Positions 1 through 33,270 of a stretch of 33,270 bases of DNA are shown one piece after another (the stretch's first letter is position 1; the number at the start of each line of letters is the position of its first letter). The position numbers and the translations under genes are program-made. Source of the DNA: Verrucomicrobiaceae bacterium (GTDB lineage Bacteria > Verrucomicrobiota > Verrucomicrobiia > Chthoniobacterales > Terrimicrobiaceae); the NCBI GenBank assembly GCA_007280915.1, contig QYQL01000082.1:1-33270 (forward strand), in the 5' to 3' direction. The notes below the pieces were generated by a model. The model saw only the letters and a list, made by a program, of their open reading frames with translations, did no database searches and was not told the DNA's origin.

Positions 1-468
1 TCACACATCAGTTCGATGTGCTCGATGGCGGGAGCAGCCTCCCGCTTGGCATCCCCGGTATTCGCCCGGAAAAATCACACCATAAAGGCACCAAGACACA
101 AAAAGAGAGGTTGTCCGCTGCAGGACGCGAATCCTCCGTTTGCTATAACCTGCTGAAAATCCGTGTCTGCCTGTCCATCCGTGGTTCCAATTCTGTTTTT
201 AGGATAATCTGCGAAAATGCGCGCTCATCTGCGGTTTCTAGGTTGATTCTCCTTCGCTCCTTCGCGGGCAATCGTCGGTATCGTGTTAAACCAAAATTCC
301 GCAGTTGAACCACTAATTTTCACTAAATGCCACTAATGGACAGCATGTTGCGAGTTAATCGACCATTCACCTGCGGAGTGAATGGCTTGGAATGTCCGTT
401 CCTGGTCTATGCCCTTCCATCTGTGTGAATCTTGTTAATCTGCGGTTAAACCTTCTGCGGTTTTTAGG
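1..468. other. Intergenic mosaic of short degenerate repeats, no gene
   Basis: I see no credible gene here. The stretch is lower in GC than the genes around it. It contains phrases that recur with variation, such as TCTGCGGTTTCTAGGTT near 229-245 and TCTGCGGTTTTTAGGTT near 454-470. It also has a tandem-like CACTAATTTTCACTAAATGCCACTAATG near 310-337 and an ACCATAAAGGCACCAAGACAC-type phrase near 80-100. Such phrases look like remnants of dispersed intergenic repeats rather than coding sequence. An open frame at 18-308 has no recognisable protein features and I regard it as spurious. Confidence 0.5.
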
Positions 469-2481
469 TTAAAAAGCAACCGGGGCCTGGCAGACAAAAT
501 TCTCGCAGAGGTAGAGCCGCGACCCGCTCTTGGAGGGCTTCATTTCCCGAATCGCCGGATTGTTCCTCCCGAAGAACTCGACCGCTTCGGGCGAATCCAA
601 AAGGATCACCGCCGTGTGCGGACGGAATTTTTGCGACAGCTCGGCCAGAAGCGGCTCCGCATCATTCCGGCTTCCCGCAACCACCGACTGGGAGGGAGGG
701 CTGAGAGCGAAGTCGAGGGCCACGAGCATTTGGGGAACGGCGGACGGGATGCGGTCCATCTGGATCGAGTGTGACTCGAGAATTTTCCGCGCGGATTCTT
801 CGTAGGACGGTTCGCCGATCAGACGCGAGAGGCGCAGGAGGTTCAGCGCGCTGACCGAGTTCGCCGAGGGTTCGGCTCCGTCGTAATCGTCTTTCATGCG
901 CAGCGGCACCAGTGGATCCCCGGCCCGGCTGCTGAAATATCCGTCGCCATCGCGGAAGAGAGCATCCTGGCGCTGTTGGAGCTCAATCGCCATTTCCAAA
1001 AAGCGAATTTGAAAATCCGCCTCGTAGAGATCGATGAGCCCTTGAATAAAAAACGCATAGTCCTCCGCGAATCCGGGGATATTGGAGGCTCCGTCCCTCC
1101 ACGAGCGCAGAAGATCGCCGTCCCGGCAAAGCTGCTCCATGACAAAATCTGCTGCGCGCGCTGCAGCTGCAACATATCGCTGCTCGCCAAAAGCCCTTCC
1201 GGCGCGGGCAAATGCGGAAATCATCAGGCCGTTCCATGCGGTCAGGATCTTGTCGTCGAGATGCGGGCGGGGGCGCAGATTGCGGCGCGCAAGAAGGATC
1301 TCCCTGCTGGCTGCCAGCGAGCCGGGTTCGCCCCCCTCCCGGATCTCGATCAAGATGTTCTTTCCCGTGAACTCGCCGTGCGGGTCGCTTCCCTCGGGGG
1401 CGTTACCGTCTTCTTTCACGCCATGGTATTCGCAAAACGCCCGTGCATCCTCCGCGGAGAGGAGGGCTTCGATCTCGCGCCGAGTCCAAACATAAAATGC
1501 TCCCTCCGCATGCTCATCGCTCCCCGGCGCGAGCAAGCTGTCCGCATCCTCGGCGGAATAAAATCCCCCGGAAGGATGCGTCATGTCGCGGAGCACATAG
1601 TCCAGCGTGCTCCGCGCGGTCGTCTCAAAAAATGGATCCTTTGTGATCTGCCATGCCTCGACGAGGGAGACCGCGATCTGGGCCTGATCGTAGAGCATCT
1701 TCTCGAAATGCGGGACGTGCCAGAATTCATCCACCGAATACCGGTGGAATCCCCCTCCCAATTGATCGCACATCCCACCACTCGACATCGCCCGCAACGT
1801 GGTGAGCGCCATCTGGCGTGACTCCTCGTCGCCTCGCATCAGGAAATTCAGCGCCGACGGGCGCGGAAATTTCGGAGCCCCCCCGAACCCGCCATTCCGC
1901 GCATCGAAGGCGCTTGCAAAAGCGCTGCGCCCGCCTTCGAGCCATTTCATGTCCAGAGAATCTCCCGATGACCGGGATGCGGACTCCTCCCGGAGTTCGG
2001 CCAGCACGCGGCCCGCCTCGGACTCGATCCGCCCGCGGTCGGCTCTCCAGAGATTTTCAATCTGTTGGAGAATCTGTGGGAAACCCATGCGTCCGTATCG
2101 TTCGTCCGGCGGAAAATAGGTCCCTCCGAAAAAGGGATGTCCTTCGGGTGTCAACCACACGCTCATCGGCCATCCCCCGCCTCCCGTGGCCGCCTGGACA
2201 AAAGCCATATAGACCCGGTCCACATCCGGCCGTTCCTCACGGTCCACCTTGACGTTCACAAAACCGCGGTTCATCAGCGCGGCAATCGACGGATTTTCAA
2301 ACGACTCGTGGGCCATCACATGGCACCAGTGACACGTGGAATAGCCAATGGAGAGAAACACCGGTTTGTTCTCCCTGCGGGCCTTCTCAAACGCCGCCTC
2401 CCCCCACGGATGCCAGTCAACCGGGTTGCTTTTGTGCTGGAGCAGATAGGGGGACTTCTCCCCTGACAGTGCATTTTTCAT
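469..2481 (-). CDS. YyaL/DUF255 thioredoxin-domain protein (SPATA20-like)
   Basis: This 670-residue protein belongs to the DUF255/YyaL family (human SPATA20). The family joins an N-terminal thioredoxin-like domain to a C-terminal (alpha/alpha)6-barrel resembling N-acylglucosamine 2-epimerase and cellobiose epimerase. The hallmark [14 protein letters not shown] is near residues 10-23, and the redox motif C50-H-W-C53 sits inside [11 protein letters not shown]. The family signature [11 protein letters not shown] follows near residue 110, and the barrel contains [10 protein letters not shown] and [11 protein letters not shown]. Length matches the usual ~680 residues. I start at the ATG at 2481 because the only longer start in frame is a TTG three codons upstream. 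No signal peptide is seen, so it is probably cytosolic. The family's biochemical role is not settled. It appears monocistronic, with a repeat-rich region upstream. Confidence 0.93.
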
Positions 2482-2588
2482 CCGCTGCAATACGCCGGGC
2501 AGCGTCAGGATTCAAATGGAAGAATCAACGCTCAGTGCGTGGAACTGCGGACAATCCATTTCATGTGGTTTCCGCACAAAGGACGGCA

Positions 2589-2729
2589 GGGTGCGATCAA
2601 AAGTGGGTGCGGTTGGGTTGCGCAGGGAGCACAGGCGGGACGCCTGTGGCTCTGGCTTCGCTGCGATGTTCTGTCTCCTCACAGGCGGGACGCCTGTGCT
2701 CCCTGGTTCACCCACTTTTGATCACACCC
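2589..2729. mobile_element. Miniature inverted-repeat element (MITE-like) with 9-bp target duplication
   Basis: The 141-bp segment is bounded by 20-bp terminal inverted repeats: GGGTGCGATCAAAAGTGGGT at 2589-2608, and its reverse complement with one mismatch at 2710-2729. It is flanked by a perfect 9-bp direct repeat, AGGACGGCA, at 2580-2588 and 2730-2738. This is the classic signature of a transposed non-autonomous element. Inside are two copies of a palindromic core, ACAGGCG-GGA-CGCCTGT, at 2631-2647 and 2681-2697. Their flanks place 13-bp arms (GGGAGCACAGGCG and its complement, 2625-2637 and 2691-2703) in inverted orientation. No transposase is encoded, so movement would need an enzyme in trans. 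I do not recognise the IS family. Confidence 0.85.
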
Positions 2730-2806
2730 AGGACGGCACACACGCCAAGACGGTGCTTGCAATCTGGCGCTGCTCCCCTACTCTGTCCCCAGGTGCCAAA
2801 ACCTTG

Positions 2807-2845
2807 AAACCCGCTTCCGGAAACGGAGGCGGGTTTTATTTTTGT
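2807..2845 (+). terminator. Strong rho-independent terminator on the plus strand, no obvious gene
   Basis: A 13-bp stem (AAACCCGCTTCCG 2807-2819 with CGGAGGCGGGTTT 2824-2836, one G·U pair) closes a GAAA tetraloop. It runs directly into TTTTATTTTTG on the plus strand. On the minus strand the hairpin is followed only by a weak, interrupted T tract, although it could still help end the BNR gene's transcript. No plus-strand gene is visible upstream. Confidence 0.8.
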
Positions 2846-2888
2846 CTTGTGGATGGTCTAAGGCAGAGGTGCTGAGATCCGGGGAGGC

Positions 2889-4604
2889 TTACCGACCCTG
2901 CACTTCGAGCCAGTCAATGCAGATCGATCCGGATGTTCCACTGGGATCCAGCCGCAACGATCTCACCGCGTTGATCGGCAATTCAAATGAAATGTCCATC
3001 CATTGATCAATTGCCTCCGGAGGCACCTGTTTGGAAATTTTGTGCTCGCTTGAAAACCCGCGATCATCGGTTCCTTCATAGTAAAGCGTGATGTTTCCCG
3101 GGCTGGAAACTTTCAACCGGAGAGTGACGACCAGAGGTTCCCCGGCTGTCCCTACGTTCAACAGGGGAGATGAAATCCACGGGTCGGGCCCGGAGTATGT
3201 CAGTGAAAGCGCTCCGGGTTCTCCGTTCGGATCGACCTCACATTCGGAGTTCGTCTTCCAACCGTTCAGCGAACCATCAAACTCAAATCGCAGCAGGGAT
3301 TGTTGAGGAGGTTCAGCCTGCCTGGGCCATTCCAATTTTTGAATGACGCGATGGGTGAAGCTGCCCGGGGACACCAACTTTCCGGCGAGGATGTCTTCCT
3401 CGGTGATGTGGACTAGTTTGATTTCACCTGTCTGGGTCGGGGGCAGGGGCTTTCCTGCGGCTGGCTTGATTTTGTATCGGTTCTTGTCATAGACGATGAC
3501 GATCGATCCATCGGCCAGTTGCTGGGCGTCGGGATAGGTAACGTGACCGTAATCATCCAGCAGCAATTTCGCCGCCCAAGACCTGCCGTCATCCTCCGAC
3601 AAGGCGGCTGTCATGTTGCCGCGGAATTTCGGGTTGTCATTGTAAACCAGGAGGAGCCGTCCGGATTTCAAGCGAGTCACATGAAAGCGGACTGCGGTGG
3701 TTTGGATGCCGGGCAGCGTTTGAACATCCTGCCAGGTCTTGCCGCCGTCCCTCGAGGTGGCTTCTCCGATCCCTTTGGTCGTTCGCGTGAGCATCCAGAG
3801 ACTGCCATCGTTTTTTTCAACCGTCATCAGTTCCGGGAAGTCACTGCCCTCCACCCTCAACGAGGAATAGAAGCTGAATGTCTTTCCTTTATCCTTGGAA
3901 ACAAACAGCCGGTTTTTGCGCTCCTTCGGGTTCGTGAAATCTTCCGCAGGCCAAATCCAATCGCCGTTCTTCATGACGGTCGGCTTGTTTGCCATATGGC
4001 CCGGGGTAATGATGCGCGGCTTCTCCCATGTGGGATGGGATTCCGTGGGATTGCCGGTCACCATGGCCACGACGGAGAGGCCCTCTTCACCGACCCCCAA
4101 CTCGACATATGCGAACCACAGGCGGCCGGCCGGGTCCATCCACAGGACAGGATTGAAGGCATAATAGCCGTGATCGGATTTCGGCATGACCACCGGCCCC
4201 TCGAATGGCGCATCCGGGCCGGCGGCAGTGTAGAGCACCATCTGGTTCTTGGTGTGGCGGTCGTGTTCCTGATCTCCGCCAGTCCAATAGGCCACCCAGA
4301 GCCGCCCGTTGGGTGCCACGGCGATGCTCGGAATCCCCTGCCATGTCGCGGGGATGCTTTTCAAGAGTTTCCGGGTGTCGGAAAAATCTTCTTCTTTGGA
4401 AATAATGGGCTGGGATGGTTCCTTCGCATACTCGACGCCTGGCATCCTGCCCAACAAGTAGGCTGCTTCGGGCAGAATCACCTGCCCATCCGGGGCGAAT
4501 TGAATTGTTTTTGCCGGCGCGGAGTTCGCTGGTGCCACGGAATCGGCAGCACGAGCCACGAACGAAAGCGCAACGAGTGGAAAGAACAACGGGGCAATTT
4601 TCAT
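2889..4604 (-). CDS. Secreted BNR-repeat (sialidase-fold) protein with C-terminal beta-sandwich
   Basis: The 571-residue product begins with a clear signal peptide, cleaved near ARA|AD at residue 19, so it is exported. Three Asp-box (BNR) motifs of the S-x-D-x-G-x-T/S-W type are visible: SKDKGKTF near 236, SRDGGKTW near 284 and SEDDGRSW near 336. They are typical of six-bladed sialidase-like propellers. The order LLLVYNDNP, SEDDGRSW and YPDAQQLADGSIVIVYD resembles the exo-sialidase families used in glycan breakdown. The C-terminal ~130 residues look like a carbohydrate-binding or galactose-binding-like beta-sandwich. I start at ATG 4604 because the open frame upstream lacks protein character and crosses a palindromic repeat. 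The substrate cannot be told from sequence alone. It may be a sialidase, another glycan hydrolase or a non-catalytic binding protein. Confidence 0.85.
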   Translation of the reverse strand: MKIAPLFFPLVALSFVARAADSVAPANSAPAKTIQFAPDGQVILPEAAYLLGRMPGVEYAKEPSQPIISKEEDFSDTRKLLKSIPATWQGIPSIAVAPNGRLWVAYWTGGDQEHDRHTKNQMVLYTAAGPDAPFEGPVVMPKSDHGYYAFNPVLWMDPAGRLWFAYVELGVGEEGLSVVAMVTGNPTESHPTWEKPRIITPGHMANKPTVMKNGDWIWPAEDFTNPKERKNRLFVSKDKGKTFSFYSSLRVEGSDFPELMTVEKNDGSLWMLTRTTKGIGEATSRDGGKTWQDVQTLPGIQTTAVRFHVTRLKSGRLLLVYNDNPKFRGNMTAALSEDDGRSWAAKLLLDDYGHVTYPDAQQLADGSIVIVYDKNRYKIKPAAGKPLPPTQTGEIKLVHITEEDILAGKLVSPGSFTHRVIQKLEWPRQAEPPQQSLLRFEFDGSLNGWKTNSECEVDPNGEPGALSLTYSGPDPWISSPLLNVGTAGEPLVVTLRLKVSSPGNITLYYEGTDDRGFSSEHKISKQVPPEAIDQWMDISFELPINAVRSLRLDPSGTSGSICIDWLEVQGR

Positions 4605-4763
4605 GGGGGCAGCGTGAAAGCGAACGGCTTCAATGTAGGCGAACCAATCTCTGGAGAGCAACGGTCCTCTTTCGTAGATCGTCGGCTCATCCTTGAGGCG
4701 TGCTCCGGAGCCTCTAGCCAAATCCGCCTCACTGGCGAGATGCCAAGCGGTCCGGGGAGGCTT

Positions 4764-4933
4764 ATACCATCTCTTGGAAATAACCGGGCTTTGCAGCGAC
4801 CAGGGAGAACGGGCGTCCCGCCTGTTTTGGCACTGACTCTGCATGCGCAGGCGAGCGTCTTTCACAGGCGGGACGCCTGTGCTCCCTGTTTTGCGCTGGC
4901 CCCTTATCGTCGCTATATTTCAAGAGACGGTAT
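4764..4933. repeat. Palindromic element E1: terminal inverted repeats around a double-hairpin core
   Basis: Outer arms are ATACCATCTCTTGGAAATA at 4764-4782 and TATTTCAAGAGACGGTAT at 4916-4933, which are reverse complements apart from one mismatch and a 1-nt indel. Inside, a 25-bp arm at 4801-4825 is inverted at 4864-4888 with two mismatches. The right inner arm contains the same ACAGGCG-GGA-CGCCTGT palindrome as the element at 2589-2729. The left outer arm is 17/19 identical to the left arm of the element at 5150. No target duplication was found. Confidence 0.75.
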
Positions 4934-5149
4934 TATTTCTTTGCCGTCGGATCGCCTGAAAGCCAGGCGAACCGTTCGGAAGGGCATTCAAGAAATGGCG
5001 CTTCGCGCCTGACCAAATGCCAACGAACAGTTAACCCAACGCGTCACTGGCCCTCTTATTGTTGACCAATTCGGCTTCATGGCAGGGCGGGACGTTCTGG
5101 GCCTGCACACCTTCTTCCTTCGGGCAGCCCGGAGGTCTGCCTTCCACTG

Positions 5150-5273
5150 ATACCAACTCTTTGAAATAACGGGACCGCTACCGGGAATGTTGTAGCCGCC
5201 CCGCTCTGTCGGGGCGCACGGCGACAGAGCGCCGTGACTACAACTGAGTCCACTTATCTGCAATATTTGGTAT
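5150..5273. repeat. Palindromic element E2: related ends, different paired-hairpin core
   Basis: The left arm ATACCAACTCTTTGAAATA (5150-5168) matches the left arm of the element at 4764. The right arm (TATTTGGTAT, 5264-5273) keeps only the outer and inner parts and lacks the CTCTTTG heptamer. The core has two adjacent perfect 7-bp hairpins: CGCCCCG/CGGGGCG (5197-5216, loop CTCTGT) and CACGGCG/CGCCGTG (5217-5236, loop ACAGAG). TGTAG (5191-5195) and CTACA (5238-5242) enclose both. The two loops are reverse complements, so the core can fold either as two hairpins or as one long one. Confidence 0.75.
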
Positions 5274-5364
5274 GAGAATATCAACCGCCTTTCATCGCGC
5301 CCGTTGGCATGCAACGGCGATTTCTTCCTAGCACATCCCGGCCCGGCAATGGTAGCGTGCCCTC

Positions 5365-5739
5365 ATGATTCAGGATTATATCCCGGTGCTGCTGCACATC
5401 ATCGTTGCGGTGGGATTTGCGACCGTAGCGATGCTGACCAATCTTCTGGTCGGCCGGGCCGGAACGAGATCGGCCGTCAAGGATTCCGCCTACGAATGCG
5501 GCATTGTTCCCCAGGCAGGACCTCAGCCGCGCTTCAGCGTCAAATTTTACCTGGTCGCGATGCTGTTCATCATTTTCGACATCGAAATCGTCTTCATGTA
5601 TCCGTGGGCGGTCGTCTTCGGCGAGTTCATCGCTGAGTTCGGCAAGGTGATTCTCTGGAGCATGCTGAGTTTCGTGGTCATCCTCATGTTCGGCTATGTC
5701 TATGCCGTGAAAAAAGGCGCTCTCGACTGGTCGCGGTAA
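5365..5739 (+). CDS. nuoA: NADH-quinone oxidoreductase subunit A
   Basis: The 124-residue protein is the small membrane subunit A (NuoA/NdhC/ND3) of respiratory complex I. Three hydrophobic segments are visible (about 6-27, 63-85 and 90-113). The family-defining loop is present: the conserved cysteine in YECGIVPQAG, followed by RFSVKFYLVAMLFIIFDIEIVF with its conserved acidic residues. Length is normal. The ATG at 5365 fits the family N-terminus. Usually nuoA leads a nuoA-N operon. Here the next gene, 6 nt downstream, is an unrelated Dabb-domain gene, and no nuoB is present in this window. The other subunits must be encoded elsewhere, or this is an extra copy. Confidence 0.95.
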   Translation: MIQDYIPVLLHIIVAVGFATVAMLTNLLVGRAGTRSAVKDSAYECGIVPQAGPQPRFSVKFYLVAMLFIIFDIEIVFMYPWAVVFGEFIAEFGKVILWSMLSFVVILMFGYVYAVKKGALDWSR

Positions 5740-5745
5740 TCCCAC

Positions 5746-6063
5746 ATGATTGAGCACATCGTCCTCTTCAAGCTCAGACCGGAAGTGGATGAAAAAAAGG
5801 TCGAGTGGATGCTGCGCGAAACGCGCATGAGCCTGCTCAAAATTCCATCCGTGCGCGGACTGCGTTGCGGATACCGCCTCGATCCCGCGCTGGAATGGCC
5901 GTTTTTTCTGCTCGTCGAGTTGGAGACCGCCGAAAAACTCGACGCCTACCTGAACGATCCCGCCCACGTCCGGTTTGTGAACGACGTCATCAAACCGAAC
6001 ACCTCGGACCGCATGGTCCTCGACTTCCGGAGCGATCCCGGAAGCGATCCGTTTTTCAGCTGA
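5746..6063 (+). CDS. Dabb (stress-responsive alpha/beta-barrel) domain protein
   Basis: This 105-residue protein opens with the Dabb signature MIEHIVLFKLRPEVDEKKVE. It continues with IPSVRGLRCGYRLDP and ends in LNDPAHVRFVNDVIKP, the usual order for this ~100-residue single-domain family. Members form dimeric ferredoxin-like alpha/beta barrels. The substrate or role of most bacterial members is unknown, and I cannot assign one here. It starts 6 nt after the nuoA stop, so it is probably co-transcribed with nuoA. It converges on rpmA with only 9 nt between the stops. Confidence 0.9.
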   Translation: MIEHIVLFKLRPEVDEKKVEWMLRETRMSLLKIPSVRGLRCGYRLDPALEWPFFLLVELETAEKLDAYLNDPAHVRFVNDVIKPNTSDRMVLDFRSDPGSDPFFS

Positions 6064-6072
6064 ACGAAACCG

Positions 6073-6324
6073 TCAGCTGGCGGATGTCTCGACGTTGACG
6101 CGGCGACCGTTGCGGTCGAACTTCACGTTTCCGTCTTCGAGAGCCCAGATCGTGTAGTCGCGGCCGAGTCCGACATTGCGGCCCGGCTGAAATTTTGTTC
6201 CGCGCTGCCGGATGATGATATTGCCGGCGACGACAGCTTCCCCGCCGAATTTTTTCACGCCAAGCCGTTTGCTTTGGCTGTCGCGTCCGTTTTTGACACT
6301 TCCCTGTCCTTTTTTATGGGCCAT
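6073..6324 (-). CDS. rpmA: 50S ribosomal protein L27
   Basis: The 83-residue protein has the L27 N-terminus [20 protein letters not shown], then [24 protein letters not shown] and the [16 protein letters not shown] core. L27 sits near the peptidyl-transferase centre, where its N-terminal tail contacts the tRNA ends. The N-terminus starts directly with MAHKKG, without the cleavable leader found in Firmicutes. It lies 6 nt downstream of rplU in the conserved rplU-rpmA pair, and the two are surely co-transcribed. Confidence 0.98.
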
Positions 6325-6330
6325 GACGAG

Positions 6331-6648
6331 TTACTTGGTGGAGATGGATTGGATTTTCAGCTTGGTCAGCTGGCGGCGGTGGCCGACCGTGCGATGGTAG
6401 CCCTTGCGGCGGCGGAATTTGAAGGCGATCACCTTGTCATCCTTGAACTGGTCGAGGACCTCTGCGGTGACCTTCGCTCCCGCGACAAGCGGCTCGCCGA
6501 TCGTGACCTTCGCGCCGTCCGCCACGAGAAGCACCTCGGCGAACTCGGTTTTCGCGCCAGCCTCGACGTCGAGTTTTTCCACTTCGATCTCATCGCCTTC
6601 GGCGACGCGGTATTGTTTACCGCCTGTTTGAATCACTGCGTATGCCAT
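6331..6648 (-). CDS. rplU: 50S ribosomal protein L21
   Basis: The 105-residue protein has the L21 start [19 protein letters not shown] and the C-terminal [23 protein letters not shown] that binds 23S rRNA. I start at the ATG at 6648, where the canonical L21 N-terminus begins. The frame remains open further upstream but encodes no L21 sequence there. A 119-nt leader separates the start from the divergent tRNA-Leu. The leader contains a small hairpin (6692-6713) that could be regulatory. The pair with rpmA is the standard arrangement. Confidence 0.98.
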
Positions 6649-6691
6649 AAAAATTCCGTTTCGGTTAGGATTGTCCAGAGTGCTTGAAAAT

Positions 6692-6713
6692 ATTTCCCTC
6701 CGCAAGAGGAAAT
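6692..6713 (-). promoter_or_regulatory. Hairpin in the rplU leader
   Basis: On the plus strand ATTTCCCTC (6692-6700) pairs with GAGGAAAT (6706-6713) around a CGCAA loop, with one bulged base. It lies about 45 nt upstream of the rplU start, in the transcribed leader if the promoter lies near the tRNA. It could take part in autoregulation, as ribosomal leaders often do. No known leader motif was recognised. Confidence 0.3.
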
Positions 6714-6720
6714 TTCCATC

Positions 6721-6748
6721 TTGCCAAAATTTCCAGTGCGGATATTTT
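6721..6748 (+). promoter_or_regulatory. Candidate sigma70-type promoter for tRNA-Leu
   Basis: TTGCCA (6721-6726) and TATTTT (6743-6748) are 16 nt apart. They would start transcription roughly 10-12 nt before the mature tRNA 5' end at 6767. The match is moderate and rests on E. coli-type consensus. Confidence 0.35.
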
Positions 6749-6766
6749 TCACCCCTCACTCCATTT

Positions 6767-6847
6767 GCTCGGGTGGTGAAATGGCAGACACGTACGTTTG
6801 AGGGGCGTATGCCGTAAGGCATGGGGGTTCAAGTCCCCCCCCGAGCA
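6767..6847 (+). tRNA. tRNA-Leu (anticodon GAG)
   Basis: The acceptor stem GCTCGGG (6767-6773) pairs with CCCGAGC (6840-6846), followed by discriminator A at 6847. The anticodon arm is TACGT-TTGAGGG-GCGTA, giving anticodon GAG (CUC/CUU leucine codons). A long variable arm TGCC-GTAA-GGCA marks a class II tRNA, as expected for leucine. The T arm is GGGGG-TTCAAGT-CCCCC. CCA is not encoded. A run of six Ts follows shortly after (around 6851-6856). Confidence 0.96.
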
Positions 6848-6924
6848 CTCTTTTTTCGGCACTCGGTTTGCAGCTGCCAGTCTGGCATGTTTCTGCTATC
6901 AACAAGCCCATCAACATCTTGTCC

Positions 6925-7593
6925 ATGAACACCGCCCTAAGAACAGGAATCGCTTTTCTCGCCATCCTTATTCTTTCGAATGCCCACGCGGAGGATGATC
7001 CGGGCGGTGAATTGCCCTCCACCTCCCCAAATGGCCGCTTCGTCATCCGCCAGATCGATGACAAAGAACAGGTGAAGTTCGGCAAGGACAATGACTCCTC
7101 ACTGGCGATCTTCGACACCAAGACCCGCAAACTCGTGTCCATTGTTCCAAGTGAGATTGGCATCGCATTCCCCGAATCGCTTTACGTCATCTGGTCAAAG
7201 GATTCGACCCGTCTCGCCCTCAATTTCCGGGCAGGTGGGCGCTACTGCATTACCTCACTCTTAAGGTTGGATGGAGGAAAGTTCATCGAGCTGCCTTCTC
7301 CGGTGGAAACCCTTGAGGCACTGGCCGCCAAAACCAAGCTCGAAGCCGTCAAGTCGATGGGCTTGAACCCAGACACCTACCAGCGGCGAATCTACGATAC
7401 ATTTGTCACGCGCCGTTGGTTGGACGGTAACACGATCGAAGCGGACGCCCGCTCCGTTTCCTCAGTATTGATCAAGGAGAAGGACGGAGAAAACAGTGAG
7501 GACGTGATTGCCTCATTCCGATGCATCGTGAAATGGAACTCAAAAACGAAAACCTGGACGATTCTCAAGACCAAAAAACTAAAGGAAAATTAA
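6925..7593 (+). CDS. Secreted hypothetical protein
   Basis: I do not recognise this 222-residue protein. The start at ATG 6925 gives a clean signal peptide (MNTALRTGIAFLAILILSNAHA) with a plausible cleavage at AHA|ED. The mature protein has motifs reminiscent of beta-propeller blades, such as SPNGRFVIRQ, SLAIFDTKTRKLV and YVIWSKDSTRLALNF, but only two or three such units. The C-terminal half is charged and lysine-rich, with CIVKWNSKTKTWTIL. An export role outside the cytoplasm follows from the signal peptide. It lies just after the tRNA-Leu gene, a position often used by inserted genes, but no integrase or repeat of the tRNA 3' end was seen. Confidence 0.75.
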   Translation: MNTALRTGIAFLAILILSNAHAEDDPGGELPSTSPNGRFVIRQIDDKEQVKFGKDNDSSLAIFDTKTRKLVSIVPSEIGIAFPESLYVIWSKDSTRLALNFRAGGRYCITSLLRLDGGKFIELPSPVETLEALAAKTKLEAVKSMGLNPDTYQRRIYDTFVTRRWLDGNTIEADARSVSSVLIKEKDGENSEDVIASFRCIVKWNSKTKTWTILKTKKLKEN

Positions 7594-7642
7594 GAGCTCT
7601 TCCCGAAGGGCAATTATTCTCTTAGCTTCCCCGAGCGCTTCT

Positions 7643-8845
7643 TCACCGGATCTCTTCCGGGCTGGCTCCCAGAAAATCGGCTGTCCGGTCGAGCGTGGCC
7701 GTCTTGTCTGTGATCAGTTTCTTTCCCAGCGCTTTCAGCGCAGAAATATTTTTTCCGGAGAAGTCATCCTCCGGCAGTGCGTCCGCAGGAAGCGGGCTGT
7801 CGAGGCGGACGTAGGCAGCGACCGGACCGGCACCGAACCGGTGGATGGTTGAGAGGATCTGGGCCGTGACTAATTGGGAGGCAGAGGATGCTGCCTGCAC
7901 GATTTCTTCGGGCGCTCCGAATTTGCTCCAGCCTGTCCGCGGGTCGGGAGCAGGAGGAGGAGCCCCCACTCCGGAGCCGAGGCTGATGATCACGCATCGC
8001 TGACCCGGGAAACGGAGAAGCGCCTCCCCAAGGGCAAGAAGCGAGGGGTTTGAGGCATAGGTCTCCGCACCGGTCATCAGGGATTTTTGCTGGCCGGAAA
8101 GATCGGCGATCCACGACGGCGCGAAGAGCGCGGGGTTGCAGGTCGCCGCACAGACCGCGTCGGAAAGAAAATAGTCTCCGGCTTCGGTGACGGAGCGGGC
8201 GCTCCCTCCGGAAGATGCGGTGCTCTTGCCCATGTCGCTGGCAAAAAGAAATGGAACCTGCTCGGTGAGCGAGAACGCGGGCAGAATGACCGCCGTCAGG
8301 GCCTCCCCGAGACGAGCCTCCCCGAAGAACTCCTGGATGACACTCTGCCTTTGCCGCGTGAGGTATTTCGGGGCAAGGCGGCCATCCATCGAAAGAATCG
8401 GATGCAGAAGCGGCGTGTCGAGCGTCTTCGCCCAGACTTTTGGAAACTCCTCGATGAGATCGGCCGCAGAAAACTTCGGGGTTCCATCAGTCCGGGGGGT
8501 GGTCAGCGCCGCTACGACAAAGGCGCCCGATCCGGTCCCCACCATGATGTCGAACAGGTCGCTCGCAGGCCGTCCGCTGCGCTTCTCCATGTAATCCAGA
8601 CAATGCAAAGCAAGAAGGCTTCTCATGCCCCCGTCGTCAATAGAGAGAATCCGGACATACTTTCCCGGATTGCGGGGTCGCACCGCAGGAAGTTCCGCAG
8701 GCTCCCGCCGGGTCTGTGGAACCGGCTTCTGCTGGTAGCGGGCATAGACCCAGAACAAACCCACGGCGATTCCCACGACCGCAAGGAAGCCGAGCGGCAG
8801 CCGGGCGAGGCTGGAGGTGAGTCGCGTGAAGTCCGGGAGTCGCAT
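7643..8845 (-). CDS. Membrane-anchored patatin-fold protein lacking both catalytic residues
   Basis: The 400-residue protein has one N-terminal membrane segment (about 18-35) and then a patatin-like domain. The oxyanion region is present as SIDDGGMRSLLAL (68-80), and the beta-strand before the nucleophile reads FDIMVGTGSGAFV. In patatins this motif is G-x-S-x-G with Ser as nucleophile. Here it is G103-T-G105-S-G107, so glycine occupies the nucleophile position, with a serine one place later. The second catalytic element, normally D-G-G before an ASNP or ANNP stretch, is T258-G-A-E followed by TYASNPSLLALGEA, so the Asp is also missing. I checked both codons on the complementary strand. The domain is otherwise well kept, which suggests a pseudoenzyme rather than decay. 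A relocated serine nucleophile is an alternative. Gene neighbours give no clear partner. Confidence 0.85.
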   Translation of the reverse strand: MRLPDFTRLTSSLARLPLGFLAVVGIAVGLFWVYARYQQKPVPQTRREPAELPAVRPRNPGKYVRILSIDDGGMRSLLALHCLDYMEKRSGRPASDLFDIMVGTGSGAFVVAALTTPRTDGTPKFSAADLIEEFPKVWAKTLDTPLLHPILSMDGRLAPKYLTRQRQSVIQEFFGEARLGEALTAVILPAFSLTEQVPFLFASDMGKSTASSGGSARSVTEAGDYFLSDAVCAATCNPALFAPSWIADLSGQQKSLMTGAETYASNPSLLALGEALLRFPGQRCVIISLGSGVGAPPPAPDPRTGWSKFGAPEEIVQAASSASQLVTAQILSTIHRFGAGPVAAYVRLDSPLPADALPEDDFSGKNISALKALGKKLITDKTATLDRTADFLGASPEEIR

Positions 8846-8943
8846 GCGGGCCCAGCATTCAGTAAATTCCGTGCAAATTCAATGCTTCCCGCAAATCATG
8901 GCGGGGTCGAACCTCAGATCAAGGAACTGCGGCGGGTGGAAAA

Positions 8944-9873
8944 TTATCCGCAGGGAGGCCGTGTGGATTCGCTTCCGAACCGGGTTGGAAGGCCGAACAT
9001 CCGGCGCTTGAGTGCGTCGAAAACCGAATCCGGCAGCGCCCTGCCCAGAAACGACAGAAGGCGGCCGTTCCTGCCGGTGAGGTAGCGGCTCCGGGGGCGG
9101 TCCGCATCCAGGATTCGCCGCACGGTTTCACCAACGACCGATGGCGGGCTGCCCCCTCGGTCCATCTCTGCGAATTTCTCAATAAACTGGCGGAGCATGC
9201 CTCCGTATCGTTGCTGCTGGGCGGAAGGCATGGACTCCAGCAACGTCCCGCTGCTCGCTTTGACTTTTTCCATGGCCTGGGTTTTGATGGAGGCCGGTTC
9301 CAGCGCCACCACGTGGATTCCGGAGCTGTGGAGTTCCTGTCGCAAAGCATCGCCCAGGCCGTGCAGCGCCTGCTTGGCCGCGCAAAGCGCGCCAAAAAAC
9401 GGCATCGTGGTGTAGTCGCTGATCGAGCAGGTGTTCACGATCCGGCCGGCGCGGGCGTAGCGGCCAAGCCGGAGCAGCGGGAGGAGAAGCTGCACGAGTG
9501 CGATCTGCGCAAAAACATCCACCTCGAACTGATGGCGGAGCGCGTCCAAAGGAAGACACTCAACCGGGCCGGCAACTCCGATGCCGGCATTGTTCATCAG
9601 CGCGTAAAGACCTTCCGCTCCAACGAGCGCTCGCGCGGAGGCGCAGGCGTCCCGGCGGCTTGCCTCATCTGTCACATCCAGCAGAAGCGGAAAAACGTCG
9701 GGGCCGAGCTCCTCTTTCAGTCTGAAAATGTCGGCTTCCTGACGGACCGTCGCGATGACGCGGTAGCGGCCCCGGCAGAGCGCCTGAGCCATGGCGCGTC
9801 CAATGCCGCTGGACGCGCCGGTGACAAACACCCATGGCCCCGGAGAGGCGGAGGCGGGTGAAGGGGTCCTCAT
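8944..9873 (-). CDS. SDR-family protein with catalytic Tyr replaced by Leu
   Basis: This 309-residue protein has the classical short-chain dehydrogenase cofactor site TGASSGIG (18-25) and the structural NNAG (94-97). The catalytic Ser equivalent is present (S150 in NTCSISDY), and so is the catalytic lysine (K167). The family Y-x-x-x-K motif reads L163-C-A-A-K167, so the proton-donating Tyr is Leu; the codon is CTT. The surrounding AKQALHGLGDALRQEL is typical, so alignment is not in doubt. I start at ATG 9873; a longer in-frame start at 9921 would add 16 unlikely residues overlapping the groEL terminator. It may bind NAD(P) without normal reductase activity, or use another donor. The downstream neighbour on the same strand is the patatin-fold pseudoenzyme, 98 nt away. 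Confidence 0.9.
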   Translation of the reverse strand: MRTPSPASASPGPWVFVTGASSGIGRAMAQALCRGRYRVIATVRQEADIFRLKEELGPDVFPLLLDVTDEASRRDACASARALVGAEGLYALMNNAGIGVAGPVECLPLDALRHQFEVDVFAQIALVQLLLPLLRLGRYARAGRIVNTCSISDYTTMPFFGALCAAKQALHGLGDALRQELHSSGIHVVALEPASIKTQAMEKVKASSGTLLESMPSAQQQRYGGMLRQFIEKFAEMDRGGSPPSVVGETVRRILDADRPRSRYLTGRNGRLLSFLGRALPDSVFDALKRRMFGLPTRFGSESTRPPCG

Positions 9874-9929
9874 GGTGAAATGGTGGTAAAGGAAGGGGGG
9901 CTGCCGGTCAAGCGGGCGCACAAAGCAGA

Positions 9930-9957
9930 AAAGCCGGGGCCTTGCGACCCCGGCTTT
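9930..9957 (-). terminator. Rho-independent terminator of the groES-groEL operon
   Basis: A perfect 10-bp stem (AAAGCCGGGG 9930-9939 with CCCCGGCTTT 9948-9957) has an 8-nt loop. Read on the minus strand it ends in CTTTTCTGCTTT. It lies about 30 nt after the groEL stop. Confidence 0.8.
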
Positions 9958-9987
9958 CCGGTTTGAGTTTTTCTTCGGAGCGCGGAC

Positions 9988-11666
<1,679 letters not shown>

Positions 11667-11678
11667 GTTGAATCGGGC

Positions 11679-11975
11679 TCAGCCGATGATGCCGAGAATG
11701 TCGTCCTCGCGCATGATCAGATAGCTTTCGCCGTCCACTTTGACTTCGGTCCCGCCGTATTTCGAGATGAGGACCTTGTCCCCCTTCTTGACGGTGAATT
11801 CGATAAGCTTGCCGTCTTCGTCACGCTTGCCGGTGCCGAGGGCGACGATTTTCCCCTCCTGGGGTTTTTCCTTGGCGGTATCGGGAATGATGATCCCGCC
11901 CTTTTTGACTTCCTTCTCTTCGAGCGGCTGCACGAGCACGCGGTCTCCGAGAGGCTTGATGTTTACGTTGGCCAT
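11679..11975 (-). CDS. groS: 10-kDa co-chaperonin GroES
   Basis: The 98-residue protein has the GroES layout: [43 protein letters not shown] (mobile loop around GGIIIPDTA), then [17 protein letters not shown] and the C-terminal [14 protein letters not shown]. It caps GroEL rings. The ATG at 11975 is preceded by a strong AAGGAGG (11986-11992 on the complement). It lies about 93 nt after dnaK on the same strand, with a GC-rich hairpin between. Confidence 0.99.
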
Positions 11976-12021
11976 AGTGGCTTTTCCTCCTTGGTTTTTT
12001 GTTGTGTTGTTTTTTAACAGT

Positions 12022-12050
12022 CCCCGGGGACGGCGCGAGCCGGCCCGGGG
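12022..12050 (-). other. GC-rich hairpin between dnaK and groES
   Basis: CCCCGGG (12022-12028) pairs with CCCGGGG (12044-12050), and CGGC (12031-12034) pairs with GCCG (12039-12042) around a GCGA loop. On the minus strand no T tract follows; the sequence becomes A-rich. It could be a weak terminator for dnaK, an mRNA-processing or stability site, or part of the groES leader. Confidence 0.5.
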
Positions 12051-12068
12051 CGGTTTGTTAAAGTCTGG

Positions 12069-14021
<1,953 letters not shown>

Positions 14022-14137
14022 TCACTCAGCATTTTGCATACCTTGAGGGGTGAAAAATCATAAATAATTTATATATAACATAATATAAATATATATACCA
14101 CTGACTCTTCCAACCAAATAGCGCCATTAAGACTCTA

Positions 14138-14152
14138 TATTGTGTTACAATA
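14138..14152. promoter_or_regulatory. Perfect inverted repeat upstream of fabV, possible operator
   Basis: TATTGT-GTT-ACAATA forms perfect 6-bp arms, extended outward as CTC...GAG with a 2-nt offset. It overlaps a possible -10 element TACAAT (14146-14151) for the plus-strand gene fabV, 119 nt before the chosen start. The symmetry and position suggest a repressor site, but the regulator is unknown. It could equally serve dnaK on the other strand. Confidence 0.4.
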
Positions 14153-14270
14153 GAGACATTATGACATTCTGGCACACATTTCATGACATCCTCACCGGTT
14201 CGTCTGAAATCTTCAAACGGACTCGAAAATAGTTGCGCATGGGAAGGTGAAAGATACCTTCCTGCGCTCT

Positions 14271-15455
14271 ATGGTCGTTATTCCAAAAATCCGCGGGTTC
14301 ATTTGCACCACAGCGCATCCCGAAGGCTGCTCCAAACATGTCGCAGATCAAATTTCTTACGTGAAGAGCCGCGGGCCGATTGCCAACGGTCCGAAGAAGG
14401 TCCTGGTGATTGGATCCTCAACCGGCTACGGACTTTCCTCGCGGATTGCAGCGGCCTTCGGATCGCAGGCGGCGACGGTCGGCGTCTTTTTTGAGCGCGC
14501 GGGAGAGGCTGACAATACCGCAACGGCGGGCTGGTATAATTCCGCAGCATTCGAGAGGGAGGCCAAAGCCGCCGGGCTTTATGCGCGATCCTTCAACGGC
14601 GATGCATTTTCCGACGCGATGAAGGCGGAGGTGATCGAGGCGATCAAAGCCGATCTCGGGCAGGTCGACTGCGTCATCTACAGCCTGGCGTCTCCGCGCC
14701 GAGTCCATCCGAAAACAGGGGAGATTTTCAAGTCTGCCCTCAAGCCGATCGGTGGAACCTACTCGAACAAGAACCTGAACACCGGGACCGGAGCGGTGAC
14801 TGAAATAACCATTGAGACCGCGAACGAGGACGAGATCGCGCAGACCGTGGCGGTGATGGGCGGAGAGGATTGGGAAATGTGGATGGATGCGCTGCAATCC
14901 GCCGGCGTCCTGGCACCGGGAGTCCAGACTTTTGCCTATTCGTATATCGGGCCAACGCTGACATGGCCGATCTACAAAAACGGGACGATCGGACGCGCGA
15001 AGGAGGATCTGGAGCGGGCGCAGCGGGCGCTCGATAAAAAACTTGCCCCTCTCGGCGGCAAGGCGTGGGTTTCAGTGAACAAGGCCCTTGTCACGCAGGC
15101 CAGTTCGGCAATCCCCGTCGTTCCGCTCTACATTTCGCTGCTCTACAAAATCATGAAAGAGGCCGGCAGCCATGAGGACTGCATCGAGCAGATGGACCGG
15201 CTCTTCCGTGAGCGCCTCTCCAATCCCCAGCCCGACGAGGCGGGGCGCATCCGCCTCGATGACTGGGAAATGGCGGAGGCCGTGCAGGGTCTCATCGCGA
15301 AACGATGGGATGAAGTTCAAACCGAAAACCTTTCGGAGATCTCGGATTTTGCAGGCTATCAGACAGGCTTCCTGAAACTGTTCGGCTTCGGGTTGGAGGG
15401 TGTTGATTACGAGGCGGAAACGAACCCGGTCGTCCCCGTTCCGTCCATCCCCTGA
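14271..15455 (+). CDS. fabV: Trans-2-enoyl-ACP/CoA reductase FabV
   Basis: The 394-residue protein is FabV, the SDR-related enoyl reductase that completes fatty-acid elongation cycles. The family N-terminus MVVIPKIRGFICTTAHPEGC is intact, followed by the NAD-site GSSTGYG (48-54). The SLASPRRVHPKTGE loop and the extended active-site motif Y235-x8-K244 in WPIYKNGTIGRAK are also present; the spacing of eight is diagnostic against classical SDRs. The start at ATG 14271 matches the family N-terminus; an in-frame GTG at 14247 would add eight residues. It is divergently transcribed from dnaK. FabV is typically less sensitive to triclosan than FabI (family knowledge). No FabI is seen in this window. 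The stop is 8 nt from that of the convergent EF-hand gene. Confidence 0.97.
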   Translation: MVVIPKIRGFICTTAHPEGCSKHVADQISYVKSRGPIANGPKKVLVIGSSTGYGLSSRIAAAFGSQAATVGVFFERAGEADNTATAGWYNSAAFEREAKAAGLYARSFNGDAFSDAMKAEVIEAIKADLGQVDCVIYSLASPRRVHPKTGEIFKSALKPIGGTYSNKNLNTGTGAVTEITIETANEDEIAQTVAVMGGEDWEMWMDALQSAGVLAPGVQTFAYSYIGPTLTWPIYKNGTIGRAKEDLERAQRALDKKLAPLGGKAWVSVNKALVTQASSAIPVVPLYISLLYKIMKEAGSHEDCIEQMDRLFRERLSNPQPDEAGRIRLDDWEMAEAVQGLIAKRWDEVQTENLSEISDFAGYQTGFLKLFGFGLEGVDYEAETNPVVPVPSIP

Positions 15456-15462
15456 GCCGACT

Positions 15463-15876
15463 TCAGAGCGGGCCTTCTTTCGATCCGTAGAACGAATTCA
15501 CTTCCTCGCGGGAGAGGGAGTTGTCGTGGTTTTTGTCCGCTTTCGGGAATGCTTTCCGGACCATTCCGTGTTTGCGTCCGTAGGCGACCGCCTCCTCGCG
15601 GGTGACCGTGCCGTCCTTGTTCAGATCGCGCTTTTGAAAATCCTTCACTGTCTCGGGCGCGCCCTCCACCGCGCATTCGGACAGCGAAAGTTTTCCGTCC
15701 TTGTTCGTGTCGAGGGATTCAAACACCCCGATGACGATGTATTCGTTGGCCTCGTCGAGTGTGAGTTTGCCATCCTTGTTCGCATCGGCCTTTGCGAAGC
15801 GATCGCAGGATCCCGTGGACTGGCATCCGGTGGAGGCGAGAGCGATGGCGGCGACAGCGAGGAGAATCTTTTTCAT
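15463..15876 (-). CDS. EF-hand calcium-binding lipoprotein
   Basis: The 137-residue product starts at ATG 15876 with a lipoprotein signal, MKKILLAVAAIALASTGC, the lipidated cysteine being C18. Four EF-hand loops of the D-x-D/N-x-D-G type follow: DANKDGKLTLDE (31-42), DTNKDGKLSLSE (56-67), DLNKDGTVTREE (84-95) and DKNHDNSLSREE (113-124). In the last loop the usual Gly at position 6 is Asn. It should be membrane-anchored on the periplasmic side and bind calcium. The partner or target is unknown. The frame upstream of 15876 is long but has no protein character and overlaps the next gene. Confidence 0.9.
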   Translation of the reverse strand: MKKILLAVAAIALASTGCQSTGSCDRFAKADANKDGKLTLDEANEYIVIGVFESLDTNKDGKLSLSECAVEGAPETVKDFQKRDLNKDGTVTREEAVAYGRKHGMVRKAFPKADKNHDNSLSREEVNSFYGSKEGPL

Positions 15877-15983
15877 GATGGCTGCTTCATGGCATGAGAC
15901 CGGGCGTCCGTCAACCTCCATCCGGCACCGGGAGGATTGCTCTCGCTCCCAGAGCATCCCGCTGTCATGCTCCCAGTGAAACG

Positions 15984-16130
15984 ATGCAAAAACCAAATTA
16001 TCAGTTTGAAAAACGCCGCAAGGAGATGAACAAAAAGGCAAAGAAGGAAGAGAAGCTCCGGCTGAAAGCCGAGGCCGCCCGTTTGCCTGCCGCCGAAAAT
16101 ACCGAGGCGGCTCCGACGGATCCGGCCTAA
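15984..16130 (+). CDS. Small, highly charged conserved-type protein (48 aa)
   Basis: This short protein reads MQKPNYQFEKRRKEMNKKAK near its start, then a lysine/glutamate-rich helix, and ends in an alanine/proline-rich tail. The pattern [KP]NY-x-FEKR-x-[KR]E followed by KKxKKEEK resembles a short uncharacterised protein widespread in bacteria, as I recall it. The N-terminal 35 residues are probably one continuous alpha helix, perhaps coiled-coil or nucleic-acid binding. No function can be assigned. It is divergent from the EF-hand lipoprotein and convergent with etfA. Confidence 0.7.
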   Translation: MQKPNYQFEKRRKEMNKKAKKEEKLRLKAEAARLPAAENTEAAPTDPA

Positions 16131-16142
16131 GCCGGCCCACCG

Positions 16143-16180
16143 GTTGTTGCGCATCACGATCGCGACAACGCAAAACTTTT
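16143..16180 (+). terminator. Possible terminator between the small charged gene and etfA
   Basis: GTTGTTGCG (16143-16151) pairs with CGCGACAAC (16161-16169) with one G·U pair and a 9-nt loop. It is followed by GCAAAACTTTT on the plus strand. The T tract is short and offset, so this is only a candidate. Confidence 0.35.
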
Positions 16181-16188
16181 CCCGGTCT

Positions 16189-17211
16189 TCAGGCCTTCTG
16201 TGCGAGAAGGCTGTTCACCTTTTCCATGACGGCGAAGGCGTCGGCAACGTAGAGGACGTCGGCCTTGCCGCGGGCCCAACCGCAGTTGGGATCAAGGCTG
16301 ATCGCCCGGCGCTCGCCGATGAACCTCCATCCCACGGTGTGGGGTTCCTCGCCGTGACAGCAGGTCGAGAGTCCTTTGGCGTGGCGCGGGGTCGAGCCGG
16401 TCTGGCCGACCTGGTTCATATGCGTCAGGAAGGTAAGCGTGGCCTGTCCCTCGCCATGCAGATCGACCAGCGACTTCGTGCTGCCGAGCGACGCGCGGGA
16501 GACTTTCAGGAAGCCGAGAATCAATTTTTCAGCTTCCGCGACCTTCGTCTGTCCGTCGGGCTGTTTCTTGGTCCATCCCGCTCCGGTCACGAAGAGCAGA
16601 TCGGCATCCGGACGGATCGTCTGCTGGTCGGCGGCAGGAGATTCAATGCCGGTTACTTCCGTGCGGACGCCGGCCGGTGCGCAGGCGATGTCCTCCACAA
16701 CCGCGGAGCCTGCGGCTCCCGGCCAAGCGGGAGCGATCCCGCTCTCCAAAGAAATCAGCCACGGCCTCTGAGCGCGGGTCAGAATGCCTTCCATCCGCTG
16801 GCGGTAATACCAGCGGACGATCGCAGGCGATCCCTCGGAGACCGAAAGCCCGGTCACATGGCTGTCGGCCCGGCCACCGAGGCGGTGGGCCACGCCGGCG
16901 GAAATCCGGTTCCAGCGCGATCCGGAGGGGGCGATCACAATTGTCGCGCCGGCCGCCCGGCAAAGCGCCTCGGCCGCCGCGGCATCGGTCGCATACCTCG
17001 CCTGCGCGAAATCCCCGCCGGTCACGGCGAAGAACTTTACGGCTCCGCAGGAAGCGATGGAATCGGCGGCCGCCTTGGGAGCATCGCCCCAGAGGCCGAC
17101 GGAAAATGGCGCGCCCATCGAGTCGGCCAGTTGTTTTGCGGCGGCGAGCGCCTCGAGTGTATTTTTTGAGAGCGCCGCTTCGGTCGGTGAAAGAAAGAGG
17201 ATGGTTTCCAT
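16189..17211 (-). CDS. etfA: Electron transfer flavoprotein alpha subunit (divergent EtfA/FixB)
   Basis: The 340-residue protein has the ETF-alpha layout: an N-terminal alpha/beta domain with AGVAHRLGGRADSHVTGL (105-122), and a C-terminal FAD domain containing the expected QVGQTG (267-272). After this, the usual stretch with a G-x-S-G-A-x-Q-H motif that packs on FAD is replaced by GLSTCCHGEEPHTVGW (280-295), with a Cys pair and altered His spacing. Later SLDPNCGWARGKADVLYVADAF corresponds to the usual NKDP...AD-x-G. FAD binding is therefore likely but the site differs from textbook ETFs. It starts 5 nt after etfB and is the last gene of the four-gene operon. It would accept electrons from the dehydrogenase and pass them to the FixC-like protein. 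Confidence 0.88.
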   Translation of the reverse strand: METILFLSPTEAALSKNTLEALAAAKQLADSMGAPFSVGLWGDAPKAAADSIASCGAVKFFAVTGGDFAQARYATDAAAAEALCRAAGATIVIAPSGSRWNRISAGVAHRLGGRADSHVTGLSVSEGSPAIVRWYYRQRMEGILTRAQRPWLISLESGIAPAWPGAAGSAVVEDIACAPAGVRTEVTGIESPAADQQTIRPDADLLFVTGAGWTKKQPDGQTKVAEAEKLILGFLKVSRASLGSTKSLVDLHGEGQATLTFLTHMNQVGQTGSTPRHAKGLSTCCHGEEPHTVGWRFIGERRAISLDPNCGWARGKADVLYVADAFAVMEKVNSLLAQKA

Positions 17212-17216
17212 ATCGG

Positions 17217-18020
17217 TTATTTGTTGGTGATCCAGTCGGCGATCTCGGTGGCGATCTGATCCGGGGAGAGATCCTTGACTATCTTCGTGTCGCGGGCCTG
17301 CTTCGGCAGCGAGACCGAGAGGAACTTCACTCCCTCCGCAGCGACCTTTGCGGGCTTTGCCTTCTGGAGGGCGGGCATGATCGTCCGCATGTTTGCCATA
17401 CCGACCTGCGGGTTGTTCCGCGGTTCGGGAAGGTTTCCTGTGGCCCAGCCGAGCAGGGCGGGCGGGGCCTCGCAGACCGAGACCTGGTGGCGACCTCCCT
17501 CTATGCGCTCAAGGATTTTCAGCGACCCGCCGGCTTCGATTCCGTCCACTCCCTGGAACTGGTCGGTGATCCCGAGAATCTCGCCGACGATCTGCATCGT
17601 GGCACCGGCCCCGCGCGATGCGGATTCCCATCCGCCGAAGACAAGAAGCTTTGAACGGTCGATGCCCGGGATCGCCTGGATCGCCTCCGCAAGTGCAGCT
17701 GCCGTCTCGGCCGCATCGGTGAATCCGCTCGACGAGCCGTCCAGCGCGACCAGCTCGACCGGCACCTTCTGCGCCAGCGTCATCATCGCCTGCTGGAGCT
17801 TCGCCTTCGGCCCGAGCGCGACGAGCCAGACTTTGCTGCCGGGATTTTTCGCGGCGAGGTTGGCGGCCTCGTAGAGCGCGTGCCCCGCCCAGGGATCGAG
17901 CCAAGCGGGAAGCATCATTTCATTTTTCAGGGCCGGACCCGTGGGACCGGTGACCGGCTCCAGAGTCTGGAGAGGATCGGGAACAACGCTCCCGCAAACG
18001 ACGATTTGATATTCAGGCAT
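17217..18020 (-). CDS. etfB: Electron transfer flavoprotein beta subunit (divergent EtfB/FixA)
   Basis: The 267-residue protein opens MPEYQIVVCGSVVPDPLQTL, as ETF-beta subunits do. It has the AxALG-type central strand (VWLVALGPKAKLQQAM), and SKLLVFGGWESASRGAGATMQIVGEILG in place of the usual GxQAxDxDxxQVGxxLAexLG. The region LPEPRNNPQVGMANMRTIMPALQKAKP corresponds to the EPR...NIMKAKKK end of canonical EtfB. The domain is clear, but the nucleotide-binding loop is unlike housekeeping EtfB. The ATG at 18020 lies 4 nt after the FixC-like gene. It must form the heterodimer with the EtfA encoded 5 nt downstream. Confidence 0.9.
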   Translation of the reverse strand: MPEYQIVVCGSVVPDPLQTLEPVTGPTGPALKNEMMLPAWLDPWAGHALYEAANLAAKNPGSKVWLVALGPKAKLQQAMMTLAQKVPVELVALDGSSSGFTDAAETAAALAEAIQAIPGIDRSKLLVFGGWESASRGAGATMQIVGEILGITDQFQGVDGIEAGGSLKILERIEGGRHQVSVCEAPPALLGWATGNLPEPRNNPQVGMANMRTIMPALQKAKPAKVAAEGVKFLSVSLPKQARDTKIVKDLSPDQIATEIADWITNK

Positions 18021-18024
18021 AAGT

Positions 18025-19884
18025 TTAGTTCTCGGCCGAGTGCAGACCACCCGCACCCGCATGAAATTCGATGAGCCCGCGCTCATAATCTGCGGGACTG
18101 GCCTTGGCACAGTTCCAGAGGCACGCCCCACAATGGATGCACTTCTCCCGGTCGAAGGCGGGCCGGTTGTTTTCTCCGGGATAGATCGCCTGCCCGGAGC
18201 ACATCTCGATGCAGATCTTGCTCCCACACGACTCGCAATCGCTCGGGTAAAGGAATTCGACGTGGTCGGCATATCCGGCCGGGGCCTGGACTTTTCCGCC
18301 GATCAGCAGGGCATCCTGATGGGATACGAGAAGTTCTCCGTCGAAAGGAATCGCCGGCCAACCCGCGCGTTCCATCAGCTCGGCATGGGAGGAGATCCCT
18401 TTCGCGTTGGATTCTTTGATGATGTTTTGGATTTCCGCCGCCGGGATCCGGCCGCGATAATATTCTTCAAGGCTTGGAACCCGGCGATGCGGGGGCATCG
18501 GTTTTCCGGGCATGGCAACGAGGCCTTTTGTCAGGCCGGCGGCCATCATCCCGATCATTCCGGGGATGATCCCGCGCTGGAAGCCGTCGCGGGCGCGTTC
18601 GGCAATAATTCCCTCCTTGTCCACCCAGTTTTCGCGGCGGCGGCGGACGTAGGCAGCATCGAGATTTTCAGCGGTGAACGGCTGTTTATTTTTGAGAAGT
18701 TCGAGGACTCCCTCGGCGAGGAGCACGCCGGTTGTCCACGCCTCGTCCACGCCGGAATTCGTGAGGACATTGGTGCTGCCGCTGCCCTCGCCGATACGGG
18801 CAAATCCTTTGCCGGAAAGCCGCGGCTCGCCACGACGACCGGATTCCTGAAGCGTCTTGGCTCCCCAAGAACGGAGGCGTCCGCCTTTGATGTGACGCCA
18901 GATCGCGGGGTGGAGCATCCAGTGCTGGAGATACCGGTAGGCTGTGCGAGCAGGGTTGTCGAACCACGAGGGAACGAAGATCCCCATCGAGGCCACGCGG
19001 TTCGGATGGACGTAGAAAAATCCGAAAATTTCCGGCTCCGGGTATCCGAGCGTGTGAAGCACGGTGCCGGGTTCCAGTTCGCACGTCTCCGGAAGATCGA
19101 CGACAAACTTCATGCCAAGCGCCCAGTCGTGGGTGTGGTGGCCATCCGGCATTCCGAACGCCTTGTCGAGCTGCTGTCCGATCGGTCCCACCGGTCCGTC
19201 AGCCACGACGGTCAAAGCCGCTCGGACTTCCATGCCGGGCATGAATCCATCGGCGGGTTCGCCATCCTTGGTGACCCCCTGGTCAACGAGCCGGACACCA
19301 GCCACCCCGCCATCCTCGATGATCGCTTCTCCCACCGGGCTTCCGGGCCAGATCTGCGCGGCACCCGTGCCCATCACCTGCTGGCTAACCCATTGATTGA
19401 ATTGCCCCATCGAGAGCACAAGCCCGCCGTGCTTTTCCAAAAAATCCGGAGTCCATGGGAGTTCCATCGCATCGTCCCTGACACCCAGGATCCCACCCAG
19501 CGCGCGGATCGCGACATCGGCTGCCTTCATCAAAACCGGACGCCGGCTCGCTCCGACGGGATCGAGCAGGTAGAGGATTTTTTCGTCCTTCACCGCAGCC
19601 GCCATCGGGATCTGCTCGGGATCGAGATCCGGAAAACTTTCCCGGAGCCCGCGGGCGCGCGTCACCACGCCCGAAACCCCGAAGCCAAGATCGTCCGCGC
19701 GTTCGTAGCAGAGGACCTGGAGCGGCAGACCGGGAGCCGACGGACTTTCGATCGCAGGCGATCCGTCCTCGTTGATGATCCCGCGGGAGAGGGTCGTCAA
19801 AAACCCTCCCGATGCGGGACCGAATCCGACGCAGACAATGTCGGCATCCATGCGGGGACGCTCGGGATTTTCCACGCTCGTCAC
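18025..19884 (-). CDS. ETF:quinone-oxidoreductase/FixC-like flavoprotein with C-terminal ferredoxin domain
   Basis: The 619-residue protein starts with a Rossmann dinucleotide site (DIVCVGFGPASGGFLTT). Internal motifs are of the FixC/ETF-QO kind, for example GLVLSMGQFNQWVSQQ, LTVVADGPVGPIGQQL, LRSWGAKTLQESGRRG, GFARIGEGSGSTNVL and the HHTHDWALGMKFVVDLP stretch. The C-terminus carries eight cysteines: C550, C553, C558 and C562, then C582, C585, C588 and C592. Classical ETF-QO binds a single [4Fe-4S] cluster and FixX is a separate small ferredoxin; here both parts are one chain with a potential second cluster. The GTG at 19884 overlaps the upstream TGA stop (GTGA), suggesting translational coupling. 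An ATG at 19851 would shorten the protein by 11 residues. Role inferred: membrane-peripheral acceptor of ETF electrons, passing them to quinone. Confidence 0.85.
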   Translation of the reverse strand: MTSVENPERPRMDADIVCVGFGPASGGFLTTLSRGIINEDGSPAIESPSAPGLPLQVLCYERADDLGFGVSGVVTRARGLRESFPDLDPEQIPMAAAVKDEKILYLLDPVGASRRPVLMKAADVAIRALGGILGVRDDAMELPWTPDFLEKHGGLVLSMGQFNQWVSQQVMGTGAAQIWPGSPVGEAIIEDGGVAGVRLVDQGVTKDGEPADGFMPGMEVRAALTVVADGPVGPIGQQLDKAFGMPDGHHTHDWALGMKFVVDLPETCELEPGTVLHTLGYPEPEIFGFFYVHPNRVASMGIFVPSWFDNPARTAYRYLQHWMLHPAIWRHIKGGRLRSWGAKTLQESGRRGEPRLSGKGFARIGEGSGSTNVLTNSGVDEAWTTGVLLAEGVLELLKNKQPFTAENLDAAYVRRRRENWVDKEGIIAERARDGFQRGIIPGMIGMMAAGLTKGLVAMPGKPMPPHRRVPSLEEYYRGRIPAAEIQNIIKESNAKGISSHAELMERAGWPAIPFDGELLVSHQDALLIGGKVQAPAGYADHVEFLYPSDCESCGSKICIEMCSGQAIYPGENNRPAFDREKCIHCGACLWNCAKASPADYERGLIEFHAGAGGLHSAEN

Positions 19885-22022
19885 TGCGGGTAGTCGAGGG
19901 CTTCCGGGATCATGACTTGCGACAGTGCGGTTGCCGCGCGGTCCTTGGCAAGCCGCGAACCAGTGAGGCACACGCTCAGCTTTTTGCTCAGGAGCAGGAA
20001 CGGTTGCAACTCGACGGCTTCGGGACAAGGCCCGGCCTTGGCTGGCTTCGACCCTTCGCACGCGGTGCAGGCTTCTTCGGTCCACTCGGGGTGGGCGTTG
20101 TATCCGAAGACGAGGTCGGCGCAAATCCGCGAGACCTCGCCGGCCGCGCGCGCGGCCTGCACATGGCAGAGGGAGACAAGGAACGAAAGGACGCCCGGGA
20201 GCTCCTCGGCGACCGACGGATGTTCCGGAGCGGAAATCTCGAGGTTCACCACATCGAGAATCTGCTGCCGTGAGGCCAGCAGCCAGCAGAGCGCGTCGGC
20301 CAGCGGGAAGGTAACCCCCTGCCGGTTGCTCTGGTAGAGCTTCTGTCCGTTGGCATCGGTTGAGCCCTGCAAATGGCGCAGCGTCCAGAGCCAGAGCTCC
20401 ATCGCGGAGGCGAGCAGACAGGCTCCGGTTTCCGGACGCCCGGCCGCGCTCGCGCGCAGGTCCTGGATCCAATTTTCAAACTGGGCGAGGAAGACGGGAT
20501 TCGTCATCGTGAGCGACATCTGGCGGCGCTGGACGGCCTCCGGGCCTTCATACGTCGCCTCGAGCTGCGCATCCATCCACTTGTGGCCGAGGAATCCTGG
20601 ACAATCCTCCGTGACCCCGTAGCCGCCCATGAGACTGACGGCCTCGCGCATCATGTTCGCGCCGTGTCCGGTATTCCAGAGTTTGCAGGCGGGGCAGAAA
20701 ACGTTCGCCAGCGAATCAAGGAGGACGAACTGGACCAGCGGGTCCGCCCGGAGAGCCGCCAGACGGGCCTCGTCCGGAGCGGCGTCTCGGGAGAGACGAA
20801 GATACTCGACCGCCTCTTCTCCCACCTTGCCAATCGCTTTGAACGCCGCACGGCCGACCAGATTGCGCTCCGCAAAAATCCGTTCCTTTTCTTTTTCGAG
20901 CGGATCCAAGGTATCGAACATCCTTGCGGCCTCGAACCCGAGTGCTGCGCTGGACTCGCCCGTCGCCCAGATGTCCACCAACCGGTGAAGCACATCCTGC
21001 TTTGTTTGCAGGCCGAGATCGTAGCGCGGGGAGCCCGGCTCGCCGGCCTCGCCCCCGCGGAATCGCGCGCGCTGATAGCGGATGATCGGTTCGACGGCGG
21101 AGAGCAGCTTCGCCGAGGTCATCAGGCCGACCGTGACGCGCGTCCGGCGGAAGACCGCCTCGATCACTTCACCGTGGCTGTAGTTCGGAATAATGACTCC
21201 ATCCTTGACCGTGTATCCGCCGACGATCCGGCTGGCTGGAACCTGCAGGCTGAACACCGGATCGCGCGTTGAGGAGAGCTGGTGGACGAGCTTGCGCGTC
21301 GGAATCCCGCGGTCCCAGATCCCCTGGTCGCCCTTCTCTATAATCACGAGGCAACTTCCCTTGATCCGCTCATCGTCAGAATCCACCGCGGCGGTCACGA
21401 CATTTGCAAATCCCATGTTGGTGATGAACCGTCCGCGTTTGTCCACATGCAGGACCGGCTCCTCGCCGTCCTTCCATGAGACGATGCGCAGCTTGCCGCC
21501 CAGCAGCCCGGTTTCGACGCCAACAAACGGAATCGGCTCGGTCAGTGCGAATGCCGCGCGGATCGGCGTGCGGCCCTCTGCGGGAGCGGCGAGTGACATG
21601 TAGTGCTCGCGCTGCTCGGGTGTCCCCCGCTCATGGATCGGAGCCAGTCCGAGATTGCCGGCCAGGCTGAACGTCGCGGCACCGGCATCCACCCAGGAAA
21701 GCTCGAATGCCACAAGCGCCAGGGCGAGATTCTTCGGCCCCTCGATAAACCCGCCGTAGTTCGGCTCCAGAAAAACCGACGTGATCCCGGACCCGTCGAA
21801 CACATCCAGCAGGGAATTTTTTTCGTCCGTCCACTCGTGGCTGTTGCGGGCTCCGTTGGCGACCAGCCGTGCGACCGGCCCCCGGGCGACCGCACGGACG
21901 GATTGCACAAACATCGAAAGGTCGTAGCGGTCGGCGAAGCGCCAGAGGATTGCGCGAAGTTCGTCGGATGGCAGGGTCTGGAGGGAGGGAGTGTTCGGTT
22001 CCATGGAATTCCCAGCCGTCAT
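19881..22022 (-). CDS. Acyl-CoA dehydrogenase family protein, extended C-terminus
   Basis: The 713-residue protein is much longer than the ~380 residues of classical acyl-CoA dehydrogenases. The fold order is visible: an N-terminal helical domain (about 30-130), the beta domain with AFALTEP and VHQLSSTRDPVFSLQVPASRIVGG (about 165-280), and the C-terminal helical domain. The last contains MREAVSLMGGYGVTEDCPG and ATYEGPEAVQRRQ, the position of the YEG-x-x-x-x-Q-R FAD/substrate motif with its catalytic-base Glu. About 190 further residues follow, helical, with a Cys-containing WTEEACTACEGSKP segment. It heads the operon with the FixC-like protein and ETF, so it probably donates electrons to that ETF. 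The substrate is unknown. The start could also be ATG 22004, six residues in. Confidence 0.88.
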   Translation of the reverse strand: MTAGNSMEPNTPSLQTLPSDELRAILWRFADRYDLSMFVQSVRAVARGPVARLVANGARNSHEWTDEKNSLLDVFDGSGITSVFLEPNYGGFIEGPKNLALALVAFELSWVDAGAATFSLAGNLGLAPIHERGTPEQREHYMSLAAPAEGRTPIRAAFALTEPIPFVGVETGLLGGKLRIVSWKDGEEPVLHVDKRGRFITNMGFANVVTAAVDSDDERIKGSCLVIIEKGDQGIWDRGIPTRKLVHQLSSTRDPVFSLQVPASRIVGGYTVKDGVIIPNYSHGEVIEAVFRRTRVTVGLMTSAKLLSAVEPIIRYQRARFRGGEAGEPGSPRYDLGLQTKQDVLHRLVDIWATGESSAALGFEAARMFDTLDPLEKEKERIFAERNLVGRAAFKAIGKVGEEAVEYLRLSRDAAPDEARLAALRADPLVQFVLLDSLANVFCPACKLWNTGHGANMMREAVSLMGGYGVTEDCPGFLGHKWMDAQLEATYEGPEAVQRRQMSLTMTNPVFLAQFENWIQDLRASAAGRPETGACLLASAMELWLWTLRHLQGSTDANGQKLYQSNRQGVTFPLADALCWLLASRQQILDVVNLEISAPEHPSVAEELPGVLSFLVSLCHVQAARAAGEVSRICADLVFGYNAHPEWTEEACTACEGSKPAKAGPCPEAVELQPFLLLSKKLSVCLTGSRLAKDRAATALSQVMIPEALDYPQ

Positions 22023-22108
22023 ACATTCCGGCGGTGCTTCCCACGACGCGAATCAGCGGGAACCTTGACTCCCATCATGATTTCAAAGCGAAAAACCGAG
22101 TCCTTTGC

Positions 22109-24757
22109 CTACACCGGTTTTTCGAACGAGTTGATCTGGCGGGCCATCTTGGCAACGAGGGCGGTCCAGCCGGTCTGGTGGCTGGCTCCGACGCCGGCTC
22201 CGTTGTCGCCGTTGAAGTATTCGTTGAAGAGGAGGAGGTCGCGCCAGTGCGGGTCGTTTTGGAACAGCTCCACGCCGCCGTTGAACGGCCTGTGACCCGC
22301 GGCATCGGGAGTGAAAATCCCGACGAGTCGGCGCTCGAGCTCGAGCGTAATGTCCCAGAGGTTCATCTCGTTTCCGCTGCCGGACGGGAACTCGACCTTG
22401 AACGTGTCGCCGAAGTAGAAGGCAAATTTTTGGAGTGCCTCGATGAGGAGGTAGTTCATCGGCATCCAGACCGGGCCGCGCCAGTTCGAGTTGCCGCCGA
22501 ACATGGCAACCGGGCTGTCGGCTGGGCTGTAGGTGAGGGTCTCGGTTTTATCGCCCTCGGTGAACGTGTAGGGATGGTCCTTGTAGTGGCGGGAGAGGGC
22601 GCGGATGCCGTGGGGTGAGAGAAATTCGTCCTCGTCGAAGAGGCGCTCGCAGAGCCGCCGCAGGCGCTCGGGCGGGACTAGCGAAATCAGAAGACGGCCG
22701 TCCACCTCCTGCCCGATGTGGTGGAGCTGGTCGAGGAGGTGCGGACGGTGCTGCGCGAACCAGTCGATCCGCTTCCGGAGCAGGGGAAATTGTTGGACGG
22801 TCTTCGAGTCGAAGCTCTCGACGGCGAAGATCGGCGTGAGCCCGGCGATCGAGCGCGTCTTCAAATACGCGGTCGAGCCATCGGTGCGCTTGAGCACATC
22901 GTAGTAAAACCCGTCCTCGTCGTCCCAGAGCGCGAACCCGCCGGAGCCGACGGCGTTCACCGCGGAGGCGAGGTAGATGAAGTCGTTCAGGAACTTGTCG
23001 GCAATGTCCTCGTATTCCGGCTCCGACTTGGCGAGCTCGATCGCGATGTTGAGCATGTTGAGGCAGAACATCGCCATCCAGGCGGTGCCGTCGCTCTGCT
23101 CGATCCTGCTGCCATCGGGGAGAGGATACCTGCGGTCGAAGACCCCGATATTGTCGAGCCCGAGAAACCCGCCCTCAAAGACGTTGTCGCCGGTCTGGTC
23201 GACGCGGTTCGCCCACCAGGAATAGCCGAGCAGAAGCTTGTTGAACGCGCGCTTGAGATACGAGAGGTCGCCTTTCCCGCTCATCCCGCGTTCGATCGAA
23301 TAAATCCGCCAGCTCGCCCAGCCGCCGATCGGCGGGTTCGCGTCCGAGAGTGCCCACTCGTAGGCCGGCTGCTGGGCGCTCGGCGAGGTGTAGCGCTCGC
23401 CGCGCAGCAGCATGCTCTGCCGCTTCGCTGTGGCCGGATCGGCGACGGCGAAGGCGACGGATTGGAACATCAGATCCCACGCGCAAAAATACGGGTATTC
23501 CCAGCAGTCCGGCATCGAAATGACGTCGTGCGCATGGAGTTCCTTCCAAAAGCTGTTCCGGCCGTGCGCGCGCTCAGGCGGCGGAGGCGGCATCGTCGGA
23601 TCGCCCTCCAGCCATTTGCTCACCGGGTAATAATAAAATTTCTTGCACCAAAGGAGTCCTGCGAGGGCGCTGCGGTGGACGCGGGAGAGCTCCTTGGGAA
23701 GCCCCGGCGTGCGGGACTCGTAGAACGCGGCGCACTCCTGTTCGCGCACGGCGACAGTGGCATCGAACGTCTCGCCGAACGGCTCGGGTTTCGGAGGACG
23801 GCAGAGCCGCAGGCGGATCGTCCATTCCTCGCCCGGCGCAAGGGTTTTTTGATAGACCGCTGCTGCCTTCGTGCCGAACTGCGAGGGATTCACCGCGTCT
23901 TTGTTTCCGGTGACAAAATATTCGTGGAAGGCGTCCTTGAGATGAGGTGCGGGATTTTTCGCGACGAAAAGTTTCTGCGCGTTCGTCTCGTTGTCGGTGA
24001 AAAGGAATTCCTCCGCAGCGTCGCAGTAGAGGTGGTATTCCGGAAGCCCCCACGGATGCGCAATGATGGCGGGCGCGTGCGCCGCACGGTGCAACTCCGG
24101 CTTGATGGCATCCGCCTGCCCCCACGACCAAGTGTTCCGGAACCAGAGTGTCGGGAGCACGGTGAGCGGCGACGGGTCGGGCCCGCGGTTGATCGCGCGG
24201 ATCCGGATGCAGATGTCTTCGGGACCTTCCTTCGCGTATTCCACAAAGAGGTCGAAATACCGGCCGCCGTTGAAAATCCCGGTATCCACGAGCTCGTATT
24301 CCGGCTCGGTGCGCGGACGCCGCCCGTTTTCCTCGACGAGGCGGTCATACGGAAATTCCGCCTGCGGGTATTTGTAGAGCCCGCGCATGAAGCTGTGCGT
24401 GGGCGTGTTGTCGAGGTGGTAGAAGTAGTCCTTGAGATCCTCGCCGTGGTTGCCCTGAGGGTTCGAGAGGCCGAACGGGCGCTCTTTGAGCATCCGGTCG
24501 TGCCCGTTCCAGAACGCCGGCGCAAAACACACCCGCCCGTCGGAATCGCTGATCCCGAGCAGTCCGTCCTCGCCCCAGCGGTAAACCCGCGACCGCGCGT
24601 GCTCGTGTGGAAAAAAGTTCCACGCATCGCCGTCGGCCGAATAGTCCTCGCGCACCGTCCCCCACTGCCGGTCGCTCAAATACGATCCCCAAAGCCCCCA
24701 CTCTTCCCGGCCCGCATCGCGCGCCGCCATCCGCTGTGATTCCGCATCGTCCGGCAT
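22109..24757 (-). CDS. GH63-like glucosidase (MGH1-type glycoside hydrolase)
   Basis: The 882-residue protein resembles the bacterial 'glucosidase' group related to GH63 mannosyl-oligosaccharide glucosidases (MGH1 domain). N-terminal motifs include EEWGLWGSYLSDRQWGTVREDYS and GEDGLLGISDSDGRVCFAPAFWNG. The C-terminal (alpha/alpha)6 barrel carries YFCAWDLMFQSVAFA, SDANPPIGGWASWRIY, NVFEGGFLGLDNIG and GGNSNWRGPVWMPMNYLLIEAL, which include the expected acidic catalytic pair. No signal peptide is seen, so it is probably cytosolic and acts on an internal alpha-glucoside. The ATG at 24757 is the first Met. It lies upstream of the ETF operon on the same strand with an 86-nt gap, and divergent from the toxin-antitoxin cassette. 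Confidence 0.9.
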   Translation of the reverse strand: MPDDAESQRMAARDAGREEWGLWGSYLSDRQWGTVREDYSADGDAWNFFPHEHARSRVYRWGEDGLLGISDSDGRVCFAPAFWNGHDRMLKERPFGLSNPQGNHGEDLKDYFYHLDNTPTHSFMRGLYKYPQAEFPYDRLVEENGRRPRTEPEYELVDTGIFNGGRYFDLFVEYAKEGPEDICIRIRAINRGPDPSPLTVLPTLWFRNTWSWGQADAIKPELHRAAHAPAIIAHPWGLPEYHLYCDAAEEFLFTDNETNAQKLFVAKNPAPHLKDAFHEYFVTGNKDAVNPSQFGTKAAAVYQKTLAPGEEWTIRLRLCRPPKPEPFGETFDATVAVREQECAAFYESRTPGLPKELSRVHRSALAGLLWCKKFYYYPVSKWLEGDPTMPPPPPERAHGRNSFWKELHAHDVISMPDCWEYPYFCAWDLMFQSVAFAVADPATAKRQSMLLRGERYTSPSAQQPAYEWALSDANPPIGGWASWRIYSIERGMSGKGDLSYLKRAFNKLLLGYSWWANRVDQTGDNVFEGGFLGLDNIGVFDRRYPLPDGSRIEQSDGTAWMAMFCLNMLNIAIELAKSEPEYEDIADKFLNDFIYLASAVNAVGSGGFALWDDEDGFYYDVLKRTDGSTAYLKTRSIAGLTPIFAVESFDSKTVQQFPLLRKRIDWFAQHRPHLLDQLHHIGQEVDGRLLISLVPPERLRRLCERLFDEDEFLSPHGIRALSRHYKDHPYTFTEGDKTETLTYSPADSPVAMFGGNSNWRGPVWMPMNYLLIEALQKFAFYFGDTFKVEFPSGSGNEMNLWDITLELERRLVGIFTPDAAGHRPFNGGVELFQNDPHWRDLLLFNEYFNGDNGAGVGASHQTGWTALVAKMARQINSFEKPV

Positions 24758-24829
24758 GCTTCCTTATCTCTCAGATCACGCGCCGGTTGTCACGCATCAG
24801 CAGTTAGGACAATGCCCCATCGCCCCTTC

Positions 24830-24857
24830 TTGACGGGAAACCATATTCCCGTATCGT
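24830..24857 (+). promoter_or_regulatory. Putative promoter and palindromic operator of the toxin-antitoxin cassette
   Basis: TTGACG (24830-24835) and TATCGT (24852-24857) are 16 nt apart. Between and over them is a perfect 7-bp inverted repeat, ACGGGAA-N6-TTCCCGT (24833-24852). A ribbon-helix-helix antitoxin binding this site would block the promoter, the usual autoregulation of type II modules. The predicted transcript would start about at the ATG (24864), and no Shine-Dalgarno sequence precedes that ATG. Confidence 0.5.
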
Positions 24858-24863
24858 TAGGCT

Positions 24864-25142
24864 ATGAAGACCACCATCGACATCCCGGAGCCGCTTTACA
24901 AAAAGGCAAAATTCCGCGCCATCGAGCACGGTGTCACCTTGAAGCAGATCATGCTGACCAGTTTGGAGCACACGTTGAGCCAACCTGCTTCCACCCCTCC
25001 TGCCGTTCAGTCGTTCGCCCAGCGGCGCAGGCTGAGGCCCAAATTTCAGCAGTTGCGTCAGGCCGGAGCCCTCTCTGGTGGCGTGGACTCCACGGTGAGT
25101 GTTTCGGAGGACCGTTCTGCCCGCGAAAATGCTCTACTTTGA
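24864..25142 (+). CDS. VapB-like ribbon-helix-helix antitoxin
   Basis: The 92-residue protein begins MKTTIDIPEPLYKKAKFRAI, a ribbon-helix-helix DNA-binding start (short beta strand, then two helices: EPLYKKAKFRAIEHG and LKQIMLTSLEHTL). The rest is a disordered, basic and then acidic tail typical of antitoxins that wrap the toxin. It overlaps the PIN-domain gene by 14 nt, so the two are co-translated. The perfect palindrome just upstream is a plausible autoregulatory site. Its family symbol cannot be fixed without comparison. Confidence 0.85.
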   Translation: MKTTIDIPEPLYKKAKFRAIEHGVTLKQIMLTSLEHTLSQPASTPPAVQSFAQRRRLRPKFQQLRQAGALSGGVDSTVSVSEDRSARENALL

Positions 25143-25602
25143 TTCCAACTACCTCTTCCGGCTCTACTCCACCGAGGCCGGGTATGAGCAAGTCCAGGCG
25201 CTGGCAGATCAGTCCGACGGCATCGCCATCACGTCGTGGGCACGCGCCGAATTTGCATCCATCCTCCTCTGCAAGCGCCGGGAGTCAGCCTTCTCCCCGC
25301 AGACCGCAGAGGAGGTCCTGTTGCAATTTGAGGATGATCTCACCACCGGCGCGGTCACGCTCCTGGCTGTTGATGATGCCGTAATGCGCCACTTGGAGAC
25401 CACCCTGCGCACAGCTCCTGCCTCCACTTTTCTCCGTGCGACGGATGCCCTCCACCTGGCTTGCGCCGCCCACCACGGTTTTACGGAGGTCTATTCCCGG
25501 GACCGCCACTTCCTCGCCGCAGCCGCTCTCTTTGGCCTGCGCGGAATCAACATCATTCCCGACGATTCGGCCGAACCAAATGAAAAGAGGCAGACCCCAT
25601 GA
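25129..25602 (+). CDS. PIN-domain toxin (VapC-like ribonuclease)
   Basis: The 157-residue PIN protein has the expected acidic metal-binding set: D5 (MLYFDSNYLF), E41 (ARAEFAS), D106 (ATDALHLA) and D125 (SRDRHF). The family acts as a Mg-dependent endoribonuclease against tRNA or rRNA. I start at ATG 25129 because MLYFDSNYLF is the canonical first strand. The gene begins inside the antitoxin gene (14-nt overlap) and ends in ATGA shared with the RhuM-family gene, so three genes are translationally linked. Confidence 0.9.
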   Translation: MLYFDSNYLFRLYSTEAGYEQVQALADQSDGIAITSWARAEFASILLCKRRESAFSPQTAEEVLLQFEDDLTTGAVTLLAVDDAVMRHLETTLRTAPASTFLRATDALHLACAAHHGFTEVYSRDRHFLAAAALFGLRGINIIPDDSAEPNEKRQTP

Positions 25603-26669
25603 GCAAAAAGAAACCAACACCCGGCGGGCGCGCTAAAAAGAACACCGAAGTCGCATTGGTTCGCTCTTCGGCTGCGGAATACCTCACCTTTGTGGCGGCT
25701 GGCGGCAACTCGGAGGCCAGCGTGGAAATGCGCTATGAAGATGAGAATATCTGGCTGACGCAGAGGATGATGGCCGTGCTTTACGATGTCTCAGTCCCTG
25801 CCATCAACCAGCACCTGAAACGCATTTTCAGCGACAACGAATTGGACGAATCTTCAGTGGTTAAGCAATACTTAACCACTGCCGCCGACGGCAAGGGCTA
25901 CCAGACGAAGCACTACTGCCTGCAAGCGATCATCGCCGTTGGCTTCAAAATCGAGAACGAGCGAGCAGTCCAATTCCGCAAGTGGGCCAACCAGATCGTG
26001 AAGGACTACACCGTCCAAGGCTGGACCATGGATGCCGAACGCCTCAAGCACGGCGGCATCCTGACGGATGAGTTCTTCGAGCGCCAACTGGAAAAGATTC
26101 GGGAAATCCGGCTTTCCGAGCGCAAGTTCTACCAGAAAATCACCGACATCTACGCCACCGCTTTGGACTACGACACGTCCGCGACGGCGACGAAGCGATT
26201 CTTTGCAGCGGTTCAAAACAAGATGCACTACGCCGTGCACGGCCAAACGGCAGCTGAATTGATCGTGGATCGCGCAAACCACGAAAAGCAAAACATGGGG
26301 CTGACCAGTTGGGAGGACGCCCCCAAAGGGAAAATCCAGCGATACGACGTTTCCATTGCCAAGAACTACCTCTCGGAGTTCGAGCTTGGTCAAATGCAGC
26401 GCATTGTCTCCGCCTATCTCGACATGGCCGAAATGCAGGCCATGCGGAAAATCCCCATGACCATGGAAGACTGGGAAAAGCGCTTGAGCGGATTCCTCCA
26501 GCTTTGGGACCGGGAAATCTTGCAGGATGCCGGAAAAGTGACAGCGGAACTGGCAAAGACCCACGCCGAAAGCGAATTCGAGAAATACCGCATCGTGCAG
26601 GACCGGCTGTTCGAGTCGGACTTCGACCGGGCAATCATGAAACTGCCACCGAAAGGAGGCACCCCGTGA
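25599..26669 (+). CDS. RhuM-family protein
   Basis: The 356-residue protein matches the RhuM family (COG3943): EMRYEDENIWLTQRMMAVLYDVSVPAINQHLKRIF, TDEFFERQLEKIREIRLSERKFYQKITDIYATALDYD, KMHYAVHGQTAAELIVDRA and NYLSEFELGQMQRIVSAYLDMAEMQAMRKIPMTMEDWEKRL. The N-terminal third is a winged-helix-like, DNA-binding-type domain. The protein is named after a Salmonella pathogenicity-island gene, but its biochemical role is unknown. The ATG overlaps the toxin stop (ATGA). The family is often found on genomic islands and near defence genes (general knowledge). Fusion to a VapBC operon hints at a joint stress or anti-phage role, which is inference. Confidence 0.92.
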   Translation: MSKKKPTPGGRAKKNTEVALVRSSAAEYLTFVAAGGNSEASVEMRYEDENIWLTQRMMAVLYDVSVPAINQHLKRIFSDNELDESSVVKQYLTTAADGKGYQTKHYCLQAIIAVGFKIENERAVQFRKWANQIVKDYTVQGWTMDAERLKHGGILTDEFFERQLEKIREIRLSERKFYQKITDIYATALDYDTSATATKRFFAAVQNKMHYAVHGQTAAELIVDRANHEKQNMGLTSWEDAPKGKIQRYDVSIAKNYLSEFELGQMQRIVSAYLDMAEMQAMRKIPMTMEDWEKRLSGFLQLWDREILQDAGKVTAELAKTHAESEFEKYRIVQDRLFESDFDRAIMKLPPKGGTP

Positions 26670-26816
26670 CTGACTCATTCGACATTCAGCATTCGGAATT
26701 TGCCCCGTCCCGCCCAAGGGCAACGCCAAATTCACCCGCCTCACCTCGGATGCAGGAGGTTGGTTTTGTTTGGAATACAAAGGCTCTTCCTGCTGCATCG
26801 GAACCTGATCATTCGT

Positions 26817-26874
26817 CGTAGCGGCGGTCAGTGACCGTCGGTGTTTCATATTCTTGCGTCAGACCACCGCTACG
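26817..26874. repeat. Imperfect inverted repeat downstream of the RhuM gene
   Basis: CGTAGCGGCGGTC (26817-26829) is inverted as GACCACCGCTACG (26862-26874), 12 of 13 pairs. A smaller palindrome, GGTCAGTGACC, lies at 26826-26836. It has the look of a dispersed REP-type element. The rest of the 264-nt gap (26670-26933) has no gene. Confidence 0.6.
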
Positions 26875-26933
26875 CAAACCCGCGCGGAAATATATCCCGG
26901 CGTTGGGGTGGCCTGTGGTAGGGTGCGGGACGA

Positions 26934-27242
26934 ATGAAGAAGACTTTTCTATTGCGCGTTCCGGACAAGGAGGACGTGCGGGTCGTGGAGGCGATTAAGG
27001 TCACGGTTGCGAAGTATGTGAAGCGGGAGCGCCGGAAGACGCTGCCTGACGGGGTGGATTTCTGGGATTTCCGCTGCAAGGTCGGGCTGGACAGCCAGAC
27101 CGCCGCCGGCACGCATCTCACAGGAGTTCCGAAGGCGATTGATGCTGTGGCCCTGGCCGGCGGAGATGAGGTTTATGTGGAGGTTCTGGCCTGTCCCGAA
27201 CACCGCGCAAAGAAACCGCCTTATCAACGGGAGGAGTCGTGA
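26934..27242 (+). CDS. DUF6172 family protein
   Basis: The 102-residue protein matches the DUF6172 pattern: MKKTFLLRVPDKEDVRVVEAIK, then KVTVAKYVKRERRKTLPDGVDFWDFRCKVG, and VPKAIDAVALAGGDEVYVEVLACPEHR near the end. The function is unknown. The gene overlaps engB by the GTGA of its stop, and the two are probably one transcript. A short, basic, cytoplasmic protein next to a ribosome-assembly GTPase could be a helper in the same process, but this is only context. Confidence 0.88.
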   Translation: MKKTFLLRVPDKEDVRVVEAIKVTVAKYVKRERRKTLPDGVDFWDFRCKVGLDSQTAAGTHLTGVPKAIDAVALAGGDEVYVEVLACPEHRAKKPPYQREES

Positions 27243-27850
27243 AGATCATCAGCGCTGTCTTTCACTCCAGCTCGCCCGATCTGGCCACGTGCCCAGAGTC
27301 GGGCCTGCCGGAGTTTGCGTTCATCGGCCGGTCGAATGTCGGCAAATCTTCGCTCATCAACACGCTGACCCGCGAGGCGGGGCTTGCGAAGGTTTCGCGC
27401 GTTCCGGGAAAGACGCGGCTGATCAACTTTTTCACGATCAACAACACGTGGAGCCTGGTGGATCTTCCTGGCTACGGCTATGCGAAGGTCGCCAAGAAGG
27501 AGCGGAGCAGCTTCAGCTCGTTCGTGGCCGAATACCTCCGGCGCCGGCCCAATCTCCTGGGAACATTCGTGCTGATCGATTGCCGGCTCGGCCCGCAGAA
27601 GCTGGATTTGGAATTTCTGCACTGGATGGTCGGCTGCGGGCTGCCGTTTGTGATCGTTTTTACCAAAGCGGACAAGCTCACCGACAAGGCGGCGCAGAAA
27701 AATGTCGAGGCTTTCCTCGCCGCCATGCGGGAGATCAGCGAGGAGCAGCCCGCATTCGTCCTCACCTCCGCAAAACTTGAGACAGGACGTTCGGAACTCC
27801 TAGACCTGATTGCTTCCGCGATGGCGGAGGATGCGGAGTCTCCTGGCTGA
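27239..27850 (+). CDS. engB: Ribosome-biogenesis GTPase EngB (YihA/YsxC)
   Basis: This 203-residue TRAFAC GTPase has G1 GRSNVGKSSLIN, the switch/G2 region SRVPGKTRLINFF, G3 VDLPGYGYAK and G4 VFTKADKLT, with the EngB-specific order. EngB assists late 50S subunit assembly. The start is a GTG at 27239 overlapping the DUF6172 stop. The gene converges on the penicillin-binding protein gene with 9 nt between the stops. Confidence 0.97.
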   Translation: MKIISAVFHSSSPDLATCPESGLPEFAFIGRSNVGKSSLINTLTREAGLAKVSRVPGKTRLINFFTINNTWSLVDLPGYGYAKVAKKERSSFSSFVAEYLRRRPNLLGTFVLIDCRLGPQKLDLEFLHWMVGCGLPFVIVFTKADKLTDKAAQKNVEAFLAAMREISEEQPAFVLTSAKLETGRSELLDLIASAMAEDAESPG

Positions 27851-27859
27851 CGCTCTGGA

Positions 27860-29773
27860 TCAATTTTTTCCGACCCGGATGATATCGACCCAGATCGGAA
27901 GGGCGAGCGTGGCACCATAGCCGCCGGGGCGGATGGTGCGGGGTTGGTCGAAGCCGACCCAGACCCCGCAGGTGAGGTGCTGGTCGAAGCCGAGAAACCA
28001 GGCATCGACGAAGTTGTTGGTGGTGCCGGTTTTTCCCGCTGCGAACCCGCGGAGTCCGAGTTCGCGGGCGCGGGCGGCGGTTCCCCGGTCGATGACTTCT
28101 TCGAGCAGGGCGGTCGTCTGGCGCGTGGCGGCAGATTCAAAGACCGGCAGGCGTCCGTGTGTCGCCTTGTAGAGGATGTGGCCTTCGGCGTCGGTAACGC
28201 GCTCAATGAGATAGGGCTGGAGCTTCGTGCCTCCCGTGGCGAAGACCGTGTAGGCGGCGGTGAGATCCTTGAGATTCGTCTCGAACGCCCCGAGGCAGAG
28301 CGCGGGAAACCGGGGAGGATCGACCGAGAGGCCTGCACGGATCACGGCATCGGCCACATTGTCGAGTCCCGCACGGAGGCCGATCCGCACGGTCATCGTA
28401 TTCCTCGAATCGATGAGCCCCTCGCCGGACGGCTGCATCCCGCGGTATGTGCCGTCGGAGTTGGCGGGGCTGTATGCGCCGTATTTGGAGGGCATCTCTC
28501 CCGGGCCAAGCCGGTCGTCATTCACCCGCTCATTCGGCTGCAGTCCGCGTTGGAAGGCTTCCGCATAGACGAACGGCTTCACGGTGGACCCGATCTGGCG
28601 GCGTCCGAAGAGTGCCCGCTGGAACTTGCTCCTCCCGTAATCGCGGCCGCCAACGATCGCGCGGATCCCGCCTGTCGAGTTGTCCATCGCCAGGACTGCC
28701 GCCTGCAAATAGGGTGCGGATTTTTCCGCATCGAGAATCTGGGAGTCGAAGGATCCCGCCGGCGGATGCGGGTATCCCGGCTGCGCCTCGATCTCACGCA
28801 GCCTGCTGGAGACCGACGCCTCGGACGCCGTCTGCAGTGCCCCGTCGATCGTCGTGTAAATTTTCAGTCCGCCGCCATCCATCTGCCCGGGCTCGAGGAC
28901 CATGTCGAGATCGCGCAGGATGGCATCCATCGCCCAGTTGTCCTCCGGGGAGGTTTTTGTTTTTGGCGAGGTGACGAGCGGTTCGGATGAGGATTCGTTC
29001 TGCTGGGCGAGGGTGATGAGCCCGAGGTCGTGCATCCGCTTGAGCACGGTGTTCCGCTCCCGGAGCGCCCCCTGCGGGTTGTTGAGCGGGGAATACCGGT
29101 TCGGGCTCCGGATCAGCCCTGCGAGCGCCGCTGCTTCCTGCAGGGACAGCCGGGATGCCGGTTTGCCGAAATACGTCTGGCTCGCGGCCTCGATCCCGTA
29201 GGTGCCGGAACCGAAGTAAATCCGGTTCATGTAAGCCTCGAGGATTTCCTCCTTCGTCAGCTCGGTCTCGATCCGGAATGCGAGTGCCGCCTCGATGAGC
29301 TTGCGGTGGAAGTTTTTTCCGCCGAGGGGAAAGCTGTTGCGGGCGAGTTGCTGGGTGATCGTGCTCGCTCCCTCGCGGAATCCGCCGAGGAAGAGGTTGC
29401 GCACGACCGCGCGGGTGACCCCGATCGGGTCGACCCCGTGGTGCTGGTAAAACCGCGTGTCCTCGCGGCTGATGAGCGCGTTCACAAAATGATTCGAGAC
29501 CTTGTCGAACGGTACGACCACGCGGTTCTCACCCGCCAGCCGGCTGTAGAAGTTCCCCTTGTAGTCGTAAACGACGGACCGCTCGTCCATGTCGTGGATC
29601 GTCCGCAAATCGAACCGCAGGGCCCATGCGTAATAGCCCAGGGCAACGACCGTCCACAAAAGCAAGGTCACGATACCGAGACGAAAAAGCGCCTTGAGCA
29701 ACCAGTGCGAGCGCTTTCGTTTTGGCGGGAGTTTCCGCTTCGACCGCACGGGTTTTCGTTTCGCTCGCGACAT
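27860..29773 (-). CDS. Class A penicillin-binding protein (bifunctional transglycosylase/transpeptidase)
   Basis: The 637-residue protein has a very basic cytoplasmic tail, one membrane segment (about 30-50), a GT51 transglycosylase domain and a transpeptidase domain. GT51 motifs are EDTRFYQHHG (104-113, catalytic Glu), GASTITQQLARN (135-146) and RKLIEAALAFRIE. Transpeptidase motifs are STVK (396-399), SRN (456-458) and KTG (581-583). I start at ATG 29773 because GGGAGGA lies 6 nt upstream; the ATG four codons earlier lacks such a site. It builds and cross-links peptidoglycan at the inner membrane, which shows the host makes a conventional wall. It is divergent from the TPR gene. Confidence 0.95.
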   Translation of the reverse strand: MSRAKRKPVRSKRKLPPKRKRSHWLLKALFRLGIVTLLLWTVVALGYYAWALRFDLRTIHDMDERSVVYDYKGNFYSRLAGENRVVVPFDKVSNHFVNALISREDTRFYQHHGVDPIGVTRAVVRNLFLGGFREGASTITQQLARNSFPLGGKNFHRKLIEAALAFRIETELTKEEILEAYMNRIYFGSGTYGIEAASQTYFGKPASRLSLQEAAALAGLIRSPNRYSPLNNPQGALRERNTVLKRMHDLGLITLAQQNESSSEPLVTSPKTKTSPEDNWAMDAILRDLDMVLEPGQMDGGGLKIYTTIDGALQTASEASVSSRLREIEAQPGYPHPPAGSFDSQILDAEKSAPYLQAAVLAMDNSTGGIRAIVGGRDYGRSKFQRALFGRRQIGSTVKPFVYAEAFQRGLQPNERVNDDRLGPGEMPSKYGAYSPANSDGTYRGMQPSGEGLIDSRNTMTVRIGLRAGLDNVADAVIRAGLSVDPPRFPALCLGAFETNLKDLTAAYTVFATGGTKLQPYLIERVTDAEGHILYKATHGRLPVFESAATRQTTALLEEVIDRGTAARARELGLRGFAAGKTGTTNNFVDAWFLGFDQHLTCGVWVGFDQPRTIRPGGYGATLALPIWVDIIRVGKN

Positions 29774-29935
29774 GCTTCCTCCCATCTAGCCGAAAAATGC
29801 CCGATGCAAAACACGTTCCATCACATCACCTCAAGAAAGCCCTCTCCGGACACGCCAAACCCACTCGCAAAGAACGGTGCATTTGTTGCGTAAATAGTTT
29901 TGCAGAAGATTATTCTAATCCTGTAACTGTCTGCC

Positions 29936-30805
29936 ATGGCGTTTCAACAAGGCGGCCTTCGCGGCTTTTTCGGAGACAGGGTGTTTGGAAAGGAGAGGAT
30001 TTTTCTCTTTCTGGTTTTTCCTCCGCTCCTGCTTGCAACAATCGGCCTGATTTACGTGCAGGTGAAGCCTCCCGCGCGCCCGGCTCAGCGTTCCACAGAA
30101 CCCCAAGCCGTCCCTGTGGTCCGGACACCCGCCCTGACTCCTGTCGATTTGATGCGAAGCCTGGACGAGGCTGAAGCCATGGAAAAACAGGCGGTGGCAA
30201 GCGGTTCTCAAGAAGCCATTCAATCCGCCTGCACGGCCTTCGAGAAGATCGCGGCCAGCAATCCGGAGAGCGACCGCGCGTGGGGAGGTCTGGGACGATG
30301 CCTGAATGCGCAGCAGAAATACCCCGAGGCGCTCCATGCTCTCGATCACGCGTGCCGGCTGAATATCGTGGAGGCACGCCATTTCGGAGCCCGCGGAACC
30401 GCCCGCCGCGCGCAGGGCGATTTCCGTGGTGCCCTTGCCGACTACGGGGATTCGCTGCGCCTGAAATCCGGAGACCCGATGGTCTCCAACCTCATTCTGT
30501 TGCTCGCTCTCCAGATGGGCGACGAAGGGCTCTACTCGCAGAAGCTCAACGGCATCGCCAGGTCCCTGAGCAAAGCTCCCGACGCAACATGGGCGATTGC
30601 TGCGGTCGCGAGCGAGATGCGCGCGGGCAATTTTGAACTGGCGGCGGCCCTGCTCCGACAGGCCGGAGGAATCATGCCGGAAGCCCTGATTCAGAGCCTG
30701 CTCAAAGACCCCGTGTTCTCCGACAGGCGCGGACAGGATTTTCTCGAAAAATTCAGATCCGGGGCATTCGCGGGCACGGAACAGCCAGCGGCCGTTGGGA
30801 ATTGA
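29936..30805 (+). CDS. Membrane-anchored TPR protein
   Basis: The 289-residue protein has one N-terminal membrane segment (about 22-42, after a basic start), a proline-rich linker and a tetratricopeptide-repeat region. The TPR-like units are visible as CTAFEKIAASNPESDRAWGGLGRC, YPEALHALDHACRLN and FRGALADYGDSLRLKSGDP. A C-terminal part with LRQAGGIMPEALIQSLLKDP follows. The topology puts the repeats outside the cytoplasm (positive-inside), suggesting a scaffold at the envelope. It is not a known gene. It is divergent from the penicillin-binding protein and 21 nt upstream of terC, perhaps co-transcribed. Confidence 0.8.
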   Translation: MAFQQGGLRGFFGDRVFGKERIFLFLVFPPLLLATIGLIYVQVKPPARPAQRSTEPQAVPVVRTPALTPVDLMRSLDEAEAMEKQAVASGSQEAIQSACTAFEKIAASNPESDRAWGGLGRCLNAQQKYPEALHALDHACRLNIVEARHFGARGTARRAQGDFRGALADYGDSLRLKSGDPMVSNLILLLALQMGDEGLYSQKLNGIARSLSKAPDATWAIAAVASEMRAGNFELAAALLRQAGGIMPEALIQSLLKDPVFSDRRGQDFLEKFRSGAFAGTEQPAAVGN

Positions 30806-30826
30806 CCCGGCCGCCATTCTCCTGAG

Positions 30827-31810
30827 ATGTTTCAGGTGATGGATTCCCTGACACTGCTCTGGCTGATCTTCGCGGTGACAGTTCTCATCGTGTTCTCGCT
30901 TGATCTTTTTGTCGTCACCCACCGGCACTCCCCGGTCGGCGTGGCTTCGGCTCTCAGATGGACCGGGCTTTGGGTGACGGTGGCCTTGGCCTTCGGCGCG
31001 GCGATCTTCGCTCTGCACCCCCGAGGTCACGAGATCGCGATGCTCTATATCACCGGCTATCTCATGGAGTATTCGCTTTCGGTGGACAACCTGTTCGTCT
31101 TCATCCTGATTTTTTCGCTCATGGGGGTCCGCGAGGAGGCGCAGCCGAAACTCATCAAGCTCGGCATCTTTTTGTCGATCGTCCTCCGGATCGTCTTCAT
31201 CCTTTTCGGCGTGGCCCTGGTCCAGCACTTCCACTGGCTGATTTCCCTCTTCGGCGCGCTGCTGATCTGGACCGCGTGGAAAATGCTCACCTCGACGGAA
31301 GACGAAAAGATCGATCCCAAGGCGAACCCGTTTTACCGGATCGCGGCCCGTTTTCTGCCTCTCTATACAGGAGACCCTCTCACCCGGCGGCTTGTCGTGC
31401 GGCACGAGGGAAAACTCTGCATTACCCCCCTCTTCCTCGTCTTCCTGGTCATCGGAAGCACGAACGTGGTTTTTGCGCTCGATTCGATCCCGGCGATCAT
31501 GGGCATCAGCCAGGATCCGTTCGTCGTGGTGACATCAAGCGTCTTTGCGGTTCTGGGCCTGGGCTCGCTCTTCTTCGCCCTCCGGGGAGTCATGGCGATG
31601 TTCAAGTTCCTGCAGCACGGCGTGAGCATCATCCTCTTTTTCATCGGGGCAAAGATGATCGCCGACCTGTATCATCCTGTCGGCGAGTGGTTCCAGGCGC
31701 ACCTCTTTGTGCCCCTACTGGTCATCGCCGTCGTCCTCATCGTATCCATCGTTCTCTCGGTCTGGCACAACCGGCTTTCCCCCTCCGGCGGGGGAAACCC
31801 CCTTCTATGA
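30827..31810 (+). CDS. TerC/Alx family integral membrane protein
   Basis: The 327-residue protein has about nine hydrophobic segments and the two TerC signatures: GYLMEYSLSVDNLFVFILIF (acidic/Asn motif) and GSTNVVFALDSIPAIMGISQDPFVV. TerC/Alx proteins are linked to manganese export and metal homeostasis, and TerC originally to tellurite resistance. No yybP-ykoY-type leader is possible here because only 21 nt separate it from the TPR gene. It overlaps the OadG-like gene by ATGA and is thus translationally coupled to a sodium-pump gene pair. Confidence 0.95.
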   Translation: MFQVMDSLTLLWLIFAVTVLIVFSLDLFVVTHRHSPVGVASALRWTGLWVTVALAFGAAIFALHPRGHEIAMLYITGYLMEYSLSVDNLFVFILIFSLMGVREEAQPKLIKLGIFLSIVLRIVFILFGVALVQHFHWLISLFGALLIWTAWKMLTSTEDEKIDPKANPFYRIAARFLPLYTGDPLTRRLVVRHEGKLCITPLFLVFLVIGSTNVVFALDSIPAIMGISQDPFVVVTSSVFAVLGLGSLFFALRGVMAMFKFLQHGVSIILFFIGAKMIADLYHPVGEWFQAHLFVPLLVIAVVLIVSIVLSVWHNRLSPSGGGNPLL

Positions 31811-31950
31811 GCAACACCGTCTTCGGCCTCACCATGCTGGTCGTGGGAATGGGCGGCACCCTTGCCACGCTCTTCCTGATTACGATAGTCATCCGTGCGC
31901 TCCGCGCGCTGTTCCCGGTCCGGCCTGATGACAAGGAGGAAAAGAAATGA
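31807..31950 (+). CDS. Short OadG-like gamma subunit of a sodium-pump decarboxylase
   Basis: The 47-residue protein MSNTVFGLTMLVVGMGGTLA... has one membrane helix (about 5-33) and a charged C-terminal tail, RPDDKEEKK. OadG subunits are usually ~80-90 residues with the same single-helix plan, of which the G-x-T-x-L-V-V-G-M-G-x-T pattern is the hallmark. This one stops soon after the helix, without the usual proline-rich linker and metal-binding end. It overlaps the terC stop and, via ATGA, the oadB start. The association with OadB makes it real despite its size. Confidence 0.8.
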   Translation: MSNTVFGLTMLVVGMGGTLATLFLITIVIRALRALFPVRPDDKEEKK

Positions 31951-33113
31951 GCGATGCGATCCTGAGCGCGCTGGGCGCGCTGTTTGAGGGGGCTCGATTT
32001 ATGTTCACCCACGGCGGACCGAACCTCATCATGATCGCGGTCGCCTGCGTGATGTTCTGGCTGGCGATCGCGAAAGGTGTCGAGCCGCTGCTCCTTCTTC
32101 CGATCGGGTTCGGATGCCTTCTCGTCAACCTGCCGCTGAGCGAGGTGATGCAGGCGGATGGCGTGCTGAAGACGCTTTACGATATTGGAATCGGCAACGA
32201 GCTGTTCCCGCTGCTGATCTTTGTCGGCATCGGATCGATGACGGATTTTTCGCCACTTCTTGCGAACCCGCGTCTGCTCCTGTTCGGCGCCGCAGGGCAG
32301 CTCGGGATTTTCATCACGCTTCTCCTTGCGCTGGCGCTTGGATTTTCGAAAGAGGCGGCGGTCTCGATCGCGGCGATCGGCGCCTGCGACGGGCCGACGG
32401 TCATTTATGTTTCGAATATGTTTGCCGGGATGAACCGGATTCCGACCGCGATGGTCGGCGCGCTGGCGGTGGCCGCCTATTCCTACATGGCGCTCGTTCC
32501 GGTGATCCAGCCGCCGATCATGCGCCTGCTCACGACCCGCAAGGAGCGCGAAGTCAAAATGCCGAGCCCGAAGGGAAAGGTTTCAAAGGCGGCCCTCATC
32601 GCATTTCCCATCGTTGTCACGGTGATCACCGGCATCGTCGCGCCGAAAGGCCTTCCCCTCATGGGCATGATCATGCTCGGGAATTTCATGAAGGTCACCG
32701 GGGTCGTCCCCCGCCTTGCCTCGGCCGCCGAGAATGAGATCGCAAACATCTCGACGCTCTTTCTCGGACTCGCCATCGGCGGGACCATGGCCGGGCAGCA
32801 GTTCCTGACGCGCGAGACGCTCATGGTTTTCGGTCTCGGGCTCGTGGCGATCACGATCGACACGGCAGGCGGTATCCTCCTCGGCAAGCTCTGGTATCTG
32901 CTCTCGGGCGGGAAGGTGAACCCGCTCGTCGGAGCGGCTGGCATCTCCGCCTATCCGATGGCCGCGCGCCTCGTCCAATCCGAGGGCCAGCGGTGGAACA
33001 AAAACAACTACCTCCTCATGCATGCGATGGCAGCAAATACCGGCGGACAGATCGGATCCGTCATGGCCGCCGCCATCATGCTCTCGCTGCTCAAGGGGCT
33101 GGGGATCATTTGA
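31947..33113 (+). CDS. oadB: Sodium-ion-translocating decarboxylase beta subunit (OadB/GcdB/MmdB)
   Basis: The 388-residue multi-pass membrane protein is the beta subunit that decarboxylates carboxybiotin and pumps Na+ out. The key segment SIAAIGACDGPTVIYVSNM with the essential Asp (D148) is intact, as is the Asn/Ser motif AANTGGQIGSVMAA (N364, S371). GMANPRLLLFGAAGQLGIF-like features are present as ANPRLLLFGAAGQLGIF. Size fits the glutaconyl/methylmalonyl-CoA type better than the longer enteric OadB. The alpha (carboxyltransferase) and biotin-carrier subunits are not encoded upstream, and the window ends too soon to see downstream. So which carboxylic acid is used is unknown. The start overlaps the OadG-like stop. 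Confidence 0.93.
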   Translation: MSDAILSALGALFEGARFMFTHGGPNLIMIAVACVMFWLAIAKGVEPLLLLPIGFGCLLVNLPLSEVMQADGVLKTLYDIGIGNELFPLLIFVGIGSMTDFSPLLANPRLLLFGAAGQLGIFITLLLALALGFSKEAAVSIAAIGACDGPTVIYVSNMFAGMNRIPTAMVGALAVAAYSYMALVPVIQPPIMRLLTTRKEREVKMPSPKGKVSKAALIAFPIVVTVITGIVAPKGLPLMGMIMLGNFMKVTGVVPRLASAAENEIANISTLFLGLAIGGTMAGQQFLTRETLMVFGLGLVAITIDTAGGILLGKLWYLLSGGKVNPLVGAAGISAYPMAARLVQSEGQRWNKNNYLLMHAMAANTGGQIGSVMAAAIMLSLLKGLGII

Positions 33114-33270
33114 TGAGGCAATCCATGTAGGCAACGGTGTTGAAAGTGCATGCTAATAAGAAGCATAGGAATGCCTAAGGACTGCGATAAGATCGACCCA
33201 GGGAGCCTCGCGAGTGAGGGAGGCTCGCAACCATCGCAGGAGCTTGACGGTGCGCTGAGTGAGACGCAGA
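33114..33270 (+). other. Nested perfect stems after oadB, candidate structured RNA, truncated by window end
   Basis: No protein frame is credible. Three nested-type pairings are visible: TAGGCA (33128-33133) with TGCCTA (33172-33177), enclosing ATGCT (33150-33154) with AGCAT (33062 offset to 33166), a 5-bp hairpin. A second domain has CTGCGAT (33182-33188) with ATCGCAG (33233-33239), enclosing GAGCCTC (33203-33209) with GAGGCTC (33220-33226). The inner AGCAT spans 33162-33166. Such orderly stems suggest an RNA gene, a group II intron 5' part or a leader for the next gene; I cannot decide between them. No terminator T tract is seen. Confidence 0.4.

What the first reader, a model, noticed from the sequence alone, without database searches (positions are those of the whole stretch)
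2580..2738. A complete MITE-like element with perfect 9-bp target duplication
The 141-bp insert has 20-bp terminal inverted repeats (one mismatch) exactly abutting a duplicated AGGACGGCA on both sides. Removing the element and one copy restores a continuous sequence. It carries no gene but holds two REP-type palindromes, so it may be how that palindrome spreads.
Basis: seen in the sequence. Interest (0 to 1): 0.7.

Follow-up and report, generated by a model that had tools for sequence, protein, structure and literature searches.

The report
Promoter-seeking mini-transposon carrying captured palindromes
This is a real 141-base "passenger" jumping element in a bacterium of the Verrucomicrobiota; it uses the ends of a known transposon family (ISKra4), tends to land at one exact distance upstream of gene switches, and carries inside it a different kind of selfish palindrome that also spreads without it.

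Summary
Confirmed. Window 2589-2729 is a non-autonomous MITE with 21-bp inverted repeats (20/21) inside an exact 9-bp duplication, AGGACGGCA. The ends recur at element borders in its own genome, a sister species, other genera and another family of the order. Over 71 elements the flanking repeat peaks only at 9 bp: 31 have at most one mismatch, 0.5 expected. Partner insertion sequences of 1.4-1.5 kb with the same or nearly the same ends encode ISKra4-family transposases; one has an exact 9-bp duplication. None was found in the window's own (91% complete) genome. An empty site was found for a sister-species copy, not for the window copy. A sigma70-like -35 box begins exactly 27 nt outside one end far more often than at any other distance (25 of 124 flanks versus 2.6), including the window copy (TTGCAA 2757 / TACTCT 2779). 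Promoter-upstream targeting is known for ISKra4 elements, at a shorter spacing. The core is a REP doublet that occurs mostly without these ends (21 of 27 units here; one doublet at window 4799-4891) and flanks a Y1 transposase domain. So the MITE is a secondary carrier, not the main route of spread. Elsewhere the same ends hold different cores, some also found alone, suggesting repeated capture.

The parts
2580..2588 (.). target-site duplication, left copy AGGACGGCA
   Evidence: 9-bp flank repeats are the family rule
2589..2609 (+). left inverted repeat GGGTGCGATCAAAAGTGGGTG
   Evidence: same ends on ISKra4 ISs
2623..2648 (+). REP unit 1 of the doublet (CAGGGAGCACAGGCGGGACGCCTGTG, centre flipped relative to other copies)
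2680..2705 (-). REP unit 2 of the doublet (CACAGGCGGGACGCCTGTGCTCCCTG)
2709..2729 (-). right inverted repeat CACCCACTTTTGATCACACCC
2730..2738 (.). target-site duplication, right copy AGGACGGCA
2757..2784 (+). sigma70-like site TTGCAA-16-TACTCT, -35 starting 27 nt outside the right end, the distance preferred by the family; 7 of 12 consensus matches, weak on its own (not reported by the promoter scan)
4799..4891 (.). REP doublet of the same family without the transposon ends (comparison, not part of the element)

Best explanation
The element is a non-autonomous ISKra4-type transposable element (MITE): about 21-26 bp of each IS end around a foreign REP doublet. An ISKra4 (Mutator-like DDE) transposase supplied in trans, from an IS now absent or not assembled in this genome, recognises the GGGTGYGATNAAAAGTGG ends and inserts the element with a 9-bp duplication, preferring sites where a sigma70-like -35 box lies 27 nt from one end. 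The palindromic core is a REPIN-like doublet from a family that flanks a Y1 transposase domain and mostly occurs without the MITE; it was captured by the MITE. Shown here: ends, copies, duplication length, IS with these ends and its transposase family, preferred promoter distance, doublets without ends. Inferred: mobilisation in trans, how and in what order the core was captured, any effect on the promoter.
For: End-bounded copies with exact 9-bp repeats in the own genome; 9-bp peak, 31 of 71 against 0.49 expected; 1401-1480 bp ISs with these or nearly these ends and ISKra4 transposases, one with exact duplication AAATGCGGA; empty homologous sites for the G006:C62 copy; promoter peak at exactly 27 nt, consistent side within subfamilies; ISKra4 group known for 8-9 bp duplications and promoter-upstream insertion (PMC3942029); REP units mostly outside elements and next to a Y1 domain.
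Against: No ISKra4 transposase found in this genome or with these ends in its family. Transposase hits score 184-191 bits, just under the NCBIfam cut-off of 205. The promoter distance (27 nt) differs from the published 13-17 bp. The window promoter-like site is weak (7 of 12) and reads into a terminator within about 20 nt. No transposition was observed.
Confidence: 0.88

Rival explanations
1. The unit is essentially a REPIN/BIME moved by a Y1 (RAYT) transposase; the outer 21-bp repeats are just an extended palindrome and the 9-bp repeats are incidental.
For: The core is a REP doublet, the genome has Y1 transposase domains, and one is flanked by the same REP units.
Against: Y1 transposition is not expected to give target duplications (general knowledge of IS200/IS605), yet 9-bp repeats are the rule. 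The same ends bound elements with unrelated cores and ISKra4 ISs; most REP doublets have no such ends.
Confidence: 0.04
2. The promoter spacing is not targeting but survival: insertions are random and only those at a harmless distance upstream of promoters persist.
For: All data are from surviving insertions; the hairpin could be harmful elsewhere (inference).
Against: The peak is one base wide (25 at 27 nt, 7 at 28, 1-5 elsewhere nearby) and on a consistent side within subfamilies; published ISKra4, ISLre2 and TnGBS elements also insert at a fixed distance (PMC3942029).
Confidence: 0.06
3. The family has been kept by the host as a regulatory or terminator module, with mobility a thing of the past.
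For: Strong hairpin, placement next to promoters, no transposase in the genome.
Against: Several copies still have perfect duplications and nearly identical sequence (94% between C14, C45 and C1), so spread was recent; copies in relatives sit at different places and many are decayed.
Confidence: 0.1

Closest known systems
ISKra4 group (p-MULT4, Mutator-like DDE) insertion sequences, PMC3942029
   Same: GGG...CCC ends, inverted repeats in the 18-39 bp range, 9-bp duplication, insertion upstream of sigma70/sigmaA promoters; ISs with the same ends carry NF033572 transposases.
   Different: The element has no gene; -35 starts 27 nt from the end instead of 13-17 bp; the core is a foreign REP doublet.
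Bacterial MITEs in general (for example Nezha, MITEAba12, reviewed in PMC10969869)
   Same: Short, gene-less, terminal inverted repeats, target duplication, multiple copies, related full-length IS elsewhere.
   Different: The core is not an internal deletion of the IS but an independently mobile palindrome family; ISKra4 is not mentioned in that review.
REPINs / REP doublets with RAYT transposases (PMC3116915, PMC3733652)
   Same: Core of two imperfect palindromes, same family flanks a Y1 transposase domain and is scattered through the genome.
   Different: Here the doublet is enclosed by DDE-type ends with a duplication, which REPINs lack.
REP dimers inside longer palindromes in Anabaena variabilis and Halothiobacillus neapolitanus (PMC3733652, section 7)
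   Same: REP dimer inside a symmetrical outer sequence; the H. neapolitanus outer palindrome also starts GGG.
   Different: The section read gives no transposase, duplication or promoter rule for the outer palindromes, so whether they are the same kind of thing is open.

Membership tests
MITE | Short, no coding capacity, terminal inverted repeats | tested here: met
   141 bp, 21-bp repeats, no gene
MITE | Target duplication of constant length | tested here: met
   9 bp in the window copy and as the only peak over 71 elements
MITE | Several copies bounded by the same ends | tested here: met
MITE | Empty site in relatives | tested here: inconclusive
   met for the G006:C62 copy; window locus not alignable
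ISKra4-derived element | Ends shared with an IS encoding an ISKra4 transposase | tested here: met
   L179 identical outer 21 bp; G044, G053 and G065 similar
ISKra4-derived element | 8-9 bp duplications | tested here: met
ISKra4-derived element | Insertion at a fixed distance upstream of sigma70/sigmaA promoters (some members) | tested here: met
   peak at 27 nt, not the published 13-17 bp
ISKra4-derived element | Mobilised by an ISKra4 transposase | not testable with these tools
   needs a transposition assay
REPIN (RAYT-associated) | Core of two REP units of a family associated with a Y1 transposase gene | tested here: met
   (for the core only)
REPIN (RAYT-associated) | Whole element bounded by REP units and without target duplication | tested here: not met
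   The window element is bounded by ISKra4-type ends with a 9-bp duplication; only its core is REPIN-like

The most novel reading that the evidence does not exclude
ISKra4 minimal ends and REPINs are two mobile systems that repeatedly fuse: in several Verrucomicrobiota lineages REP-like hairpins of the host's own kind have been captured between the same transposon ends, giving composite elements that place a strong hairpin at a fixed 27-nt distance upstream of promoters, possibly acting as ready-made insulators.
Probability: 0.4. Interest if true: 0.65.

Novelty: new variant of a known kind. Interest (0 to 1): 0.5.

Why it matters
It ties an anonymous bacterial MITE to a transposase family with a rare property, insertion at a set distance from promoters, and shows that this rule can be read from passenger elements. 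It also documents one selfish element enclosed in another in more than one lineage, which makes it testable whether palindromic cores are favoured because they mobilise better or because they shield the promoter next door.

Tried and rejected
Plasmid collection and IMG/VR scan: no match. Rfam at a permissive threshold: only sub-threshold chance hits. Empty site for the window copy: the neighbouring gene is conserved but the intergenic region is not. The conserved segment 2777-2842 was tried as an anchor for an empty site, but in relatives its surroundings do not align. Considered and rejected: a general rule that cores are strong hairpins; only 14 of 25 cores fold with z below -3 and several subfamily-B cores do not. 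A REP-only control for the promoter test was too small to use (4 flanks); the control that counts is the other 65 distances.

Full report
What is there. The window element was read directly: AGGACGGCA 2580-2588, inverted repeat 2589-2609, REP doublet 2623-2705, inverted repeat 2709-2729, AGGACGGCA 2730-2738. The repeats are 21 bp with one mismatch. As single-stranded DNA the element folds far better than shuffles (z = -9.1).

Copies. In the same genome (G000, 3.56 Mb, 190 contigs, 90.8% complete) the end occurs 12 times with at most 3 mismatches and never in the reversed control. It bounds complete copies at C45:29707-29851 (duplication TGTCTCTCC), C99:4191-4333 (GTTCGCAAG) and C150:3528-3670 (ATTGGTATG), a copy at C1:6743-6888 without a duplication, a truncated copy (C133) and a decayed one (C81). 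C99 and C150 have the same ends but another core. The ends also occur in another family of the order (G053, G059, G060, G065) and in further Verrucomicrobiota MAGs. Over 71 non-redundant short elements the flanking repeat is enriched at 9 bp: 20 exact, 31 with at most one mismatch, 0.49 expected with partners shuffled.

Partner. L179 (QHPW01000023.1) holds two such ends 1401 bp apart around ISKra4 transposase frames. Homologues in G044 (1441 bp, exact duplication AAATGCGGA) and G053 (1480 bp) have similar ends and open frames of 393 and 432 aa; G065 has the gene next to the end on a broken contig. They match NF033572 at E 6e-54 to 5e-56, but with 184-191 bits against a cut-off of 205. In L179 the N-terminal part lies in another frame, broken at an A-rich run just before the KKTL motif where the G065 frame also begins; a programmed frameshift is possible but not shown. 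Other ISKra4 ISs of the family (G002, G005) have ends that share little beyond GGGTGC. No ISKra4 hit was found in G000 itself.

Empty site. For the G006 copy at C62:3865-4009, flanked by GATGCTTGA on both sides, the homologous place in G004, G000 and G005 has one ATGCTTGA and no element. In G004 both neighbours are contiguous, though with a longer spacer, so it is an empty site by homology and not base for base. The window copy could not be tested because only the neighbouring gene aligns.

Promoter targeting. Scanning 124 flanks for a -35/-10 pair at distances 0 to 65 gave one sharp peak: -35 starting exactly 27 nt outside an end, 18 nt past the duplication. At 7 of 12 matches or better there are 25 flanks at 27 nt, a mean of 2.6 and a maximum of 8 elsewhere; at 8 or better, 12 versus 0.6 (binomial p about 1e-17 if flanks were independent). 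The window copy is one of them (TTGCAA 2757-2762, TACTCT 2779-2784), but as a single site it is weak. Within subfamily B all 8 strong cases are on the same side of the core, and both strong cases of subfamily A are on one side. IS copies L253 and L257 show it, L254 and L179 do not at that threshold. Guerillot et al. 2014 (PMC3942029) report 8-9 bp duplications for this superfamily and promoter-upstream insertion for several ISKra4 members, at 13-17 bp. The behaviour is therefore known; the spacing here is different. Copies from one genome are not fully independent, but the strong cases come from several genomes.

The palindrome. The core doublet (subfamily A) belongs to a REP family: 27 matching units in G000, 6 in end-bounded elements and 21 outside; 63 in G006, 5 inside. 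A doublet without ends lies in this window at 4799-4891. Units of the family flank a Y1 transposase domain at G000:C64:15774-16007. Subfamily-B cores (GGTAGGGCGGGACGTCC...) also occur inside elements with other GGGTGCA-type ends (L304, and by eye L303 and L306) and without recognisable ends (L308, L309). In other genomes the cores are different; those of L137/L151 and L125 also occur without the ends in the same assembly. Three REP-A-type doublets in G000 and G006 sit at different distances from the ends, which suggests separate captures. Not every core is a strong hairpin (14 of 25 with z below -3).

Conclusion. This is an ISKra4-type MITE with a captured REPIN-like core. Movement in trans, order of capture and any effect on the neighbouring promoter are inferred, not shown. 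The closest precedent found for REP dimers inside larger palindromes is Di Nocera et al. 2013 (PMC3733652). I found no paper describing ISKra4 MITEs, within an open-access library only.

Noticed in passing
G000:C64:15715-16355 (loci L019/L028) and G006:C51 (L314): A Y1 (IS200-like) transposase domain flanked by two inverted REP units sits in frame inside the leucyl-tRNA synthetase gene, next to the editing domain, without a stop (Pfam LeuRS editing domain 1e-58, Y1_Tnp 1e-9 in one 1079-aa frame). The REP units are read through as protein. The same arrangement is in the sister species..
   Followed up: partly
G006:C31 (L316), G006:C37 (L317), G005:C330 (L315): Further in-frame REP-flanked Y1 transposase domains: within a C-methyltransferase-like gene (Pfam), within what reads like a DNA-modification methyltransferase gene, and as a tandem duplicate in an open frame. 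Resembles in-frame Rickettsia palindromic elements, but with a transposase..
   Followed up: partly
window 2777-2842: Segment CAGGTGCCAAAACCTTGAAACCCGCTTCCGGAAACGGAGGCGGGTTTTATTTTT, with a terminator hairpin at 2805-2838, is 86-88% conserved in G006:C27 and G002:C2 in surroundings that do not align; possibly a small RNA or mobile terminator..
   Followed up: partly
G006:C86:1913 and 9130, G006:C1:21082 (L303, L304, L306): The subfamily-B core appears between other ends (GGGTGCAKAACGSGAAAGTT and the like), in L304 close to the ends of the ISKra4 IS of G002 (GGGTGCAGGACAAAAATCT, L267)..
   Followed up: partly
G000:C99:4191-4333 and G006:C36:64003-64147 (L005, L092): Both species have a subfamily-B element upstream of the same helix-turn-helix-like gene, at slightly different positions and with different 9-bp repeats: independent hits on one promoter region or a much-changed shared insertion..
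   Followed up: partly
window 2630-2648 versus G000:C45:29743: The centre of the left palindrome is flipped in the window copy (GGGAC instead of GTCCC), an apparent micro-inversion between the palindrome arms..
   Followed up: no
G059:C20:45140-45240 (L124): A 101-bp relative with the same outer 18 bp whose core (TTGGGCGTCTCGCCCATGA) makes almost the whole element one hairpin; perfect duplication GGCGCGAAT..
   Followed up: no
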